Origin: Bacteroidetes bacterium GWF2_38_335
GTDB lineage: Bacteria; Bacteroidota; Bacteroidia; Bacteroidales; GWF2-38-335
Direction of reading: 5' to 3'
DNA: 64,000 nucleotides
NCBI GenBank assembly: GCA_001769535.1
Contig: MEOH01000016.1
Coordinates: 124,001 to 188,000, forward strand
The position numbers and the translations under genes were made by a program. A model generated the notes under the pieces. The model saw only the letters and a list, made by a program, of their open reading frames with translations, was not told the DNA's origin and did no database searches. Positions 1-64,000 of this stretch are shown in pieces (positions within the stretch are counted from its first letter, which is position 1; every line of letters starts with the position of its first letter).

Positions 1-438
1 CTAAACACATTGGATCATGGCAGACTTTCAATCGCTGCAATGGGTCTGGGTTGTGCACAGGGTGCTTTCGAACTGGCGCTGAACTATGCCAAAGAAAGAG
101 TTCAGTTTGGAAAACCGCTGTCACACAATCAGGTGGTTGCCAACAAACTTGGTGATATGGCACTGAAAATCGAACTGGCAAGAAATCTCCTCTACAAAGC
201 ATGCTGGCTGAAAGACAATAAAAAACCTTTCGCAAAAGAAGCTGCCATGTCAAAACTGTATTGCTCAGAGATTGCCAAGCAGGTAGCCGACGAAGGCGTT
301 CAAATCCACGGCGGATACGGTCTGATGAAAGATTACGACATCGAACGTTTCTACAGAGACCAGAGATTATTACAGATTGGCGAAGGAACTTCTGAAATCC
401 AGAGATTGGTTGTTTCCCGTCACATCGGATGTTATTAA
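1..438 (+). CDS. Acyl-CoA dehydrogenase, C-terminal part (gene starts before the window)
   Basis: The reading frame is open from base 1, so the TTG at 10 is internal and only the last 145 residues are present. They form the C-terminal helical domain of the FAD-dependent acyl-CoA dehydrogenases, with the family patterns [15 protein letters not shown] and GEGTSEIQR. The Glu of GEGTSE aligns with the catalytic base of short-chain members such as butyryl-CoA dehydrogenase. The enzyme oxidises a short or branched acyl-CoA to the 2-enoyl-CoA and passes electrons to ETF. Substrate cannot be told from this half. It ends 23 bases before a CoA-transferase subunit gene, so a shared operon for acyl-CoA breakdown is likely. 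Confidence 0.93.
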
Positions 439-461
439 TAGAAAATAAATTACATATTTAT

Positions 462-1154
462 ATGAATAAAGTTGTTAAAAACGCTCAAGAAGCCATTGCT
501 GGAATCAAAGATGGCATGACCATCCTTTTCGGCGGCTTCGGACTATGCGGTATTCCCGAAAACTGCATCAATGCGCTTGTTGAAAATGGCATTAAGGACC
601 TGACCTGTATTTCGAACAATGCCGGTGTTGATACTTTCGGTCTGGGATTACTCCTGAGAAAACATCAGATGAAAAAAATGATGGCTTCTTATGTGGGTGA
701 AAACAAGGAATTCGAAAGACAACTGCTCAGCGGTGAGCTTGAAGTGGAATTGATTCCGCAAGGCACACTAGCCGAAAGAATCAGGGCTGGCGGATTTGGT
801 ATTCCTGCTTTCTTTGTTCCCGCTGGTTACGGAACCGAAGTTCAGGGAAACAAAGAAGTCCGTGAATTCAACGGCAAACCCCACATCCTCGAGATGGGAA
901 TCACCGGCGATTATGCCATCATCAAAGCATGGAAAGGCGATACCAACGGAAACCTCATTTACCGCAATACTGCAAACAATTTCAATGGTCCCATGGCTGC
1001 TGCCGGAAAAATAACCATTGCCGAAGTTGAAGAACTGGTTCCATTTGGCCAGCTTGACCCCAACCAGATTCATACCCCCGGAATTTTCATCCAGAAAATC
1101 TTCCAGGGAACGAACTATGAGAAGAGAATTGAATTTGTAACAGAACGCGAGTAA
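462..1154 (+). CDS. scoA: 3-oxoacid CoA-transferase, subunit A
   Basis: This 230-residue protein is the alpha subunit of a family I CoA-transferase (succinyl-CoA:acetoacetate or butyryl/acetyl-CoA:acetoacetate type, the AtoD/ScoA/CtfA group). The N-terminal signature [13 protein letters not shown] and the [11 protein letters not shown] stretch are typical. The ATG at 462 is preferred over the upstream in-frame start at 429, because 429 lies inside the dehydrogenase gene and the family begins near [12 protein letters not shown]. The beta subunit follows after 20 bases. With the dehydrogenase upstream and an HMG-CoA-lyase-like gene downstream, acetoacetate activation or release is the likely job. 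The exact acyl partner is not visible from sequence. Confidence 0.93.
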
Positions 1155-1174
1155 TCATTTAAAAATTTAGACTT

Positions 1175-1831
1175 ATGGCTCTTGATAAAAATAGTATTGC
1201 AAAAAGGATTGCTCAGGAATTAAAGGACGGTTACTACGTCAATCTGGGCATCGGAATACCCACGCTGGTTGCAAATTACATCCCTCAGGGAATGAATGTG
1301 GTGCTGCAATCTGAAAACGGAATGTTGGGCATCGGTCCGTTCCCCGAAAAAGGAAAAGCCGATGCAGATTTGATCAATGCAGGAAAGCAGACCGTGACCA
1401 TACTACCTGGAGGTGCATTTTTTGATTCATCCACCAGTTTCGGAATGATTCGTGGCGGCCATGTTGACCTCACCGTACTTGGTGCTTTCGAAGTAACCGA
1501 AGAAGGCGACATCGCCAGCTGGAAAGTACCCGGAAAACTTGTTAAAGGCATGGGCGGCGCCATGGATTTGGTTGCTGCAGCAAAAAACATCATTGTAGCG
1601 ATGATGCATGCCGACAAAGACGGCAATTCAAAACTGCTGAAAAAGTGTACTTTGCCGCTAACCGGAGTAAAATGTGTGAAGCGTATTGTTACCGATCTGG
1701 CTGTGCTGGATGTTACTCCGAACGGCTTCAAACTCATTGAAAGAGCACCCGGAGTTTCGGTTGAAGAAATCAAATCAAAAACCGAGGGAAAACTGATCAT
1801 TGAGGGAGAAATTCCGGAGATGAAACTATAA
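1175..1831 (+). CDS. scoB: 3-oxoacid CoA-transferase, subunit B
   Basis: This 218-residue beta subunit carries the family I catalytic motif [10 protein letters not shown]. The Glu (about residue 47) forms the covalent glutamyl-CoA thioester during CoA transfer. Length and start ([19 protein letters not shown]) match the AtoA/ScoB/CtfB family. It directly follows subunit A and is followed by a strong hairpin with a T-run, so the operon probably ends here. The heterodimer is cytosolic and moves CoA between acetoacetate and another acyl-CoA, fitting the end of leucine or lysine breakdown or butyrate formation. Confidence 0.94.
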
Positions 1832-1840
1832 GAATTAATA

Positions 1841-1870
1841 GAAGAGTGGATTTTTTCCACTCTTTTTTTT
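1841..1870 (+). terminator. Rho-independent terminator after scoB
   Basis: GAGTGG and CCACTC arms around an ATTTTTT loop are followed by a run of ten T. It lies 10 bases after the scoB stop. Confidence 0.85.
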
Positions 1871-2062
1871 TATTTATAATCCCCAACATTATTTCAAACT
1901 ATTATACTCACACTTTTCGAAAAATCCCGGCCTTAAAACCTGACAACTATTTTAAACCGGTCAGTGGTGAAAGTTCAATCTATTAATCATCTTATTATTA
2001 AAGCAACCAAAAATAAAATTGCACGTCTATTTATTGAACAGTCAATATTTAAACCTACTACT

Positions 2063-4648
2063 ATGAAAAAGGCCATTATTTTTTTCGCATTGCTTTCCTT
2101 TTTTCTCTCTAATGGATTTGCTGCAGGACATACAGTATCACTAATTAACACTAATGGTACTTGCAATGGATCTTGTGACGGACAAATTACCGCACAAGTT
2201 ACAGGTGGTGTGGGTCCCTTTGAATATGCATGGACTGGCCCGGAACCATATACAGCAAATACAGCTACAATAACAAATTTATGTTCAGGAACATACTCGC
2301 TTGTTGTAACTGATTTGAGCGATATGTCTACAGCTACTGTTGAGACAACATTATACGACCCACCAATGATGTCACTTTCATTAATAAGTAATAATGAGTG
2401 CGGAGGTTGCGATGGTTATGCTAGTGCAAATTTAACTGGAGGTTATGGGCCATATTCTTTTTTTTGGTCAAGTGGACATACAACTCCATCTATTAATAAT
2501 GTTTGTCCGGGCAACTACACCGTAACTGCTTACGATTCAAATGGATGTACAGCGAGTAGTTCTATAATTATTCCTGATATTCCTTTAGTAGAAATTATAA
2601 TTGACATCGTTGGAAACTCGGCTTGCGGCGGAACTGACGGAAGTGTAGACATTATTTCTGTTACTGGAGGAATATCACCTTATACTTACATGTGGTCGAC
2701 TGGCCATAATACTCAGGATATCACCAATTTGTTACCCGGAACATATTGTGTTACTGTTGCCGATATCAACGGATGTTATTCTGCTGAATGCGCAAGTGTT
2801 GTTAACCTACCTGATTTCACTATTGTTCTGGATTCTCTTCAAGGTCCTAGTTGTGAAGATAACCTGCCCGGCTACATTGGAATTCATGCTGAAGGTGATG
2901 CAGTACCTTTTATATATGCTTGGTCCGGAGGGTATTCCACACCTGTATTAAATGATATTCCTGCAGGAAATTATATTGTTACCGTAACTGATGAAACTAC
3001 CTTATGCATTCATCAGGCCAGTTATTCAATTCCAAATACCTATAATATATATACTTCATTGTTTGTTGAAAATGTTAATTGCACTAATAATGGCTCTGCT
3101 TATGTTTCGGCCTATGGATTGCATCCTCCTTTTACTTATTTATGGAGTGATTCCGAAGGACAAACTGATTCAATAGCCATAGGACTTTCTCCCGGAGAAA
3201 TTTCAGTGACTGTTACCGATGATATTGGATGTTACAGAGTAGCTGTCGGAACAATTCTTAATGATTGCAAAAATGTAATCAGCGGAAAAGTATTTAATGA
3301 CTTAAATGAAAATTGCATACAGGATCCTGGTGAAGAACCATATGTTGGAGTAACAGTGAGATCATTACCCGGTTATTACTATTCCATTACCAATAGTTTA
3401 GGATATTATTCAATATTAACACCGGAAATGAATAATACAATTCAATTAGTGGGATTAAGCTCTCTTTGCACTTCAATTTGTCCCACATCAGGTCTATACA
3501 CCGCAAATTTTGCAGTTTTGGGAGACACAATTTCAGACTTGGATTTTGCTATTGATATAGATTCTACGCAGCTCAATCTTGTTATTCACCCTGGATGGAC
3601 AGGCTCGCACCCCGGATTTGAAAAACGTTATTGGTGTTATTATTATAACAACAGTGCAATTCCAGTGGATGCAACAATAAATTTTGTATACGATACTTTA
3701 TTAATTTTTAATTATTGTACCATGGGCGGTGTGCATGATGCAATTAATCATACAATTACATGGTATTTTACGGATATACCCCCTGCATTTACTTGGGATT
3801 GGCTAAATAAACCGCAAGCCTATTTCACTGTACCTGTAACCGCTTCATTAACAGATCAACTTGAGACTTACTTTGAAATACTGCCAATAATTGGAGATGT
3901 TCAACCCTCAAATAACACTTTGTTTTGTACCGAGCCAATTACGGGCTCTCATGATCCTAACGACAAACAGGTTTATCCAAAAGGCATTGGAGAGAATGGT
4001 TGTATTTTCCCCGCAGATTCTGTGCTGCTTTACACAATAAGGTTTCAAAACAATGGAAACGATACAGCATTTACTGTGGTTGTAATTGATACATTATCAC
4101 CCAATGTTGATCCGGGCACACTTGTAGCGGGAGCAGCAAGTCATCCCTACACACTTGACATGAGTGGTCAGGGAATATTGACTTTCAGGTTCGACAATAT
4201 TCTGTTGCCCGACAGCACAACAAACGAAGAAGGAAGTAAAGGATATTTCAATTATTCTGTACATCTGAAACCCGGACTTCCATTTGGAACTGTTATTGAA
4301 AATACTGCCGGAATTTATTTTGATTACAATGAAGCGGTAATAACAAATACAGTCGTTAATACACTATGTGATCCAACAACAACTCCTGTTGTTTCTGCCC
4401 GGGGAAATGCATCTGTTTATCCCAATCCATTTAGTTCGTCTGCAACAATAAGTTTAACAGATTTGAAAAAAGGAGAACACTGGAACCTCGAACTTACCGA
4501 CATTATGGGACGAAATGTAAAAACATTAAAAAATATCAGTATGGAAAAGTATGTTATTTCGGGTGAAGATTTAAAAAATGGAGTATATTTTTATCATATA
4601 AGTTCAGATGAAGGTCTTGATTTACATGGAAAAATTGTAGTTGAATAA
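2063..4648 (+). CDS. SprB-repeat T9SS-secreted surface protein
   Basis: From the ATG at 2063 this is an 861-residue exported protein; the in-frame start at 1964 would put 33 odd residues before a clear signal peptide (MKKAIIFFALLSFFLSNGFAAG). Residues about 20-420 hold at least five SprB-type repeats of 75-85 residues, each with C..C/GxDGS and GG.xPYxYxW patterns and an N.xxGxYxVTVTDxxGC ending. An SdrD-B-like segment (GKVFNDLNENCIQDPGEE) and a DUF7619-like domain (SHDPNDKQVYPKG) follow. The last ~80 residues (YPNPFSSSATISL) are a type A T9SS sorting domain. SprB repeats occur in gliding adhesins, but no gliding genes are present here, so adhesion is inferred only. It is preceded by about 190 bases without a gene and looks monocistronic. 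Confidence 0.9.
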   Translation: MKKAIIFFALLSFFLSNGFAAGHTVSLINTNGTCNGSCDGQITAQVTGGVGPFEYAWTGPEPYTANTATITNLCSGTYSLVVTDLSDMSTATVETTLYDPPMMSLSLISNNECGGCDGYASANLTGGYGPYSFFWSSGHTTPSINNVCPGNYTVTAYDSNGCTASSSIIIPDIPLVEIIIDIVGNSACGGTDGSVDIISVTGGISPYTYMWSTGHNTQDITNLLPGTYCVTVADINGCYSAECASVVNLPDFTIVLDSLQGPSCEDNLPGYIGIHAEGDAVPFIYAWSGGYSTPVLNDIPAGNYIVTVTDETTLCIHQASYSIPNTYNIYTSLFVENVNCTNNGSAYVSAYGLHPPFTYLWSDSEGQTDSIAIGLSPGEISVTVTDDIGCYRVAVGTILNDCKNVISGKVFNDLNENCIQDPGEEPYVGVTVRSLPGYYYSITNSLGYYSILTPEMNNTIQLVGLSSLCTSICPTSGLYTANFAVLGDTISDLDFAIDIDSTQLNLVIHPGWTGSHPGFEKRYWCYYYNNSAIPVDATINFVYDTLLIFNYCTMGGVHDAINHTITWYFTDIPPAFTWDWLNKPQAYFTVPVTASLTDQLETYFEILPIIGDVQPSNNTLFCTEPITGSHDPNDKQVYPKGIGENGCIFPADSVLLYTIRFQNNGNDTAFTVVVIDTLSPNVDPGTLVAGAASHPYTLDMSGQGILTFRFDNILLPDSTTNEEGSKGYFNYSVHLKPGLPFGTVIENTAGIYFDYNEAVITNTVVNTLCDPTTTPVVSARGNASVYPNPFSSSATISLTDLKKGEHWNLELTDIMGRNVKTLKNISMEKYVISGEDLKNGVYFYHISSDEGLDLHGKIVVE

Positions 4649-4852
4649 AATCTCAATTTCTGTACTTTAAGTATTGAAGAGCCGGACTTTATTTGTTAAA
4701 TACCTAATTTCAACTATTAATTGAAAATAAGATAATTGTCTTCATTTCTGTAATTACTTCTTATTGGATTGTTGTACATTTATTTTTATAGGTTTAAATT
4801 GTCTGCAAATAATTCCTATGTCTTACTTTTCGCCTAATTAGCTAAAAAAACC

Positions 4853-4860
4853 TAACTTTG
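4853..4860 (+). promoter_or_regulatory. -7 promoter box (TAACTTTG)
   Basis: It matches the Bacteroidota TAnnTTTG box and ends only four bases before the ATG at 4865. If used, transcription would begin at or very near the start codon, giving a leaderless mRNA. No clear -33 TTTG is visible. Confidence 0.5.
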
Positions 4861-4864
4861 TAAT

Positions 4865-5710
4865 ATGATTATCAATTCAAAAATAAAAATCACCGAAACC
4901 CCCCGCGACGGTTGGCAGGCCTTGCCAAATATCATTCCGGCAAAAACCAAAGCAGCCCACATCAACAAACTGCTCAAAGCCGGTTTCGACACCGTTGAAG
5001 TCGGAAGTTTTGTTTCAGCAAAAGCCATTCCACAACTGGCCGACACTGCTGATCTGATTAAGCTTTTGGATTTATCCCATAAAAAAACAAAAATCATGAC
5101 CTTAATCGGCAATGAAAAAGGTCTGGATGCCGCCATGCAATTCGAAGAAATTGACCGCATCTCCTATCCTTTTTCAATTTCGCCAACATTTCTGAAAAAG
5201 AATCTGAACATCACTGCTGAAGAAGGTTACAAAATGATTGACCAAATCATGGATCAATGCCAGAAACACAAAAAAGAACCTGTAATTTATATTGCCATGG
5301 GTTTTGGCAATCCTTACGGAGATTTATGGTCCATGGAACTGCTAATTAAAGCCATTGAAGTCATCAAAAACAAAGGAGCTAAAATCATCTCAATTACCGA
5401 CATCACTGGAGTTGCAGATGCTGAAAAAATTGCTTCAGTATATTCAACAATAATTCCCAAATTCCCCGAAATTGAATTCGGCATCCATCTGCACTCAACC
5501 CGCGAAACCGTGATGGTAAAAATTGATGCCGCATACCAAAACGGAGTCAGGCGTTTCGACACCGTCCTCAACGGTATGGGCGGTTGCCCGATGACCGGAA
5601 TGGAATTGCTGGGTAATCTTGATACATTGGATTTGATAAAATTTATGGAAAAAATTAGGGTTGAGCATGGATTGAAATCATCACAACTAAAGTTATCAAA
5701 TTTGTTTTAA
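4865..5710 (+). CDS. Hydroxymethylglutaryl-CoA lyase family enzyme
   Basis: This 281-residue protein has the DRE-TIM metallolyase fold of HMG-CoA lyase, which cleaves HMG-CoA to acetyl-CoA and acetoacetate in leucine breakdown. Visible active-site features are the N-terminal PRDGWQ (usually PRDGLQNE), VEVGSFVSAKAIPQLAD, the metal-binding HxH (HLH), and the NGMGGCP loop with its catalytic Cys, followed by the LLGN Asn. It differs from standard lyases in having DGWQALPN for DGLQNE and HLHSTRE for HxHDTxG, so a related 3-hydroxy-3-methyl or citramalyl-type substrate is possible. It is about 15-20 residues shorter than typical lyases. It lies between the CoA-transferase genes, which would use acetoacetate, and a second lyase-like gene. 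Confidence 0.82.
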   Translation: MIINSKIKITETPRDGWQALPNIIPAKTKAAHINKLLKAGFDTVEVGSFVSAKAIPQLADTADLIKLLDLSHKKTKIMTLIGNEKGLDAAMQFEEIDRISYPFSISPTFLKKNLNITAEEGYKMIDQIMDQCQKHKKEPVIYIAMGFGNPYGDLWSMELLIKAIEVIKNKGAKIISITDITGVADAEKIASVYSTIIPKFPEIEFGIHLHSTRETVMVKIDAAYQNGVRRFDTVLNGMGGCPMTGMELLGNLDTLDLIKFMEKIRVEHGLKSSQLKLSNLF

Positions 5711-5757
5711 ATGATTTTCAGATATCAGTCAGATTAATTTTCTGCATTTTTAAAAAC

Positions 5758-5777
5758 ATTCGCGCATTCGCGGCAAA
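5758..5777 (+). repeat. Copy of the ATTCGCGCATTAGCGGCAAA intergenic element
   Basis: One mismatch (TTCGCGG for TTAGCGG) from the consensus seen at 7023, 7113, 7958 and 37136. It lies between the two lyase-like genes. Confidence 0.75.
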
Positions 5778-5803
5778 CCCATTTCTTTTGAACATTTTTT
5801 TCC

Positions 5804-5811
5804 TATATTTG
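5804..5811 (+). promoter_or_regulatory. -7 promoter box (TATATTTG)
   Basis: A perfect TAnnTTTG box, 46 bases before the ATG at 5858. A TTTG lies upstream at 5787-5790 but is closer than the usual ~19 bp. Confidence 0.55.
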
Positions 5812-5857
5812 TTATGCAATTAATTTGAATTAAACAGAAACCAAAAAAACAAAGATT

Positions 5858-6865
5858 ATGAACTACCCAAAGAAAGTGACTTTAGGTGACATTACCGTAA
5901 GAGACGGATTTCAGCACGAAGAACAATTCATTCCAACAGAAGCCAAATTATGGCTTGCTGAACAGTTAATTTTATGCGGTTTTAAACACATTGAAACCAC
6001 AAATTTCGGTAATCCTTCCGGCATGCCTCAGTTTAAGGATGCCGATGAACTGATGAAAGGAATTTACGCAAGCAAAAGAATCAAAGACCTTCTTCCTTCA
6101 GTTTCTCTTACTGCTATTACCATCCGTGAAAAAGCCATTGAAAGAGCCATCGAAGCTAAAAAAGCAGGATTTGGTCCGAATAGAATATTGCTGATGGTTT
6201 CAACTTCAGAATCACATCACAAGAAAAACTCCGGTCTTTTTTTGGAAGAATACTGGAAAATGGCCGAGAAATACATTCCGATGGCCCATGCAGCCGGAAT
6301 AAAAGTTAACGGAACAGTAAGCACCATCTGGGGATGCCCCATCGAAGGCCCGACCAAAATGGAAAAAGCAATTGATTTCACAAAAAGATGGTTAGACATC
6401 GGAGCCAATGACGTGGAACATGCCGATCATGACGGTTCAGCTTCACCAGACAGAGTTTATCGCTACTTCAGCATGCTGATGGATTCAATTCCAAACCCCG
6501 AAAAACACATCGTTCATTTCCACGTAACACGTGGTTGGGGATTGGCAAACGTACTGGCTGCATTACAAGCCGGAATGACCAACTATGAATCAACCATGGG
6601 CGGAATTGGCGGACAGCCAGCCAACTTTGTCAGCGGAGTACCGGTATCAGGAACCGGCGCATATTATTATAAAGATGCCAGCACCGTTGGTCTCGTTCAG
6701 ACCGAAGACATGGTGGTGATGATGGACGAAATGGGTATTGACACCGGACTGGATATTGACAAAGTACTCGAAACCGGTAAAATGGTTGAAAGAATTGTTG
6801 GCAGACAGCTTCGTTCGGAAACCCTTCGCAACGGCAGAATCCCAAAAACCCTCACAGGAAGATAA
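5858..6865 (+). CDS. HMG-CoA lyase-like DRE-TIM protein lacking the catalytic Cys
   Basis: A 335-residue protein of the same superfamily as its neighbour but from a different branch. It keeps TVRDGFQHEEQFIPTEAK at the N-terminus, IETTNFGNPSGMPQFKD, an HFH metal motif and the MGGIGGQPAN loop. In that loop a Gln stands where true HMG-CoA lyases have the catalytic Cys (GGCP). The ~50-residue C-terminal tail is longer than in the lyase. The metal-site residues argue for an active metal-dependent aldolase or lyase, but the Cys loss argues against HMG-CoA lyase activity. Having its own promoter box and terminator suggests a single-gene transcript. Substrate unknown; a role with branched acyl-CoA intermediates is inferred from neighbours. 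Confidence 0.75.
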   Translation: MNYPKKVTLGDITVRDGFQHEEQFIPTEAKLWLAEQLILCGFKHIETTNFGNPSGMPQFKDADELMKGIYASKRIKDLLPSVSLTAITIREKAIERAIEAKKAGFGPNRILLMVSTSESHHKKNSGLFLEEYWKMAEKYIPMAHAAGIKVNGTVSTIWGCPIEGPTKMEKAIDFTKRWLDIGANDVEHADHDGSASPDRVYRYFSMLMDSIPNPEKHIVHFHVTRGWGLANVLAALQAGMTNYESTMGGIGGQPANFVSGVPVSGTGAYYYKDASTVGLVQTEDMVVMMDEMGIDTGLDIDKVLETGKMVERIVGRQLRSETLRNGRIPKTLTGR

Positions 6866-6881
6866 TATTCAATTAAAATAG

Positions 6882-6911
6882 AAAAAGGTGCAGCAATGTG
6901 CCTTTTTTTTT
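6882..6911 (+). terminator. Rho-independent terminator after 5858-6865
   Basis: AAAAAGG...CCTTTTT arms (with G-U pairs in GGTGC/GTGCC) and a long T-run, 16 bases after the stop. Confidence 0.75.
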
Positions 6912-6935
6912 GCTAATTTGGTTTATTGTAATTTT

Positions 6936-7000
6936 GGGTTACAAGGTTACAGGGTGACAGGGTTACAAGGTTACAGGGTGACAGGGTTACAAGGTGACAA
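6936..7000 (+). repeat. Tandem 8-nt repeat (GGTTACAA/GGTTACAG/GGTGACAG)
   Basis: Eight consecutive 8-nt units of form GGTKACAR, themselves organised as a 24-nt higher-order unit repeated 2.7 times. Non-coding. Confidence 0.85.
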
Positions 7001-7022
7001 CCGAAAATCATCAATAAATAAC

Positions 7023-7132
7023 ATTCGCGCATTAGCGGCAAATATAAACCAAACATTAACCAAACATTCGCGCTCCCGATGACTATCGGGAAGTGGCAAA
7101 TAATAACCAAACATTCGCGCATTAGCGGCAAA
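7023..7132 (+). repeat. Three clustered copies of the ATTCGCGCATTAGCGGCAAA element
   Basis: Two exact copies (7023-7042, 7113-7132) flank a third copy at 7065-7100. The third is interrupted after ATTCGCGC by a small hairpin (TCCCGATGACTATCGGGA). The last copy ends three bases before the ATG at 7136, so it takes the place of a normal ribosome-binding leader. Confidence 0.85.
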
Positions 7133-7135
7133 AAC

Positions 7136-7864
7136 ATGGAAAACTTAAAATCTCTCTCCAAAGAACAAAAAGTCAGAACAATCATAGATTTCTGGCACCG
7201 CACCATGATGCACCACGCCATCTGGTTCGCTGAAGTCCAGCATCAGCTCGGACGAGAAAAAGCCTTTGAAATCATGAAAAATGCCTGGGAAAAGAGCTAT
7301 GATATTCAGATGAAACGTCTGTCAAAAGTTCTCGGTTTTGAAATGCAGGAAGATCTTCCAAAACCCCTACTCGACCTGCCCGAACCAAAAATTGACGAGC
7401 TCATGAATGCCACTGCTGTCAGCTGGCTGGCAAACGATGGAGTATGGTTTCAGTCTGTGGAGTTTGCATACGGAATGCACGATGCCAAAAGATGCAACGA
7501 CACCGCCTGGGGATATTTTTCTCCCTTCGAAGCCATGTCAATAAAAAAGTTGTTGAGTTTACCCGAAAATTCCGGACTTGATGGACTGAAAAAAGCGCTG
7601 CAGTTCAGACTTTATGCCTGCGTTAATGAGCAATCCATTGTAGAAGAAACAGAGAACAGTTTTGTTTTTCAGATGAATGATTGCAGAGTACAATCGGCCC
7701 GCAAAAGAAAAAACCTGGATGATTATCCCTGCAAATCAGGCGGATTGGTAGAATACCGAACCTTTGCCGAAACCATTGACAGCCGGATCAAAACCGAATG
7801 CATCTGCTGCCCGCCCGACAAACATCCTGATAACTATTATTGTGCATGGAAATTCTATCTATAG
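7136..7864 (+). CDS. Conserved cytosolic protein with C-terminal Cys cluster (DUF6125-like)
   Basis: This 242-residue protein has no signal peptide or membrane segment. The ATG at 7136 is preferred over the in-frame start at 7079, because the first 19 codons of the longer form are read through the intergenic repeat element. The N-terminal half is helical (FWHRTMMHHAIWFAEVQHQLG). The C-terminal third has MNDCRVQSARKRKNLDDYPCKSGG and ends in CICCPPDKHPDNYYCAWKF, so five or six cysteines could bind a metal. The pattern resembles the uncharacterised DUF6125 family from anaerobes; the family name is from memory and not certain. Function unknown. Confidence 0.7.
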   Translation: MENLKSLSKEQKVRTIIDFWHRTMMHHAIWFAEVQHQLGREKAFEIMKNAWEKSYDIQMKRLSKVLGFEMQEDLPKPLLDLPEPKIDELMNATAVSWLANDGVWFQSVEFAYGMHDAKRCNDTAWGYFSPFEAMSIKKLLSLPENSGLDGLKKALQFRLYACVNEQSIVEETENSFVFQMNDCRVQSARKRKNLDDYPCKSGGLVEYRTFAETIDSRIKTECICCPPDKHPDNYYCAWKFYL

Positions 7865-7867
7865 ATT

Positions 7868-7975
7868 TTTGCCGCGAATGCGCGAATGTTAAATTTAAAG
7901 GTAAAATAAATAAATTTCGCGCATTAGCAGCATAAAAATCATACTCTTAAAAAAATCATTCGCGCATTAGCGGCA
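7868..7975. repeat. Inverted copies of the ATTCGCGCATTAGCGGC element
   Basis: A reverse-complement copy (7868-7887) faces a direct copy (7958-7975), with a diverged third copy (7915-7933) between them. The outer pair can form a long hairpin between two convergent genes, so it may act as a bidirectional terminator. Confidence 0.8.
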
Positions 7976-7981
7976 TTTCCT

Positions 7982-8959
7982 TCAATTACCAACCGCATCC
8001 TCAATTAATTCCGAGTAAAAATCCACAAGATTATATCCTGCAGCCCTTACCTGCTGGGGAATGATGCTGGCTTCACTTTGGCCCGGAACCGTGTTTATTT
8101 CCATAAAATACAGTCCCTTGGCATTGTACAAATAATCAATCCTCACCACCCCTTTACAATCCAGAATATCATATATTTTTGAAGAAAGATCTTTAATTGT
8201 TCTTTGCAGGGCAGCGGGAATCTCGGCCGGAGTGACTTCTCTGGAAGCCCCTTCGTATTTTGCCTCATAGTCAAAAAACTCATTTTGGGAAATGATTTCA
8301 GTGATGGGAAGGATATACTCCTTTTTCTTGCCTTTAAACACCCCGCAAGTCAGCTCGCGTGACTTCAGAAACTCTTCGATGAGCACTTCACCGTCTTCTT
8401 CAAAAGCTCTTTTAATGGCAGGTTCAAGCTGATCAAGTTCCTTAACCAAAGTTATCCCAAAGCTCGATCCACCGTTATTGGGTTTGACGATGGCAGGAAG
8501 TCCGACAGCTTTAACAATTTCCTTAATGTCAATTTTATCCTTTTTCCTCATGAAAAAGTCCTTCGCCAGCTTAATATCATGTTCTTTGAGAAACAGTTTG
8601 GTGGCATATTTATTGAAAGTTAAAGCCGACGAAAAAGCCGAACAAGTGGTGTAGGGCACTTTCAACAAGTCAAAGTAAGACTGTAGTATACCGTTTTCGC
8701 CAGGAGTCCCGTGGATGATGATAAATGCACAATCAAATTTGATTCTCTTCCCGTAATATTCGAAGCTGAAATCATCCTTATTGACTTTAATTTTCACTTC
8801 CTTACTGATTTCGACATTCCAGTCAGATCCTTTAACATGAACCAAAAAAGGAAGAAATTTTTCGTGATCGATATTTTGAATCACCTGTGCGGCACTTTTC
8901 ACAGAAATAACTGATTCGGATGAATCACCACCGCCTAAAACTGCTATAGTTTTTTTCAT
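7982..8959 (-). CDS. ddl: D-alanine--D-alanine ligase
   Basis: A 325-residue ATP-grasp enzyme that joins two D-alanines for the peptidoglycan stem peptide. It shows the N-terminal AVLGGGDSSE loop, HGTPGENGILQSYFDLLKVPYT (family pattern HGxxGEDGxxQ), the VKPNNGGSSFGI nucleotide loop and the metal/substrate-binding EINTVPGQSEASIIPQQ near the end. Length fits (Ddl 300-370). It is read toward the DUF6125-like gene, and an inverted-repeat element separates the two stop codons. Upstream is a hairpin-forming repeat, so it is probably transcribed alone. Confidence 0.93.
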   Translation of the reverse strand: MKKTIAVLGGGDSSESVISVKSAAQVIQNIDHEKFLPFLVHVKGSDWNVEISKEVKIKVNKDDFSFEYYGKRIKFDCAFIIIHGTPGENGILQSYFDLLKVPYTTCSAFSSALTFNKYATKLFLKEHDIKLAKDFFMRKKDKIDIKEIVKAVGLPAIVKPNNGGSSFGITLVKELDQLEPAIKRAFEEDGEVLIEEFLKSRELTCGVFKGKKKEYILPITEIISQNEFFDYEAKYEGASREVTPAEIPAALQRTIKDLSSKIYDILDCKGVVRIDYLYNAKGLYFMEINTVPGQSEASIIPQQVRAAGYNLVDFYSELIEDAVGN

Positions 8960-8973
8960 AAAATATTAATTAG

Positions 8974-9063
8974 TTGATTAGCAGATTAGCAGATTAGCAG
9001 ATTAGCAGATTAATGTTCAAATAAAAAATTTGCACATCTGCTAATTAACATATCTGCTAATTA
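8974..9063. repeat. AGCAGATT tandem repeat facing AATCTGCT copies (hairpin element)
   Basis: The left arm is GATTAGCA repeated about four times (8-nt unit). The right arm carries ATCTGCTAATTA twice. The two can pair around an AT-rich loop. The same family is at 39841-39975 and 52641-52753. Confidence 0.8.
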
Positions 9064-9106
9064 ATAAAGGTAAAAATAAGTCAATAAACAGCGAAAAAAT
9101 CAGCAG

Positions 9107-9568
9107 TTAGATAAAAATATCAACAGGAAGGTTTTTGGGTTTTATTTTCTGATTATCAATCAAATAAATCAATTTTTCAGCAGCAGTTCTAACATCATTA
9201 TAGAAAGTCTCTGCCACCAGCACCAGTTTTTTGTCTTCGTTTGACAGGTGTTTTTTGCCTGAATCTTTGGTGGTGAGGAGCAATTCCTGACTTGGAATTA
9301 GGGCATGCACCATTTGGTTGCGGAGCTTGTTGTACAGGTAATAATCCTTGTTCAGGAAAAAATATTGTTTGTGAAAAAGTTCTTTCAGGGCATTGTTAAA
9401 CCGCTTGCTCGACTGGTTATCGGCTTTCAGTGGCTTGTTATCCAGAAAAGCCCCCATTACTTCAATGGATTGAGCCATCAAGATGAAGGAATAATAATAA
9501 AACCCAGCATCCTGCATTTTGCCGATGTCGGTGATGATTACCTTTTGGATGAATTCTTTTCCGGTCAT
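9107..9568 (-). CDS. Small helical protein with HEPN-like RNxxxH motif
   Basis: This 153-residue cytosolic protein is not recognised by name. It is predicted to be mostly helical and contains LRNQMVHAL about two thirds along, which fits the RNxxxH (Rx4H) motif of HEPN proteins. Some HEPN proteins are ribonucleases or toxins, others merely structural. No nucleotidyltransferase (MNT) antitoxin gene is next to it, so a toxin-antitoxin role is not supported. A TATTTTTG promoter box lies just upstream. Treat as a conserved hypothetical with a possible HEPN fold. Confidence 0.6.
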   Translation of the reverse strand: MTGKEFIQKVIITDIGKMQDAGFYYYSFILMAQSIEVMGAFLDNKPLKADNQSSKRFNNALKELFHKQYFFLNKDYYLYNKLRNQMVHALIPSQELLLTTKDSGKKHLSNEDKKLVLVAETFYNDVRTAAEKLIYLIDNQKIKPKNLPVDIFI

Positions 9569-9579
9569 TATTTTTTATA

Positions 9580-9587
9580 CAAAAATA
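9580..9587 (-). promoter_or_regulatory. -7 promoter box (TATTTTTG, minus strand)
   Basis: A TAnnTTTG match that starts 12 bases upstream of the ATG at 9568, implying a very short or absent leader. Confidence 0.45.
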
Positions 9588-9689
9588 GAAAATTAATGAT
9601 TTATAATTTAGCGATAACGTTGGAATATTTTTTCATTAATTATTATGACTATCGGAATACATTAATAATAGAAATCCATCTTATTGACC

Positions 9690-9836
9690 GTTGCGAGGAA
9701 CGAAGCAACTTTGCGATTAGCTCACCGAATGTAATCTCCAAATAATGTCCATGGGCTCTATCAGGAGATTGCTTCGTCGCATGAGTTTATTTGTAAAACA
9801 TAATGCACTTTCACGCTCCTCGCAAGGACGTTGCAC
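9690..9836. repeat. Imperfect inverted repeat (GCGAGGAACGAAGCAA ... CTCCTCGCAAGGACG)
   Basis: TTGCGAGGAACGAAGCAA on the left is answered by GGAGATTGCTTCGTCGC (about 9766-9782) and CTCCTCGCAAGGACG on the right. The structure looks like a decayed miniature palindromic element; no transposase is present. Confidence 0.6.
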
Positions 9837-9911
9837 CATTTGGGTTTTTCGGTAAAAAAGGATTCCAATAATAAAACCAACCTAAAAAGCCCGTTCAAAA
9901 GAAATAAATGA

Positions 9912-9977
9912 ACTACCCCGCCGCAGAGGAGCGGGGTATCAGCAAAAGATTTCTTTTATATTTCGCCCCAAGGGGCG
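9912..9977. repeat. Two GC-rich hairpins
   Basis: ACCCCGC/GCGGGGT arms around CGCAGAG (9914-9938), then CGCCCCAAGGGGCG (9964-9977). They stand out in AT-rich DNA and neither is followed by a T-run, so they are not typical terminators. Confidence 0.6.
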
Positions 9978-10082
9978 GGGAACCGAGTTTACGAGCTCGG
10001 CGAAGCCAATAAAACCCAAGAGATCCCTCGACTTCCTCGGGATCAGTTCGACTAGATAATTTCAGTTCACTATCGTTCCTGA

Positions 10083-10214
10083 AAATATAGACTCACTGAT
10101 TTAAAAACACCAATTAATTTATTGATTGCCCCTGTTCATGAGGGCTATTTTAAAAGCGATTCTGTTTATGTTTGCAATTTGTTTGAAGCCATTGAAAAAT
10201 TAAAATCAATATAA
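10083..10214 (+). pseudogene. Possible remnant of a protein-coding gene
   Basis: After a stop at 10080 the frame is open for 43 codons and ends in TAA. The last 30 residues (PINLLIAPVHEGYFKSDSVY, then a helix-like NLFEAIEKLKSI) look like real protein rather than random translation. There is no start codon context or upstream part. The family is not recognised; it may be the C-terminus of a deleted gene. Confidence 0.3.
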
Positions 10215-10312
10215 ATTAGTGCTCACACTTCATGAAAATTTCGCCGAATGCAAATATCCAATATCAGCGAAGCCAAATATCCAATACTTCAAAGAAATCT
10301 CCATTTTTTCCC

Positions 10313-10320
10313 TACCTTTA
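10313..10320 (+). promoter_or_regulatory. -7 promoter box (TACCTTTA)
   Basis: TAnnTTTR match, 12 bases before the ATG at 10333; implies a short leader. Confidence 0.4.
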
Positions 10321-10332
10321 TAAAAAAAACAA

Positions 10333-11178
10333 ATGATACTAATTGCTGACAGCGGATCGACCAAAACCCAATGGTGTATTGTTGACCATAAGTCCGTTTC
10401 CACAAGGTTTGAAACCATTGGTCTGAATCCTTTTTTTGTTGATACTAATGTAGTCATTGATACCATCAAAAGAAAAATATCTACCTACAAAGATTCCATT
10501 AAATCGGTTTATTTCTATGGCGCGGGATGCAGTGGTCCGGTTACCAATGAAATTATTTACAACGGAATTTCCCGGGTTCTTCCAAAAGCTGAAATCAAAA
10601 TTTATTCTGATATTTTAGGTGCCGCCCATGCCCTTTTTGGAAATGATGAAGGCATTGCTGTGATTTTGGGAACCGGTCAAAGTACCTGCCATTATAAAAA
10701 TGAGGAGATTCTTTTTCGCTTGCCGTCCACAGGGTTTATTTTAGGTGACGAAGGCAGCGGTGCCAATCTGGGATTAAGACTCCTGAAAGCTTATATTCAC
10801 CATGAACTTCCCGAAAAAATAAGCAAAAAGTTATCGGACAAATACCAAATGAACCTGGATGCGATTAAAAAAGAAGTCTATACGGGTCAATTCCCCAACC
10901 GCTATCTTGCATCCTTTGCTCCGTTTGTTTATGAAAACCGCTCCATTCCTGAAATAAAAAAAATCATTGAAGATTCGTTTAATGATTTGTTTAACAAATA
11001 CATTTTAAAATATCCCGAAATCGAAAAACTTAAAATCGGATTTGTTGGATCCGTGGCTTTTTATTTCAAAGATTTTTTGACTAATATTGCTGCTGAAAAA
11101 AAACTGAAGATTCATCACATTATTCAGTCGCCAATTGACGTTTTAATAAAATATCACTTAAAAGGTATAAGTACTTAA
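10333..11178 (+). CDS. BadF/BadG-family ATPase, N-acetylglucosamine kinase-like
   Basis: A 281-residue member of the ASKHA (actin-like ATPase) superfamily. It has the phosphate-1 loop ADSGSTKTQWCIVD at the start, a second glycine-rich loop ILGTGQSTCHYK near residue 115, and LGDEGSGANLG near residue 140. These match the short BadF/BadG/BcrA/BcrD group in Bacteroidota, often annotated as N-acetylglucosamine kinase, which would feed recycled amino sugars back to metabolism. The substrate is inferred. The protein lacks the Fe-S ligands of benzoyl-CoA or 2-hydroxyacyl-CoA activators, so a kinase role is preferred. Confidence 0.82.
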   Translation: MILIADSGSTKTQWCIVDHKSVSTRFETIGLNPFFVDTNVVIDTIKRKISTYKDSIKSVYFYGAGCSGPVTNEIIYNGISRVLPKAEIKIYSDILGAAHALFGNDEGIAVILGTGQSTCHYKNEEILFRLPSTGFILGDEGSGANLGLRLLKAYIHHELPEKISKKLSDKYQMNLDAIKKEVYTGQFPNRYLASFAPFVYENRSIPEIKKIIEDSFNDLFNKYILKYPEIEKLKIGFVGSVAFYFKDFLTNIAAEKKLKIHHIIQSPIDVLIKYHLKGIST

Positions 11179-11214
11179 AGTGCCTAAAGTATTTAAAGTG
11201 CCTAAAGTACTTGA
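11169..11214 (+). repeat. Tandem 9-nt repeat (AAAGTGCCT/AAAGTAYTT)
   Basis: AAAGTGCCT and AAAGTATTT/AAAGTACTT alternate over about 45 bases, starting inside the last codons of the kinase gene and running through its stop. Confidence 0.75.
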
Positions 11215-11267
11215 ACGAAAAAAAATGGGAATTTAATTTTTATTTAAAAATTCAATTATTTAATACA

Positions 11268-12884
11268 ATGAAAAACGCTTTTTTACCAAAATCTTTACTT
11301 ACACTTACTGCTGTTTTTTGTTTCTCAATTTATTCATTTTCACAGGAATCTGAATCATCTGACAAATGCTGGTACCACTGGGATCATGCTAAGCTGGGTG
11401 TTGCCGGAATCAGTCTGAAAGAGACCTATGATTTCCTCAGGGAAAAAAACCGGAAATCAAAAACGGTCATCGTGGCAATCATTGATTCAGGGGCTGATAC
11501 TGCACATATAGATCTGAAAGACAATCTCTGGACCAATCCGGGAGAAATACCATACAACGGAATCGACGATGATAAAAACGGTTATGTGGACGACATTCAC
11601 GGATGGAATTTCATTGGTGGTTCGTCGGGCGAAAATGTCAACGGCGACAGCTGGGAAAAAACACGTTATTATGGCAGGTTAAAAGCAAAATTTGGTGAAA
11701 AAACCAAAAAGGAAATCAGCAAGGAAGATGCAAAAGATTGGGCTTTGTGGGAAGAAGTCAAAACCGACTATGAAAATGAGCTTTTGCAAACTGCTCAGGA
11801 ATTATCCTATATCCAGCAACTATTAAAAGGATTCGAAGCCATTGAAGATGTTCTGACAGATTTCTTTGATTCGTCCGAATTTACCCTTGATCAGGTAAAA
11901 GAAATCAACTCGACTGATGAAAAAGTACTCGAAGCAAAAAGACTGTATGTATCTTTAACCGAGGGTGGATTAAGCAAAAAAGATCTGCAGAAATGGTTTG
12001 ACGATTATAACTCAACCCTGCAGGTTAAGCTGAATCCGGATAATAATACCCGCCTGATCGTAGGCGATGATGTTACCAACATTAAAGACAGCTTGTATGG
12101 AAATAACGATGTTAAAGCCGAAACCAGCAGTCATGGCACCAGTGTATCCGGAATAGTTGGTGCTGTAAGAGGAAACGGCGAAGGAATCGATGGCATCGCT
12201 GACAACGTGAAGCTGATGATCATCAGGGTTGTTCCGGGTGGCGACGAGCGCGATAAGGATGTGGCTTTGGGAATCAGATACGCAGTTAAGATGGGTGCGC
12301 AAATTATCAATTGCAGTTTCGGAAAAGACTATTCCCCGAACAAAGAGTTTGTTGATGATGCAGCCCGTTTTGCCGAGAAAAACAATGTCCTGATCGTTCA
12401 TGCTGCAGGCAATGACTCAAAGGATATTGACGAGGGCAAGAACTTTCCGACCGCAAAATATCTGGATGGTAATTCATGCTCTACATGGCTTGAGGTAGGG
12501 GCATCGAGCCAGGAAGTTGGAATCGGACTAAATGCTGATTTTTCTAATTACGGAAAAGTTTCTGTTGACCTCTTTGCGCCCGGCGTAGATATTTACACTC
12601 TAAATCCCGGCAATGCTTATGGCTCATCCGATGGCACCAGTGTGGCTTCGCCCGTAGCTGCAGGCGTGGCAGCTCTTATTCTTTCGTATTATCCCAATCT
12701 TACAGCAGTTCAGCTGAAAAAAATTCTGATGGATTCATCTGTAAAATATTCAAAGCAACAAACTGTTGTTTATACAGGCAATGGCAAAACCAAAAAGAAA
12801 AAGTTCGGAGACCTGTCAAAAACCGGCGGGATAGTTAACGCGCTCAATGCTGCAAAAATGGCTGAAGAGTTAATGAAAAAGTAA
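11268..12884 (+). CDS. Secreted subtilisin-like serine protease (S8)
   Basis: From the ATG at 11268 this is 538 residues, starting with a signal peptide (to about SFSQ); the longer form from 11211 would precede it with 19 non-signal residues. The S8 triad is visible: Asp73 (AIIDSGADTAHID), His289 (SSHGTSVSG) and Ser458 (GTSVASPVAAGVAAL), with oxyanion Asn in HAAGND. About 215 residues separate Asp and His, far more than in subtilisin. That space holds a Lys/Glu-rich helical insertion that is common in Bacteroidota S8 proteases. No T9SS domain is seen at the end, so it is likely periplasmic or outer-membrane associated. It lies 89 bases after the kinase gene. Confidence 0.93.
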   Translation: MKNAFLPKSLLTLTAVFCFSIYSFSQESESSDKCWYHWDHAKLGVAGISLKETYDFLREKNRKSKTVIVAIIDSGADTAHIDLKDNLWTNPGEIPYNGIDDDKNGYVDDIHGWNFIGGSSGENVNGDSWEKTRYYGRLKAKFGEKTKKEISKEDAKDWALWEEVKTDYENELLQTAQELSYIQQLLKGFEAIEDVLTDFFDSSEFTLDQVKEINSTDEKVLEAKRLYVSLTEGGLSKKDLQKWFDDYNSTLQVKLNPDNNTRLIVGDDVTNIKDSLYGNNDVKAETSSHGTSVSGIVGAVRGNGEGIDGIADNVKLMIIRVVPGGDERDKDVALGIRYAVKMGAQIINCSFGKDYSPNKEFVDDAARFAEKNNVLIVHAAGNDSKDIDEGKNFPTAKYLDGNSCSTWLEVGASSQEVGIGLNADFSNYGKVSVDLFAPGVDIYTLNPGNAYGSSDGTSVASPVAAGVAALILSYYPNLTAVQLKKILMDSSVKYSKQQTVVYTGNGKTKKKKFGDLSKTGGIVNALNAAKMAEELMKK

Positions 12885-12912
12885 AACCGCAATCCATATG
12901 GACCGCGGTTTT
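12883..12912 (+). terminator. Hairpin after the subtilase gene
   Basis: AAAACCGC (12883-12890) pairs with GCGGTTTT (12905-12912). It sits between convergent genes; the T-run is only four bases, so it could work in both directions but weakly. Confidence 0.6.
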
Positions 12913-12937
12913 ACAACCTAACGCCTATCAGTGTATC

Positions 12938-13996
12938 CTAAAGTTCGTAAATAAGTTTTACTGATTTTATCAGTTTACTTTTATTATTATATTCTTTTGT
13001 TTCAAAAAGCAAGTCATCTTCGTTATATGAATATTCAATTTTTCTGAATAATCCATTTTTGGAAAATCTTTCTTCACAAACCAGTATACCTTCATTATAA
13101 GTGTTAACAACTTTATAAGTAAGATTGCCTTTTTTGTAAATCTCATAAGTAAGTGGCTTTCTGTAATCTTTATCATAGGTCCTTTTATAAATCAGCACAT
13201 CGTTTTCATCCAGTTGCTGATAATCAACAGGCAATGTATCCTGCTTGGTAAATTTTGTGATATTTTTTACGATTTTCCCTTTTTCGTTAAATGTCTGGTA
13301 AACCTTAATCAGATAATTTTCTTCACTTTCATCCCAACGACAAACCTGCGTCTGGTCCTTAACTTTTTCAAGCTTAGTTCCCTTTTCATCGCAATTGAAA
13401 GTCCACTCATTTATCAGTTTTCCTTTTGCATCATATACAGCTGATCTGGTTTTTTTGTCCTCTTCATTGTAATCGTATTTCCAGACTTTATCAACCTTTT
13501 CTCCCCGTTTTTTATATTTAACAGATTCTGTCAGCAGATTCTTTTCGTTATATATCCAGGTATCTTTAATAAGAATCTTTCCTTTTGAGTTCTTCTTTTC
13601 AATAAGAACAGGAATTCCTTTAAAATTTCTCTCATAATTAAAAACGGCACTTATTTCACCTTGTGAATTATATTCTTCAATTTTACTGATATATTTTAAA
13701 GAATCATCATATTGAAGCTTTCTCCATGATTTATATCCTTCATCTTTATTTTGGACCGTTATTTCAGATACTTTTCCATTGGTGTTGTATTTTTTAATAC
13801 AACTCCATGTTTTACCTTTTTTATTAGTGATAAGGAATTCGATCTGCTTCACGTTTTTTGAAGGACTGTAATTGACTGGGAAGTAATCAGTGAATCCAAT
13901 TGTATTGTAATATTCATAATTGTATTCATTTTGTGCCTGTGATCCTAAAGAAAAGGATAAAGCAATAGCCATGAAAAGAAATAATCTGTTTTTCAT
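12938..13996 (-). CDS. Secreted protein with RHS/YD-like repeats
   Basis: This 352-residue protein starts with a signal peptide (MKNRLFLFMAIALSFSLGSQAQ). The rest is a run of about 25-35-residue units of the form NxxGKxxxxWxYxYNExxxxxxxxxYxxKGK, rich in Tyr, Lys and Asp. They recall the beta-strand repeats of RHS/YD and MORN-like proteins. There is no toxin domain and the length is far below true RHS proteins. It probably forms a beta-solenoid or shell in the periplasm or at the surface. Function unknown. It is read toward the subtilase gene with a shared hairpin between them. Confidence 0.7.
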   Translation of the reverse strand: MKNRLFLFMAIALSFSLGSQAQNEYNYEYYNTIGFTDYFPVNYSPSKNVKQIEFLITNKKGKTWSCIKKYNTNGKVSEITVQNKDEGYKSWRKLQYDDSLKYISKIEEYNSQGEISAVFNYERNFKGIPVLIEKKNSKGKILIKDTWIYNEKNLLTESVKYKKRGEKVDKVWKYDYNEEDKKTRSAVYDAKGKLINEWTFNCDEKGTKLEKVKDQTQVCRWDESEENYLIKVYQTFNEKGKIVKNITKFTKQDTLPVDYQQLDENDVLIYKRTYDKDYRKPLTYEIYKKGNLTYKVVNTYNEGILVCEERFSKNGLFRKIEYSYNEDDLLFETKEYNNKSKLIKSVKLIYEL

Positions 13997-14124
13997 AATA
14001 AAATCGGTTAATGTTTTTCTCTGAAAAGAAAATGCAGAAAGACAAAAAATGGTTGCCTGAATAAAAGTTTTAAAGTTTCGGGTTTTATGAATTATTAACC
14101 GTTCTATAGTATTGCCACTTAACC

Positions 14125-15171
14125 TTACTGAGCATCCTCCTGTTGATTTTTCAGTCTGCTGTTTTGTTCCTTTCTATATTTCAGCACATTGACATAACGG
14201 ATTGCCAGCTTGTTGTCATAGTTTTCATAAGCTTTGCAGGCCCACTTGATGGCCCCATCCAAATCACCATCAATTTCAGCTTTAATGGCCATGTTGTAAC
14301 AGGCGCGGCCTGCAATTTTAGCTTTTGGGTTGTCCGTTTCTGTTTTCCAGAGTTCGGCAGCACCGTCCCAGTTTTGAGTTTGTGCTTTTCTTTTTGCAAT
14401 TTTAAAATTATCGCAACCCCTCACATAATAATCCCTGTAAACAGTAATATAATACGGCAGGATACTTTGAGCATATTGTTTTCCCATTTCAATGCACCTT
14501 CCCTTTACCCTGTCCTTTTGTCCGGTTACCGCTTGAGCTGCGGCAGCAGGATTGATTCCTTTTCCTTCGGAAAGAACCCTATCGGGCATGTTGTACTCGT
14601 CAATGATAACCTTGTTGACTTTATCATAGATTCTCCATCCGGTTTTAATTTCGGTATTGATGCTGGAGTGGTGTTCGATACCCGGAACTTCAACTCCAAG
14701 CGGACCTTTGATGGTAACAGGTCTTGCTTCGTATCCGATTTTTGAATCGGTATCAAAAAGCTCCAGAACAAATAGTCCGTCGAAATTTCCATCCTTACAA
14801 ACCTTTTCAACTTCATCCCACGACAATGGTGAAGGCATGGTTCCTGAAGCGGTACTTTTTAAATTTGCTTTATCAAGGTACTTTACTTCAGTGAAGCGAT
14901 CATTTTTTTTCAGCTCATCGGTCAGTCCTTCAATACACTTTGGCCAGCAGGCGCCATCCATGTCAGATATCTCCAGAGTAAGGATTTTATCGAGTTTATC
15001 CATTTTTTTTGATTCTTCGGTGGGCAGACTTCTGTTCACAGTACCAATTTTTTTCATGTGGGCAGGTAAACTAACCGGAGCAGGTTCAAGAACAGACATT
15101 GTTATAAGATTTGTGGAACTGCATCCCGAAAGGATCAATATTACAGCAATCAGATAAATAGATGTTTTCAT
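14125..15171 (-). CDS. Lipoprotein of the DUF6340 type
   Basis: A 348-residue lipoprotein with a type II signal peptide (IAVILILSGC, lipid Cys at about 17). The middle has GPLGVEVPG and a KTGWRIYDKVNKVIIDEY strand pattern. The C-terminal third (KRKAQTQNWDGAAELWKTET, then GRACYNMAIKAEIDGDLDGA) looks like two TPR-type helix pairs. This layout matches the DUF6340 proteins of Bacteroidales; the family label is from memory. Probably anchored to the periplasmic face of the outer membrane. Function unknown. A TAnnTTTG box lies upstream. Confidence 0.75.
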   Translation of the reverse strand: MKTSIYLIAVILILSGCSSTNLITMSVLEPAPVSLPAHMKKIGTVNRSLPTEESKKMDKLDKILTLEISDMDGACWPKCIEGLTDELKKNDRFTEVKYLDKANLKSTASGTMPSPLSWDEVEKVCKDGNFDGLFVLELFDTDSKIGYEARPVTIKGPLGVEVPGIEHHSSINTEIKTGWRIYDKVNKVIIDEYNMPDRVLSEGKGINPAAAAQAVTGQKDRVKGRCIEMGKQYAQSILPYYITVYRDYYVRGCDNFKIAKRKAQTQNWDGAAELWKTETDNPKAKIAGRACYNMAIKAEIDGDLDGAIKWACKAYENYDNKLAIRYVNVLKYRKEQNSRLKNQQEDAQ

Positions 15172-15191
15172 AGGTCAAGTTTTTATTAATA

Positions 15192-15199
15192 CAAACTTA
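15192..15199 (-). promoter_or_regulatory. -7 promoter box (TAAGTTTG, minus strand)
   Basis: Perfect TAnnTTTG match 20 bases upstream of the ATG at 15171. Confidence 0.5.
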
Positions 15200-15318
15200 C
15201 GTGTTTTTTTTCAAAAAAACTATACTCAAACAGCAATCAAAAAAAACATGCTTTTATAATTAATAACATATTTTATTTCATTTGAAATAAATATTTTTGC
15301 GAAATAATAAGAAGAAAA

Positions 15319-16404
15319 ATGTTAGTCAATCGTTTCAGTTTTTTGGTATTTTTTACCTTTATTTTCAACAGTGTTTTCAGTCAAAACACCGATACCTGTA
15401 CTGTAATTCTCGGCACAGACACATTGAACATCTGCGAGATGGATCAGCATATAAAGAACATTCCCCGGAATGCAACCCGCAAACTTGATTCGCTGGTGAA
15501 TTACCTGACTAAAGTCACCGATAATGACTTTGAAAAGACCTATATTTTTTATACTTATATAGGCGAAAACATGATCTATGATCTGGAAAAAGCAAAGCGG
15601 ATAAAGCATAAAAAAGTCAAGGAAATACTGGCACCCAAAGACTTGATTACCAGAAAAAAAGGCGTTTGCGGTGATGTGGCCTATTTATTTCAGGCATTAT
15701 GCGACAAGGGCGGAGTAACTTCGCGGGTTGTTTTCGGGTATTCATCCGGGAAAAGAATTAAGCTGAATATTAAAAAGAAAAGAATGAACCATGCATGGAA
15801 TGCTGTGTTTATAAACGGCATATGGTTTCATGTCGATCCCACCTGGGGAATGAAGCTATACACCGATAAAAAGAAGAACAAAAAGTATGTAAATTACTAT
15901 TACTATCTGACCGAACCCGAAAAGTTTAACAAAACGCACCTGCCTGCCGACCCTGTTTATCAATTGTGTGATGACCCTGTAAACTGGAGTTTTTTTAAAT
16001 GGCGAAATCTATCACTGAGACGTCATCGCTATTCAAGATCTTTTAATTACAGTGACAGTCTTGACCAGCGCTTGCGCCTCAAACCAGTTGACGAACTTAT
16101 TGCAAGTGCCAATTCATCGCTGAACTTCATCCCACAAAACAAGTACACAGTTATACAATTACTCAACTGGCCGGCCAGTGATTTCACCGACAAGAAAAAA
16201 CTGGACAAAACCACCATCGGACTTGAAGACTATTACAAAGCAAGAAAAATGTATACTTCAATAATAAAATATTGCAACAGTCTGGATACAAAAAAAGCAA
16301 AAAAAATCGCTGCTTTTTACACAAAAAAACTCAATATCGCCGAGCGTGAGATCATTCGTCTTGAAAAGATGGAAAAACTGAAGCGGAATCCGATTTTTCC
16401 ATGA
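15319..16404 (+). CDS. Secreted transglutaminase-like protein
   Basis: A 361-residue exported protein (signal peptide through NSVFSQ). Residues about 105-185 form a transglutaminase/papain-like core with a readable triad: Cys in KKGVCGDVAYLFQALC, His in RMNHAWNAVFINGIWFHVDPTWG and Asp in HVDPTWG. Such bacterial domains act as cysteine proteases or cross-linkers, often on cell-wall peptides. The C-terminal ~170 residues are Lys-rich and helical, with no recognised domain. The start at 15319 has an A-rich leader, and a TATTTTTG box lies at 15292-15299. It is the first gene of a rightward run of envelope genes. Confidence 0.82.
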   Translation: MLVNRFSFLVFFTFIFNSVFSQNTDTCTVILGTDTLNICEMDQHIKNIPRNATRKLDSLVNYLTKVTDNDFEKTYIFYTYIGENMIYDLEKAKRIKHKKVKEILAPKDLITRKKGVCGDVAYLFQALCDKGGVTSRVVFGYSSGKRIKLNIKKKRMNHAWNAVFINGIWFHVDPTWGMKLYTDKKKNKKYVNYYYYLTEPEKFNKTHLPADPVYQLCDDPVNWSFFKWRNLSLRRHRYSRSFNYSDSLDQRLRLKPVDELIASANSSLNFIPQNKYTVIQLLNWPASDFTDKKKLDKTTIGLEDYYKARKMYTSIIKYCNSLDTKKAKKIAAFYTKKLNIAEREIIRLEKMEKLKRNPIFP

Positions 16405-16482
16405 TATTTTTATCAGCATAAATTTTGCAATTATTGAAATTAAGTTGTTAATTAGCCATTGACAATTCAAATCAAAAAGGGA

Positions 16483-17065
16483 ATGACAAGATCAGTTATA
16501 ATATTTATCATAACATTAGCATTTGCAACAAATTTAAATGCCCAGCTAAAAAAACTGCCCGATCTTAAATCAAAAAAAATAATCGGGGGTTATTGTTCCT
16601 ATTCAATTATACATTATGAGGATGATTATTCCAATGAGCAATATAAATATCTGATCTTTGAACTTGGTCCTGAATATGGAGGATTTGTTTCAGGCAACGT
16701 TGCTTTGGGGGCAAATATGACATATATTAGTCAGCATTTAGTGCTGCAAAATTATAGAAATTATAACCAACAATTTTTCAGTCTATCCCCTTTTATAAGG
16801 TACTATTTTTCAATTGGTTTTTTATCTGAATTTTCAAGCAGGTATGTCTTTCGAGTTCAGTAAAATTAAAGATCTGGACAAGCCTGACAACCTTGCCTGG
16901 GTATTCGATCCGGGAATTGGCTATGCCTATTTTCTGAACGATAATTTATCAATTGACCTTAAATATCAATATAGAGCAATAAAATATGATAAAGGTGTAC
17001 AGGGCATTTCATCATATAAGATACATTCATCTATAATATTTATCGGTATCCAGGCATACATTTAA
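16483..17065 (+). pseudogene. Outer-membrane beta-barrel protein, broken by a frameshift
   Basis: The frame from ATG 16483 (signal peptide ending NLNAQ) stops at 16863 after ...GFLSEFSSRYVFRVQ. The next frame continues as ...NFQAGMSFEFSKIKDLD and ends at 17065 with IGIQAYI, a barrel-like C-terminus. Removing one T from the TTTT run at 16831-16834 joins them as GFLSEF-QAGMSFEF, giving one ~193-residue OmpX-like barrel, the size of its neighbour at 17076. So this is a single-base frameshift: either real inactivation or a sequencing error in a T-run. The barrel assignment rests on the alternating aromatic strands. The next gene starts 10 bases later. Confidence 0.8.
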
Positions 17066-17075
17066 AAAAGAAAAA

Positions 17076-17720
17076 ATGAGATCAATTTTGTTCATAATGC
17101 TGATTTTTCTATCATCATTCCTTTATTCCCAGGGAATAAGTAATTATAATAAAGGTAATTTTATTATTGGTGGAACATTGAATTTCTCTACAAGTTATTT
17201 GGAATTTGATGCCTATGATTATTGGGGGAGTTCATCAGAAATATATCACTATGAAGGCAGGCAAAAGCAACTTATGATTGCCCCTGCAGGATTATATTTT
17301 GTATGCAATCGACTTGCCATTGGGTTAGGAGTTAATTATACAAAAAGCTGGGATTCAGCACAAAAAAATGCATTATCTGATAAAATAATTCTTTTAGAAT
17401 CAGGCCCATATATAAGGGTTTACTTTTTTAAAAACTCCGGAATCTTTTTAAACACAAATTACTATACAGGAAAATATTTTATAAAGGAATATGACATATT
17501 AGCAGAAAATGGTTATTATAAATACAATGTTAATATAAGCCATTTGAACTTTGGGCTTGGCCATTCTTTTTTCTTAAATAAAAATTTGTCTTTTGACTTT
17601 CAAATAAAGTATTCGGCCGAAATACTAAACAGTAATATTGAGTTTGTATCAGATGATTTAATAGAGCAGTTTAAAATCTTTTTTGGATTTGTGGCATTTT
17701 TCAATAAAACAAAAGAATAA
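17076..17720 (+). CDS. Small outer-membrane beta-barrel protein
   Basis: A 214-residue protein with a signal peptide (MRSILFIMLIFLSSFLYSQ) and amphipathic beta strands rich in Tyr, Phe and Gly (GNFIIGGTLNFSTSYLEF, LAIGLGVNYTKSW, LNFGLGHSFFLNKNLSFDF). It resembles the frameshifted gene before it, both having a LNKNLSxDxxxKY strand, so the two are probably paralogues. It likely folds as an eight-stranded barrel in the outer membrane. No specific function can be assigned. The following lipoprotein gene begins one base after its stop. Confidence 0.7.
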   Translation: MRSILFIMLIFLSSFLYSQGISNYNKGNFIIGGTLNFSTSYLEFDAYDYWGSSSEIYHYEGRQKQLMIAPAGLYFVCNRLAIGLGVNYTKSWDSAQKNALSDKIILLESGPYIRVYFFKNSGIFLNTNYYTGKYFIKEYDILAENGYYKYNVNISHLNFGLGHSFFLNKNLSFDFQIKYSAEILNSNIEFVSDDLIEQFKIFFGFVAFFNKTKE

Positions 17721-17721
17721 T

Positions 17722-18333
17722 ATGACAAGGTTATTTTCAATTTTGATTTTCATTTTGATTGCATTTTTAATGTCATGCAAAAAAGAATACAGTGCTTATT
17801 ATGGAACTCATCAGAATTATATTAAAATGACTTTCAAAGGCGTTGAATATTTAAAAGAAGGAGAAATACTATTTGTTGCTAATGACAAGGAAAATTTATA
17901 TGGTAGTCTCTCAAGAAGATGCTCATCAGGGTATAGTAATTACAATTGGGGAGATGATACTGCAATAATTTTTTACCTTACTATTCCAGCCTATTCAGAC
18001 ATGATAAATGAAAGCTTAATTGGGACCAAATATTATTATGAAGGAGGAGGATGTGGTTCGGATTTTGATGGAAATAGATTATTTGGATTCGATTTAAATT
18101 TTGAAAGAGGTAGTTATTCCCAAAGTTACAGTACACCTTATTATAATTCATCATGTTATCATCAAATAACTGAAGTCAACCCAGTTGGAACTTATTACGA
18201 CAACGATGATATGATGGTTTACGAAGTAAAAGGTATAATAAACACTTTACTTGTAAATCATTCCACTGATGATACAGCTATAGTTAATAATTGCACATAT
18301 AGCATTTGTATTGCTACCCACATGACACGATAG
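17722..18333 (+). CDS. Small Tyr/Gly-rich lipoprotein of unknown function
   Basis: From the ATG at 17722 (one base after the preceding stop) this is 203 residues; the in-frame start at 17683 would overlap the barrel gene and spoil the signal. A type II signal (LIAFLMSC, Cys about 19) predicts a lipoprotein. The mature part is rich in Tyr, Ser and Asn with four Cys, no charged clusters and no recognised domain. The tight spacing suggests it is translated with the barrel gene and works at the same membrane. Confidence 0.65.
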   Translation: MTRLFSILIFILIAFLMSCKKEYSAYYGTHQNYIKMTFKGVEYLKEGEILFVANDKENLYGSLSRRCSSGYSNYNWGDDTAIIFYLTIPAYSDMINESLIGTKYYYEGGGCGSDFDGNRLFGFDLNFERGSYSQSYSTPYYNSSCYHQITEVNPVGTYYDNDDMMVYEVKGIINTLLVNHSTDDTAIVNNCTYSICIATHMTR

Positions 18334-18410
18334 GAACATCAGTTATATTGTGTCAAAAAATTTTTGGCCTGATATTTCCATTAGGCTTAAAGGCCTCTCC
18401 AATTTATTTG

Positions 18411-20519
18411 CTATTGATTATCAATAACAAAAAACAATTTATCATTATTTGATTTTTGAATTATAGAATAAATATCCTTCACCGAATCAATGTTTTCAAC
18501 TGGCACGATGTTGTTTAAAACAATAAAGTTGCTGGTAATTTTAACGGTATTCTGACTAATCTGTTCGACAATAAAGCTGTATTTTCCAAAAGCATTACTT
18601 ATTTCAACTGGTTCAGTTGACCCGACAAGTTTAATATTTTTGTCAAACTGGATCATATACATATAAGTGTCCTTACCACAAAAATCGGGATAAAAGTCGA
18701 GCTGACGGTCTTCTGTTTCGAAATCACTGTAAATAATGTGATTAAACCAGTTTGTGAGGTTTATAAACATGGTGTCGTTTTGTTTGCCAATAAGTTCATG
18801 GGCTTCATATTTGGCCTGGACTGATGTAGTAAAAGGGAATTCTTTGTTTGTAACCGAAACCTGTTTGCTGATAAGTTTGACATTATCATTTATTTCATAC
18901 ACCTTTTTATTGTACAAACTGTTTATGGTTTTATCGGTGAAGTCATATTGATAAAGACCCCTTGTCATGGTTGAGTACTGGCCCGACAGAACAATCCGGG
19001 CATCAAAGCTAAGGGCAGATGTTTCAGTATTGACAGTTGTTAACACGTTGGTTTTTCTGAAATTGTCATTGACGTTACTGGATGGAAGAACTACCTGTCG
19101 TAAGGTATCATAAATGGGTTTTTTATAAACATTATAATCATATAAATACACCATTCTTGCTTTAGTTCCTTCAAAATAAAAAGGCATTTCATTTAAGTAG
19201 TAACCAAATTGAGAACTTTTAGGATATATGAATTGCGTTGTATTATTTTTTAATAAAACTGCCATGAAATAATCATTATTATACATTGGAAAAAAATACT
19301 CATTAGAAACCTCACCCGATCTTATGTCAGCAGAATAAGCCGTAAAATAATTTAAATGTAACCTTAGAATAACAGAAGAATAAAGATTATATCTACCAAT
19401 TTCCCTCAACTCATTTTTCATTGTAAACTCTCCTAACCGGGGATTTAAAATATCTAGTTTCTTAAAATAACTAACATCATCCAGATATTTAAAATTTTCA
19501 ACTACCACATTTTGTAGTTGCATCAGTTTCTTGTATCCTAGAGTATCATTAATTATACTATCCGTCTCATTTCTTACAAACTTATCTAACAATAAACTTT
19601 GTTTATCTTTTACACCTTGATGATAAGTACTCATTACTGACCTTTGTCCCATTTCCCTGATTGATGAATAAAAAGCATAAAATGGGATAAACTTTTCTTC
19701 AAATGAATTATAAACGCGATAGAGTAAATCAAAGGGCTGAACAGAAAAAACAATATATGGCAAACTTATATAAGGTCTACCTCCTTGTTCATTTAAAGAT
19801 CCATAAAGATTTTTCTTGTTCCAGATTTTTGTTGTAATATTATTCAGTTCAAGAGTAGAATCGGGGACAGCATCATTATAATAACTAAAACTTACTCTCA
19901 ATTCGCTTTGAAAGATTATTTTCAACTCATAGTTTTCCTTAAAAACCTCACTATTTAAAAACAAGCGTAAAGAAGATAACTGGAAAGAGTTTCCTGAATA
20001 AGGAATACTGTAATAATATTCAATACTAACTTCATCACCAACCTTAAGGTTTTCAATGCTGTAATGTTTTCTTTCAAAATCAGCATATAATCCACTTTCG
20101 ATTCTGTACATTTCAACTGTTTCATTTGTCTGGTTTACCATGGCATCTTTAACAGAACCGGATGAATCTTTTATGGAAGCCCTGAAATAATGAAACTTCA
20201 TATTCAGGTATGCACAGGTAAATTTTTTCTGTTCAGGAAAATGGGCAATATAAGTCGGGTCGAATGGTTCAGGCAAAACGAACTGTGAATAATTATTCAA
20301 TCCCTGTTCATTTAAAATAAGGAATTTCATCTTTTTCTTGACATGAAAAACCATAAAATCAGACTTAACCCCTGTGACCTCAATTTCGAGTTTTTCATCA
20401 ATAGTTTTCACTCCATTACCGGGGGTGATGCCTGTTATAGATTGTGGATTATTAGCATTGACTAAAAAATTCAGACATAATATAAAGATTGCAAAAGATC
20501 TGAGTTTATTTGAAAACAT
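18411..20519 (-). CDS. DUF3857-like protein with a degenerate transglutaminase region
   Basis: From the ATG at 20519 this is 702 residues with a signal peptide (to about NFLVNA). The in-frame start at 20555 adds 12 hydrophilic residues and is rejected. The N-terminal 280 residues look like the DUF3857 beta domain found before transglutaminase cores in Bacteroidota (IENLKVGDEVSIEYYY, then a paired-strand segment). The following part keeps the core's outline (LYSSVILRLHLNYFTAYSADIRSG, IYPKSSQFGYYLNEMPFYFEGTKA). However, where active members have GTCxDxA there is a Tyr/Asn-Leu-Tyr and no Cys. I infer a non-enzymatic structural homologue in the periplasm. No partner gene is obvious. Confidence 0.7.
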   Translation of the reverse strand: MFSNKLRSFAIFILCLNFLVNANNPQSITGITPGNGVKTIDEKLEIEVTGVKSDFMVFHVKKKMKFLILNEQGLNNYSQFVLPEPFDPTYIAHFPEQKKFTCAYLNMKFHYFRASIKDSSGSVKDAMVNQTNETVEMYRIESGLYADFERKHYSIENLKVGDEVSIEYYYSIPYSGNSFQLSSLRLFLNSEVFKENYELKIIFQSELRVSFSYYNDAVPDSTLELNNITTKIWNKKNLYGSLNEQGGRPYISLPYIVFSVQPFDLLYRVYNSFEEKFIPFYAFYSSIREMGQRSVMSTYHQGVKDKQSLLLDKFVRNETDSIINDTLGYKKLMQLQNVVVENFKYLDDVSYFKKLDILNPRLGEFTMKNELREIGRYNLYSSVILRLHLNYFTAYSADIRSGEVSNEYFFPMYNNDYFMAVLLKNNTTQFIYPKSSQFGYYLNEMPFYFEGTKARMVYLYDYNVYKKPIYDTLRQVVLPSSNVNDNFRKTNVLTTVNTETSALSFDARIVLSGQYSTMTRGLYQYDFTDKTINSLYNKKVYEINDNVKLISKQVSVTNKEFPFTTSVQAKYEAHELIGKQNDTMFINLTNWFNHIIYSDFETEDRQLDFYPDFCGKDTYMYMIQFDKNIKLVGSTEPVEISNAFGKYSFIVEQISQNTVKITSNFIVLNNIVPVENIDSVKDIYSIIQKSNNDKLFFVIDNQ

Positions 20520-20932
20520 AAATTCCGGTTTTAAATAGAAATCATTAATTGACAAGAAAATTTATTTGCATTTGACCTATCAAATTTACTAATTTCTACC
20601 AAAATCAGTAAAAAACTCAAAGAAAAATTATTTTCTAACTTGATTTATTGATCAGGAAACAGTTTAAACCATCGAACCATCATCCAAAGATTGTTTCGGT
20701 GCGCTGCACCTTGTTGTTTTTTTTACGCTATTGGCTATTGAGATTGCGGTGCGCTGCACCTATTGAAACCCATCGAACCACCATACCATCAACCCATCGA
20801 ACCACCAAACCATCAAATCTGCACATCTGCAAATTTGCTAATCACCAAATCATCAAATTATCCTTTCCTGATAAAAATCATTTTTCTATCTTTGCAAACA
20901 TAGATATTGATTTGAACAAACGATAAGAAATT
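20520..20932. other. Gene-free stretch with repeats upstream of icmF
   Basis: About 410 bases. It has a minus-strand TAAATTTG box (20581-20588) for the 18411 gene. It also has two copies of GGTGCGCTGCACC (20698-20710 and 20748-20760, each a GGTGC/GCACC hairpin), and degenerate CCATCGAACCACC tandem units from about 20668 to 20818. A partial copy of the ATCTGCTAAT-type element lies around 20818-20860, and the icmF promoter box closes the stretch. The 92-codon open frame at 20648-20926 is a translation of these repeats, not a gene. Confidence 0.75.
20887..20894 (+). promoter_or_regulatory. -7 promoter box of icmF (TATCTTTG)
   Basis: Perfect TAnnTTTG match 38 bases before the icmF ATG. The -33 region has TTTCCTG rather than a clean TTTG. 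Confidence 0.55.
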
Positions 20933-23900
20933 ATGATAGGAAAAATTGAACCCTACAAACCCAAAAATCACATCAGGGTTGTAACAGCTGCTTCTTTATT
21001 CGACGGTCACGATGCCGCAATCAACGTTATGCGCCGCATCATTCAGGGAACCGGTGCCGAAGTTATCCACCTTGGCCATAACCGCTCAGTGAAAGAAATA
21101 GTCGACTGTGCCGTACAGGAAGATGTGCAATCAATTGCCCTTACCTCCTATCAGGGCGGGCATACCGAGTTTCTCAAATACATGTTCGACCTGCTGAAAG
21201 AAAAAGGTTGCGGTCATATTAAAATATTCGCAGGCGGTGGCGGCGTTATCCTTCCCGATGAAATCGCAGACCTTCAGAATTACGGTATCACCAGAATTTA
21301 TTCGCCCGACGACGGCCGTTCAATGGGTTTACAAGGCATGATCAACGATGTGCTCGAAAAATCTGATTTCCCTACCGGAAAAGATGTTAAAATTGATATC
21401 CAAAAAATTGGACAAAAAGACATCAATACCATTTCCCATGCCATCTCGGCTTTCGAAAATTTTCCGGAACAACTGAATGGCATCGGTGAAAAAATCATTG
21501 AAACTGCCAATAAGAAAAAAGTTCCGGTTCTTGGAATTACCGGGACTGGCGGATCGGGTAAATCATCCATGGTTGATGAGATTGTCAGAAGATTTCTCGA
21601 TGATTTCAGCGAAAAAACCATTGCCATCATCTCCGTTGATCCTTCAAAAAGAAAAACCGGTGGTGCCTTGCTCGGCGACCGCATACGTATGAATTCCATC
21701 AATGACGATCGCGTGTACATGCGATCTTTGGCAACCAGACAATCAAACCTGGCCATGTCAAAATACGTGAAAGATGCCGTTAACATTGTGAAAGCTGCCG
21801 GTTTTGATCTGATTATCCTCGAAACATCTGGCATCGGTCAGTCTGATACCGAAATTGTTGACCATTCCGATTTGTCAATGTATGTGATGACTCCCGAATA
21901 CGGTGCCGCCACTCAGCTCGAAAAAATTGACATGCTCGACTTTGCAGATATCATCGCCCTCAACAAATTCGACAAACGTGGTGCCATGGACGCACTGCGG
22001 GATGTGAAAAAACAATATCAGCGAAATCATAACCTCTGGGATAAAAATCCCGATGACATGCCCGTTTACGGAACCATTGCCTCGCAGTTTAATGACCCCG
22101 GAGTAAATGAACTTTACAGGGCTTTGATAGAAAAAACCCAGGAGAAAACCGGAATCATTTTTTCTTCTTCCATGAAAAAATCTGATGAGATGTCGGAGAA
22201 AATTTTCATCATCCCGCCGCACCGCACCAGGTATCTTTCAGAGATTACCGAAACCATCAGAAAATACAATAAATGGAGTGATGATCAGGCAAACATTGCT
22301 CAGATATTATATTCCTTGCAAAACACCATTGAAGAGCTTAGAAAATCAGGCGAAAACGAAGCCATGATCAAAGTTCTGGAAGAAAAATCTGAAAAAATAA
22401 AACTCGACCTCGATCCCAAAAACTGGAAAATTATTTCCACTTGGGAAGACAAAAGAAAATCATACAAAAACGAATATTATTGTTTCAAAGTCCGCGACAA
22501 GGAAATTAAAATCGAAACTCATACCGAATCGCTTTCTCATATCATGGTTCCGAAGATCGCCACTCCGTCTTACAAAGGATGGGGTGATATTCTAAAATGG
22601 AATTTACAGGAAAATGTTCCGGGCGAATTTCCATACGCTGCTGGTGTGTTCCCGTTCAAACGCGAAGGCGAAGACCCAACCCGTATGTTTGCCGGCGAAG
22701 GCGGACCCGAGCGCACCAACAAACGATTCCATTACGTTTCAAAAGGAATGCCTGCCAAACGCTTGTCAACTGCATACGATTCAGTGACTTTATACGGTCA
22801 GGATCCTGATATGCGTCCAGATATCTACGGAAAAATAGGCAACTCAGGCGTCTCCATCTGTTGCCTCGACGATGCCAAAAAACTTTATTCGGGCATTGAT
22901 TTGGCCGATCCCAAGACTTCGGTCTCCATGACGATAAACGGTCCGGCCCCAATGATGGTAGGTTATTTCATGAATGCAGCCATCGACCAGCAATGCGAAA
23001 AATACATCAAAGAGCACAAACTTGAAAAAGAAGTCAGCGCAAAAATTGATGCCATTTACAAAGAGCGCGGCACCAAACGTCCTGTTTATTTCGGAACTCT
23101 TCCCGAAACAAATGATGGTCTGGGCTTAATGCTCCTCGGTGTAACCGGAGATATGGTTTTACCAAAAGATGTTTACGAAGACATCAAGAAAAACACCATC
23201 TGTGCAGTGCGCGGAACCGTTCAGGCCGATATTCTGAAAGAAGATCAGGCACAAAACACCTGTATTTTCTCTACCGATTTTTCGCTGAAACTCATGGGAG
23301 ATATCCAGGAATATTTCATTGATAATAATGTAAGAAATTTCTATTCTGTTTCCATTTCCGGATACCACATCGCTGAAGCCGGTGCCAATCCTATTTCGCA
23401 ACTGGCCTTTACCATTGCCAATGGCTTTACCTACGTTGAGTATTACCTTTCTAGGGGAATGGACATCAACAATTTTGCACCAAATCTTTCATTTTTCTTT
23501 TCAAACGGAATAGATCCCGAGTATTCGGTTCTTGGACGCGTTGCAAGGAAAACCTGGGCAAAAGCCATGAAACTGAAATATGGAGCAGATGCCCGGTCAC
23601 AGATGTTGAAATATCACATCCAGACATCAGGAAGATCGCTGCATGCTCAGGAAATTGATTTTAACGACATCCGCACAACGCTGCAGGCTATTTACGCCAT
23701 TTACGACAATTGCAATTCACTGCATACAAACGCCTATGATGAAGCCATCACCACTCCTACCGAAGAATCGGTACGAAGAGCCATGGCAATACAGATGATC
23801 ATCAACCATGAATATGGATTGGCAAAAAACCAAAATCCATTACAGGGCGCATTCATCATTGAGGAGCTTACCGATCTGGTTGAAGAAGCCGTAATGGCCG

Positions 23901-24310
23901 AATTCGACAGAATCACCGAGCGCGGAGGCGTTTTGGGAGCCATGGAAACCATGTATCAGAGAAGTAAAATACAGGAAGAATCGCTGTATTACGAAACCCT
24001 AAAACACAGCGGAAAACTACCAATTATGGGAGTAAATACATTCCTGTCATCGAAAGGTTCTCCAACCATCACTCCGGGCGAAGTAATCAGAGCCACCGAA
24101 GAAGAAAAGCAAAATCAGATATTTACGCTGACCAACCTCCACAAAACATGGAAAAAGGAAGCAGAAAAATCATTGGCCGAACTGAAGGAAGAAGCTGTTA
24201 AAAACGGCAATCTCTTCACCAAACTGATGGATGTTTCAAAATACTGCTCCATTGGACAGATTACCAATTCGTTGTTTAGTGTGGGCGGACAGTATAGGAG
24301 GAATATGTAA
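20933..24310 (+). CDS. icmF: Fused isobutyryl-CoA mutase with G-protein chaperone domain
   Basis: This 1125-residue protein has the IcmF order: an N-terminal cobalamin-binding domain ([10 protein letters not shown], His26 as lower cobalt ligand), a MeaB-type GTPase domain (P-loop GTGGSGKSS with Lys210; NKFD) and a C-terminal acyl-CoA mutase barrel. IcmF interconverts isobutyryl-CoA and n-butyryl-CoA using adenosylcobalamin, while the GTPase domain guards cofactor loading. Two positions support isobutyryl over methylmalonyl specificity. Gln774 (DQAQNT) stands where methylmalonyl-CoA mutase has Arg, and Phe in GVFPFKR (573/575) stands where it has Tyr. Length fits the family (~1090). It links valine breakdown to butyryl-CoA and so to the acyl-CoA genes at the left edge. 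Confidence 0.95.
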
Positions 24311-24345
24311 CATTATAACCACGGTTTTCAGGCCGGGAAACATAT

Positions 24346-24843
24346 ATGACACCAAAAAAAACCGAACACCTAACCATCGCAGACTTTGAGCAATATCCCA
24401 TTTGGGAATATGTTCAAACCGAGAATTTAGAAGAAGGATTGCTTGTGGTTCCGCTGCAATGCAGCAGCGAAGTCTTCAAAAAAAGGCTCGAATCGATTGT
24501 GGTTTTTGAATCCTTTTATGCGAAAACAAAGTTCATCACCCCAAAGGGCAAAGAGTTTTCAGGGTATTCAAGAATATCAAACCATACAAAATTTTTTGGT
24601 ATTCAACCCTACAGTCCGAAAATTTTTGCCGAAGGTAAAGTAATCCCTTTCTGGTTTGGGCGTCATTTTCCCGATAAAAATCAGCTTGAAGAGTTTTTTA
24701 TGGCCTTAAGAATTAACCCCGGCGAGTTATTTCCGTTAAAACTTATGGTAGAACCTGATATCTTTCACATACAAAAAACAGGAGAGATAAAAGGGTTTAC
24801 AGCGGTTGATGAAAAAATGAAGGAAATATATCTGACAATTTAA
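24346..24843 (+). CDS. Conserved hypothetical protein
   Basis: A 165-residue cytosolic protein that I do not recognise. It begins MTPKKTEHLTIADFEQYPIWEY and has several aromatic-rich strands (GYSRISNHTKFFGIQPYSPKIF, VIPFWFGRHFPDK) ending in a short helix. There is no signal peptide or metal motif. Its stop overlaps the next start (TAATG), so the two are probably translationally coupled. It lies 35 bases after icmF and could be co-transcribed, but nothing links it to mutase function. Confidence 0.6.
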   Translation: MTPKKTEHLTIADFEQYPIWEYVQTENLEEGLLVVPLQCSSEVFKKRLESIVVFESFYAKTKFITPKGKEFSGYSRISNHTKFFGIQPYSPKIFAEGKVIPFWFGRHFPDKNQLEEFFMALRINPGELFPLKLMVEPDIFHIQKTGEIKGFTAVDEKMKEIYLTI

Positions 24844-25505
24844 TGTTTAAAGCACTTGCCATATTGCTTGTTTCAGTGAATCTTGCATGTTTCGCCCAGG
24901 TTCAAAAAGATGTTGCCGGTTTCAAAGCAGGATATATTATTTATGTGGAAAGAGCCGGACACAATATCGACTCACTGCAAGCTATCACAAAAGACGAGTT
25001 GCTTTCATACGATTTGATAAAAATGACCTGTACGGGTTTAAAAATGGATTTCAGTTTTCTTCATAGTCTTTATTTTACGGAAAGGATTGATGTAAAAACC
25101 GACAAATCGGCCGACATGTATGACACCGACGGGTTATACCTGATGGTTTACTATTCAGATACCAGTCAAATCAGAGCAGAAAGTTTTCTTGACCGGCATC
25201 TGAAAAACTGGCAGAACATTGCGCAAAATGAATTCCATGAAAAAATAAGTACCGATCTTGCCATTGCAAAGGAAGATTTACTGGCATTAAACCATGTAAA
25301 AGACAGTCTGGTTAAAAACCCGGGCATTACTCCACCCAACCCATCTGAAAAAAGCATGTCTAAAACCGATGTAACGGACAAGAAAATTTCTGAAACAGAA
25401 GCCCGCATTGCAGATATGGAAAAGATGAAATTGATCAGGTTGAAAAAATATGAGCTGATCAAAAAAATCAAAACTGAAAAAACAGTTATTTCCCGGTTTA
25501 TTTAA
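24843..25505 (+). CDS. Secreted protein with C-terminal coiled coil
   Basis: A 220-residue protein whose ATG overlaps the preceding stop. It has a signal peptide (MFKALAILLVSVNLACFAQ) without a good lipobox. After an alpha/beta N-terminal part, residues about 115-210 are charged and helical (Lys/Glu heptad-like) with a Pro-rich break (NPGITPPNPSEKS). No family is recognised. The overlap suggests matched expression with the upstream gene even though one product is cytosolic and the other exported. Confidence 0.6.
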   Translation: MFKALAILLVSVNLACFAQVQKDVAGFKAGYIIYVERAGHNIDSLQAITKDELLSYDLIKMTCTGLKMDFSFLHSLYFTERIDVKTDKSADMYDTDGLYLMVYYSDTSQIRAESFLDRHLKNWQNIAQNEFHEKISTDLAIAKEDLLALNHVKDSLVKNPGITPPNPSEKSMSKTDVTDKKISETEARIADMEKMKLIRLKKYELIKKIKTEKTVISRFI

Positions 25506-25649
25506 CCTGTTTTTTTAGCTGGCACTTCACCCCAAAAGCCTCCCGTTTACCCCTAATAAAACGATTAACCCCATAATTATACTTGTACTCCCTTTTGCAT
25601 TGACAAATGCATGTAAACAAAGTAATTTAGTGTGGCAAACAAACAAATT

Positions 25650-28340
25650 ATGGGTAATTATTTTCCAATTCGATCATCAATTTTTATCACTTCAGTCTTT
25701 TTGATGATTTCTTTTTCATTAATCAGTCAGGTTACCATTATCAACCAACCATTTGCTTCTACAAATCCTGTTGGATGGACTACAGATGCATCGAGCTGGA
25801 CATTAAATGCATCATATGCAAGCGATCACACATCGAACGGTTATTGTGCGTCTATCATTGACGGAAAAGCTTCTAAATTTATTTACATACCCATTAGCAT
25901 AACATCAGGAAACACTTATAATATTTCGTTCTGGACAAAAAGAATAGGAACCACCACAGTTTATATCAATGAAACTGCTGATCAGACAACACCATTATAT
26001 TCAAACAATGGTTCTGTGACGAGCGACAATAACTGGAGGCAGACAACCTGCACATCATGGGTTTCAACTTACACAGGATCAGTATATATTGAAATTGCTT
26101 ATACTGGCAATACTTATGGCGGATCACCCGCCTACCTAGACGACATTTTTGTTACTGAAACTGTTCCCACCTGCACATTTCCAACCGTTCAGGGATCAAT
26201 CAATTCATTTACCGCAGTGGGCGAATCCCAATTGACAATCAACTGGACCAGAGGAGACGGTAACAATTGCATGATCATAGCAAAAGCCGCTGCTTCGGTT
26301 TTATCAACCCCGGTTGATGGAGCAACCTACACAGACAATACAATTTTTGGATCAGGATCTCAGATCGGAACAGGAAATTTTGTTGTTTACAAGGGAACCG
26401 GAACAAGTGCAATCATCACCAATCTGGAACCGGGTATTACATATAATTTTTATATTTATGAGTTTAACACCACCGGTCCATGTTACCTCAGGCCCGGGGG
26501 TACTGCATCGCAGGCAACAATTGCCACAACCAACTATTATGTGAACGACAATATTTTATCAGGAGATATTTTTGCAACGGCAGTTGGAAACAACTCGAAC
26601 CATGGCAAGCTTCCTTCAAAACCAAAACTCACCTTAAAAAACCTCTTGTCGTCGGTTACTTTAAATCCGGGTGACACAGTATTTATTGATGCAGGGACCT
26701 ATACCAACGAAGAGAATATTAACTTTTCATCATCAGGAGTTACTTTTACAGGGGCAGGCAGCAACAAAACCATCATTGACGACCAGTTGGCCGGTGCTTC
26801 GACCAACTACTTCATGTACGTTACCGGAAGCAATATAACTTTCAGGGAAATGACAATAAAAGGTTATGAAAATAACGGAACCCAGACTCCGGGCCACTCA
26901 GGTCAGGCTCTTACTATTGGTGATGGGGCAACCGGAATTCTCATTGAAAACGTGATGATGTCATCAAATGGTGCATCGGGCGGCAACCCATCAATTTCGA
27001 TTCTCGACAACTGTTCGGTAACCATCAGGGGCGGCGGTGGCGTATGCAACACCTGGCATACGGCTTACACAGGAGGCATTGAAGCTTACGGAAACGGAAT
27101 CACGCTGAATCTTGAAAATTATGTGATGGCTTACAACTTTAAAACCGCTTCGTATGATGGTGGTGGTCTGCTGATAATAGGCAATAACACAACAACAGTA
27201 AATGTTACCAACTGCAGGTTTTATAACAATGAAGCCTCTGATGGTGGTGCCATTTCACAACGTGGAGGTATTTTAAACGTTACTGATTGTGTAATCGAAG
27301 GAAATCTTGCCGGACAATCAGGGACGCCAATTTATGGTGGTGGGGCAAGAATGACCGGGGGAACAGCCACTTATACAGATTGTGTTTTTAAAAGCAATAC
27401 ACTGGGGTCAGCCGGAGGAACGCTCAGGGGTGGCGGAATCGGAATATATTCGCTGGACAGACCGGTAAATCTGACTATTGACCATTGTCAGTTTGAAGGA
27501 AATACCGCTTCCGAAGGAAAAGATATTTATGCAGATGTTTATTCGGGTAACGGAGTAACTGTTTCCATTACTAACACCACTTTCTCAAATCCTGCCACAA
27601 ACAGCATTTACAATAAAGATGCAACCATTACAGTTTCCAATTCGGGAAATCCAAGTGTTGCCGGCACAAATATACCCGCCGTCAATTTTCTTAACACCAG
27701 TCTGCCTCCTGCCCCGCCAACACCTTCACCAACCGGAATTGTTGCCGGTGATTGCAGCACAACCATTACTTTGCCTGTAAAACTTACTGAATTTTTTGGC
27801 AAATGCGTTGATAATAAAAATGCATTGTTCTGGCAAACAGCCACTGAAATCAATAACGACTATTTCCTTTTGGAAAGATCTGCAGACGGAATTATTTTTG
27901 AGCCCGCAGGTCAGATTACAGGACGAGGCAACAGCTCATCTCCAGTTAATTACACTTATTCCGACGAAAACTCCTCTGAAAAATATAAATATTACAGATT
28001 AAAACAGTTTGATTTTGATGGTACAGAATCAGTCAGTCAACTTATTTATATTCAGGATTACTGCAACAATGACTCCGGTAATTTAAGTTCAATACAATTT
28101 GATCAGGAAAACAGTGAAATAAATATTTTAGTATTTTCGGAAACAGAATCTCAGGTAACAGTTTCGATCAGCGATATTTTAGGAAGAAAAATATTTTCAG
28201 ATAATTACCTTATCATCGAAGGATACAACAATTTGCAACACAGACTGGATAATATGCCAAAAACAGTTTATATTATCTCGGTTTACAATAATGATTTCAG
28301 TATCCAAAAGAAAATAATACTAAACAACGGACAAAGATAG
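25650..28340 (+). CDS. T9SS-secreted beta-helix protein
   Basis: From the ATG at 25650 this is 896 residues; a GTG at 25632 would add six. A signal peptide ends near SLISQ. The next ~150 residues resemble a jelly-roll domain (SFWTKRIGTTTVYINE, AYLDDIFVTE) followed by a fibronectin III-like unit (LTINWTRGDGNNCMIIAK). Residues about 290-690 form a right-handed parallel beta-helix with many TxxxCxFxxNxAxxGGA rungs. The last ~90 residues (VSISDILGRKIFSDNY) form the T9SS sorting domain. It is probably attached to or released from the cell surface; beta-helix proteins often bind or cut polysaccharides, but no catalytic residues can be named. Confidence 0.88.
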   Translation: MGNYFPIRSSIFITSVFLMISFSLISQVTIINQPFASTNPVGWTTDASSWTLNASYASDHTSNGYCASIIDGKASKFIYIPISITSGNTYNISFWTKRIGTTTVYINETADQTTPLYSNNGSVTSDNNWRQTTCTSWVSTYTGSVYIEIAYTGNTYGGSPAYLDDIFVTETVPTCTFPTVQGSINSFTAVGESQLTINWTRGDGNNCMIIAKAAASVLSTPVDGATYTDNTIFGSGSQIGTGNFVVYKGTGTSAIITNLEPGITYNFYIYEFNTTGPCYLRPGGTASQATIATTNYYVNDNILSGDIFATAVGNNSNHGKLPSKPKLTLKNLLSSVTLNPGDTVFIDAGTYTNEENINFSSSGVTFTGAGSNKTIIDDQLAGASTNYFMYVTGSNITFREMTIKGYENNGTQTPGHSGQALTIGDGATGILIENVMMSSNGASGGNPSISILDNCSVTIRGGGGVCNTWHTAYTGGIEAYGNGITLNLENYVMAYNFKTASYDGGGLLIIGNNTTTVNVTNCRFYNNEASDGGAISQRGGILNVTDCVIEGNLAGQSGTPIYGGGARMTGGTATYTDCVFKSNTLGSAGGTLRGGGIGIYSLDRPVNLTIDHCQFEGNTASEGKDIYADVYSGNGVTVSITNTTFSNPATNSIYNKDATITVSNSGNPSVAGTNIPAVNFLNTSLPPAPPTPSPTGIVAGDCSTTITLPVKLTEFFGKCVDNKNALFWQTATEINNDYFLLERSADGIIFEPAGQITGRGNSSSPVNYTYSDENSSEKYKYYRLKQFDFDGTESVSQLIYIQDYCNNDSGNLSSIQFDQENSEINILVFSETESQVTVSISDILGRKIFSDNYLIIEGYNNLQHRLDNMPKTVYIISVYNNDFSIQKKIILNNGQR

Positions 28341-28390
28341 CTTTAATTGAAATTGAAACAGGAATAAGTGATAACCCAATGGTAAGTAAA

Positions 28391-28419
28391 AAAAGAAGCG
28401 GGAAAAACCCGCTTCTTTT
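28391..28419. terminator. Bidirectional terminator
   Basis: GAAGCGGG-AAAAA-CCCGCTTC flanked by AAAA and TTTT, between the convergent genes 25650-28340 and 28422-28817. Confidence 0.85.
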
Positions 28420-28421
28420 GT

Positions 28422-28817
28422 TTATTCTTGTGTTGTTGCATTACAAGCCTTCTTTTTGCCTTGTTTCTTTGGGCAACAAGATTTTCCTTCTTCACCAGCG
28501 CAACTCTTTTTTTCGCCAGTTCCTGCTTCGCCAATCATTTCGGCTCCATAACCCAGTTTTGCCAATTCAGTTTTAATTTCTTCTGCATTGGTTTTTTCCG
28601 GTTTATAGGTAATGGTCACTTCCTTTTTGTCTATACTGGCATCCACAGATTTCACACCTTTAACGAAAGCCATGTGGTTTTCAATTTTTGATTTACAGTT
28701 ATTGCATTCAACGTTTGATTTGAATTTAATTTCTTTAACTTCCTTGCTGTCCTGTGCATTTAGAACAGAAACAAACATCACTGCTATAAGCAGACTAAGA
28801 ATTTTTATTGTCTTCAT
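28422..28817 (-). CDS. Periplasmic heavy-metal-associated (HMA) domain protein
   Basis: A 131-residue exported protein (signal peptide to NAQ). Residues about 28-95 form an HMA/MerP-like ferredoxin fold with the metal motif ECNNCKSKIE (CxxC) and the typical GVKSVDASIDKKEVTITYKPEKTNAEEIKTELAKLGY run. The tail adds CAG, CCPKK and CNAT, giving extra Cys. Such domains bind Cu(I), Zn or Hg. It lies 42 bases downstream of a TonB-receptor gene on the same strand, behind a Cys/His-rich exported protein gene, so the three are likely one metal-handling operon. Which metal is not visible. Confidence 0.88.
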   Translation of the reverse strand: MKTIKILSLLIAVMFVSVLNAQDSKEVKEIKFKSNVECNNCKSKIENHMAFVKGVKSVDASIDKKEVTITYKPEKTNAEEIKTELAKLGYGAEMIGEAGTGEKKSCAGEEGKSCCPKKQGKKKACNATTQE

Positions 28818-28859
28818 TATTTTTATATTTATTTAGTTACACAAAATTAATTATTATTT

Positions 28860-31085
28860 TCAATTTAAAACAAGTCTGAGCCCAAGATAAAATTTCCTGC
28901 CAATCAGCGGCCCCCAGTTCATGGATGCATCAAAATTTGGTCCAAAAGGATCGTTGGCAGCCAGAATCGGATTTTTCTGAGTAAAATTTGTCAGGTTTTC
29001 TGATCCAAAATAAATATTCCATTTTCTGAAATATTTTGTCACCTGGGCATTCATAATGTAATAAGCCGGAAAATTATCATTCAACTGATATTCAACAGGA
29101 TTATTAGCTGTTGATGGCAAACGTCCGTCTCCATTAAACTGAGTGGTAAAGTCAAATTGCCATTTCTTAAGATTGGTTGTGTACGAAAGCGAAACCAAAC
29201 CTTTATATTTATTAACCAATGGTTTGTTTACCAACTGGTGATTAATAGTGGTTTTTACATCCGTCAATCTGTACGCAAGGGTAACATCAAGTCTTTTTAT
29301 GGGCTCTAAAACCAGTTCCAACTGAGCAGAATTTGAATATGATTCTCCATCAAGATTATAAAAATAAACCGTGGTGGTATTTTGATCCATGTCTACGATC
29401 AGTTGGTTAATAAAATTGGTTCTGTAAAATTCCGCATTGATGTCTATTTCCTTTTTACCAACATTTAATGTATGTGTTGCTGATATTCCATAATTCCATG
29501 CCTCTTCCATTTCAATATCCTCAAGAATCACCATTTCCCTTGAACTCACAAACACATGGCTGTTTTCAGAAAGCAGATTTGGTGTCCGGTAGCCCTTTCC
29601 TGCCGATGCCCTTACAACAGTAAGCGGAGTAAGATTATATTTGATGTGTGCCCGTGGGGTAAAAAAACCACCGAACATATTATGCTGATCGTATCTTAAA
29701 CCTGCCATAAGGGTGTATTTATGGGGAATGGCATAAGTATATTCTATAAAAGTGCCCGGAACCTTTTCGGTGCGGTAAAAACCGGCATTGCTATACTCCT
29801 CGTCATAGTCGTCATAAAGGTAGCTGATGCCTGCCAGATAAGAATGATTGGTATTGCCCACATAGGAGGCAAACATGATATTGGTATTGTATGTCATCTG
29901 GGAACCGGCATAATCATTCAGACCAAAAAATGAATTTTGATCAAAAAGAGTCAGGGCATGAATAATAGAAATGCTTGTATTCTTTCTATTCAGAAAAAAT
30001 CCCATTTTATGGAACAATTCATAGTATTTTGAATCAATTCCCACACCATATCCGTTTGCCGGACTGGTATTGTCAGATCCTTCGAAATCAACCTGACCGC
30101 TTGATCTTTTTTCTTCAAGAACCTTGATTCCGAATCTGGTTTCCCAGTTTTTTGAATCGTAAGTCCACCTGTTAATGAAATTTACCTGATCAATGGCTGG
30201 CATATCCATAAATGAATCCCCGTTTTCATCAATTCGGGCCCGTTCACTTTCCCCATGAGCCAAAATCATAGTACTCAATTTATCATTCAGTTTATAACGG
30301 GCATTCATATTTCCCTCTATTTTACCAAAACTGCTACCCAAAGCGTTCAGATACAGTTTCTCACCTTTATCGGGTTTTTTATATTCCACATTAATTTGAC
30401 CGGTTATTGATTCATACCCCGAAGAAACAGAAGCCGTTCCCTTTGAAACCTGAATAGATTCCATCCATGAACCGGGAATGTAACCCAGTCCGTATGTCTG
30501 AGCAAGCCCGCGAATAAACGGAACTTTTTCAGCCATAATCTGACTATAGGTACCCGCCAGTCCGAGCATTTTAATTTGTTTTGCTCCGGTAATGGCATCA
30601 GAATATGATACATCAACCGATGCATTGGTTTCAAAACTTTCGGATAGGTTACAGCACGCTGCTTTTTTCAATTCTTCACCCTGAATCAGTTGGGTGTGAA
30701 TGGGCTCAATTTTAGAAATGTACATAGACTTTCTTCTTTCGGCCACAATAACCTCCTGAAGCACATTGTTCACTTCAAGCACGATATCCAGTTTACGTTT
30801 CAGCACGTGAACAGGAATGGTATCCGCTTTATAGCCTATATAACTAAAAATCAGATTCCGGGAAACAGTTTCCGGTATCAAAATAGAATATTCACCCTTT
30901 TCATTGGTGGTGGTGCCCACAGATGAGTTTTCCCAGTATATGTTAACATTTTCAAGCGGATTGAGTTCCTTTTTCCCGTCTTTTTCAACAACCTCACTGA
31001 CAACACCTTTCAGATATTCCTGAGAAAAAAGACCAAAAGGAAAAATTAAAGCAATAAACAATAAAAATAATTGATTTTTCTTCAT
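28860..31085 (-). CDS. TonB-dependent outer-membrane receptor (metal-linked)
   Basis: A 741-residue receptor with a signal peptide (to FSQ), an N-terminal carboxypeptidase-regulatory-like domain (residues about 22-110), a plug domain (CCNLSESFETNASVDVSYSD, GLGYIPGSWMESIQVSKG) and a ~500-residue barrel ending in FYLGLRLVLN. The plug begins with a Cys pair. No SusD-type partner follows, so glycan uptake is unlikely. Its neighbours (a CxxC HMA protein and a Cys/His-rich exported protein) suggest uptake of a metal or metal chelate, possibly copper. That substrate is inferred from context only. Confidence 0.9.
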   Translation of the reverse strand: MKKNQLFLLFIALIFPFGLFSQEYLKGVVSEVVEKDGKKELNPLENVNIYWENSSVGTTTNEKGEYSILIPETVSRNLIFSYIGYKADTIPVHVLKRKLDIVLEVNNVLQEVIVAERRKSMYISKIEPIHTQLIQGEELKKAACCNLSESFETNASVDVSYSDAITGAKQIKMLGLAGTYSQIMAEKVPFIRGLAQTYGLGYIPGSWMESIQVSKGTASVSSGYESITGQINVEYKKPDKGEKLYLNALGSSFGKIEGNMNARYKLNDKLSTMILAHGESERARIDENGDSFMDMPAIDQVNFINRWTYDSKNWETRFGIKVLEEKRSSGQVDFEGSDNTSPANGYGVGIDSKYYELFHKMGFFLNRKNTSISIIHALTLFDQNSFFGLNDYAGSQMTYNTNIMFASYVGNTNHSYLAGISYLYDDYDEEYSNAGFYRTEKVPGTFIEYTYAIPHKYTLMAGLRYDQHNMFGGFFTPRAHIKYNLTPLTVVRASAGKGYRTPNLLSENSHVFVSSREMVILEDIEMEEAWNYGISATHTLNVGKKEIDINAEFYRTNFINQLIVDMDQNTTTVYFYNLDGESYSNSAQLELVLEPIKRLDVTLAYRLTDVKTTINHQLVNKPLVNKYKGLVSLSYTTNLKKWQFDFTTQFNGDGRLPSTANNPVEYQLNDNFPAYYIMNAQVTKYFRKWNIYFGSENLTNFTQKNPILAANDPFGPNFDASMNWGPLIGRKFYLGLRLVLN

Positions 31086-31142
31086 AAAATTTTGATTTAA
31101 TGATTAATAATACAATTTTGAAAAAGTATTAAAATCAAAAAA

Positions 31143-31622
31143 TCAAATCAGAAAACAGGAAAAACAAATGCTTATATCTCTATCATAGAGAACGGGCGGC
31201 GGGTTTACATTTCTGTTGATTGAGCCTGAATATGGGATGAAGCCCGGTTTAGTATTAAAACTAAGATCAGAAAACAACTCCAGCACATTCAAAGAAATAT
31301 TTATCTGATATTTAAAGGATTCAAAAGGAGAATAAATCTTATAGAATTCATGTTCAGATTCACTGCAATTTTCAGATCTATGTTGTTTCTCATGACCAGC
31401 AGTTTTGCATACACCATCATGACATGCACAAAGTGAATCACCATGTGTTTTATCGTGTTGTTCCATACAGCCGTCATTTTCGAGAAGACTGATCATGGAA
31501 ATATGTGTTTTATGAATTCCGCAGGTATGACAAACATGATGAATAAGGGAAAATCCGGCAGTTGACATCATAAAAACTGAAATCAGAAATATCAATCCGG
31601 TATTTTTTATCACTTTTTTCAT
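31143..31622 (-). CDS. Cys/His-rich exported protein (HYC_CC_PP-like)
   Basis: A 159-residue protein with a signal-like N-terminus (LIFLISVFMMSTAGFS). It then has a dense set of possible metal ligands: HHVCHTCGIHKTH, CMEQHDKTHGDSLCACHDGVC and CSESEHEF, 11-12 Cys and about 13 His in all. It ends with NPPP and an SICFSCFL tail. The start-HxC, middle Cys cluster and end-PP layout recalls the HYC_CC_PP proteins found beside TonB receptors in Bacteroidota. It is the first gene of the leftward metal-linked group, 57 bases before the receptor. A metal-sensing or metal-delivery role in the periplasm is inferred. Confidence 0.7.
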   Translation of the reverse strand: MKKVIKNTGLIFLISVFMMSTAGFSLIHHVCHTCGIHKTHISMISLLENDGCMEQHDKTHGDSLCACHDGVCKTAGHEKQHRSENCSESEHEFYKIYSPFESFKYQINISLNVLELFSDLSFNTKPGFIPYSGSINRNVNPPPVLYDRDISICFSCFLI

Positions 31623-31627
31623 TAGTA

Positions 31628-31635
31628 CAAATTTA
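31628..31635 (-). promoter_or_regulatory. -7 promoter box of the metal-linked operon (TAAATTTG, minus strand)
   Basis: Perfect TAnnTTTG match beginning 13 bases upstream of the ATG at 31622; implies a near-leaderless transcript. Confidence 0.5.
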
Positions 31636-31819
31636 CATCAATATTGTTCCTTTTCCGATGAGACCTGTAAAATTAACATATCTTTAACAAGAAAAATCAT
31701 TGATTCAGAATTGCAGATTTTCCCTAATAATTTATTGATTATAAAATCATTAATAAAAAACAGTTATTCAAAATACGATTCACCTCGAAAAAGGTGGTTT
31801 AATATTTGCTTCAAATAAA

Positions 31820-31853
31820 TTTGTCATTATTAAGGATGAATTCAATAATTTTG
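31820..31853 (+). promoter_or_regulatory. Promoter (TTTG-N22-TAATTTTG)
   Basis: A -33-like TTTG (31820-31823) and a TAnnTTTG box (31846-31853) lie 30 bases before the ATG at 31884. The spacing is slightly longer than usual. Confidence 0.45.
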
Positions 31854-31883
31854 TATTTTTATTTAAAATTTAATTCGAGTATT

Positions 31884-32504
31884 ATGAAAACTAATTATTT
31901 TATTATCTGCTTATTAAGCATTGCAATATTTAGCTTTAACAGCTATTCACAGGATGCAAAAAAGAATGAATCAAAACAGATTGTCAAAAAATCTGTAAGT
32001 ATTGATGTTTCTAAAAAGTATGCTGAAAAGAAACTAGCTTTGCAACCTGCTACCGAAAAGAAAGCGATTCCTGAAAAAGAAAAAGCCAAGGTTAAAGAAA
32101 ATTTCAAAAAACTTGCCATTGCTCCCAAGGAGATAAAAGCCAATGAAATAGCAAGAGAAAAAGCAAACCCCAATTCAAAAATTTCCAACGAAAGTATTAA
32201 AGAACAAAAACAACAAGGAAAACAGCAAGGAAAAGAACAGGCTAAAGAACAGAAGGAACAAGGTAAAGAACAGAAGCAGCAAGGTAAAGAACAAGGAAAA
32301 GAAAAGTCTGATTTAAAACCGGCTGATCAGGGAACCCAAGGCAAAACTCAAGGCAAGACCCAGGGCAAAACCGAAACCAATACAAACAACAATTCTCAGG
32401 GCAAAACCCAAGGTAAAACTCAGGGCAACGGAACAAACACCCAGGGAAACACTCAAGGTAAAACTCAAGGTAAAACCCAGGGAAAATCACAAGGTGGAAA
32501 TTAA
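31884..32504 (+). CDS. Exported low-complexity protein with QGKT repeats
   Basis: From the ATG at 31884 this is 206 residues with a signal peptide (to NSYSQ); the 26 residues added by the start at 31806 are not signal-like. The N-terminal ~90 residues are Lys/Ala/Glu-rich and helical. The rest is low complexity, first units of GKEQ/QKQQ and then about a dozen copies of TQGK or QGKT, ending QGKSQGGN. The mature protein is strongly basic and has no Cys or aromatic core. No family is recognised. It heads a likely operon with the pentapeptide-type lipoprotein (12-base gap) and the papain-like genes. Confidence 0.75.
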   Translation: MKTNYFIICLLSIAIFSFNSYSQDAKKNESKQIVKKSVSIDVSKKYAEKKLALQPATEKKAIPEKEKAKVKENFKKLAIAPKEIKANEIAREKANPNSKISNESIKEQKQQGKQQGKEQAKEQKEQGKEQKQQGKEQGKEKSDLKPADQGTQGKTQGKTQGKTETNTNNNSQGKTQGKTQGNGTNTQGNTQGKTQGKTQGKSQGGN

Positions 32505-32516
32505 CAATACTAACAA

Positions 32517-33503
32517 ATGAAAAAGATGAAGAAATTAATCCTTCTGGCTTTAATTCTGTCCAATACCATGTTTCTGTTTTCAGCTTGCAATTCTGCATCT
32601 GAAGAAGCAGCATCAGGAAATGTGACCGCCGATAAAATCATCAAAGATCTGAACAAGGGAAAACCTGTTTATTTGAAAGATGCTGTAATCTCGGGCGATC
32701 TTGATTTCACTCTGGTTGACAACAAAAACATCGAATCTGCTGATGCATACCGGGTATACATCAACCAATCTGTTACTTTCAATAATTGCACCTTTGAGGG
32801 AAAAGTAACAGGCATTAAAGTGGATGACAAAAGCATCAAATATTTTACATGCTTTGAAAAAAATATGACTTTCTACAAATGTAAATTCAAAAAGGAAGTT
32901 GATTTTACAGAAGCTTCAGCAAGGGGGATTGTCAATTTCAGCGGTTCCTCATTTGAAGAAAAAGCTGTTTTTGAAGGATTTTCATTTCAGTTTAAGGAAA
33001 ACTATTTTTCGGATGTGTTTTTTAAAAACGAAGCCCGTTTTCACAGAATTTCTGTTAATGGGAGCATAAACTTTCTTAAAACAACCTTTGAAGGCAAAAC
33101 CAGTTTTCAGAAAGCATGTGTCTTGGGATCCTTTCAGGCCGGTGGCGCAGGATTTAAGCTATACGCAGATTTCAGCAGCATGGATGTGCTGAGGGAAGCC
33201 ATTTTCAATACTGCCATTTTTAAAGACAAAGCCATTTTCAATAATGTTGTTTTCAGAGACCGTGCCGAGTTTAACAATGCTGTTTTTAATGACAATGCCG
33301 GATTTAAAAAGACTGATTTTGGTGGCAAAACAGAATTTGTTGAAACCAGTATTTCTGGCGATTTAGACCTTAAGGAATCTGTTTTCAGATCGGGTAAACC
33401 CATTACCGATAAAATCAAAATTGACTCTGCAGATCAGATTAAACTGGATGGCTGTGTTTTCTACAGTTCTGAACCAGTGATTCTCAATGATATTAAGAAA
33501 TAA
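32517..33503 (+). CDS. Pentapeptide-repeat-like lipoprotein
   Basis: A 328-residue protein with a type II signal peptide (MFLFSAC, Cys about 24). A second ATG nine bases on (32526) is an equally good start. The mature part has many five-residue rungs of the A(F/V)FxxxxF type (NNCTFEGK, EAIFNTAIFKDKAIFNNVVF, RAEFNNAVFNDNAGF), predicting a quadrilateral beta-helix. Pentapeptide proteins can mimic DNA or act as scaffolds, but a lipidated form points to an envelope role. It lies between the QGKT-repeat gene and the first papain-like gene, with gaps of 12 and 16 bases. Confidence 0.82.
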   Translation: MKKMKKLILLALILSNTMFLFSACNSASEEAASGNVTADKIIKDLNKGKPVYLKDAVISGDLDFTLVDNKNIESADAYRVYINQSVTFNNCTFEGKVTGIKVDDKSIKYFTCFEKNMTFYKCKFKKEVDFTEASARGIVNFSGSSFEEKAVFEGFSFQFKENYFSDVFFKNEARFHRISVNGSINFLKTTFEGKTSFQKACVLGSFQAGGAGFKLYADFSSMDVLREAIFNTAIFKDKAIFNNVVFRDRAEFNNAVFNDNAGFKKTDFGGKTEFVETSISGDLDLKESVFRSGKPITDKIKIDSADQIKLDGCVFYSSEPVILNDIKK

Positions 33504-33519
33504 CTAAAACCTGTAATTT

Positions 33520-35262
33520 ATGAAATTTATGAAGTTTAATGGATTGCTTTTTATAGCACTTTTTTCACTGCTCACAGTTTTCTTTACTATAACTGCCTGT
33601 GACGAGGAAGATCCTATTCCTGATGGAGTAGAACAATACATCCTTGGTTGGATCGGAGCAGATGCTGAAAATCTCGACCTACTTGAACAGGATATCAACC
33701 TGGGAAGCTCTGCTCCTGCCGACCTCCCCGGAAGCGTTGACCTTTCATCAAAATTCCCGCCCATTGGAAACCAGGGCCAATACGGTACCTGTGTTGCATG
33801 GTCGGTTGGTTATAACCTCAGAACCTTCCTCGAAGGTGTTGATAAAGGTTACTCATCCTCACAACTTGCAAACACAGCCAATCAATTCAGTCCGAAAGAC
33901 CTTTTCTGGGCCATTTCAACATCCGATAAAGGTGAAGATTGCAACGGAACCGGTTTCGAAGCAGCATTGGATATACTTGTCTCCAGAGGGGTAGCAACAC
34001 TTGAAGATGTTCCTTACACCTCAATGGGTGACTGTTCATCATCTCCCGATGCTTCATGGACCAGCGCAGCTGCCGGACATAAAATTGAAAGCTATCGCAA
34101 AATCGATCACACCAGTGTCAATGAAATAAAAGACTATCTGGCCGACGGCCGCGCTTTATCAATTGGTGCAAAGCTTGGTGATAATTTTATGGAATGGAAC
34201 AGCGATGATGTGATCAGTTCCGACACCTACCTCAATCCTGGTATGATGCACGCTTACCACGCAATGGTTTTGTGCGGATACGACGACAATGTTGGCCCGA
34301 ATGGAGCATTCAAAGTTGTTAACTCATGGGGCACAAGCTGGGGCGATAATGGCTATATCTGGGTTGACTATAATTTCTTCATAAATGAATTTTGTTTCTG
34401 TGCCTTTGTTGCGCAAAGCAGCTCTGATACATATGTTGATCCGGGAAGCGAAACTTCAGAATTTGACCTTGTTGGATGGGCTTTGGCCGATGAACATGAT
34501 CCAACCGATTACGGCTCAGGTGATGATCCTTTAAACAGAAAATGCAATTATAACGTGTATAACGTAGGAACAAATGCCATCAATGCAGACAGAGACTGGA
34601 ATATTCTTTACCTGTATTACAATGCATATGATGCAAACGACTACGGCGTTATTCTTTACGACTATTATTCCGACGATTATGGCACTTTAGGCTACAACGG
34701 AAACCTTGCTGATGAAACCGGCGCCACTCTTTATGGTTTTTCAGGTAACTGGTGGAACTATATCAATGTACCGAGCGGAATGAGTGTTGCCGATGCATGC
34801 TATGGCGGTTCTGACAACTATTTCTCATTTACCTACGCCATGCCAACTCAAATTCCTGATGTAACCAATCCCGGCTACAACAAGGCCTTTAGCGGAAATT
34901 ATTACCTTGTGATGATTGCCGATGGTTTTGATGCCATTGCGGAGTACGACGAAGCCAACAACTACCTGTATTATGCACAGGAAAACGGCGACCCGTTTGA
35001 AATTATTGACGGCGTTGTTCAGGATGGCTCTGTGGCTAAATCAAAAATAAACAAATTTAAAGTAAAACCCGGATTGCATGCTGCTTCACCCTTTGCAACT
35101 GTACGCACATCAACCAATGTAAACACATACACTCCGTATGAAATTACCAGGATGATACAACACCACAAAGAATCAGGAGCATTGCAGCAAAAAATTGATG
35201 AATACAAAGCCGCACATCCCGCAAAAAGTTTTACTAAAAAAATTGGAGAAAAAGTAAAATAA
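33520..35262 (+). CDS. Papain-family (C1) cysteine protease lipoprotein, copy 1
   Basis: A 580-residue lipoprotein (FTITAC, Cys27). A short acidic propeptide leads to a C1 protease domain with Gln in GNQGQYGTCVAW, catalytic Cys91, His247 (AYHAMVLCGYDD) and Asn268 (VVNSWGTSWG). Residues about 300-480 form a CARDB-like beta domain rich in Asp, Tyr and Asn (EHDPTDYGSGDDPLNRKCNY), then a basic helical tail. Such proteins cut peptides at the cell surface. The next gene is a close paralogue, so this is one half of a tandem duplication. Expression probably starts upstream at the 31820 promoter. Confidence 0.93.
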   Translation: MKFMKFNGLLFIALFSLLTVFFTITACDEEDPIPDGVEQYILGWIGADAENLDLLEQDINLGSSAPADLPGSVDLSSKFPPIGNQGQYGTCVAWSVGYNLRTFLEGVDKGYSSSQLANTANQFSPKDLFWAISTSDKGEDCNGTGFEAALDILVSRGVATLEDVPYTSMGDCSSSPDASWTSAAAGHKIESYRKIDHTSVNEIKDYLADGRALSIGAKLGDNFMEWNSDDVISSDTYLNPGMMHAYHAMVLCGYDDNVGPNGAFKVVNSWGTSWGDNGYIWVDYNFFINEFCFCAFVAQSSSDTYVDPGSETSEFDLVGWALADEHDPTDYGSGDDPLNRKCNYNVYNVGTNAINADRDWNILYLYYNAYDANDYGVILYDYYSDDYGTLGYNGNLADETGATLYGFSGNWWNYINVPSGMSVADACYGGSDNYFSFTYAMPTQIPDVTNPGYNKAFSGNYYLVMIADGFDAIAEYDEANNYLYYAQENGDPFEIIDGVVQDGSVAKSKINKFKVKPGLHAASPFATVRTSTNVNTYTPYEITRMIQHHKESGALQQKIDEYKAAHPAKSFTKKIGEKVK

Positions 35263-35297
35263 TTCTTTTAGACATTTAATAAGAAACAATTATTATT

Positions 35298-35340
35298 TGC
35301 CACGAATACCAAAAATTATCAGTGTATTCGTGGCATCTTT
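35298..35340 (+). terminator. Perfect 12-bp hairpin between the two papain-like genes
   Basis: TGCCACGAATAC (35298-35309) pairs exactly with GTATTCGTGGCA (35324-35335) around a 14-base loop, followed by TCTTTT. It ends 14 bases before the second gene's ATG, so it may terminate, attenuate or stabilise. Confidence 0.65.
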
Positions 35341-35353
35341 TAAAATAAAAAAC

Positions 35354-37105
35354 ATGAAAATCAGGATGAAAAAAATTAATGGATATCTGATCATTGCCCT
35401 GGCGGCTTTGTTCACTGCATTCATGGTAATTCCGGCTTGCGGCGAGGATGATGTGATTCCCGATGATGTGGAACAATATATACTCGGATGGATCGGAGCT
35501 GATGAGGAAAACCTTGACGAAATGGAAGAGGACATTGATATTGACGATGAAACCGAACCTGAAGGCTTGCCCTCAAGCGTTGACCTCAGGTCAAAATTCC
35601 CGCCTATAGGAAATCAGGGGCAGTACGGAACTTGCGTTGCCTGGTCGGTCGGTTATAACCTTCGCACTTACCTCGAAGGAATTGATCAGGGATATTCAAG
35701 TACTCAACTTGCCAGCACAAGCAACCAATTCAGTCCGAAAGACCTTTTCTGGGCCATTTCAACCGCCGACAAGGGTGAAGATTGCAATGGAACTGGTTTT
35801 GAAGTTGCTATGGATGTTCTGGTTTCCCGTGGTGTGGCAAAATTATCGGATGTTCCATATACTTCTATGGGCGACTGCTCTTCTTCTCCGGATGCTTCAT
35901 GGACTTCTGCCGCTGCAGATTATAAAATCGAAAGTTACCGCAAGGTTGACCACACAAGTATTGCCGAATTAAAGGATTACCTGGCCGATGGCCGTGCCAT
36001 GTCTATCGGTGCAAAGCTTGGCGATAATTTCATGGAATGGAACAGCGACGATGTGATCAGTTCCGACACTTACCTCAACCCCGGAATGATGCACGCCTAC
36101 CACGCAATGGTTCTTTGCGGATATGATGACAATGTGGGGCCAAACGGAGCTTTTAAAGTCATTAATTCATGGGGAACAAGCTGGGGAGATAATGGTTACA
36201 TCTGGGTTGACTATAATTTCTTTGTGAATGAATTCTGCTTCTGTGCCTTTGTAGCTCAAAGCAAAACTACTTCATACTCAATGCCGGGAAGCACTGCTTC
36301 GGGCTATGATGTGGTTGGCTGGGCACTTGCAGATGAACATGACCCGACTGATTACGGAACAGGAGACGATCCCCTGAACCGGAAATGCAACTACAATGTT
36401 TACAACATAGGAACAAATGCCATCAATGCCGACAATGACTGGAACATCCTTTATCTGTATTATAATGCTTATGATGCAAATGACTATGGCGTTATTCTCT
36501 ATGATTATTACTCTGATGACTATGGAGCACCCGGCGCAAACGGAAATCTTGCCGATGAAACCGGCGCTACCCTTTATGGTTTCTCAGGAAACTGGTGGAA
36601 CTATATTGATGTACCAAGCGGAATGAGCGTTGCGGATGCCTGTTATGGAGGAACCGGCAATTATTTCCAGTTTACCTACGCTATGCCCACTCAGATTCCG
36701 GATATAAACAACCCGGGTTACAACAAAGCCTTTAGCGGTAAATATTACATGGTAATGATAGCCGACGGATTCGACGGTATTTCAGAATACGATGAGGCCA
36801 ATAACTACCTTTACTATGCGCAGGAAAACGGAGATCCCTTTGAAATCATCGACGGAGTAGTACAGGATGGCTCGGTTGCGAAAGCAAAAATCAATAAATT
36901 CAGGGAAAAACCCACATTGCATGCGGCATCGCCATTCGGAACAGTGCGTACATCAAGCAATGTAAACGCCTATTCTCCGTTTGAAATCACCCGCATGATC
37001 ATGAACCACAAAAAATCGGGCAAACTGCAGCAGAAAATAAACGAATATAAAGCTGCTCACCCGAAGAAAAGCTTCTCAAAGAAGGTTGTAAAAAAAGTCA
37101 ATTAA
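35354..37105 (+). CDS. Papain-family (C1) cysteine protease lipoprotein, copy 2
   Basis: From the ATG at 35354 this is 583 residues; an ATG at 35366 is an alternative, and the upstream start at 35297 lies in the hairpin and is rejected. The lipobox is MVIPAC. The sequence follows copy 1 almost residue for residue from DDVEQYILGWIGAD to the end, including GQYGTCVAW, AYHAMVLCGYDD and VINSWGTSWG. The clearest differences are the acidic linker (EDIDIDDETEPEGLP) and scattered changes in the C-terminal beta domain. Both copies keep their catalytic residues, so both should be active. Conservation at the DNA level suggests a fairly recent or conversion-maintained duplication. Confidence 0.93.
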   Translation: MKIRMKKINGYLIIALAALFTAFMVIPACGEDDVIPDDVEQYILGWIGADEENLDEMEEDIDIDDETEPEGLPSSVDLRSKFPPIGNQGQYGTCVAWSVGYNLRTYLEGIDQGYSSTQLASTSNQFSPKDLFWAISTADKGEDCNGTGFEVAMDVLVSRGVAKLSDVPYTSMGDCSSSPDASWTSAAADYKIESYRKVDHTSIAELKDYLADGRAMSIGAKLGDNFMEWNSDDVISSDTYLNPGMMHAYHAMVLCGYDDNVGPNGAFKVINSWGTSWGDNGYIWVDYNFFVNEFCFCAFVAQSKTTSYSMPGSTASGYDVVGWALADEHDPTDYGTGDDPLNRKCNYNVYNIGTNAINADNDWNILYLYYNAYDANDYGVILYDYYSDDYGAPGANGNLADETGATLYGFSGNWWNYIDVPSGMSVADACYGGTGNYFQFTYAMPTQIPDINNPGYNKAFSGKYYMVMIADGFDGISEYDEANNYLYYAQENGDPFEIIDGVVQDGSVAKAKINKFREKPTLHAASPFGTVRTSSNVNAYSPFEITRMIMNHKKSGKLQQKINEYKAAHPKKSFSKKVVKKVN

Positions 37106-37108
37106 TTA

Positions 37109-37155
37109 TTTGCCGCTAATGCGCTAATATTATTTATTCGCGCATTAGCGGCAAA
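37109..37155. repeat. ATTCGCGCATTAGCGGCAAA palindrome
   Basis: A reverse copy (37109-37128) and an exact forward copy (37136-37155) separated by seven bases form a long hairpin after the second papain-like gene. Confidence 0.85.
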
Positions 37156-37208
37156 AAAAAACGACTAATCTTAAAGATTCTCTTCCATCAAATCTTTTCA
37201 TTTCCTGT

Positions 37209-37238
37209 TTTGACTTCATCCATATTTAACTATATTTG
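37209..37238 (+). promoter_or_regulatory. Promoter (TTTG-N18-TATATTTG)
   Basis: The best Bacteroidota-type promoter in the window: TTTG at 37209-37212, 18 bases, then TATATTTG at 37231-37238, 21 bases before the ATG at 37260. Confidence 0.7.
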
Positions 37239-37259
37239 TTAGTTCGAATGTTATAATTT

Positions 37260-39644
37260 ATGAGAAAAATTTTTAAGTTCAAAATTCTATTTATTGCCTT
37301 ATTCCTGAGCTACTCGGGATATTCCCAATCGGTCCTTGATTCACTAAAAAGCAGGCTTCCAAAAACAAATGGAGAAGAAAAAGCCCGAACGCTTAACTTG
37401 TTATCCAAAGAGATTGTTTCTTCTGATAAGGAGGCCGGACTTGATTATGCCAACCAAGCCTATAAACTTTCTCTTAAAATCAAATTTAGAAAAGGTGAAG
37501 CTGATGCTCTTCACAACATTGCAACTTACTACCGTAAAACCAATAAAAACGACAAAGCACTTGAAAATTACAACAAATCGCTTAAAATAAGATTGGAGAT
37601 TCAGGACACCACTGAGATTGCCCGTTCATACAACAATATTGGCGAAGTATATTACAATTTGAGTAAATATGAAGAGGCGATAAAAAACTATGAGGAAGCC
37701 CGCAAGATTAAAAAACTTCTTGGTGATAAAAAAGGTGAAGGTATTTCCCTCAATAATATGGCCAACGCCTACACCAGTCTGGGCAAATACAAAGATGCCA
37801 TAAAAATGTACCAAGCATCTCTTAAAATTTTTGAAGAAATTGGTCTAACCGCTGGAATATCAAGTAGCTTGAATGGGATCGGACTAATTTATCAGAACAT
37901 GTCCAATACCACCGATACCATCAATAAAAATAAGGCATTGGAATATTTTCTTAAAGCATTGGAAATAAATCAAAAGGAAAATAACAAAGCAGAAATTGGC
38001 ACAGCTTCCAATAACATTGGAAACCTATATTCATACTATAGCGCCTATTTCGAAAAGATGCTTGAGGATTCTTTGGGCACTGCTGACAAAAAATTTCTGA
38101 AGAAAAAGTTCGATGAGTATCTTGAAAAATCTCTGAAATATTATGAAATAAGCTTGAAAAACCGTGAAGAAATCAATGATTTACCAGGAATTGCAAGCTC
38201 ACTTACCAATATCGGCGGCGTTTATGTTGAGAAAAATGAATTTAATAAAGCACAGAAATATTTTGCTAAATCTCTGGAAATAAGTAAGCAGATTAATAAC
38301 CTTTACGAAACATCCATCAATTATTACAACCTTGGACAGTGCTTTCTTCAATTAAAACAATATTCGGAAGCTCTGAAATATTCCAACCAAAGTTTAAAAA
38401 TATCTTACGATATTGATAATAAAAGACTTATTCTTTCTACCTACAAGCAATTGTCATCCATCTACGAAGGAATGGGCAGTTTCCAGAAGGCTCTTGAAAC
38501 CTTTAAGGTTTTTCAACAGGTGAACGATTCCCTGATCAATGTGGAAAGTGGCAAATTTATTGAAGAACTCCAAACCAAATATGATACTGAAAAGAAAGAT
38601 GCCCAGTTAAAACTTAAGGATGCCACTATTGAAAAAGAAAAAATTGAAAAAGAAAAAGCTGATGAAAAAGCCAGGGCACAAACTGTTATGCTTATCATTG
38701 CTTTTATTGGACTTGGAATTGTTCTCATCCTCATCGTATTTGTTTACCGGAGCTACAGACAGAAAAAACAAGCCAATGTTCAGCTGGCCGAGCAGAACGA
38801 ACTGATTACCCACCAAAAGCAGGAAATCATGGACAGCATCCATTACGCCAAAAGGATTCAGACTGCCATTCTTCCTCCGGGCGACTATGTTCAGGGAATC
38901 CTTCCCCATCGCTTTATCCTGTTTAAACCACGTGATATTGTTTCGGGCGACTTTTATTGGGTAAAATACATTGAAAAATCTGATGTAATTGTGGCAACAG
39001 CCGCCGACTGCACCGGTCACGGTGTCCCGGGTGCCTTCATGAGCATGCTTGGCGTTGCTTTCCTCAATGAAATTGTTAACAGGACTGATATCAACCACCC
39101 CGGACAGGTTCTGAACCACCTGCGCCAAAACGTGATAACCTCATTGCACCAGACAGGTAAATTCGGCGAAGCTCAGGATGGGATGGATATCGCACTAATC
39201 GCGTATTTCCCAAAGAAAAAAAGAGTTGAATTTGCAGGAGCCAACAACCCCCTTTATATTATCAGAAAAAGGAATGAGCTTATTGTGAACGGACAGCTCG
39301 AACCACCAAACCTTGAACATGCCGGACTTTTTCTTTTTGAATTAAAAGGAGATAAAATGCCCATCGGTATCCATACACGAGTTAATGAGCCTTTTACCAA
39401 TTATGAAATTGATCTTGAAGAAGATGACCGGATATATATTTTCTCAGACGGTTATCCCGACCAGTTCGGTGGCAAGGAAGCCAAAAAATTCAAATACAAG
39501 CCATTCAAACAACTTCTCATGGAAACTTATGACAAAACCATGGATGAGCAAAAAGAAATCATCGATGCCAAGATCATTGAATGGCAGGGTCCGCTCGATC
39601 AGGTTGACGATATCATCGTAATGGGTATAAAAGTAACATCATGA
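37260..39644 (+). CDS. TPR-sensor SpoIIE-type (PP2C) serine phosphatase
   Basis: A 794-residue membrane protein. A signal peptide (to YSQS) is followed by about nine TPR motifs (residues 60-450), a Lys/Glu-rich helix, one membrane span (VMLIIAFIGLGIVLILIVFVY) and a short coiled coil. A cytoplasmic SpoIIE-like phosphatase domain comes last. Metal-binding motifs are intact: DIVSGDFYW, AADCTGHGVPGAFMSML, DGMDIA, SDGYPDQFGG and DDIIVMG. The periplasmic TPR part probably senses a protein partner, and the phosphatase acts on a serine-phosphorylated regulator. Its stop overlaps the xseB start (ATGA). Two related genes lie at 44420-49221. Confidence 0.92.
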   Translation: MRKIFKFKILFIALFLSYSGYSQSVLDSLKSRLPKTNGEEKARTLNLLSKEIVSSDKEAGLDYANQAYKLSLKIKFRKGEADALHNIATYYRKTNKNDKALENYNKSLKIRLEIQDTTEIARSYNNIGEVYYNLSKYEEAIKNYEEARKIKKLLGDKKGEGISLNNMANAYTSLGKYKDAIKMYQASLKIFEEIGLTAGISSSLNGIGLIYQNMSNTTDTINKNKALEYFLKALEINQKENNKAEIGTASNNIGNLYSYYSAYFEKMLEDSLGTADKKFLKKKFDEYLEKSLKYYEISLKNREEINDLPGIASSLTNIGGVYVEKNEFNKAQKYFAKSLEISKQINNLYETSINYYNLGQCFLQLKQYSEALKYSNQSLKISYDIDNKRLILSTYKQLSSIYEGMGSFQKALETFKVFQQVNDSLINVESGKFIEELQTKYDTEKKDAQLKLKDATIEKEKIEKEKADEKARAQTVMLIIAFIGLGIVLILIVFVYRSYRQKKQANVQLAEQNELITHQKQEIMDSIHYAKRIQTAILPPGDYVQGILPHRFILFKPRDIVSGDFYWVKYIEKSDVIVATAADCTGHGVPGAFMSMLGVAFLNEIVNRTDINHPGQVLNHLRQNVITSLHQTGKFGEAQDGMDIALIAYFPKKKRVEFAGANNPLYIIRKRNELIVNGQLEPPNLEHAGLFLFELKGDKMPIGIHTRVNEPFTNYEIDLEEDDRIYIFSDGYPDQFGGKEAKKFKYKPFKQLLMETYDKTMDEQKEIIDAKIIEWQGPLDQVDDIIVMGIKVTS

Positions 39645-39838
39645 CAAAGAAAAAACAATCATACAGCGAAGCCATCGCCGAAATCGAATCCATAATTCAC
39701 GACATCGAAAACAATAAATTTGACGTGGATGAACTTTCAGGGAAAGTAAAACGTGTTACCGAACTCATCAGATTTTGCAAAGATACCCTCCACAAAACCG
39801 AAAAGGATATCGAGAAAATTATGTCGGAGATTGATTAG
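39641..39838 (+). CDS. xseB: Exodeoxyribonuclease VII small subunit
   Basis: A 65-residue helical protein of the XseB family (YSEAIAEIESIIHDIENNKFDVDELSGKVKRVTELIRFCKDTLHKTEKDIEKI), the small subunit that binds XseA to make the single-strand exonuclease involved in mismatch and recombination repair. Length is typical. It overlaps the phosphatase stop by four bases. xseA, usually the upstream partner, is not in this window; its place is taken by the phosphatase gene, so the two subunits are probably encoded apart. Confidence 0.88.
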   Translation: MTKKKQSYSEAIAEIESIIHDIENNKFDVDELSGKVKRVTELIRFCKDTLHKTEKDIEKIMSEID

Positions 39839-39840
39839 TT

Positions 39841-39975
39841 AATTAGCAGATGTGATGATTAGCAGATGTGCAAATTTGATGATGTGCAAATTTGATGATG
39901 TGCAAATGTTCAAATAAAATATTTGCATGCAAATATTTTATTTGTTAATCTGCTAATCTGCTAATTTGCTAATCA
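39841..39975. repeat. AGCAGATT/ATCTGCTAAT hairpin element with a perfect 34-bp palindrome
   Basis: The left arm has TTAGCAGATGTG copies and GATGATGTGCAAATTT units. The centre (39911-39944) is a perfect 34-bp palindrome built on CAAATAAAATATTTGCA. The right arm has TTAATCTGCTAATCTGC and CTAATTTGCTAATC. It lies between convergent genes and may end transcription both ways. Related elements are at 8974 and 52641. Confidence 0.85.
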
Positions 39976-41615
39976 ACCTTGAAGTTTAAAAGCAATTCCT
40001 GTCCAAAATCATAAGGAAACACATGCAACTCAGTTTTGCCGTCCTTTGATAGAATGGTGATCTTTCCGTTTTTACCGACCTTTGATTTGTCTTCGTTCCA
40101 ATACCACCAATGCATCATCATGCCGTCTTCAAATTTATCGGTGAGCAAAAATTCATAGCAGCCCGAAGCCAGTTTAATTTCATGGTTGTACTCGGTGTCG
40201 TCTTTAAACCCTTCGCCGGCATACATTAGTTTTCCTGATGAATTGCTGATGGTATAAGAATTTTCGCGTGCCCGGTCAAGGTCATTGGTTTCGATGTGAA
40301 TAATAAATTCGGCAGGAAGCACCAATGACTCTTTTGCAACCGAAACCAGTTTGTTGTTTGCTTTATTTTCATCGGGAATTCCGTTGGGATTCACCAGTTC
40401 AACTGTAAAAGTTTTCCCTTTCCATTCGGGATCAGGCAAATAAACTGTTTCTGTTTCAAGAAATTCGAGGTTCCCTGACCACTGGTATTCCATCTTTTTT
40501 CCTTCAGAAAATCCATATTTTATTAAAACAGTTTTCAACGTGTTCTTCCCCGTATTTTTTATGATAATGCGGGGACAGCAGCAAACCGGATTAATCCTGC
40601 TATACTCGTCTTTTGATGACGGAGCAATAATCTCATACAATTCTGCATCATTTCCAAAATTGGGCTTTCCAAACTGAAACAGCTGATGTGACATCCTGTA
40701 ATCGCCATCTTTTTCGCCATTGTCACGATAGTTCTCGATTGAATAATTAATTGGCAGTGTATCTCCGGGCTGCACGTAGTCAGTTATTTCAAATTCGTTT
40801 TCATCCACTTTGGTTCCGGGACACCAGCCCGCACGGTCAAAAGGCCATGTTCCGCCCTGAGGATAAATGGGATTAAATCCGCAATCTTTCCACACATTCC
40901 ATTTCAACTGCTCCCAATCGCCAATGCTGTACCAATGCGTTTTATTGTCCCACTCGCAGCAGTTGTGCGGACCAAAATGCCCGTGACCCGAGATTCTGGA
41001 TTTTACCCTGAATCCGGATGCATTTTTGTCCAGCAATATTTTCCTTTCTTTTAAAATACTGTCATTTGCCAGATATTCGTATTTATAATTCCCTGTTGGC
41101 CAGATATTCTGTACCGAAAGACTGTTTCTTGCAGGTTTTCCGGAAATAAATAAAAATTTCAGATCGAGCAGTTCCTGGTTGTTTCCTGATTTTATTTTCA
41201 GTTTTCCTTTTAAAAGCGGAGCGTAATCGGTGAGGTCGTATTCCCATATCCAGCCCTTTTCACCGCCCATTTCCAGACGCTTTCCGTAGGGTGTGATAAA
41301 ACTGCCCAGTTCAAATTCCTCAACGGTATCGTTAACCGGAACATATATTATTGTATTGGTAAAATAATCCCATTCCCCACACGGATACTGATCTCCGTTT
41401 GTCGCTGTATCACACTTCAGGTGCTGAACCATGATTATTTTTCGCCATTCCCCGTTTTCAGGAAAATTTGCCTCACCAACATACGGGGCTCCCCAACCTG
41501 TGGGCGAAGGATCTTTAAAAGAAAATACCTGGACCTTTGTGGTATCCGATTGCGCAACTATCTTAAATCCAATTGCAAAAAATAACAGTGCAAGAAAAAA
41601 CTGCCTCATCCTCAT
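39969..41615 (-). CDS. Secreted PNGase F-like glycoamidase
   Basis: A 548-residue exported protein (signal peptide to IVAQ). It matches the two jelly-roll domains of peptide-N-glycosidase F. The PCGEWDYF motif contains the Asp position needed for catalysis in PNGase F, and SRISGHGHFGPHNCCEWDNKTHWY holds the second acidic region (Glu). Several Cys (CCEW, CCCPR, AGWCPG) may form disulfides. PNGase F removes N-glycans from glycoproteins. The C-terminal ~120 residues form an extra beta domain. Its ATG directly follows the upstream stop (TAAATG) of a PHP-domain gene, indicating coupled translation. Secretion route beyond the signal peptide is unclear. Confidence 0.85.
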   Translation of the reverse strand: MRMRQFFLALLFFAIGFKIVAQSDTTKVQVFSFKDPSPTGWGAPYVGEANFPENGEWRKIIMVQHLKCDTATNGDQYPCGEWDYFTNTIIYVPVNDTVEEFELGSFITPYGKRLEMGGEKGWIWEYDLTDYAPLLKGKLKIKSGNNQELLDLKFLFISGKPARNSLSVQNIWPTGNYKYEYLANDSILKERKILLDKNASGFRVKSRISGHGHFGPHNCCEWDNKTHWYSIGDWEQLKWNVWKDCGFNPIYPQGGTWPFDRAGWCPGTKVDENEFEITDYVQPGDTLPINYSIENYRDNGEKDGDYRMSHQLFQFGKPNFGNDAELYEIIAPSSKDEYSRINPVCCCPRIIIKNTGKNTLKTVLIKYGFSEGKKMEYQWSGNLEFLETETVYLPDPEWKGKTFTVELVNPNGIPDENKANNKLVSVAKESLVLPAEFIIHIETNDLDRARENSYTISNSSGKLMYAGEGFKDDTEYNHEIKLASGCYEFLLTDKFEDGMMMHWWYWNEDKSKVGKNGKITILSKDGKTELHVFPYDFGQELLLNFKVD

Positions 41616-43418
41616 TTAATTTATTATGATTTCATCAATAAAAAACCACGCCTTTTTTCCGCTCCCCGTATGCCATTCGGGACAAAGACCGATATTTTTG
41701 ATGCTGACTTTGATATATCTGATTTCCTTGTTTATTCCGTCAAAACTTATGGTTCTGATTTCGGTTTCATCCGATTCTTTTGTTGGCTCAGGTCTGATGG
41801 TTTTCACCTCCTCAAAATCCTTTCCGTTGACCGAAACAAACAGGGTTACGCTGATTGGAGAGAAAATCCAGCTAAAAGGCGCATGCAGAAAATTCATGGA
41901 GACTGCTTCCGTTTTTACGGGCTTGTTAAGGTCCATAATGATTTCGGCATCTTCCTGCTCATATCCTGTCCAGTTGCCGTCGCGGTAATTGGTCGAACCA
42001 AGCATTCCGTTTACCAGTCCGGCCGACCCGCCCCCGTCATACTTTTTGCTGTAATTTCCTGTACTCAAAAGATTTGCAAAAACTCCCCGATGCACATATA
42101 AATCCCTTTCGTAAACTTTTCCCGTTGGGGAATTGTTCACAAAAAGCTGATAGTACAAAGTAAATTTCCCGGTTTTTTTTACCGGCTCTGACAGTTTGCA
42201 CAAGCCGTCTTTCATTCCTTTATCAAAACTATATCTTACATCAAACTCACTTCCGGTGCCCGGAATGGTAAAATAGTACAGATTATTTTCAGATTTAAGT
42301 ACAGGATTATTCAGGTTTATTGCATCAAAGCCGATGTTAATCTTCAATCCGGTTTTTGGTCCGCACAGCCAGTTTTGAGCTTCATAGGCGATTTTCACGC
42401 CTTTTTTTCCCTGATTTTTCTGCATGGTAAATTCCACAATGATGGTGGTCAAAGCCGGAATTTTTATGAATTCGGGAGATTTGACATCCGCATCATCACC
42501 GGTTTTTTTAAGAAGTACCGGAATGGATGAAGAATTCTCAAACCTGATGAAAATATTTTTGCTTTCATCCACAAAAGCCGACTGGTTTAAAATCTTCACC
42601 GATCCCTCATAAATTGCTTTGAGATATTCTTCTTTGCCAAAAAGAGTATCATTAAAAAGCACGGCAGTTCTGTGGTTTTCAAAAGCTTCACGAACTCCGG
42701 ACAGTGTTTTTTCCTTAGCAAAAACCAGCGTAACAGGCCTGAATTTCCCTTCTTTTTCGGGATATTCAAAAGAAATGGGTTCATGGGTGTCGGAGTTTCC
42801 GAAGATGGTCAGATTTTTGTCGATGGCCCATTGAAAGACCTCGGGGTAATATTCGTGGTAGTTGACAATTTCAATTCCGTTGAGCCATCCCTTGTTGTAC
42901 AGTTCGGTGTGGATATCGTACCATTTAACGGTATCTTTAATTTGCGCTTTCCATCCCGGGTGGTTCCAGTTAATAAAGGCCTTTTGATCAGCTGCGGCCT
43001 CGATGGCTTTCATGAAGGTAGTCTGATTCAGCTTATTTACATCATTCAGAAAATAAGCATTCAGGTGACCGGGAGGCATAGACCGGGTGATTTCTCCTCC
43101 ACGAATAAGCATAATTCCATATTCGGCAGCCGTTTCAGAAGCAATCTCATGCGGACGGTTTTTATCCTTACTGACATCTTTGCTGTGCGGACTGTATTCC
43201 AGGTGATCGGTTAGGGCAATCACATCAAGTCCGTCGCGCCATGCTTCTTTAATTCGGTCTTCGGGCCAAACGGTGCCATCCGAAAAAATGGTATGCACAT
43301 GGAAATCGCCTTTGAGTGTGAAATATCCCTGAATATCGGGAATTTTTATCTCAGTCCGGTTCTGTGAAAAAAGTGAAATTGACAGTAAGACCAGAGTCAG
43401 CAAAAAGTTTGTTTTCAT
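41616..43418 (-). CDS. Secreted PHP-domain phosphoesterase with C-terminal discoidin-like domain
   Basis: From the ATG at 43418 this is about 600 residues (a TTG at 43424 would add two). It has a signal peptide to SLFSQ. Residues about 35-250 form a PHP domain with metal-binding motifs FHVHTIFSDG, ALTDHLEY, a Glu in RGGEITRS, NWNHPGW and GNSDTHEP. After a beta linker, the last ~150 residues look like an F5/8 type C (discoidin) carbohydrate-binding domain. It resembles secreted PHP proteins annotated as Sb-PDE-type phosphodiesterases. It precedes the PNGase-F-like gene with no gap, suggesting joint work on glycoconjugates, which is an inference. Confidence 0.85.
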   Translation of the reverse strand: MKTNFLLTLVLLSISLFSQNRTEIKIPDIQGYFTLKGDFHVHTIFSDGTVWPEDRIKEAWRDGLDVIALTDHLEYSPHSKDVSKDKNRPHEIASETAAEYGIMLIRGGEITRSMPPGHLNAYFLNDVNKLNQTTFMKAIEAAADQKAFINWNHPGWKAQIKDTVKWYDIHTELYNKGWLNGIEIVNYHEYYPEVFQWAIDKNLTIFGNSDTHEPISFEYPEKEGKFRPVTLVFAKEKTLSGVREAFENHRTAVLFNDTLFGKEEYLKAIYEGSVKILNQSAFVDESKNIFIRFENSSSIPVLLKKTGDDADVKSPEFIKIPALTTIIVEFTMQKNQGKKGVKIAYEAQNWLCGPKTGLKINIGFDAINLNNPVLKSENNLYYFTIPGTGSEFDVRYSFDKGMKDGLCKLSEPVKKTGKFTLYYQLFVNNSPTGKVYERDLYVHRGVFANLLSTGNYSKKYDGGGSAGLVNGMLGSTNYRDGNWTGYEQEDAEIIMDLNKPVKTEAVSMNFLHAPFSWIFSPISVTLFVSVNGKDFEEVKTIRPEPTKESDETEIRTISFDGINKEIRYIKVSIKNIGLCPEWHTGSGKKAWFFIDEIIIN

Positions 43419-43523
43419 CAGCAAAAAATTATTTTCAGGGTAAAAATAATAAAAACCCCGGCCATAAACATTTTTTTTATATTAATGGTGAAAAAAAGTG
43501 CTGAAAAGAAAGTAAGGTGATAA

Positions 43524-44354
43524 TCAATAACGATACTTTAGATTCACCCCATGAATTTCAATCAACGGTTTCAGGAATTCTTCAAGTTGATTCAGATTAA
43601 GCTGACTGGCAGCATCGCACAGAGCTTTTTCGGGTTGGGGATGGGCTTCGATGAAGATGCCGTCAACACCCGAGGCCACCCCTGCCCTGCTTAAAACGGG
43701 CAGATACTGACGGGCTCCGCCGTTGGGATCGGCACTGGGAATACCGTATTTACGAATGGCGTGGGTCACGTCGAACACCACCGGATAGCCGGTTTCGCGC
43801 AGGTGATGGAAGCTGCGGGGATCAACAATCAGGTCGTTGTAGCCAAATGTGTAACCACGTTCGGTGAGGATGATCTGGTCATTGCCTGTTTCAACGGCTT
43901 TCAAAACCGGTTTGATCATGTTTTCGGGAGCAATAAACTGACCATGTTTCAGGTTGACAACCTTACCTGTTTTGGCTGCCTCAACAACCAGTGAGGTTTG
44001 CATGCAGAGGTAAGCCGGAATCTGTATCACATCCAGAACTTCGGCAGAAGCTTTCACCTGTTCGGGGAAATGCACATCAGATAAAACGGGCAGGTCAAAT
44101 TGCTTTTTGATTTTCTCCAGCATTTTCAATCCTTCTTCCAGTCCGGGCCCATGATAAAACTTCAGAGCACTGCGGTTGTCCTTCATAAAAGAGGATTTAA
44201 AAATCAGGGGAATATTGAGTTTTTGTGATATTTTCTTTAGTTCTTCGGCGGTTTTCATCATGATGCTTTCGCTTTCGATGACGCAGGGGCCAGAGATCAG
44301 AAAAAGCTGATCGGCGCCGCATTTGATATTTCCAACCTGTACGATTTTTTTCAT
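43524..44354 (-). CDS. kdsA: 3-deoxy-8-phosphooctulonate synthase
   Basis: A 276-residue cytosolic enzyme that condenses phosphoenolpyruvate with arabinose 5-phosphate to Kdo-8-phosphate for lipopolysaccharide. Motifs are FLISGPCVIESE, FKSSFMKDNRSALKFYHGPGLEEG, LSDVHFPEQ, NLKHGQFIAPENM, LTERGYTFGYNDLIVDPRS, FDVTHAIRKYG and FIEAHPQPEKALCDAASQL. Length fits. An own promoter box lies upstream, and a GGCCTTAAGG hairpin lies just after its promoter. It is not clustered with other Kdo genes. Confidence 0.95.
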   Translation of the reverse strand: MKKIVQVGNIKCGADQLFLISGPCVIESESIMMKTAEELKKISQKLNIPLIFKSSFMKDNRSALKFYHGPGLEEGLKMLEKIKKQFDLPVLSDVHFPEQVKASAEVLDVIQIPAYLCMQTSLVVEAAKTGKVVNLKHGQFIAPENMIKPVLKAVETGNDQIILTERGYTFGYNDLIVDPRSFHHLRETGYPVVFDVTHAIRKYGIPSADPNGGARQYLPVLSRAGVASGVDGIFIEAHPQPEKALCDAASQLNLNQLEEFLKPLIEIHGVNLKYRY

Positions 44355-44372
44355 TGCTTAAAATTTATTTTA

Positions 44373-44380
44373 CAAAAGTA
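44373..44380 (-). promoter_or_regulatory. -7 promoter box of kdsA (TACTTTTG, minus strand)
   Basis: Perfect TAnnTTTG match, 18 bases upstream of the kdsA ATG at 44354. Confidence 0.55.
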
Positions 44381-44396
44381 GTAATTTTCGGTGAAT

Positions 44397-44422
44397 TAAC
44401 TCTGGCCTTAAGGCCGGGGTTA
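44397..44422. terminator. Hairpin at the end of the TPR-phosphatase operon
   Basis: TAACTCTGGCC pairs with GGCCGGGGTTA around TTAA, overlapping the stop codon of 44420-46786. Its core GGCCTTAAGGCCGGGGTTAT recurs with two changes at 60140. No T-run, so termination is uncertain. Confidence 0.5.
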
Positions 44423-46786
44423 TACCACCAGTCCAAGAACAGTAATATCATCAATCTGGTCATAGTTTTTTTCAAAACCATTCATCCACTGATCTAGGTT
44501 TTCCTGAATTTTGGCTTTTTGGTGTTCAATAGGAAGATTGGCTGTTTGAATCAGCAATTCCTTTAACCCGGCAATTCTGAACTTTTTGCCTTTTGGTCCG
44601 CCAAACTGGTCAACATAGCCGTCGCTGAAAAGATAGATGCGGTCGCCTTTTTCGAGTGTACACTCAGTATTTGTAAAGGGTTTCATCCGGTCATAAATGG
44701 CTACGGGCTGTTTGTCGGGAAGAAGATCAATCATCTCACCCGATTTTTTCATAATTATGCAGGGGTTGTAAGCACCGGCAAACTGCATGTTTCCGTTTGA
44801 TGTGTTGATGACACACAGACTCATATCCATGCCATCCTTTTGCTCGCCGGTAAATCCCTTTTGCTTCAAAGCTGAAATAACAGATGCCCTGAGATCGTCA
44901 AGAATTTCACCTGCACTAAAAATTTTCTTTTTACTAACAATTTCATTCAGAAAAGAAATTCCCATCATACTCATGAACGCACCCGGAACGCCGTGACCTG
45001 TGCAATCGGCAACAGTGACAATCAGCAGGTCATCAATTTTTGTACCCCAATAAAAATCACCCGAAACAATATCCTTCGGTTTGAAAATGATAAAATGATT
45101 ACCAAAAATATTTTGAGCCTGTTCATCATGAGGAAGCAACGATTGCTGAATATTTTTTGCAAGCTCTATGCCCGTGGTGATGAGATTTTTCTGCTCCTCT
45201 ATCCTGTCCTTTTGTTCAACAACGAGGTCGCGCTGGACTTCAATTTCCTCTTTCTGGGCAAGAATTTCATGGTTTGCCTGCTGAAGGTCATCATTTTTCT
45301 GTTGTATTTCATGTTTCTGGAAATTAAGCAGTTTATTTGCTTTTTTCTTCTGCATAAATAAGAGAATCACCAGCAAAAGGAAAACCAAAAATACTGAAAG
45401 GCCAATAACAATAGCATTAATGACAAGTTGTTGCTTTTGGGCTTCTTCTTTATTTTTATCAATCTGAACCTGTTTTATTTTGTTTTCGTTGTTTAATCTG
45501 TCAATTTTCAGTTGTTTTTTTTCAGCTTCGTATTTTGCACCCATTTCATTAAGTGCTACTGTTTTTTCATCTGAAAACAAGCTGTCTTTGGTCACAATAT
45601 AATCATCAGCATACAGATATGCCATTTTAAAATTCTTTCTGAGTTTATTGACCAGCATCAGATTTTTATATGCCTCATTCACATAAGGCAGTGCTTTTAT
45701 TTCCCGGGCAATAATCAATGCTTTTTCAGCATATTGCAAGGCATGAGAAATATACATGTTTTTCTCGCTTTCAGTTTTTGCAATCGAATCGGCTTTTGAA
45801 ATATACAGACTGGCAATATTTGAATACACATTGGTAATTCCGTTTTTATCATCAAGCTCCAGTTTAATTTTCAAAGCGGTTGTATAAAATTCAATGGCTC
45901 CGTCATAGTTACCCAAACGTTTTTCAACGATTCCCAGATTGGAATAACTGATTGACTGGCTTTTTGTGTCATTTGTTTTTATGGCTAAATCAAGGGCCTT
46001 CTTATAATATTCTTCAGCTTTTTTGTAATTAAATTTGCTCAAAAAAGTATTTCCAATATTATTTAAGCATATCCCTTCTCCCCTTTTATCTTCTATTTCC
46101 TTTTTGATTTCAAGAGATTTGAAATGATAATCCAGGGCTTTCTCAGTTGACATCTGTTCCTGATAAATATTCCCCAGATTTGTATAACAGGTTGATATTC
46201 CATATTTATATTTCGAACGATTGCTTTTATTTGTGCAAGTGCTGATGAGCTCCTCATAGAGTTTTAATGATTTCAAATAATTACTGACTGCTGCTTCATA
46301 CACTCCGGTATAATAATAGGTGATGCCAATATTCACATAACAAGCAGCCAGACCACCTTTCAAAATTCTTTTTTCCTTTTCGGTGGAGCCAGACTCATAC
46401 ATCATTTTTGTCATGGAAAGCGCATTGTTAAAATACTTCTGAGCCATGGTGTGTTCCGAAAAATTCGCATACAACATTCCGGCATAACGCAGTGCAGTAA
46501 ATTTATAAAACTGAAAATAAAAAAGGTGTTTTTTTGAGACCTTACCCGGATTATATATGTGTTTATCAGCAATATCCGCAGCAAGGTCGTACATCAAAAT
46601 AGCTGAATCAGGATTCACAGATTCATAATACAATCCTATTTCTTCATTCAGTAAAATTATCTTTGAGGTATCGTCTTTAACCGTATTAAAAACATCCCAC
46701 AGCGAATCCAAATCCTGAGATTCGGCAGGCATTGCGGCTGATAAAATTCCGAAAAGGGTCAATATGTATATCAGAAATTTCCTCAT
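44420..46786 (-). CDS. TPR-sensor SpoIIE-type (PP2C) serine phosphatase, active form
   Basis: A 788-residue protein with the same plan as the 37260 gene: signal peptide (to AESQD), about eight TPR motifs, one membrane span (VINAIVIGLSVFLVFLLLVILLF), a long coiled coil (QKNDDLQQANHEILAQKEEIE) and a SpoIIE-like domain. All metal-binding motifs are present: DIVSGDFYW, VADCTGHGVPGAFMSMM, DGMDMS, SDGYVDQFGG and DDITVLG. Its ATG overlaps the stop of the upstream paralogue (ATGA), so the two are made together. It probably dephosphorylates a serine-phosphorylated regulator in response to a periplasmic signal. Confidence 0.92.
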   Translation of the reverse strand: MRKFLIYILTLFGILSAAMPAESQDLDSLWDVFNTVKDDTSKIILLNEEIGLYYESVNPDSAILMYDLAADIADKHIYNPGKVSKKHLFYFQFYKFTALRYAGMLYANFSEHTMAQKYFNNALSMTKMMYESGSTEKEKRILKGGLAACYVNIGITYYYTGVYEAAVSNYLKSLKLYEELISTCTNKSNRSKYKYGISTCYTNLGNIYQEQMSTEKALDYHFKSLEIKKEIEDKRGEGICLNNIGNTFLSKFNYKKAEEYYKKALDLAIKTNDTKSQSISYSNLGIVEKRLGNYDGAIEFYTTALKIKLELDDKNGITNVYSNIASLYISKADSIAKTESEKNMYISHALQYAEKALIIAREIKALPYVNEAYKNLMLVNKLRKNFKMAYLYADDYIVTKDSLFSDEKTVALNEMGAKYEAEKKQLKIDRLNNENKIKQVQIDKNKEEAQKQQLVINAIVIGLSVFLVFLLLVILLFMQKKKANKLLNFQKHEIQQKNDDLQQANHEILAQKEEIEVQRDLVVEQKDRIEEQKNLITTGIELAKNIQQSLLPHDEQAQNIFGNHFIIFKPKDIVSGDFYWGTKIDDLLIVTVADCTGHGVPGAFMSMMGISFLNEIVSKKKIFSAGEILDDLRASVISALKQKGFTGEQKDGMDMSLCVINTSNGNMQFAGAYNPCIIMKKSGEMIDLLPDKQPVAIYDRMKPFTNTECTLEKGDRIYLFSDGYVDQFGGPKGKKFRIAGLKELLIQTANLPIEHQKAKIQENLDQWMNGFEKNYDQIDDITVLGLVV

Positions 46787-49221
46787 AATATTTTAAATCC
46801 TGCCAGACAAATATCTTCATCAGGATTGTCGCCCATTAATAGATTTTCTATAATTGTTTTAAATTGATGTTTTTGTATTTCGCCACTTTCTTCAGATATT
46901 TCTGAAAACATGGTTTTCAAATCGTATGGTTTGTTATTGAAATCAGGGCCTGAAAAAAGTTTCAGTAAGCTCATGGTTGAGATATAAACTACATCATTCT
47001 CTGAAATATTAATCTCAAATTTATTTATGTGAGAAAATTCCTGGTCAAAATGCTCAATTACCTGTTTGTTTTTTAAAATAAAAACGGGTATTCCCTTACT
47101 AAGGCAATCCATTTTTCCGGTTTTAAGATTAACAGAACACAGGCACAATTGAACAGTATTTTCTTTCTGGTCAAGGTATCCCGATTTATCAGATTCCGTT
47201 TTTAGAGCAGAACTAATGGCATTTTCTAAACCTGAAATGACTTCATCAGCAGGTGGAATTCTGTTTCCCCTTACCGAACCATTCAGATAAGAAATACCCA
47301 GCATACTCAGGAGTGCACCGGGAACACCGAATCCCGAACATCCGGCCATTACAAAAACAAAGCGGTCATCTATAGTGTTGCTCCAATAAAAAGTACCAGA
47401 AACAATATCACGGGGTATGCTGATGACAAACTGATCTTTCAGAACCGAACCAAGATATTCGCCGGATGGAAGAACTGCATCCTGAATTCTTTTTGCATAA
47501 TTGATTGAATCGGTAATTTCCTTTTTCTGACTTTCTATATGATTTTTCTGGACCATAACCATATCGCGCTGGGCTTCGATCTCGTCTTTTTGGGCATTAA
47601 TTTCCTCATTCAATTGTTCGAGTTTCGAATTTTTTAGCACAATCTGGGCTTTTTGTTCGGCCAGAAGAATGTTGGCTTTTCTCTTTAAAATGTAAAGTCT
47701 GAAAACAGAAATAAAGAACAAAACAAGCAAGACAATACCGGCTACAGAAATCCAGATTATATACCTCTGTCTTTCAAACTCCTGCTCACTTTTTTCATAT
47801 TCGGCCTGATTCAGCGCCTTTTCTTTATTCAGGTTATCAATCAGGATTTGTTTTTTCTCGTCCTCGTATTTAGCTCCCGACTCAGCCAAGACTCTGGCTT
47901 TTTCCTGAGAAAAAACACTGTCATTGGTTTCAATGTACATCATTTTATAATGAAAAGCCGAATCGTAATTATTCAAGGCATAATAGGCTTTGGAAAGGCA
48001 ATCGCAGGCATTTCTCTTCCAAATCAGATGCCGGGTAGAATCGGCAAACAAAAAACTACGGTAACAACAATTTATCGCTTTTCTGTAATTACTTTTCCAA
48101 TGATACAAAAATCCCAGATTGGTGAAGTTTGATGCCAATCCGTTGCGGTCGCCAATTTCTTCGAATAAAACATGAGCTTTTTCATAAAGATTTAGGGATT
48201 TGTCAAAAAGCTGATTTCGGGCCTTGCCCTCCTTTTCCATTTTCCCCAGATCAAAAAAAATCACTCCGATATTTGCGTAAATCTTAGCCAGAGAAGATTT
48301 TTTATTCATTGCCAGATCAATTTCAAGAGCCATGTTATAATATTCAAGAGCCAATTCAAATTTTTTCCTGATCACCGCAGTGTCAGTCATATCATTTGTT
48401 TCCTCCCAATAAGTAACACCAATATTCAGATATAAATCGGCAATTTTATCATCATTTCCCAATTCCTTTTCAATTTTAAGTGATCTGTTAAAAAAGTCAA
48501 TGGCTACATCGAAATTCCCCAGATCCTGATGAACAACACCAATATTTGAAAGGCAGGCCGAAATTCCCCTCTTAAAATCAATTTTTTCCAGCGTTTTAAG
48601 AGCCATATAATAATAATCAAGCGCTTTCTCTAAATCACATTGTTCAGAATAAATATTACCAATATTATTATAGCAAAGCGAAATACCCTGTACCGCTTTG
48701 AGATTGGGTTTTTCAGGGTTTTTATCACTAACTTTTTTATAATATTGAATGGCTTTTTCGTAATAATCAATAGAAACATCATACCGGCTTAAGCTGTAAA
48801 ACAAGGTGCCCAGATTGTTACATGAAGCAGCCATGCCAATGTAATTGTCATACTTTTTATCAGCCGAAAGAGCGTTTTTGTAATATTTTTCGGCAGTTTG
48901 CAGATTGCCCAAAGAGTCATAAACAATTCCGATGTACCTGAGGCAGCTAGCTTTAAGAATGGTAAAATCCTTTTCAGATTTTTTCCCTTTATATTCTTTA
49001 GCTTTACTTTCGGCAAGGGCAAGAGCCTTTTTATAATAATCCAAAGCAGTATCGGGGTTTTGAAATTCCCATACATCGCCTATTTCGAGCAAGAGTTTGA
49101 TTTTTGAAGTATCCTGATTGGTGTTGTCGTACAGATTTTTTAATGAATCAATTCTGCCATCCTGTGCCAAAGACACAGAAAACAAATAACTTAGCAGAAT
49201 GACTAGTAAAAAATACTTCAT
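46783..49221 (-). CDS. TPR/SpoIIE-like protein with a catalytically dead phosphatase domain
   Basis: From the ATG at 49221 (signal peptide MKYFLLVILLSYLFSVSLAQ; a TTG- or ATG-extended form from 49233 adds four residues) this is about 812 residues. It has TPR motifs, one membrane span (YIIWISVAGIVLLVLFFISVF), a coiled coil and a SpoIIE-like domain. The domain keeps its frame but has lost its metal ligands: SGD is SGT, ADCTGHG is AGCSGFG, DGMDM is ENTVQ and SDGYxDQ is TMSLLKL. The fold is still recognisable (DIVSGTFYW, GVPGALLSMLGISYLN). I infer a pseudophosphatase that partners or regulates the active protein encoded next, with which it overlaps by four bases. Confidence 0.88.
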   Translation of the reverse strand: MKYFLLVILLSYLFSVSLAQDGRIDSLKNLYDNTNQDTSKIKLLLEIGDVWEFQNPDTALDYYKKALALAESKAKEYKGKKSEKDFTILKASCLRYIGIVYDSLGNLQTAEKYYKNALSADKKYDNYIGMAASCNNLGTLFYSLSRYDVSIDYYEKAIQYYKKVSDKNPEKPNLKAVQGISLCYNNIGNIYSEQCDLEKALDYYYMALKTLEKIDFKRGISACLSNIGVVHQDLGNFDVAIDFFNRSLKIEKELGNDDKIADLYLNIGVTYWEETNDMTDTAVIRKKFELALEYYNMALEIDLAMNKKSSLAKIYANIGVIFFDLGKMEKEGKARNQLFDKSLNLYEKAHVLFEEIGDRNGLASNFTNLGFLYHWKSNYRKAINCCYRSFLFADSTRHLIWKRNACDCLSKAYYALNNYDSAFHYKMMYIETNDSVFSQEKARVLAESGAKYEDEKKQILIDNLNKEKALNQAEYEKSEQEFERQRYIIWISVAGIVLLVLFFISVFRLYILKRKANILLAEQKAQIVLKNSKLEQLNEEINAQKDEIEAQRDMVMVQKNHIESQKKEITDSINYAKRIQDAVLPSGEYLGSVLKDQFVISIPRDIVSGTFYWSNTIDDRFVFVMAGCSGFGVPGALLSMLGISYLNGSVRGNRIPPADEVISGLENAISSALKTESDKSGYLDQKENTVQLCLCSVNLKTGKMDCLSKGIPVFILKNKQVIEHFDQEFSHINKFEINISENDVVYISTMSLLKLFSGPDFNNKPYDLKTMFSEISEESGEIQKHQFKTIIENLLMGDNPDEDICLAGFKIL

Positions 49222-49678
49222 AAAACAAAGCAAGCCATTAATTTTTAATTTTCACCATATTTTGTACTGATTATTGGGAAATTAGTTGCTGAAAGTGGGG
49301 GGTTTTTATTAACAGGAAGTCGGAAGACAGAAGTCGGAAGTCGGAAGACCGAAGTTTGATTTGGTAAACAATTAAGTTCTTTTATAAATTTTAGCATTTT
49401 TAGGTTTGAAAAGGCCTGAAAGGCCGCTTAAATTCAGCCCGGGGCAACGCCCCGGGTATTGAAAAAAGCACAGCGACCCGCCGGCCAAATACACATTAAA
49501 ATACAAATCTCATTCCTGCGGAAAATTGTGAATATTTTGGTTGGGAGGAGGTAAACAACCCGCATCCGGTAAAACAATGGTGGCTATGGAAGTGCAAAGA
49601 AATTTGTATTTTACTTTATTTCTCTGTATTTTTATATTCATATAAAATTTCTTATAAGAATACTTTATTAACCAACCC
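49222..49678. other. Gene-free stretch with tandem repeats and a GC-rich hairpin
   Basis: About 455 bases. It contains degenerate GAAGTCGGAAG units (about 49317-49356), GGCCTGAAAGGCC near 49416, and a perfect CCCGGGGCAACGCCCCGGG hairpin at 49438-49456. The rest is AT-rich with no promoter I can call confidently for the gene at 49679. The minus-strand open frame 49510-49893 is antisense to yjbQ and is not supported. Confidence 0.7.
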
Positions 49679-50089
49679 ATGATCACCCAAAAAGAAATCA
49701 CCCTCCCACCTTTCAAACGCGGCATGCACCTGATTACCGGACTGATTGAAAAGGAGCTTGGAAAATTGCCTGAAACCGGAATGTTAAACCTTTTCGTAAA
49801 ACACACCTCGGCGGCGCTTACCATTAATGAAAACTGCGATCCGGAGGTGCGCACTGACATGGATGCTTTTATGGATCGGCTCATTCCCGACAACTACCCG
49901 CATTTCAGGCATACCCAGGAGGGAAACGACGACATGCCCTCGCACATTAAAACTTCCATTTTTTCTACCTCACTGAATATTCCCATAACAAACGGAAAGC
50001 TTAATATGGGAATCTGGCAGGGCATTTATTTTTGTGAGTTTAGGGATAATGGGAGGAGGAGAAGGATTTTGGTTACGATTTGGGAGTAG
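49679..50089 (+). CDS. yjbQ: YjbQ-family (UPF0047) protein
   Basis: A 136-residue cytosolic protein of the UPF0047/YjbQ family. Signatures are LNLFVKHTSAALTINENCDPEVRTDM, HFRHTQEGNDDMPSHIKTS and LNMGIWQGIYFCEFRDNGRRRRI. The conserved His and Asp residues line a putative metal site in a trimeric fold. E. coli YjbQ shows weak thiamine-phosphate synthase activity, but the true role is unclear. Length is typical. It stands alone, with gene-free DNA on both sides. Confidence 0.9.
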   Translation: MITQKEITLPPFKRGMHLITGLIEKELGKLPETGMLNLFVKHTSAALTINENCDPEVRTDMDAFMDRLIPDNYPHFRHTQEGNDDMPSHIKTSIFSTSLNIPITNGKLNMGIWQGIYFCEFRDNGRRRRILVTIWE

Positions 50090-50422
50090 AGGGGGTTTAT
50101 GTATTGTGGAATCTCAAATTTTTTCATCAAAAACATACACATATGTTTTAAAATCATTGCCGTTTTCAAAATCTTTTTTGTAAATTTACACTTTCATGAT
50201 GGTTTTTACACAAAATGTTATCATGAAAACAGACTCGTAATATAATTTAATTGTTAAATAAAAACATGTTAAATTATTGATAATGAGTTTTTTTATTTTC
50301 GTTTTTTGATCATTTGAATTGATTGGTCGAATGTTTTAACGACAGAAATTGGGTTTTGGTTCAGATCATTTTTTGCACCAAAACCTATAACTTATAATTT
50401 ATAACTTATAACTTATTAAAAA
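50090..50422. other. AT-rich gene-free stretch before iorA
   Basis: About 330 bases. A TTTCATGAT/ATCATGAAA inverted repeat (50192-50200 and 50220-50228) spans a 19-base loop, and a TAAATTTA box (50181-50188) lies just before it. TATAACTTATAA units repeat three times at 50385-50417 right before the iorA start. An operator or leader for iorAB may lie here; nothing else is seen. Confidence 0.5.
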
Positions 50423-52042
50423 ATGGCTGGTGAAAAATTATTATTGTTAGGTGACGAGGCGATTGCACAGGGTGCATTGGACGCCGGTTTGTCGGGAATG
50501 TATGCATACCCGGGAACTCCTTCAACAGAAATCATGGAATATATTCAGTCTGCCCCTTTCGCAATTGATAAGAAAATTCATCGCACCTGGTCGGCAAACG
50601 AAAAAACTTCTATGGAAGCTGCACTGGGTATGTCTTATGCCGGTAAACGTGCTTTGGTTGCCATGAAACATGTGGGACTTAACGTTGCTGCAGATGCTTT
50701 TGTGAATTCGTCTATTACCGGAGTTAATGGCGGGTTGGTGGTTGTTGCTGCCGATGATCCATCCATGCACTCATCACAAAATGAACAGGATTCAAGATTT
50801 TATGGCAAATTTTCCTTACTGCCCATCCTTGAGCCATCAAATCAGCAGGAAGCTTACGACATGACCTATCTTGGTTTTGAACTTTCAGAAAGATATAAAC
50901 TTCCGGTTCTTTTAAGAATCACTACCCGTTTGGCCCACTCACGTGCCGGCGTTCAAAGAAGGGAAGTGAAGAATGAAAACGAAGTTTCTTTGCCAAAAAA
51001 TCCAACTCAGTTTGTCCTGTTGCCCGGCATCGCACGCAAACAATATAAGGACCTATTAAACAAACAGAATGACCTGAAAGCTGAAGCTGAACATTCTCCT
51101 TTTAACAAATATTTTGATGGTCAGGATAAGAGCAAAGGTATTATTGCATGCGGACTAGCTTACAATTATCTGATTGAAAACTTTGAGGATGGAAAAGTTC
51201 CTTATCCTGTTTTAAAAGCCTGTCAGTATCCTCTTCCAAAAAACATGATTCACAAAATGTTTTCAGAATGTAAGGAAGTGCTGGTACTCGAAGACGGTGC
51301 GCCCATGATCGAAGAGCTTCTGAAAGGATACCTCGAAAAAGAAAACGTAAAAGGCCGTCTGTCTGGCGCCCTGCCACGCGATGGTGAATTAAACCCCAAT
51401 CTGGTTGCGGTAGCCCTCGGATTAAAAGATGAGCACGGACTGCCCATCCCCGAAATAATGAAAAACCGTCCGCCCGCCATGTGCCAGGGTTGCGGACATA
51501 TTGACGCATACAATGCACTGAACGAAGCTTTAATAGATTATGGTACCGGAAGAGTTTTCTCAGACATCGGATGTTATACTTTAGGAGCACTTCCCCCATA
51601 CAATGCCATTAACTCATGCGTTGACATGGGCGCATCCATCACCATGGCCAAAGGTGCTGCTGATGCCGGATTAATTCCAGCTGTTGCTGTTATTGGTGAT
51701 TCAACCTTCACACATTCAGGAATTACCGGACTGCTTGATGCGGTGAACGACAAGTCGCCCATCACCATTATTATTTCCGATAATTTCACAACCGGAATGA
51801 CAGGTGGTCAGCACTCTCCTGCCCTCGGAAAAATTGAGGATATCTGTGCCGGAGTAGGTGTGGAAAAAGAACACTTACGCATTTTCACTCCTTTGAAAAA
51901 GAACCACGATGAGATGGTTAAAATCATGAAAGAAGAACTCGCCTACAACGGAGTTTCTGTGATCATTCCGAGAAGGCAGTGTATCCAAACCATGAAAAAC
52001 AAAGAGCTGGCGGAGGAACTTAAAGCATTAGGACTTAAGTAA
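50423..52042 (+). CDS. iorA: Indolepyruvate ferredoxin oxidoreductase, alpha subunit (no ferredoxin domain)
   Basis: A 539-residue subunit of the 2-oxoacid:ferredoxin oxidoreductase that turns indolepyruvate and other aryl pyruvates into aryl-acetyl-CoA, CO2 and reduced ferredoxin. N-terminal pyrimidine-domain motifs (GDEAIAQGALDAGLSGMYAY, PGTPSTEIME) and the TPP-binding segment (CQGCGHIDAYNAL, GDSTFTHSGITGLLDAVND) are clear. It ends at IIPRRQCIQTMKNKELAEEL. Many IorA proteins continue into an 8-Cys 2[4Fe-4S] domain of about 60-80 residues, which is missing here. A separate ferredoxin would be needed for electron exit. The beta subunit follows after 19 bases. Confidence 0.93.
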   Translation: MAGEKLLLLGDEAIAQGALDAGLSGMYAYPGTPSTEIMEYIQSAPFAIDKKIHRTWSANEKTSMEAALGMSYAGKRALVAMKHVGLNVAADAFVNSSITGVNGGLVVVAADDPSMHSSQNEQDSRFYGKFSLLPILEPSNQQEAYDMTYLGFELSERYKLPVLLRITTRLAHSRAGVQRREVKNENEVSLPKNPTQFVLLPGIARKQYKDLLNKQNDLKAEAEHSPFNKYFDGQDKSKGIIACGLAYNYLIENFEDGKVPYPVLKACQYPLPKNMIHKMFSECKEVLVLEDGAPMIEELLKGYLEKENVKGRLSGALPRDGELNPNLVAVALGLKDEHGLPIPEIMKNRPPAMCQGCGHIDAYNALNEALIDYGTGRVFSDIGCYTLGALPPYNAINSCVDMGASITMAKGAADAGLIPAVAVIGDSTFTHSGITGLLDAVNDKSPITIIISDNFTTGMTGGQHSPALGKIEDICAGVGVEKEHLRIFTPLKKNHDEMVKIMKEELAYNGVSVIIPRRQCIQTMKNKELAEELKALGLK

Positions 52043-52061
52043 AACTTAAAAGAGAAAAAAA

Positions 52062-52643
52062 ATGAAAACAGATATAGTATTAGCAGGAGTGGGCGGACAA
52101 GGAATATTGTCAATTGCAGCAACAATAGGGACTGCAGCCCTGATGAACGGATTACACATGAAACAATCAGAAGTGCATGGCATGAGTCAGCGCGGTGGCG
52201 ATGTTCAGTCACACATGCGGGTTTCCAGTAAGGAAATTGCTTCGGATCTTATTCCAAAAGGAGCTGCCCATTTGATTTTGTCAGTCGAGCCGCTGGAATC
52301 ACTCCGTTACCTGCCCTGGCTGCATAAGGATGGTTGGTTGGTTACCAGCAGTACTCCTTACGTAAACATTACAAATTATCCGGAAATTGAAGATATCCTT
52401 AAAGAAATAAAAAAGATAAAAAACCACATCATCATTGATGCTGAAACCATTGCCGAACAGGTAGGAACAAAAAGAGCATCCAATATGGTAATGCTTGGAG
52501 CAGCTTCACCTTTTATTGACATACCCTTCGAAGCTTTTGAAAACGGTATCCGAAAAATTTTCGGACGAAAAGGTGATGATGTTGTCGATATCAACCTCGC
52601 CGCATTGAGGGCCGGCAGGGAGTTTTCGGGAAGAAATAGATGA
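52062..52643 (+). CDS. iorB: Indolepyruvate ferredoxin oxidoreductase, beta subunit
   Basis: A 193-residue gamma-type subunit of 2-oxoacid:ferredoxin oxidoreductases. It has the N-terminal DIVLAGVGGQGILSIAATIGTAAL, then QSEVHGMSQRGGDVQSHMR, the family signature for CoA-substrate binding, and SVEPLESLRYLPWL. Length is normal. It is co-transcribed with iorA and ends in a hairpin-forming repeat. Together they point to aromatic amino-acid fermentation with ferredoxin as electron carrier. Confidence 0.93.
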   Translation: MKTDIVLAGVGGQGILSIAATIGTAALMNGLHMKQSEVHGMSQRGGDVQSHMRVSSKEIASDLIPKGAAHLILSVEPLESLRYLPWLHKDGWLVTSSTPYVNITNYPEIEDILKEIKKIKNHIIIDAETIAEQVGTKRASNMVMLGAASPFIDIPFEAFENGIRKIFGRKGDDVVDINLAALRAGREFSGRNR

Positions 52644-52753
52644 TTAGCAGATTAGCAAATTAGTAGATGTGATGATTTTAAACAATTTTTTTGCTTTGCA
52701 AAAAATTTGTTTGTTCATCTGCTAATCAACTAATCTGCTAATTTGCTAATCAA
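52641..52753. repeat. AGCAGATT/ATCTGCTAAT hairpin element
   Basis: GATTAGCAGATTAGCAAATT on the left can pair with CATCTGCTAATC and CTAATCTGCTAATTTGC on the right. The centre has a second palindrome (AATTTTTTTGC.TTTGCAAAAAATT). It directly follows iorB and could act as its terminator. Confidence 0.8.
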
Positions 52754-52780
52754 TAAGTAACCCATTTACACTGATTTTAT

Positions 52781-55060
52781 ATGAAAAGAACACTTCTCAT
52801 CTCACTTATCTTGCTCACATCTTTTGTGGGCCTGAGAGCCCAGGATGATCATTCAGGGCATAACCATTCAGTCGTTCATTCCTGCTACATGGATGAACTG
52901 GTTTTGCATAATATCATGAAAAATCCGGCAATCATGGACCAGTATGTTGTGAACGAAGAAAACATCAGGCAACTGATCAAGGCACTTCGCGAAAACCCCA
53001 ATGCCTTCAGGGAAAATTCAACAAAAACTGATACACTGGTGAATGGCAAAAGAATCATTCCTGTTGTATTTCATGTCATTCACAAAGGAGGTATTGAAAA
53101 CATTTCAAGAGAACAAATTTTGGATGCCATCGAGAAAATAAACCTCGATTACAACAAGCTGAATCCTGATTTTTCGGCCACTGCAGATATTTTCGAACCC
53201 AGGGCTGCCGACTGCCAAATTGAATTCAGGCTTGCCCGAAAAGATCCCAACGGAAACTGTACCGACGGAGTTGACAGGGTTTTTGATCCGGCCACCGACT
53301 ACGCCCAATATAATGTAATGAGCGACAATTCATGGCCTTATTCAATGTATATGAACGTATATTCAGTCAACTTTATTTATCCCGAAGGAATGACATTGCC
53401 TGAGGGTGCGATAATTGGCGGACTGTCACCTTTTACGCCCGATAATATGCTCAGCGGAACAGGAGGCGACACACTGCTTGACGGCGTACTTATCCGCCAT
53501 GACTGTGTAGGAACAATCGGAACAGCAACTAATTTTGCCGGATATGGCATTAACAACAAAAACAGGGTTTTTACCCATGAATCAGGACATTTCTTTAACC
53601 TTTACCACCCGTTCCAAAATCTGATGGCCACGATTCTTGGCATGGACAACTGCACCATGATGCCTTTTCTTGGAATTAACGGTGATGAAGTAGATGACAC
53701 TCCTCCTGTTTTTACATCAACAATTGGCTGCCCTGTGCTTGACCAAAACACCTGCGATACAGATGATCCCGATGAACCAGATATGGTACAGAATTTCATG
53801 GATTATGCTTCGGGATGGTGTCAGACTTTGTTCTCAAACGGACAATTAGAAAGAATGAATGCCACACTCAGTTCAACCCGACTTAATTTATGGTCCGCTG
53901 AAAACCTACATGCCACCGGTGTGCTTGACACAGCAGAATATGAATGTGCACCAATTGCTGATTTCACATATCTTACAACTACTGTTTGCGAAGGTGGAAG
54001 CCTTGAATTCTTTGACTGGTCATTTAACGGCACCCCGGATGCATGGGAATGGACTTTTGAGGGAGGCACACCAAATATTTCCTATGACCAAAATCCCGTT
54101 GTTACATTTAACACCGCCGGCACTTATTCTGTTACCCTAAGGGCTTCAAATGCTGCTGGAGATGATGAAGTGACTAAAACAGCCTTAGTTAATGTTTTTG
54201 CTGCATCTGACGTTGATCCGCTTCCACTCATGGAAGGTTTTGAAACTGCCGGCACAACCGATTCGTGGATGGTGTATAACCAAGACGGAAATACTTGGGT
54301 CGAATCCGATACCGCAGCCTTTGAAGGAAGCCGTTGCTACAGGATACCCAATTTTGCCGGAAATACAAGGTTCTCGTATGACGAGTTTATCACTCCGGCT
54401 TTCAACCTTACAAACATTGAGCCCGGAGTAACACCACGTCTGAAATTTCAGATGGCCTATGCTGGCAAAAGAACTATTACCACTAATCCTTTGTTAGGGA
54501 CAACTGATACTTCAGATGTTTATGACGGACTTCAGGTTTATGTTTCCGAAAATTGTGGTGAAACATGGCACCTTAAATTCAACAAAATTGGTTATAACCT
54601 TAACACCGTTGGATTGGTTGAAACTTCATTTGCGCCTGCCACAACTGATGACTGGAGACAAGAATCCATAAGTCTGCTACTGTACACCGATTATGAAAAC
54701 GTACGTTTCAAATTCAAATTCATCAACAATGGTGGCAACAACATTTACATTGACAACATCAACATTGAATCGGTTGCTACGCTTGCCGAAGAACTTGAAC
54801 TGAAATACAATGTAAGTCTGGTACCAAATCCAATGAACAATGAATCAAACCTTTCATTTACGCTTAATGAAACAAATAATGTTGAAATTGTAGTTTTTGA
54901 TCTGCTCGGCAATGAGGTTAAAAGAATTGAAAACAAAAACCTTATGCAAGGCGAATATAAATACACTATCAACCGCGGAGATCTTGGCGGCAACGGATTG
55001 TATTTTGTAAAGATGAAACTTGGCAATGAGTTTCTGACTAAGAAGTTAATTTGCAATTAA
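52781..55060 (+). CDS. T9SS-secreted M43 metalloprotease
   Basis: A 759-residue exported protease (signal peptide to LRAQ). After a propeptide with a His/Asp-rich start, residues about 90-385 form the M43 (pappalysin-type) domain: zinc motif HESGHFFNLYH (His266, Glu267, His270) and Met-turn region NFMDYASGWCQTLFS. A PKD domain follows (GGTPNISYDQNPVVTFNTAG), then a choice-of-anchor J/MAM-like jelly roll (VDPLPLMEGFETAGTTDSW). The last ~80 residues (LVPNPMNNESNLSF, VFDLLGNEVKR) are a T9SS type A sorting domain. It probably degrades proteins outside the cell. Downstream is a strong terminator, so it is monocistronic. Confidence 0.94.
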   Translation: MKRTLLISLILLTSFVGLRAQDDHSGHNHSVVHSCYMDELVLHNIMKNPAIMDQYVVNEENIRQLIKALRENPNAFRENSTKTDTLVNGKRIIPVVFHVIHKGGIENISREQILDAIEKINLDYNKLNPDFSATADIFEPRAADCQIEFRLARKDPNGNCTDGVDRVFDPATDYAQYNVMSDNSWPYSMYMNVYSVNFIYPEGMTLPEGAIIGGLSPFTPDNMLSGTGGDTLLDGVLIRHDCVGTIGTATNFAGYGINNKNRVFTHESGHFFNLYHPFQNLMATILGMDNCTMMPFLGINGDEVDDTPPVFTSTIGCPVLDQNTCDTDDPDEPDMVQNFMDYASGWCQTLFSNGQLERMNATLSSTRLNLWSAENLHATGVLDTAEYECAPIADFTYLTTTVCEGGSLEFFDWSFNGTPDAWEWTFEGGTPNISYDQNPVVTFNTAGTYSVTLRASNAAGDDEVTKTALVNVFAASDVDPLPLMEGFETAGTTDSWMVYNQDGNTWVESDTAAFEGSRCYRIPNFAGNTRFSYDEFITPAFNLTNIEPGVTPRLKFQMAYAGKRTITTNPLLGTTDTSDVYDGLQVYVSENCGETWHLKFNKIGYNLNTVGLVETSFAPATTDDWRQESISLLLYTDYENVRFKFKFINNGGNNIYIDNINIESVATLAEELELKYNVSLVPNPMNNESNLSFTLNETNNVEIVVFDLLGNEVKRIENKNLMQGEYKYTINRGDLGGNGLYFVKMKLGNEFLTKKLICN

Positions 55061-55075
55061 AAATACAAAAATTAT

Positions 55076-55114
55076 AAAAAAAGGGCCGCTTTAAAAAAAG
55101 ACGGCTCTTTTTTT
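55076..55114 (+). terminator. Rho-independent terminator after the M43 protease
   Basis: AAAAAAGGGCCG pairs with CGGCTCTTTTTT (one G-U pair) around a TTTAAAAAAA loop, followed by T-run. Confidence 0.85.
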
Positions 55115-55195
55115 ATTTAAGGGTATGATAGGTTGCACTTCATTTTGCAATAGTAAAATAGTCCAACTTATTTACTTTTTTAAAATTAAATCACT

Positions 55196-55203
55196 TAAAT
55201 TTG
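55196..55203 (+). promoter_or_regulatory. -7 promoter box (TAAATTTG)
   Basis: Perfect TAnnTTTG match 68 bases before the ATG at 55272. Confidence 0.45.
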
Positions 55204-55271
55204 CTATGGCAAAAGAAAACTTTTATCTTTAATTGCAAATAAAGCATTAACATTTTGAAAAATTCAAAACT

Positions 55272-56054
55272 ATGAGCATAAAATGTAAAATGGGTATTCA
55301 TTCGTGGGATGGATGCATCTGCACAGCCTGCGGAAAAACGCGAAATGAACAACATGATTTATCTAAAGATTGTGGAATTTGTGCTAAATGTGGAAAGACC
55401 CTTGAAAACCACCATAACTGGCAAAAGGATTGTGAAATTTGTTCGGTTTGCGGCAAAACAAGAGAAGGAGCCCATCATTGGTTAAAGAATTGCGAAAAAT
55501 GTTCAGTTTGTGGACATACAAGACATGGTTTCCATCAAATTTCTGACGGAATATGTGTTGTTTGCGGCCATGGTGAATTTGCTGACAGTGATGGAAAAAC
55601 TTACAAAGTAATTAAGTTAGGCGATCAGGTTTTAATGGCAGACAGCTACGCCAAAATCCCTACAGAAGGAAATTTCTGGGCATATGAGGACAAAGTAAAG
55701 CATAATTACCTATATGACTGGGAAACAGCAATGAAAATTGCACCAAAAGGATGGCATCTACCTTCAAAAGAAGAATTTGAAGAATTATACCGGACTCTTG
55801 GAGGACATTCAAAAGAAGTTTTCAACATGATGAAAACTGATGGCCAAAGTGGCTTTGATGCTGTTTTCAGCGGTTGGCGATCGGTCAAGGGCGTTTATAA
55901 CGGACTTTCTGCAAGTGCTCATTTCTGGACATCTACAAAAGAAGATGAAAATCATGTATGGCAATTTGAATTAAGCGCAGTTAAACACCATGCAAATTTT
56001 GAAAAAGCAGAAAAAGATATGGGATTAAGCATCCGTTTTTTCAAGGACAAATAG
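55272..56054 (+). CDS. CxxC-knuckle repeat protein fused to a FISUMP domain
   Basis: A 260-residue protein without a signal peptide. Residues about 10-110 hold five tandem ~20-residue units, each with CxxC(G) and a His-rich link: CICTACGKTR, CGICAKCGKTL, CEICSVCGKTR, CEKCSVCGHTR, ICVVCGHG, separated by HDLSKD, HNWQKD, HHWLKN and similar. These look like zinc knuckles. Residues about 115-260 match the Fibrobacter major paralogous domain (FISUMP), with GWHLPSKEEFEELY, GFDAVFSGWRSV and FWTSTKEDENHVW. FISUMP domains are normally on secreted proteins, so a cytosolic zinc-repeat fusion is odd. Function unknown. Confidence 0.85.
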   Translation: MSIKCKMGIHSWDGCICTACGKTRNEQHDLSKDCGICAKCGKTLENHHNWQKDCEICSVCGKTREGAHHWLKNCEKCSVCGHTRHGFHQISDGICVVCGHGEFADSDGKTYKVIKLGDQVLMADSYAKIPTEGNFWAYEDKVKHNYLYDWETAMKIAPKGWHLPSKEEFEELYRTLGGHSKEVFNMMKTDGQSGFDAVFSGWRSVKGVYNGLSASAHFWTSTKEDENHVWQFELSAVKHHANFEKAEKDMGLSIRFFKDK

Positions 56055-56072
56055 TTTATTTGATAATGAGAT

Positions 56073-56110
56073 AAAAAAAAGCCCCGACGGAACCGTCGGG
56101 GCTTTTTTTT
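56073..56110. terminator. Bidirectional Rho-independent terminator
   Basis: A perfect stem, eight A then GCCCCGACGG, loop AACC region, CCGTCGGGGC and eight T. It lies between convergent genes 55272-56054 and 56109-57566 and serves both. Confidence 0.93.
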
Positions 56111-57566
56111 ATCTTGGTATATTTTTAAGAATTTCAAGCAAATGGTTCCACCACATCTCAACTGTTTTGATGTTGATTTTTTCGTCGGGTGAGTGCACAC
56201 CGCGAAGGGTTGGACCAATAGAGATCATATCCAGACCAGGGTATTTTTCAAGAAACAAACCACATTCCAGTCCGGCATGAATAGCCCGAACAACCGGCTT
56301 TTTCTTAAACAATTTCTGGTATGTAGTTTCGGCAATTTTCAGGATATCCGAATTGGGATTGGGATTCCAGCCTGGATAGCCTTCTGAATGAACAACATCG
56401 GCTCCGGCAAGCACAAATACACTTTCCACCATATTTGCAATATCCTCTTTACCTGAGTTCAGCGAACTGCGTTGTGAAGTGGTTACCATGATCCTGTTGT
56501 TTTCGACAAATTTTACAGAAGCCAGATTGGTAGAGGTTTCAACCAATCCTTCGAGCGACTGGCTCCAGCTTATAACACCGTGCGGACAAGCATACAGGGC
56601 ATTAACAAGGTTGTATTGTGTATTTTCGTCGATAACAAATTTTTGTTCTCCGGCAGGTTTAACAGTGATTGACAATTCAGGTGCAGTAACAGAAAGCTCA
56701 AGTTTTGCATCATTGTAAAAGTTTTTCACATACTTTGTGAACTCTTTTTCATGAACAGCGGGAATGCAGACATCGGCAACAGCTTCGCGCGGAATGGCAT
56801 TGCGGAGGTTTCCTGCATCAATATGTGAAATCCTCATTTCAAATTCATCGGATGCATGCCAAAGAATCCTGTTCAGAATTTTAACAGAATTGCCATGTCC
56901 TTTGTGAATTTCATCGCCCGAATGGCCACCTTTAAGACCTTTAACTTCGATGCGTAATGCTACCAGACCGGCAGGCAAATGTTCTTCTTCGTAATCAAAA
57001 TGAGCCAGGGTGTCGATTCCGCCGGCACATCCGATAAAAATTTCACCTTCGTCTTCAGAGTCCAGATTGACCAATATCTTTCCACTGAACATTCCTTCTT
57101 CCAGTCCGAATGCTCCGCTCAATCCGGTTTCCTCATCAACAGTAAACAAACATTCGATTGGACCGTGTGAAATATTATCTGAAACAAGCAGGGCAAGCTG
57201 TGCAGCCATACCGATGCCGTCGTCGGCTCCGAGAGTTGTTCCTTTGGCTTTAACCCATTCGCCATCGATGTACGGTTGGATGGGATCGTTGTCAAAATCG
57301 AACTTCACATCACTGTTTTTCTCACAAACCATGTCCATATGACTTTGCAACACAACGGTTTTGCATGATTCCATACCCTTGGTACCTGGCTTTGAAATCA
57401 CCACGTTGCCAATTTTGTCACGTTTGGTTTTCAGTTTGTGCTTAGCTCCGAATTCAAGCAGGTATTCAATAATTTTTTCTTCCTTTTTTGAAGGACGGGG
57501 AACCTTGGTTATTTCTTCGAAATATTTCCATACAAGTTCCGGTTTTAGTTTTTTGAAAACTTCCAT
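56109..57566 (-). CDS. pepD: Aminoacyl-histidine dipeptidase (M20C)
   Basis: A 485-residue cytosolic zinc peptidase of the PepD family that cleaves Xaa-His and other dipeptides. Visible metal residues are His76 and Asp78 (QSHMDMVCEK), Asp115 (TLGADDGIG), the Glu-Glu of TVDEETGLSGAFGL and the His of the C-terminal CGLFLEKYPGLDMISIGPTLRGVHSPDE. The lid domain has LKGGHSGDEIHKGHGN. Length fits (~485). Start MEVFKKLKPELVWKYFEEI is typical, and a TATATTTG promoter box lies 25 bases upstream. Likely monocistronic. Confidence 0.95.
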   Translation of the reverse strand: MEVFKKLKPELVWKYFEEITKVPRPSKKEEKIIEYLLEFGAKHKLKTKRDKIGNVVISKPGTKGMESCKTVVLQSHMDMVCEKNSDVKFDFDNDPIQPYIDGEWVKAKGTTLGADDGIGMAAQLALLVSDNISHGPIECLFTVDEETGLSGAFGLEEGMFSGKILVNLDSEDEGEIFIGCAGGIDTLAHFDYEEEHLPAGLVALRIEVKGLKGGHSGDEIHKGHGNSVKILNRILWHASDEFEMRISHIDAGNLRNAIPREAVADVCIPAVHEKEFTKYVKNFYNDAKLELSVTAPELSITVKPAGEQKFVIDENTQYNLVNALYACPHGVISWSQSLEGLVETSTNLASVKFVENNRIMVTTSQRSSLNSGKEDIANMVESVFVLAGADVVHSEGYPGWNPNPNSDILKIAETTYQKLFKKKPVVRAIHAGLECGLFLEKYPGLDMISIGPTLRGVHSPDEKINIKTVEMWWNHLLEILKNIPR

Positions 57567-57590
57567 TTTTATGCGAATTTATTAGTGGAA

Positions 57591-57598
57591 CAAATATA
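57591..57598 (-). promoter_or_regulatory. -7 promoter box of pepD (TATATTTG, minus strand)
   Basis: Perfect TAnnTTTG match, 24 bases upstream of the ATG at 57566. Confidence 0.55.
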
Positions 57599-57675
57599 AT
57601 GAAAAAGTAGAAAGAAGAAAGTACAAAGTAAAAAGATAAAAGTTATTATCTTAGACTAAAATTTCAATTAAGAAT

Positions 57676-58404
57676 ATGAAACCGTCCGAATTAATTCAAG
57701 TTATCAGGCAATATTGCATCAAGAATGCCAATCCTGATCTATTAAAAAAGTACCAGTATTATTTCAAGGAAGGATATGATGGTTACGGACTTACAAGCCC
57801 GATGCTTAAACAAAAAGTAAAGAAAATCCTTGGTCCGAAAACCATGGATATCAATATTGTTTTGGATGCCATGCCGCAATTTCTGGCCAGCCGAAAATAT
57901 GAGGAAATCACTATGGGTTTACTGATCATGGACGGACTGCATAAACAATACAACGTCGAAACATTCAGGCAAATCGAGACTTTCTTCAGTCAGGGCATCG
58001 ATAACTGGGCTCATGCCGATACACTGGGAATGTTCATGCTACCAAAGTTTCTGATAAAAGACATCGTGGACATCTCTGCATTTAAACCCTGGCTAAAATC
58101 TGCACACAAATTTCAGCGCAGATGTGTTCCGGTTACCTTTATCAAACTGGAAAAACAAACTAAAAACTGCACAAAATATATCAGCTTTTGCGAAAAACTC
58201 ATGTTTGACAAGGAGCGAGAGGTGCACCAGGGCATGGGCTGGTTCCTGCGCGAATGTTGGAAACTGCAACCTGCGGAAGTTGAAACTTTTCTTGAAAAAC
58301 ATAAAGAAACTGCTCCCCGACTGATCATCCAATATGCCTGTGAAAAAATGAAACCTGAAGAAAAACTAAGGTATAAAAGAACAAAACAACCAGCATCAAA
58401 ATAA
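57676..58404 (+). CDS. AlkD-like DNA alkylation repair protein
   Basis: A 242-residue all-helical HEAT-like protein of the AlkC/AlkD family, whose best-known members are DNA glycosylases that remove bulky or cationic alkylated bases. Matching stretches are YFKEGYDGYGLTSPMLKQKVKKIL, FSQGIDNWAHADTLG (with the conserved Asp-Asn-Trp and Asp), RRCVPVTFIKL and KEREVHQGMGWFLRECWK. The catalytic-type Asp is retained in NWAHAD, but some short AlkD-like proteins lack glycosylase activity, so the repair role is probable and not certain. It stands alone. Confidence 0.82.
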   Translation: MKPSELIQVIRQYCIKNANPDLLKKYQYYFKEGYDGYGLTSPMLKQKVKKILGPKTMDINIVLDAMPQFLASRKYEEITMGLLIMDGLHKQYNVETFRQIETFFSQGIDNWAHADTLGMFMLPKFLIKDIVDISAFKPWLKSAHKFQRRCVPVTFIKLEKQTKNCTKYISFCEKLMFDKEREVHQGMGWFLRECWKLQPAEVETFLEKHKETAPRLIIQYACEKMKPEEKLRYKRTKQPASK

Positions 58405-58438
58405 TACGGTTTAACAGGAAACCCCTGAAAAGGCAAAA

Positions 58439-58505
58439 TGTGTGAATTATGTAAATTTTTTCCATAATAGTATAATGTTTTTTCTCTCATAATTACTGTA
58501 CTTTA
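58439..58505 (+). promoter_or_regulatory. Shared promoter module, copy 1 (upstream of the radical SAM gene)
   Basis: TGTGTGAATTATGTAA starts at 58439. Its ATTATGTAA (offset 7) is followed 21 bp later by ATAGTATAA (58467), then GTACTTTA at offset 59 (58498-58505). The same parts at the same offsets occur at 60823 and 61622. The gene begins 127 bases downstream of the box. Confidence 0.6.
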
Positions 58506-58632
58506 TAGATTGATCATTTAGGTATACAGTTGAAAGGTTACAATTCTGTATATCTATTTTGTAAATCTGCTTATTTTCTTTTCTAACTTCTTTCAGGTCA
58601 AAAGAGTAATTCAAGCATAAAACTTATAATTA

Positions 58633-60135
58633 ATGAAGATATTATTTGTACATCCTCTTTATCCGGATTCTTTCTGGAGTTTCAAACATGCACTTCGTTT
58701 TGTGTCAAAAAAAGCTGCAGTACCGCCGCTTGGACTGATTACCGTTTCGGCCATGCTGCCATCCGATTGGGAGAAAAAGCTGGTTGATATGAACGTCACG
58801 CAACTGAAAACTAAAGATATTCAATGGGCCGATTATGTATTTTTAGGGGCCATGCATATCCAGAAGGAGTCGGTTGATTATGTAATCGGTGAATGTTTGA
58901 AGCTTGGTAAAAAAATGGTAGCCGGCGGACCGCTTTTCACACAGGAACCGCAAAATTACGAAATGATAGATCATCTGGTACTGAATGAAGCAGAAATCAC
59001 CCTGCCCCTATTTCTTGCTGATCTTGAAAAAGGTGTACCTCAAAAAATTTATCAGTCAAAAGAGTTTTCTGACGTAAAAACAACACCTATTCCCGATTAT
59101 CAGCTTTTATCGGCAAAGCATTATGCATTCATGAACATTCAGGTTTCCAGAGGATGTCCCTTTTCATGCGATTTTTGTGAAATAACCACATTATTTGGAC
59201 ATAAAGTCAGGATGAAATCAACCGAACAGATTCTAAGTGAACTTGACAAACTGTTTAATCTAAAATGGCGCGGCAATATTTTCATTGTTGATGATAATTT
59301 TATCGGAAATAAAAATGCCATAAAAACCGATTTACTTCCAGCCATGAAAAAATGGATGCAGGCACATAATTTTCCATTCACATTCAACACCGAAGCATCG
59401 GTAAACCTTTCGGATGATGATGAACTGATTCAGCTTATGGTAGAAACCGGATTTAAAGCCGTTTTTATCGGCATTGAAACGCCCGAGGAAAAGTCGTTGC
59501 ATGAATGCAATAAGGTTCAGAATAAAAGTCGTGATTTGCTTCAGTGTATTAAAAAAATTCAGCAGGCCGGACTTCAGGTTTCCGGGGGATTTATTGTTGG
59601 TTTCGATAATGATTCGCCAACAGTGTTCCAAACACAGATTGACTTTATCCAGAAAAGCGGTATTGTTTCGGCAATGGTTGGAATACTTAACGTACCAAAA
59701 AACACTCGTCTTTATGACCGTTTAAAATCTGAAGACAGACTTTTAAGTGAAACAACAGGGAACAATACCGACCTGACACTTAATTACGTACCTAAAATGA
59801 ATTCACTTGAATTGATAGCCGGGTATAAAAAGATTATCCGAGATATTTATTTCACAAAACCTTACTACAAAAGGATCAGAAGCTTACTCATCAATTACAA
59901 ACCCTATAAAACTTCACCGGTAAAAATAAACTTCGTTTTATTTAAAGCATTTTTTAAATCAATTTTCATAATTGGCTTTGTGAATAAAGGCAGAAGCGGA
60001 TACTGGAAGTTGCTTTTCTGGACTCTGTTCCGTCGTCCGGCACTTATGGCTGATGCAATAGAGTATTCAATTTATGGGTACCACTTCAGAAAAGTATATG
60101 ATTTGAGAAATAAAAAAAGTGCTTACAGGCAATAA
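58633..60135 (+). CDS. B12-binding radical SAM protein (DUF4070-type)
   Basis: A 500-residue enzyme. Residues about 1-150 form a cobalamin-binding-like Rossmann domain (FLGAMHIQKESVDY, MVAGGPLFTQEP). The radical SAM core has the 4Fe-4S motif Cys175-x3-Cys179-x2-Cys182 (RGCPFSCDFCE), the GIETPEE loop and GGFIVGFDNDS. The C-terminal ~130 residues match the DUF4070 region found in methyltransferase-like members of this class. These enzymes often methylate or rearrange lipids, hopanoids or secondary metabolites. The substrate here is unknown. Upstream lies a promoter module shared with the stress-type genes to the right, suggesting joint control. Confidence 0.9.
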   Translation: MKILFVHPLYPDSFWSFKHALRFVSKKAAVPPLGLITVSAMLPSDWEKKLVDMNVTQLKTKDIQWADYVFLGAMHIQKESVDYVIGECLKLGKKMVAGGPLFTQEPQNYEMIDHLVLNEAEITLPLFLADLEKGVPQKIYQSKEFSDVKTTPIPDYQLLSAKHYAFMNIQVSRGCPFSCDFCEITTLFGHKVRMKSTEQILSELDKLFNLKWRGNIFIVDDNFIGNKNAIKTDLLPAMKKWMQAHNFPFTFNTEASVNLSDDDELIQLMVETGFKAVFIGIETPEEKSLHECNKVQNKSRDLLQCIKKIQQAGLQVSGGFIVGFDNDSPTVFQTQIDFIQKSGIVSAMVGILNVPKNTRLYDRLKSEDRLLSETTGNNTDLTLNYVPKMNSLELIAGYKKIIRDIYFTKPYYKRIRSLLINYKPYKTSPVKINFVLFKAFFKSIFIIGFVNKGRSGYWKLLFWTLFRRPALMADAIEYSIYGYHFRKVYDLRNKKSAYRQ

Positions 60136-60160
60136 CCCAGGCCTTAAGATCGGGGTTATT
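60131..60160 (+). terminator. Hairpin after the radical SAM gene
   Basis: AATAACCC pairs with GGGGTTATT, overlapping the stop codon. The core AGGCCTTAAGATCGGGGTTA nearly repeats the hairpin at 44404. Confidence 0.6.
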
Positions 60161-60268
60161 TGCATAATCGCAATTTAAGTTGTAATTTTATAGAAATAAA
60201 ACAGTTAAACTGGTTTAAATTGAAAACCGGTCAAATTAGTCCGTCCATCTTAACTGTAAATCCTGTAA

Positions 60269-60829
60269 ATGAAGCTGTATATCAAATACATGGTTTCCAT
60301 CCGTTGTAAAATGATGGTGAAATCGGAGCTTGAAAAGCTCGGATTGGTTTATTCTGTTGTCAATCTTGGAGAAGTAGAAATATTTGGTCAGATCACCGGA
60401 GAGCAGCGTGAACAATTGAAATTGGAGCTTCATAAATCAGGATTGGAGTTGATGGATGACAAAAAAGCCATTATCATTGAAAAGATAAAAATTGTTGTGG
60501 TTGAGATGGTGCATTACACCGAAGAACGTCAAAAGTACAAATATTCAGATTATATCAGTGAAAAACTAAATTACGATTATACCTATCTGGCAAATCTTTT
60601 TTCTGAAGTTACCGGCACAACCATTGAGCATTTTATAATTGCCCATAAAATTGAACGTGTAAAAGAATTGCTGATTTACAACGAACTCAATCTTACCGAA
60701 ATTTCCTATTTGCTTAACTACAGCAGTGTGGCCCATCTATCAAACCAATTTAAAAAGGTCACCGGTCTGACCCCCACTTTTTTCAAAAATCTAAAAAACA
60801 AGAAGCGCAATTCACTTGATAATGTGTGA
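60269..60829 (+). CDS. AraC-family regulator, paralogue 1
   Basis: A 186-residue protein with a C-terminal AraC-type double helix-turn-helix (residues about 95-180: YTYLANLFSEVTGTTIEHFIIAHKIERVKELLIYNELNLTEIS, then YSSVAHLSNQFKKVTGLTPTFFK). The N-terminal ~80 residues form a small alpha/beta domain (IKYMVSIRCKMMVKSELEKLGL, VNLGEVEI). It may bind a small ligand and is not the usual cupin of AraC. It is about 65-70 % identical by eye to the protein at 63180. The next gene's promoter module begins inside its last codons. Likely regulator of the neighbouring envelope-stress genes, by inference. Confidence 0.88.
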   Translation: MKLYIKYMVSIRCKMMVKSELEKLGLVYSVVNLGEVEIFGQITGEQREQLKLELHKSGLELMDDKKAIIIEKIKIVVVEMVHYTEERQKYKYSDYISEKLNYDYTYLANLFSEVTGTTIEHFIIAHKIERVKELLIYNELNLTEISYLLNYSSVAHLSNQFKKVTGLTPTFFKNLKNKKRNSLDNV

Positions 60830-60889
60830 ATTATATAAGTTGTTTTTAAAATTGTGTAAAGCTTTGCTGTAATAATAAATCGAACTTTG
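60823..60889 (+). promoter_or_regulatory. Shared promoter module, copy 2 (upstream of the BON gene)
   Basis: TGTGTGAATTATATAA starts at 60823 (overlapping the AraC stop). ATTATATAA at offset 7 and ATTGTGTAA at offset 28 are 21 bp apart, and GAACTTTG lies at offset 59 (60882-60889). The BON gene ATG is 29 bases beyond the box. Confidence 0.65.
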
Positions 60890-60917
60890 CATAAGATAAA
60901 AACAAATAATAAAAGTG

Positions 60918-61565
60918 ATGAGAACAAATGAAGAATTGCAAAAAGATGTTCAGGAAGCAATCAAATGGGAACCGCTGTTGAACGCTGCAGAGATAGGTGT
61001 TTCTTCGAAAGATGGAGTTATAACATTAACCGGAGTTGTTGACAGTTTCGCAAAAAAACTGGAAGCTGAAGATGCTGCAAAAAATGTTGTTGGAGTAAGA
61101 GCCATTGTTGAAAAAATTGAAGTAATACCATTACATGGAACAAAAACAGATAATGATCTGGCCAATGATGTGCTTCAAAAAATAAAAATGACCTGGGAAA
61201 TTCCAAATAATGAAATTAAAATCAAGGTTGAAAAAGGAGTTGTAACTTTAGAAGGCGAATTAAAATGGAATTATCAGAAAGAAGCCGCTAAAAAAGCAAT
61301 TATAAACATCCCCGGAGTAAAAGATGTATTAAATTTTATTGTAATTACCGGTGAATCTTTTGAAACAATTGAAAAAAGGAATATCGAGCAGGCTTTGGAA
61401 AGAAACTGGTCTATAAATGAACGAAAAATCTATGTAACCGTTTCAGGACATAAAGTTACCCTTAGCGGATCTGTTGGATCGCTATATCAAAAAGAACAAG
61501 CTGAAAGAATCGCATGGAATGCACCCGGCATCTTGCTTTTAGACAATGAATTGACAATAACATAA
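60918..61565 (+). CDS. Triple-BON-domain protein
   Basis: From the ATG at 60918 (a GTG at 60915 is an alternative) this is 215 residues, without a signal peptide. It has three BON domains of about 65-70 residues, each with V..KDGVVTLxGxVxxxxKxxAxxxAxxxxGVxxVxxxI patterns (GVITLTGVVDSFAKKLEAED, GVVTLEGELKWNYQKEAA, KVTLSGSVGSLYQKEQAE). BON domains of OsmY/Kbp-type proteins bind membranes or ligands and are linked to osmotic and general stress. It ends in a strong terminator, and its promoter belongs to the shared module. The cytosolic or unexported form resembles Bacteroidota stress proteins. Confidence 0.9.
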   Translation: MRTNEELQKDVQEAIKWEPLLNAAEIGVSSKDGVITLTGVVDSFAKKLEAEDAAKNVVGVRAIVEKIEVIPLHGTKTDNDLANDVLQKIKMTWEIPNNEIKIKVEKGVVTLEGELKWNYQKEAAKKAIINIPGVKDVLNFIVITGESFETIEKRNIEQALERNWSINERKIYVTVSGHKVTLSGSVGSLYQKEQAERIAWNAPGILLLDNELTIT

Positions 61566-61590
61566 TCCTACTTCTATTTTTTTAAAAAAA

Positions 61591-61619
61591 CAGATGGAAA
61601 TCTATCTGATTTTTTTTTT
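61591..61619 (+). terminator. Rho-independent terminator after the BON gene
   Basis: CAGATGGA pairs with TCTATCTG (one G-U) around AA, followed by ten T. Confidence 0.88.
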
Positions 61620-61621
61620 AA

Positions 61622-61688
61622 TGTGTGAATGTTGTAATTCTTAATAGCAATTATGTAATCATTTATCATTCAAATAATCTCAACTTTA
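61622..61688 (+). promoter_or_regulatory. Shared promoter module, copy 3 (upstream of the barrel gene)
   Basis: TGTGTGAATGTTGTAA starts at 61622. ATGTTGTAA at offset 7 and ATTATGTAA at offset 28 are 21 bp apart, and CAACTTTA lies at offset 59 (61681-61688). The barrel gene ATG is 36 bases beyond the box. Confidence 0.65.
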
Positions 61689-61723
61689 CCTTAACATCAT
61701 ATACCTATAATAAATACAAAATC

Positions 61724-62302
61724 ATGAAAAAAACAATTGGAATAATAACGATACTGCTACTAATGTTAAGTTTAAACATTAGTGCCCAGGAAACACAAAC
61801 GACTAATTCGGGCTATGGTAAAACACTAAATCTCGGTCTAGGTTTTGGAGGATATTCGGGCTACTATGGTTATATCGGCCATTCACTGCCTGTTTTGCAT
61901 CTTGATTATGAACTGGACGCAGCAAAAAACTTTACTCTGGCTCCATTTATCAACTTTTACTCATTTAAAAAGTCATATTATTGGGGAAATGCTCATTACC
62001 CGTATAAATATTATTATTACCATGAAACTGTGATTCCAATTGGAATAAAAGGCTCATACTATTTCGATCAGTTGCTTAAAGCCAATTCAAAATGGGATTT
62101 TTATCTTGCCGGTTCGCTGGGATTTGCAATCATAATTTCGTCATGGGACAGTGATTATTATGGAGATGAAGACTACTATCATAATGCCAATCCCTTGTTT
62201 CTTGATTTGCATGTTGGTGCAGAATACCATATAAATGAAGGACTCGGAATATTTCTTGATTTATCATCAGGGGTTTCAACAATAGGATTATCAATACATT
62301 AA
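61724..62302 (+). CDS. Small outer-membrane beta-barrel protein
   Basis: From the ATG at 61724 this is 192 residues with a signal peptide (LLLMLSLNISAQ); the longer frame from 61625 runs through the promoter and is rejected. The mature part has alternating strands rich in Tyr and Gly (LNLGLGFGGYSGYYGYIGHS, FYLAGSLGFAIIISSWDS, EYHINEGLGIFLDLSSG). It is an OmpX/Ail-like eight-stranded barrel by pattern. It is in the same module-controlled cluster as the BON gene. Function within the stress cluster unknown. Confidence 0.75.
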   Translation: MKKTIGIITILLLMLSLNISAQETQTTNSGYGKTLNLGLGFGGYSGYYGYIGHSLPVLHLDYELDAAKNFTLAPFINFYSFKKSYYWGNAHYPYKYYYYHETVIPIGIKGSYYFDQLLKANSKWDFYLAGSLGFAIIISSWDSDYYGDEDYYHNANPLFLDLHVGAEYHINEGLGIFLDLSSGVSTIGLSIH

Positions 62303-62320
62303 TAATTACAATTTAAAAAA

Positions 62321-62659
62321 ATGGAAAATACCGAACTGGAAAAATCAAAAGCACATATCACTGTAGAAATCATTGAATATGTACCAAACTCCGTTGTATG
62401 CAAAACAATAATAAAAAAGTCAACCGGTACCATCAGTGCCATGTCCTTTGATACCGGTGAAGGATTAATCGAAAAAACTTCGCCATTTGATATTTACGCT
62501 CAGATTATTGAGGGACAAGCAGAAATAGTAATCGACGACAAGTCAATATTACTTGAAACAGGTCAGTCAATTATTATACCTGCACATAAACCAAATCTTA
62601 TAAAAGCAAACGGACGGTTTAAAATGATACAGACTGTCATCAAAAGTGGTTATGAATAA
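62321..62659 (+). CDS. Small cupin-fold protein
   Basis: A 112-residue cytosolic protein with a single cupin barrel: PFDIYAQIIEGQAEIVIDDKSILLETGQSIIIPAHKPN covers cupin motifs 1-2 (G..E and PAxxPH-like). One of the usual metal His residues is missing (only the late His of PAHKPN is present), so metal binding is uncertain. It follows the barrel gene by 18 bases and is probably in its operon. Such small cupins occur next to BON and AraC genes in Bacteroidota. Confidence 0.8.
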   Translation: MENTELEKSKAHITVEIIEYVPNSVVCKTIIKKSTGTISAMSFDTGEGLIEKTSPFDIYAQIIEGQAEIVIDDKSILLETGQSIIIPAHKPNLIKANGRFKMIQTVIKSGYE

Positions 62660-62714
62660 ATTTTATTTTTCAAAACGAAAAATAGAATTCTTTAAAAATG
62701 AAAAACAATAAACT

Positions 62715-62912
62715 ATGAAAAACTTACTCTATGTTATCGCCGGATTACTGATGGTTATTTGGGCAATTGTATTGTTTGGATTTAACTCCATAACAATCAA
62801 CTCCTTTAAACTGGTCCATCTCCTGCTAATCTTTGCTGTATTTATTGTCCTGATAAGGTTGATTTTCAGCAAAACACTTTCGAATAATTATAATAATAAA
62901 CCAAAAAAGTAA
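62715..62912 (+). CDS. Small two-span membrane protein (lmo0937-like)
   Basis: A 65-residue protein with two hydrophobic spans (LLYVIAGLLMVIWAIVLFGF and LVHLLLIFAVFIVLIRLIF) and a basic tail. The layout matches the small lmo0937/DUF5670-type membrane proteins common in stress operons of Bacteroidota and Firmicutes. It lies 55 bases after the cupin gene. Role unknown; probably stress-linked by context. Confidence 0.78.
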   Translation: MKNLLYVIAGLLMVIWAIVLFGFNSITINSFKLVHLLLIFAVFIVLIRLIFSKTLSNNYNNKPKK

Positions 62913-62975
62913 AAACATTGCCGGGTGATTTAAACACTATTCAGCCAATGCTTTATCTGATATTAAAAAAAGGAA

Positions 62976-63164
62976 ATGAAAAAAATCATACTAATTCTTT
63001 TATGCTCAGGATTAATTTTCGGTACTTCTTCCTGTGCAGTATTCTTAGTAAACGAAAATCCAAAACAACACAAGGGTTGGTATAAAAACTCAAATAACCC
63101 GCATCACCCTAATACAACAAATCCCGGTAAGGCGAAACAAAACAAAAAAGGTCGAAAAAAATAA
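62976..63164 (+). CDS. Small basic lipoprotein
   Basis: A 62-residue lipoprotein with a type II signal (IFGTSSC, Cys about 20) and a mature part of about 43 residues rich in Lys, Asn, His and Pro (KQHKGWYKNSNNPHHPNTTN). I recall such KGWYKNxxNPHHPNT peptides in other Bacteroidota, sometimes mislabelled as an oxidase subunit; nothing here supports that. It belongs to the same cluster, 63 bases after the membrane gene. Confidence 0.72.
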   Translation: MKKIILILLCSGLIFGTSSCAVFLVNENPKQHKGWYKNSNNPHHPNTTNPGKAKQNKKGRKK

Positions 63165-63179
63165 TTCACAATTCATCCA

Positions 63180-63779
63180 TTGAAACTCTTTATCAAATAT
63201 ATGGTAAGTATCCGCTGCAAAATGCTGGTAAAAGCCGAGTTGAAAAAACTTGGTCTTCACTACATTTTAGTAGAACTTGGAGAAATAGAGATCATGGAAG
63301 ACATCACTGAAAAGCAAAGAATGGAGCTCAAGGCAGCTTTGCAAAAATCGGGGCTTGAATTGATGGAAGATAAAAAAGCCATGCTTATCAGCAAAATAAA
63401 AAGTGCCATAATAGAAATGGTTCATTATACCGAGGAGGCCATAAAAGTTAATTTTTCAGATTACCTGAGCGAAAAACTTAAATATGACTATACATATATG
63501 GCAAATCTGTTTTCAGAAGTACAGGGAACCACCATTGAGCAGTTTATCATCTTTCATAAAATTGAACGAGTAAAAGAACTAATTATTTACAATGAATTGA
63601 ATATCACAGAAATTGCATGGAAGATGAATTACAGCAGTGTGGCACATCTGTCAAATCAGTTCAAAAAAGTTACCGGGCTCTCTCCTTCTCATTTTAAGAC
63701 ATTAAAAGATAAGAGAAGAAGTCCGATCGAAGACATTGGAAACAATAATTCACCTTTATCCGTCATTGAGGAAACTTAA
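63180..63779 (+). CDS. AraC-family regulator, paralogue 2 (TTG start)
   Basis: A 199-residue paralogue of the protein at 60269, matching from residue 1 (MKLFIKYMVSIRCKM against MKLYIKYMVSIRCKM) through the AraC helix-turn-helix (YTYMANLFSEVQGTTIEQFI, YSSVAHLSNQFKKVTGLSPSHFK). Because homology reaches the first codon, the TTG at 63180 is the likely start; the first ATG (63201) would cut off conserved residues. It is followed after two bases by a PAS-domain gene, so regulator and sensor are probably co-translated. Confidence 0.85.
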   Translation: MKLFIKYMVSIRCKMLVKAELKKLGLHYILVELGEIEIMEDITEKQRMELKAALQKSGLELMEDKKAMLISKIKSAIIEMVHYTEEAIKVNFSDYLSEKLKYDYTYMANLFSEVQGTTIEQFIIFHKIERVKELIIYNELNITEIAWKMNYSSVAHLSNQFKKVTGLSPSHFKTLKDKRRSPIEDIGNNNSPLSVIEET

Positions 63780-63781
63780 AA

Positions 63782-64000
63782 ATGAAAGAGAAAAAACTAT
63801 TTGAATCTCTGTATGTCAGAAGTTTGATAGAAGCCAGCCGTGATCCATTGATAGCCATAAACATCAATGGAAAAATTACTGACATGAACAAGGCAATGAC
63901 AATAATCACGGGTGTTTCACGCAAAAAACTTACAGGCACAAACTTTTTCAAATACTTTACTGACCAAAAAAAAGCAAAAAAAGTTTATGTGCAAGTTTTC
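63782..64000 (+). CDS. PAS-domain sensor protein, N-terminal part (runs past the window)
   Basis: The frame opens at ATG 63782 and stays open to base 64000 (73 codons). The start, LYVRSLIEASRDPLIAININ, followed by GKITDMNKAMTIITGVSRKK and LTGTNFFKYF, is a PAS domain. Such proteins in Bacteroidota usually continue into more PAS domains and a histidine kinase or similar output, which cannot be seen here. It starts two bases after the AraC stop, so a sensor-regulator pair is likely. Confidence 0.85.
   Translation, partial: MKEKKLFESLYVRSLIEASRDPLIAININGKITDMNKAMTIITGVSRKKLTGTNFFKYFTDQKKAKKVYVQVF

Follow-up and report, generated by a model that had tools for sequence, protein, structure and literature searches.

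The window analysed here, a 64,000-nt stretch of the genome of Bacteroidetes bacterium GWF2_38_335, carries towards its end three copies of a promoter-like module interspersed with two AraC-type genes and a series of further genes, all on the same strand:

58439..58505, + strand: module 1, a 21-bp direct repeat plus -7 box before the radical SAM gene (profile R2 E 2.8e-8)
58633..60135, + strand: radical SAM protein, B12-binding-like and carrying DUF4070; predicted target of module 1 (DUF4070 3e-34, Radical_SAM 9e-17)
60269..60829, + strand: araC1, a small AraC-family regulator with an HMA-like N-terminal domain, ending Asn-Val-stop in module 2
60823..60889, + strand: module 2, before the BON gene and overlapping the araC1 end and its TGA stop (R2 E 5.9e-11)
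60918..61565, + strand: triple-BON protein, predicted target of module 2 (BON 3e-43, three stretches)
61622..61688, + strand: module 3, before the barrel-like gene (R2 E 3.0e-9)
61724..62302, + strand: barrel-like exported protein, predicted target of module 3 (no Pfam match)
62321..62659, + strand: small cupin, 18 bp past the barrel gene (sub-threshold Cupin_2)
63180..63779, + strand: araC2, a paralogue of araC1 (70% identical), co-directional with the genes that follow module 3
63782..64000, + strand: first part of a PAS hybrid histidine kinase that immediately follows araC2 and continues past the window, where a receiver-only protein comes next

An earlier note on this DNA had claimed that the same parts recur at equal offsets at 58439, 60823 and 61622, and this was confirmed on the + strand. 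All three modules have TGTGTGAAT at offset 0 and nnACTTTR at offset 59; the words at offset 7 are, in module order, ATTATGTAA, ATTATATAA and ATGTTGTAA, and those at offset 28 are ATAGTATAA, ATTGTGTAA and ATTATGTAA, with module 1 having the weakest second word of the three. From the end of the module 1 -7 box to the radical SAM ATG there are 128 nt, and the B12-binding match of that gene product was below its cut-off. Block 1 of the putative operator reads aTGTGTGAATnATGTAAC and block 2 TTrTGTAACaCTT, with a direct-repeat period of 21 bp, and the -7 box is CACCTTTG or CAACTTTG; the further claim of direct repeats of this period preceding a weak -7 box is supported. For Flavobacterium psychrophilum, PMC9723704 gives the sigma-A promoter as TAnnTTTG. 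Compared with it, the -7 box of the module keeps the A and the TTTG (consensus of 150 sites) but differs at the first base, which is C in 87 of 139 sites and T in 25, and its repeat operator stops where the -33 element would sit. An alternative sigma factor regulon, with its own -10/-35 elements and no TTTG box, was also considered, and the retained TTTG would argue against it.

A matrix built from the three window modules only was scanned over both strands of 136 kb of the source genome (L035-L038 and the first 56 kb of the window; 271,310 positions), with ten Markov-shuffled copies as a control. It revealed nine extra sites at 16.7-36.5 bits, all of them above the top score of every shuffled copy (7.9-15.9 bits). 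Two more module sites scored just 15.1 and 8.8 bits, a range they share with three positions (14.8, 12.4 and 11.7 bits) that have no explanation. Genome-wide, profile R2, which is not fully independent since it was made from sites found by R1 and R1 from the source genome, found 18 copies at E <= 0.0012, of which 17 stand in front of genes; the match at C28:3614 (E 6.5e-5) is not upstream of any gene and was scored as a miss. Matrix and profile both gave an excess of matches upstream of genes, the absence of which the earlier note would have taken as a refutation. A partial module duplicate lies at C16:192182, approximately 400 bp before the dps module. Rfam searches of the window, L035 and L036 placed no family at any module.

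In the source genome the fixed-spacing pattern matched 15 times and its reversal not once, whereas a short 16-base word with up to 2 mismatches showed no enrichment (55 matches versus 56 for its reversal), making the spaced architecture the non-random part; with 0-1 mismatch the word gave 8 matches, 6 of them module sites. Across the phylum 47 of 296 genomes contained the fixed-spacing pattern, with 187 matches in all and 0 for the reversed pattern, and a two-repeat search returned 160 hits against 0 in each of both controls. The spacing persists in these other genomes, the second repeat block standing at the exact distance in 125 of 128 sites and the -7 box at the exact position in 114 of 137, with 20 more one base shorter. 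The sole same-genus genome has 2 module sites; loss of the spacing, a second outcome that the earlier note would have counted against its claim, was not seen. A likeness arising by chance from AT-richness, or a dispersed repeat of no regulatory meaning, could draw on the equal frequency of the 16-base word and its reversal and on the one partial duplicate (C16:192182), but spacers and flanks differ between sites while the spacing stays fixed, and the zero control matches in 296 genomes leave this explanation with almost no credibility.

The three promoters of the window are part of a wider set, which stands before genes for stress and the cell surface. In the source genome the genes behind modules encode ice-binding-like, Dps, CsbD, SPFH, MlaE, BON and other proteins, and the 162 downstream ORFs collected across genomes include groups of 21 ice-binding-like, 18 CsbD-like, 11 small cupin and 10 AraC sequences. 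Relatives of the barrel-like protein also sit behind modules in other genomes (a group of 4), as do, directly, those of the small cupin (the group of 11). Shared regulation of the three window genes, as first suggested, is supported, and the recurrence of the spaced architecture is far beyond chance. The description ‘small’ is not supported, with 17 gene-upstream sites in the source genome alone, and the proposed link between cobalamin/SAM chemistry and envelope stress found no support, the B12 radical SAM gene accounting for 1 of these 17 sites and its group for 2 of the 162 ORFs across genomes. General stress regulons under RpoS or SigB have similar kinds of target. Those shared with the module are CsbD, Dps-like, Usp, BON/OsmY-like, YtxH and YflT; unlike these regulons, the module is associated with an AraC-type regulator and a -7 box that resembles a sigma-A variant.

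The products of araC1 and araC2 are AraC/XylS-type by their DNA-binding domain, the C-terminal double helix-turn-helix of PF12833 being matched above cut-off (E 2.6e-16 and 2.3e-15), and Foldseek matched this domain to AraT, MarA, AraC and SoxS. For the N-terminal domain of araC1 Pfam gave no match. Its model (pLDDT 88) has the order beta-alpha-beta-beta-alpha-beta, except that a long helix replaces a clear last strand, and Foldseek aligned it to the copper chaperones Atx1 and GolB with a target TM-score of 0.65-0.67 and a probability of 0.98-0.99, yet at a weak E of 0.14-0.19. Where HMA domains carry Cys-x-x-Cys this subfamily has Ser-x-Arg-Cys, the first cysteine of the metal site being replaced by serine; Cys13 is present in 82 of 82 cases, and Ser10 and Arg12 are invariant in 40 of 40. 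In a distant paralogue from the source genome, at L228:591-1202, the motif is CRSC, and its HMA match (E 0.002) is sub-threshold. As modelled, the araC1 domain looks like an HMA fold whose metal site is reduced to Ser-x-Arg-Cys. PMC5787105 reports that three AraC-family genes are raised in F. psychrophilum biofilm.

At araBAD of E. coli, AraC occupies araI1-araI2, a pair of directly repeated half-sites (period 21 bp) beside the promoter. The module has the same layout, with the distal half-site more complete, and araC1 and araC2 share the AraC-type DNA-binding domain; they differ in having an HMA-like domain instead of the sugar-binding cupin, and the module differs in its many stress and surface targets and in an operator for the next gene that overlaps the stop codon of the regulator. 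This overlap, which the earlier note missed, places the last codons of araC1 and its TGA (60827-60829) inside module 2. Judged solely on the DNA after the stop, the TGA lies in the TGTGTGA of a module in 44 of 80 AraC homologues, and the gene after araC varies among them while the overlap stays; Runella, Emticicia and Lacihabitans are represented among the 80 loci. On a quick tree of 82 AraC proteins, with the near-copies L145/L146 and L165/L173 among them and weak support for 37 of its 78 inner branches, the overlap is scattered over deep branches and needs 16 changes against a shuffled mean of 27.1; this fits, but does not prove, an old origin with losses.

The AraC N-terminal domain occurs in 58 of 59 module-positive genomes versus 83 of 237 others (p 3.4e-21, uncorrected for kinship, related genomes not being independent), and within the class in 44 of 44 versus 19 of 26; conversely, 83 of 141 genomes with this AraC have no detected modules. 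Ten of the 162 modules have araC as their downstream ORF, and in G001, G003, G013 and G027 modules lie 25-30 bases upstream of the matched araC start. Taken together, the co-occurrence and the stop overlap support the suggested tie to the AraC genes alongside. The module might instead be read by another factor, for example of the CRP/FNR type or the output of the linked phosphorelay, with the AraC genes mere regulon members. This would accommodate G222, G005, G014 and G023, which have modules without an AraC of the araC1 subfamily (a full-length relative was found in none of G222, G075, G118 and G320, the last three with a single pattern match each), as well as the TGTGA in block 1 and the hybrid kinases and receiver proteins of the same region, such as the araC2-linked kinase (L035:7782-9782) and the receiver-only protein that follows it (L035:9779-10213). 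Pfam assigns no DNA-binding domain to this receiver-only protein. The module is moreover a direct repeat, and in the consensus of 150 sites the operator lacks the inverted TCACA half of the CRP/FNR site TGTGA-N6-TCACA, and since co-occurrence and stop overlap favour AraC as the reader, we consider another factor unlikely.

We think it likely, on the sequence evidence, that the module is an activator operator bound by this AraC subfamily together with the core promoter of each regulon member, the members being genes of stress and surface functions, joined in other genomes by araC itself. A small AraC activator (the araC1 product, its paralogue araC2 or their orthologues in the phylum) would bind the two half-sites on one helix face and recruit RNA polymerase to the off-consensus sigma-A-type -7 box, and the operator for the gene after araC1 would be built into its final codons and stop. 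Either paralogue may be the acting regulator. Binding, activation, start sites, signal and the role of the linked phosphorelay are what we infer here, and it is position alone that points to activation over repression. Block 2 adjoins the promoter, where a bound protein could obstruct polymerase, so that AraC might act mainly as a repressor or anti-repressor; the operator nevertheless ends upstream of a -7 box whose first base is in most sites not the T of TAnnTTTG, as expected of activator-dependent promoters, and we hold repression to be quite improbable.

Downstream of the promoter some sites carry a leader inverted repeat. Out of 164 sites, 146 were retained (15 without anchor and 3 duplicate or too short were removed), and 27 of them have a G/C-closed stem of at least 5 within 32 nt past the -7 box, versus 4.4 in mononucleotide shuffles, with a maximum of 10 over 200 of them. 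Eighteen of the 27 stems begin at one same base. Since the arms are mostly an identical GTGAA, operator and RNA hairpin are not told apart, although the few other matching arms (GTAAC, GTGGAA, GTGAGA and CAGGTA) would lean towards a hairpin.

In a literature search judged largely from titles and abstract openings we recognised no earlier description of the motif or regulon. It is about an even bet that the module belongs to a general-stress-like backbone of Bacteroidota, in which an AraC-type regulator of old origin, whose HMA-like sensor has one cysteine, would be partly wired to a hybrid-kinase phosphorelay and would drive a portable operator-promoter module. The founding copy of the module would lie in the regulator’s own stop codon, so that gene and operator would be passed on together and any gene landing downstream would join the regulon, a hairpin near the 5' end being added to a subset of transcripts. 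It is unusual for an operator to overlap the stop codon of its regulator and to be retained while the gene behind it changes; this would account for how the regulon could expand. To our knowledge it is not settled by what means Bacteroidota, lacking a sigma factor of the RpoS or SigB type, coordinate their stress and surface genes; with a family of regulators, an exact model of the site and lists of targets from many genomes, that question becomes testable.

The three modules that the earlier note described at window positions 58439, 60823 and 61622, each a unit of about 67 bp made of a 21-bp direct repeat (blocks 1 and 2) and a -7 box, are present as described, and they belong to a real, widespread, AraC-linked regulon. 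The core of that note, a real regulon tied to AraC proteins, thus stands, whereas its scope was drawn too narrowly. The scan it proposed, with a matrix built only from the three window sites, was run over 136 kb of this genome and returned nine further sites of 16.7-36.5 bits, whereas ten shuffled copies reached at most 15.9 bits. All nine are module sites that were found by other searches too, and two other module sites, at 15.1 and 8.8 bits, do not stand out from the shuffled copies. The word TGTGTGAATKWTRTAA by itself was not enriched (55 matches versus 56 reversed), so the evidence resides in the spacing.

The 5.27-Mb assembly, in which the window is C16:124001-188000, was searched with two profiles. 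The sequence-only profile R1, built from an alignment of ten sites on contig C16, recovered seven sites outside its training set, which lie on C16 and on contigs C26, C7 and C2:

C16:209737, R1 site, E 7.3e-11
C16:208581, R1 site, E 2.2e-8
C16:217108, R1 site, E 2.7e-5
C16:217993, R1 site, E 4.6e-4
C26:54882, R1 site, E 6.1e-7
C7:109023, R1 site, E 1.3e-5
C2:192903, R1 site, E 0.008

Profile R2, derived from the best 150 of 190 R1 matches in loci of other genomes, gives 18 module sites in this genome at E <= 0.0012, of which 13 fall within C16:182439-217993, all on the same strand; of the other five, one is at C16:280774, and contigs C26, C7, C2 and C28 carry a single site each. All except the C28 site precede genes (17/18). 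Five leaders measured from -7 box to ATG span 34, 38, 39, 128 (radical SAM) and 239 nt (SPFH), the last with a 61-aa ORF in between. About 400 bp upstream of the dps module lies a partial copy of it (L035:12182, C16:192182), alike over the first 33 bases and with a decayed second repeat. Rfam's Acido-Lenti-1 family (gathering score 37) was also matched twice, at L035:10494-10539 (minus strand, score 38.5) and window 49412-49456 (minus strand, score 37.3).

For the architecture, the analysis covered 80 loci that each hold a close AraC homologue, the top 80 among 469, at 66-77% identity. Among 150 block 1 matches (controls: 11 Markov, 3 reversed matrix), block 2 exceeded threshold in 128, at the expected base in 125; among 160 two-repeat matches (0 in both controls), the -7 box did so in 137, of which 114 had it at the expected base and 20 had a spacing one base shorter. 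The 150 R1-fitted sites give the consensus aTGTGTGAATnATGTAAC-N12-TTrTGTAACaCTT-N17-CAmCTTTGY, where block 1 holds the boxes TGTGTGA and ATGTAA about one turn apart and block 2 mainly the second. The araI1-I2 operator has a comparable two-box arrangement, which this layout resembles, making the module by its geometry a putative operator of the araI kind. Set against the sigma-A consensus of F. psychrophilum, TAnnTTTG (PMC9723704), the -7 box retains the A and TTTG, but it begins with C in 87/139 sites and with T in 25/139. In a subset of leaders (modules of loci L132-L211 and L035-L036) an inverted repeat, GTGAA-N6-TTCAC and variants, sits about 4 bases past the -7 box; it occurs in 27/146 versus 4.4 in shuffles.

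A pattern that combines both repeats and the -7 box, with at most 3 mismatches, was run across a sample of 296 genomes of the phylum; it had 187 matches in 47 genomes (summed over strands) and none when reversed. The AraC N-terminal domain, detected in 141/296 genomes, was present in 43 of these 47 (exceptions G075, G118, G222, G320) and in 55 of the 58 positive with R1 at E <= 0.01 (exceptions G089, G140, G222). With R2 at E <= 0.001, 59 genomes were positive: 58 held both module and domain, one (G222) the module only, 83 the domain only and 154 neither (Fisher p 3.4e-21, kinship ignored). The counts were 44, 0, 19 and 7 among the 70 same-class genomes listed (p 5e-4). Within this genome and 30 relatives, modules occurred in 11, AraC in 13 and both in 8 (p 0.02), with module only in G005, G014 and G023 and AraC only in G011, G017, G022, G029 and G030. 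The modules examined in G005 and G023 precede, by resemblance, an ice-binding-like and a Usp-like gene; the target type is thus retained though no AraC regulator of this type was seen in either genome. No full-length AraC relative was found in G222, G089 or G140, and the two G222 modules examined lie near contig ends. With the full AraC protein as query, G075, G118, G320 and G268 gave only matches centred on the helix-turn-helix part.

The predicted regulator is of the AraC family, judging from sequence. Pfam reports only the AraC domain in araC1 (window 60269-60829). In an AlphaFold2 model from 40 sequences (mean pLDDT 88), Foldseek aligns the C-terminal portion to AraC-type domains. For the N-terminal portion it gives weak matches to the copper chaperones Atx1 and GolB (E 0.14-0.19), whose CxxC position corresponds, aligned by eye, to S10-x-R12-C13. 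Cys13 is kept in 82/82 AraC proteins, Ser10 and Arg12 in 40/40. We do not claim HMA family membership for this domain, as the CxxC site is incomplete. A third, distant paralogue on C12 (L228:591-1202) carries CRSC (Cys-Arg-Ser-Cys) at that position and has a sub-threshold HMA match, so the araC1 branch probably descends from HMA-AraC proteins with one metal ligand lost. Directly past that paralogue's stop codon, R2 gives a weak match (E 0.026) that resembles the module.

The 3' end of araC1, AAT GTG TGA, also opens module 2. When only DNA after the stop was scored (matrix of ten sites of this genome, range -40 to +120), 44/80 homologues scored best in the exact stop-overlap register (43 under a stricter rank test); TGA is the stop codon in 48 homologues, which include all 44. 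In L135, L153, L165, L173 and L175 the module is shifted 9 bp upstream and repeat 1 contains a TAA stop, and in L189, L192 and L210 it lies 18-20 bp downstream. Since the next gene varies (among others cupin, PAP2, CsbD, an outer-membrane barrel and a further araC) while the site persists, the module goes with araC rather than with any single downstream orthologue. Many remaining homologues precede a sensor kinase, as the paralogue araC2 does (17/82 proteins, manual labels). As to autoregulation, araC is the downstream ORF for 10/162 modules, and in G001, G003, G013 and G027 the module ends 25-30 bases ahead of the matched araC start. No module lies directly upstream of araC1 or araC2 in this genome at E <= 0.003 (R2); araC2 lies downstream of the barrel gene behind module 3 and of its cupin neighbour, in the same direction, and could be co-transcribed with both.

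Targets inside the window are the radical SAM, BON and barrel genes. Further ones encode SPFH/Band 7, CsbD, MlaE and DUF5670 proteins, a Dps-like ferritin followed by Usp, and a flavoprotein (Oxidored_FMN) with DnaJ and a MerR_2 protein behind it; the latter we take to be CbpM-like. Ice-binding-like proteins (PF11999) stand behind modules at C16 200205, 210544 and 214977 and on C26, and by resemblance alone on C2; the C7 target is a small exported protein, and two targets are small ORFs without assignment. Behind the 210544 module, a PAS hybrid kinase, a 132-aa ORF that is Hpt-like by eye (a candidate Hpt protein) and a receiver-like ORF come after the ice-binding-like gene and share its direction (L036:11413-14921). 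That kinase is a second PAS hybrid kinase, besides the one after araC2.

No earlier description of the motif or regulon was found in the literature searched, which included few subscription journals; its novelty is likely, not proven. A survey of 164 sites (150 in other genomes, 14 in this one) under a permissive rule, an ATG ORF of at least 45 aa within 300 bp, assigned a downstream ORF to 162, at a median of 38 nt after the module. With families assigned from one representative per group, the biggest groups were ice-binding-like (21), CsbD (18), small cupin (11) and AraC (10), then a 104-aa protein of no clear family (9) and OmpA-type (7); other representatives include PAP2, YtxH, YflT, YceI and Usp. 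Several of these names denote general stress genes in other systems, which points to a stress reading of the regulon.
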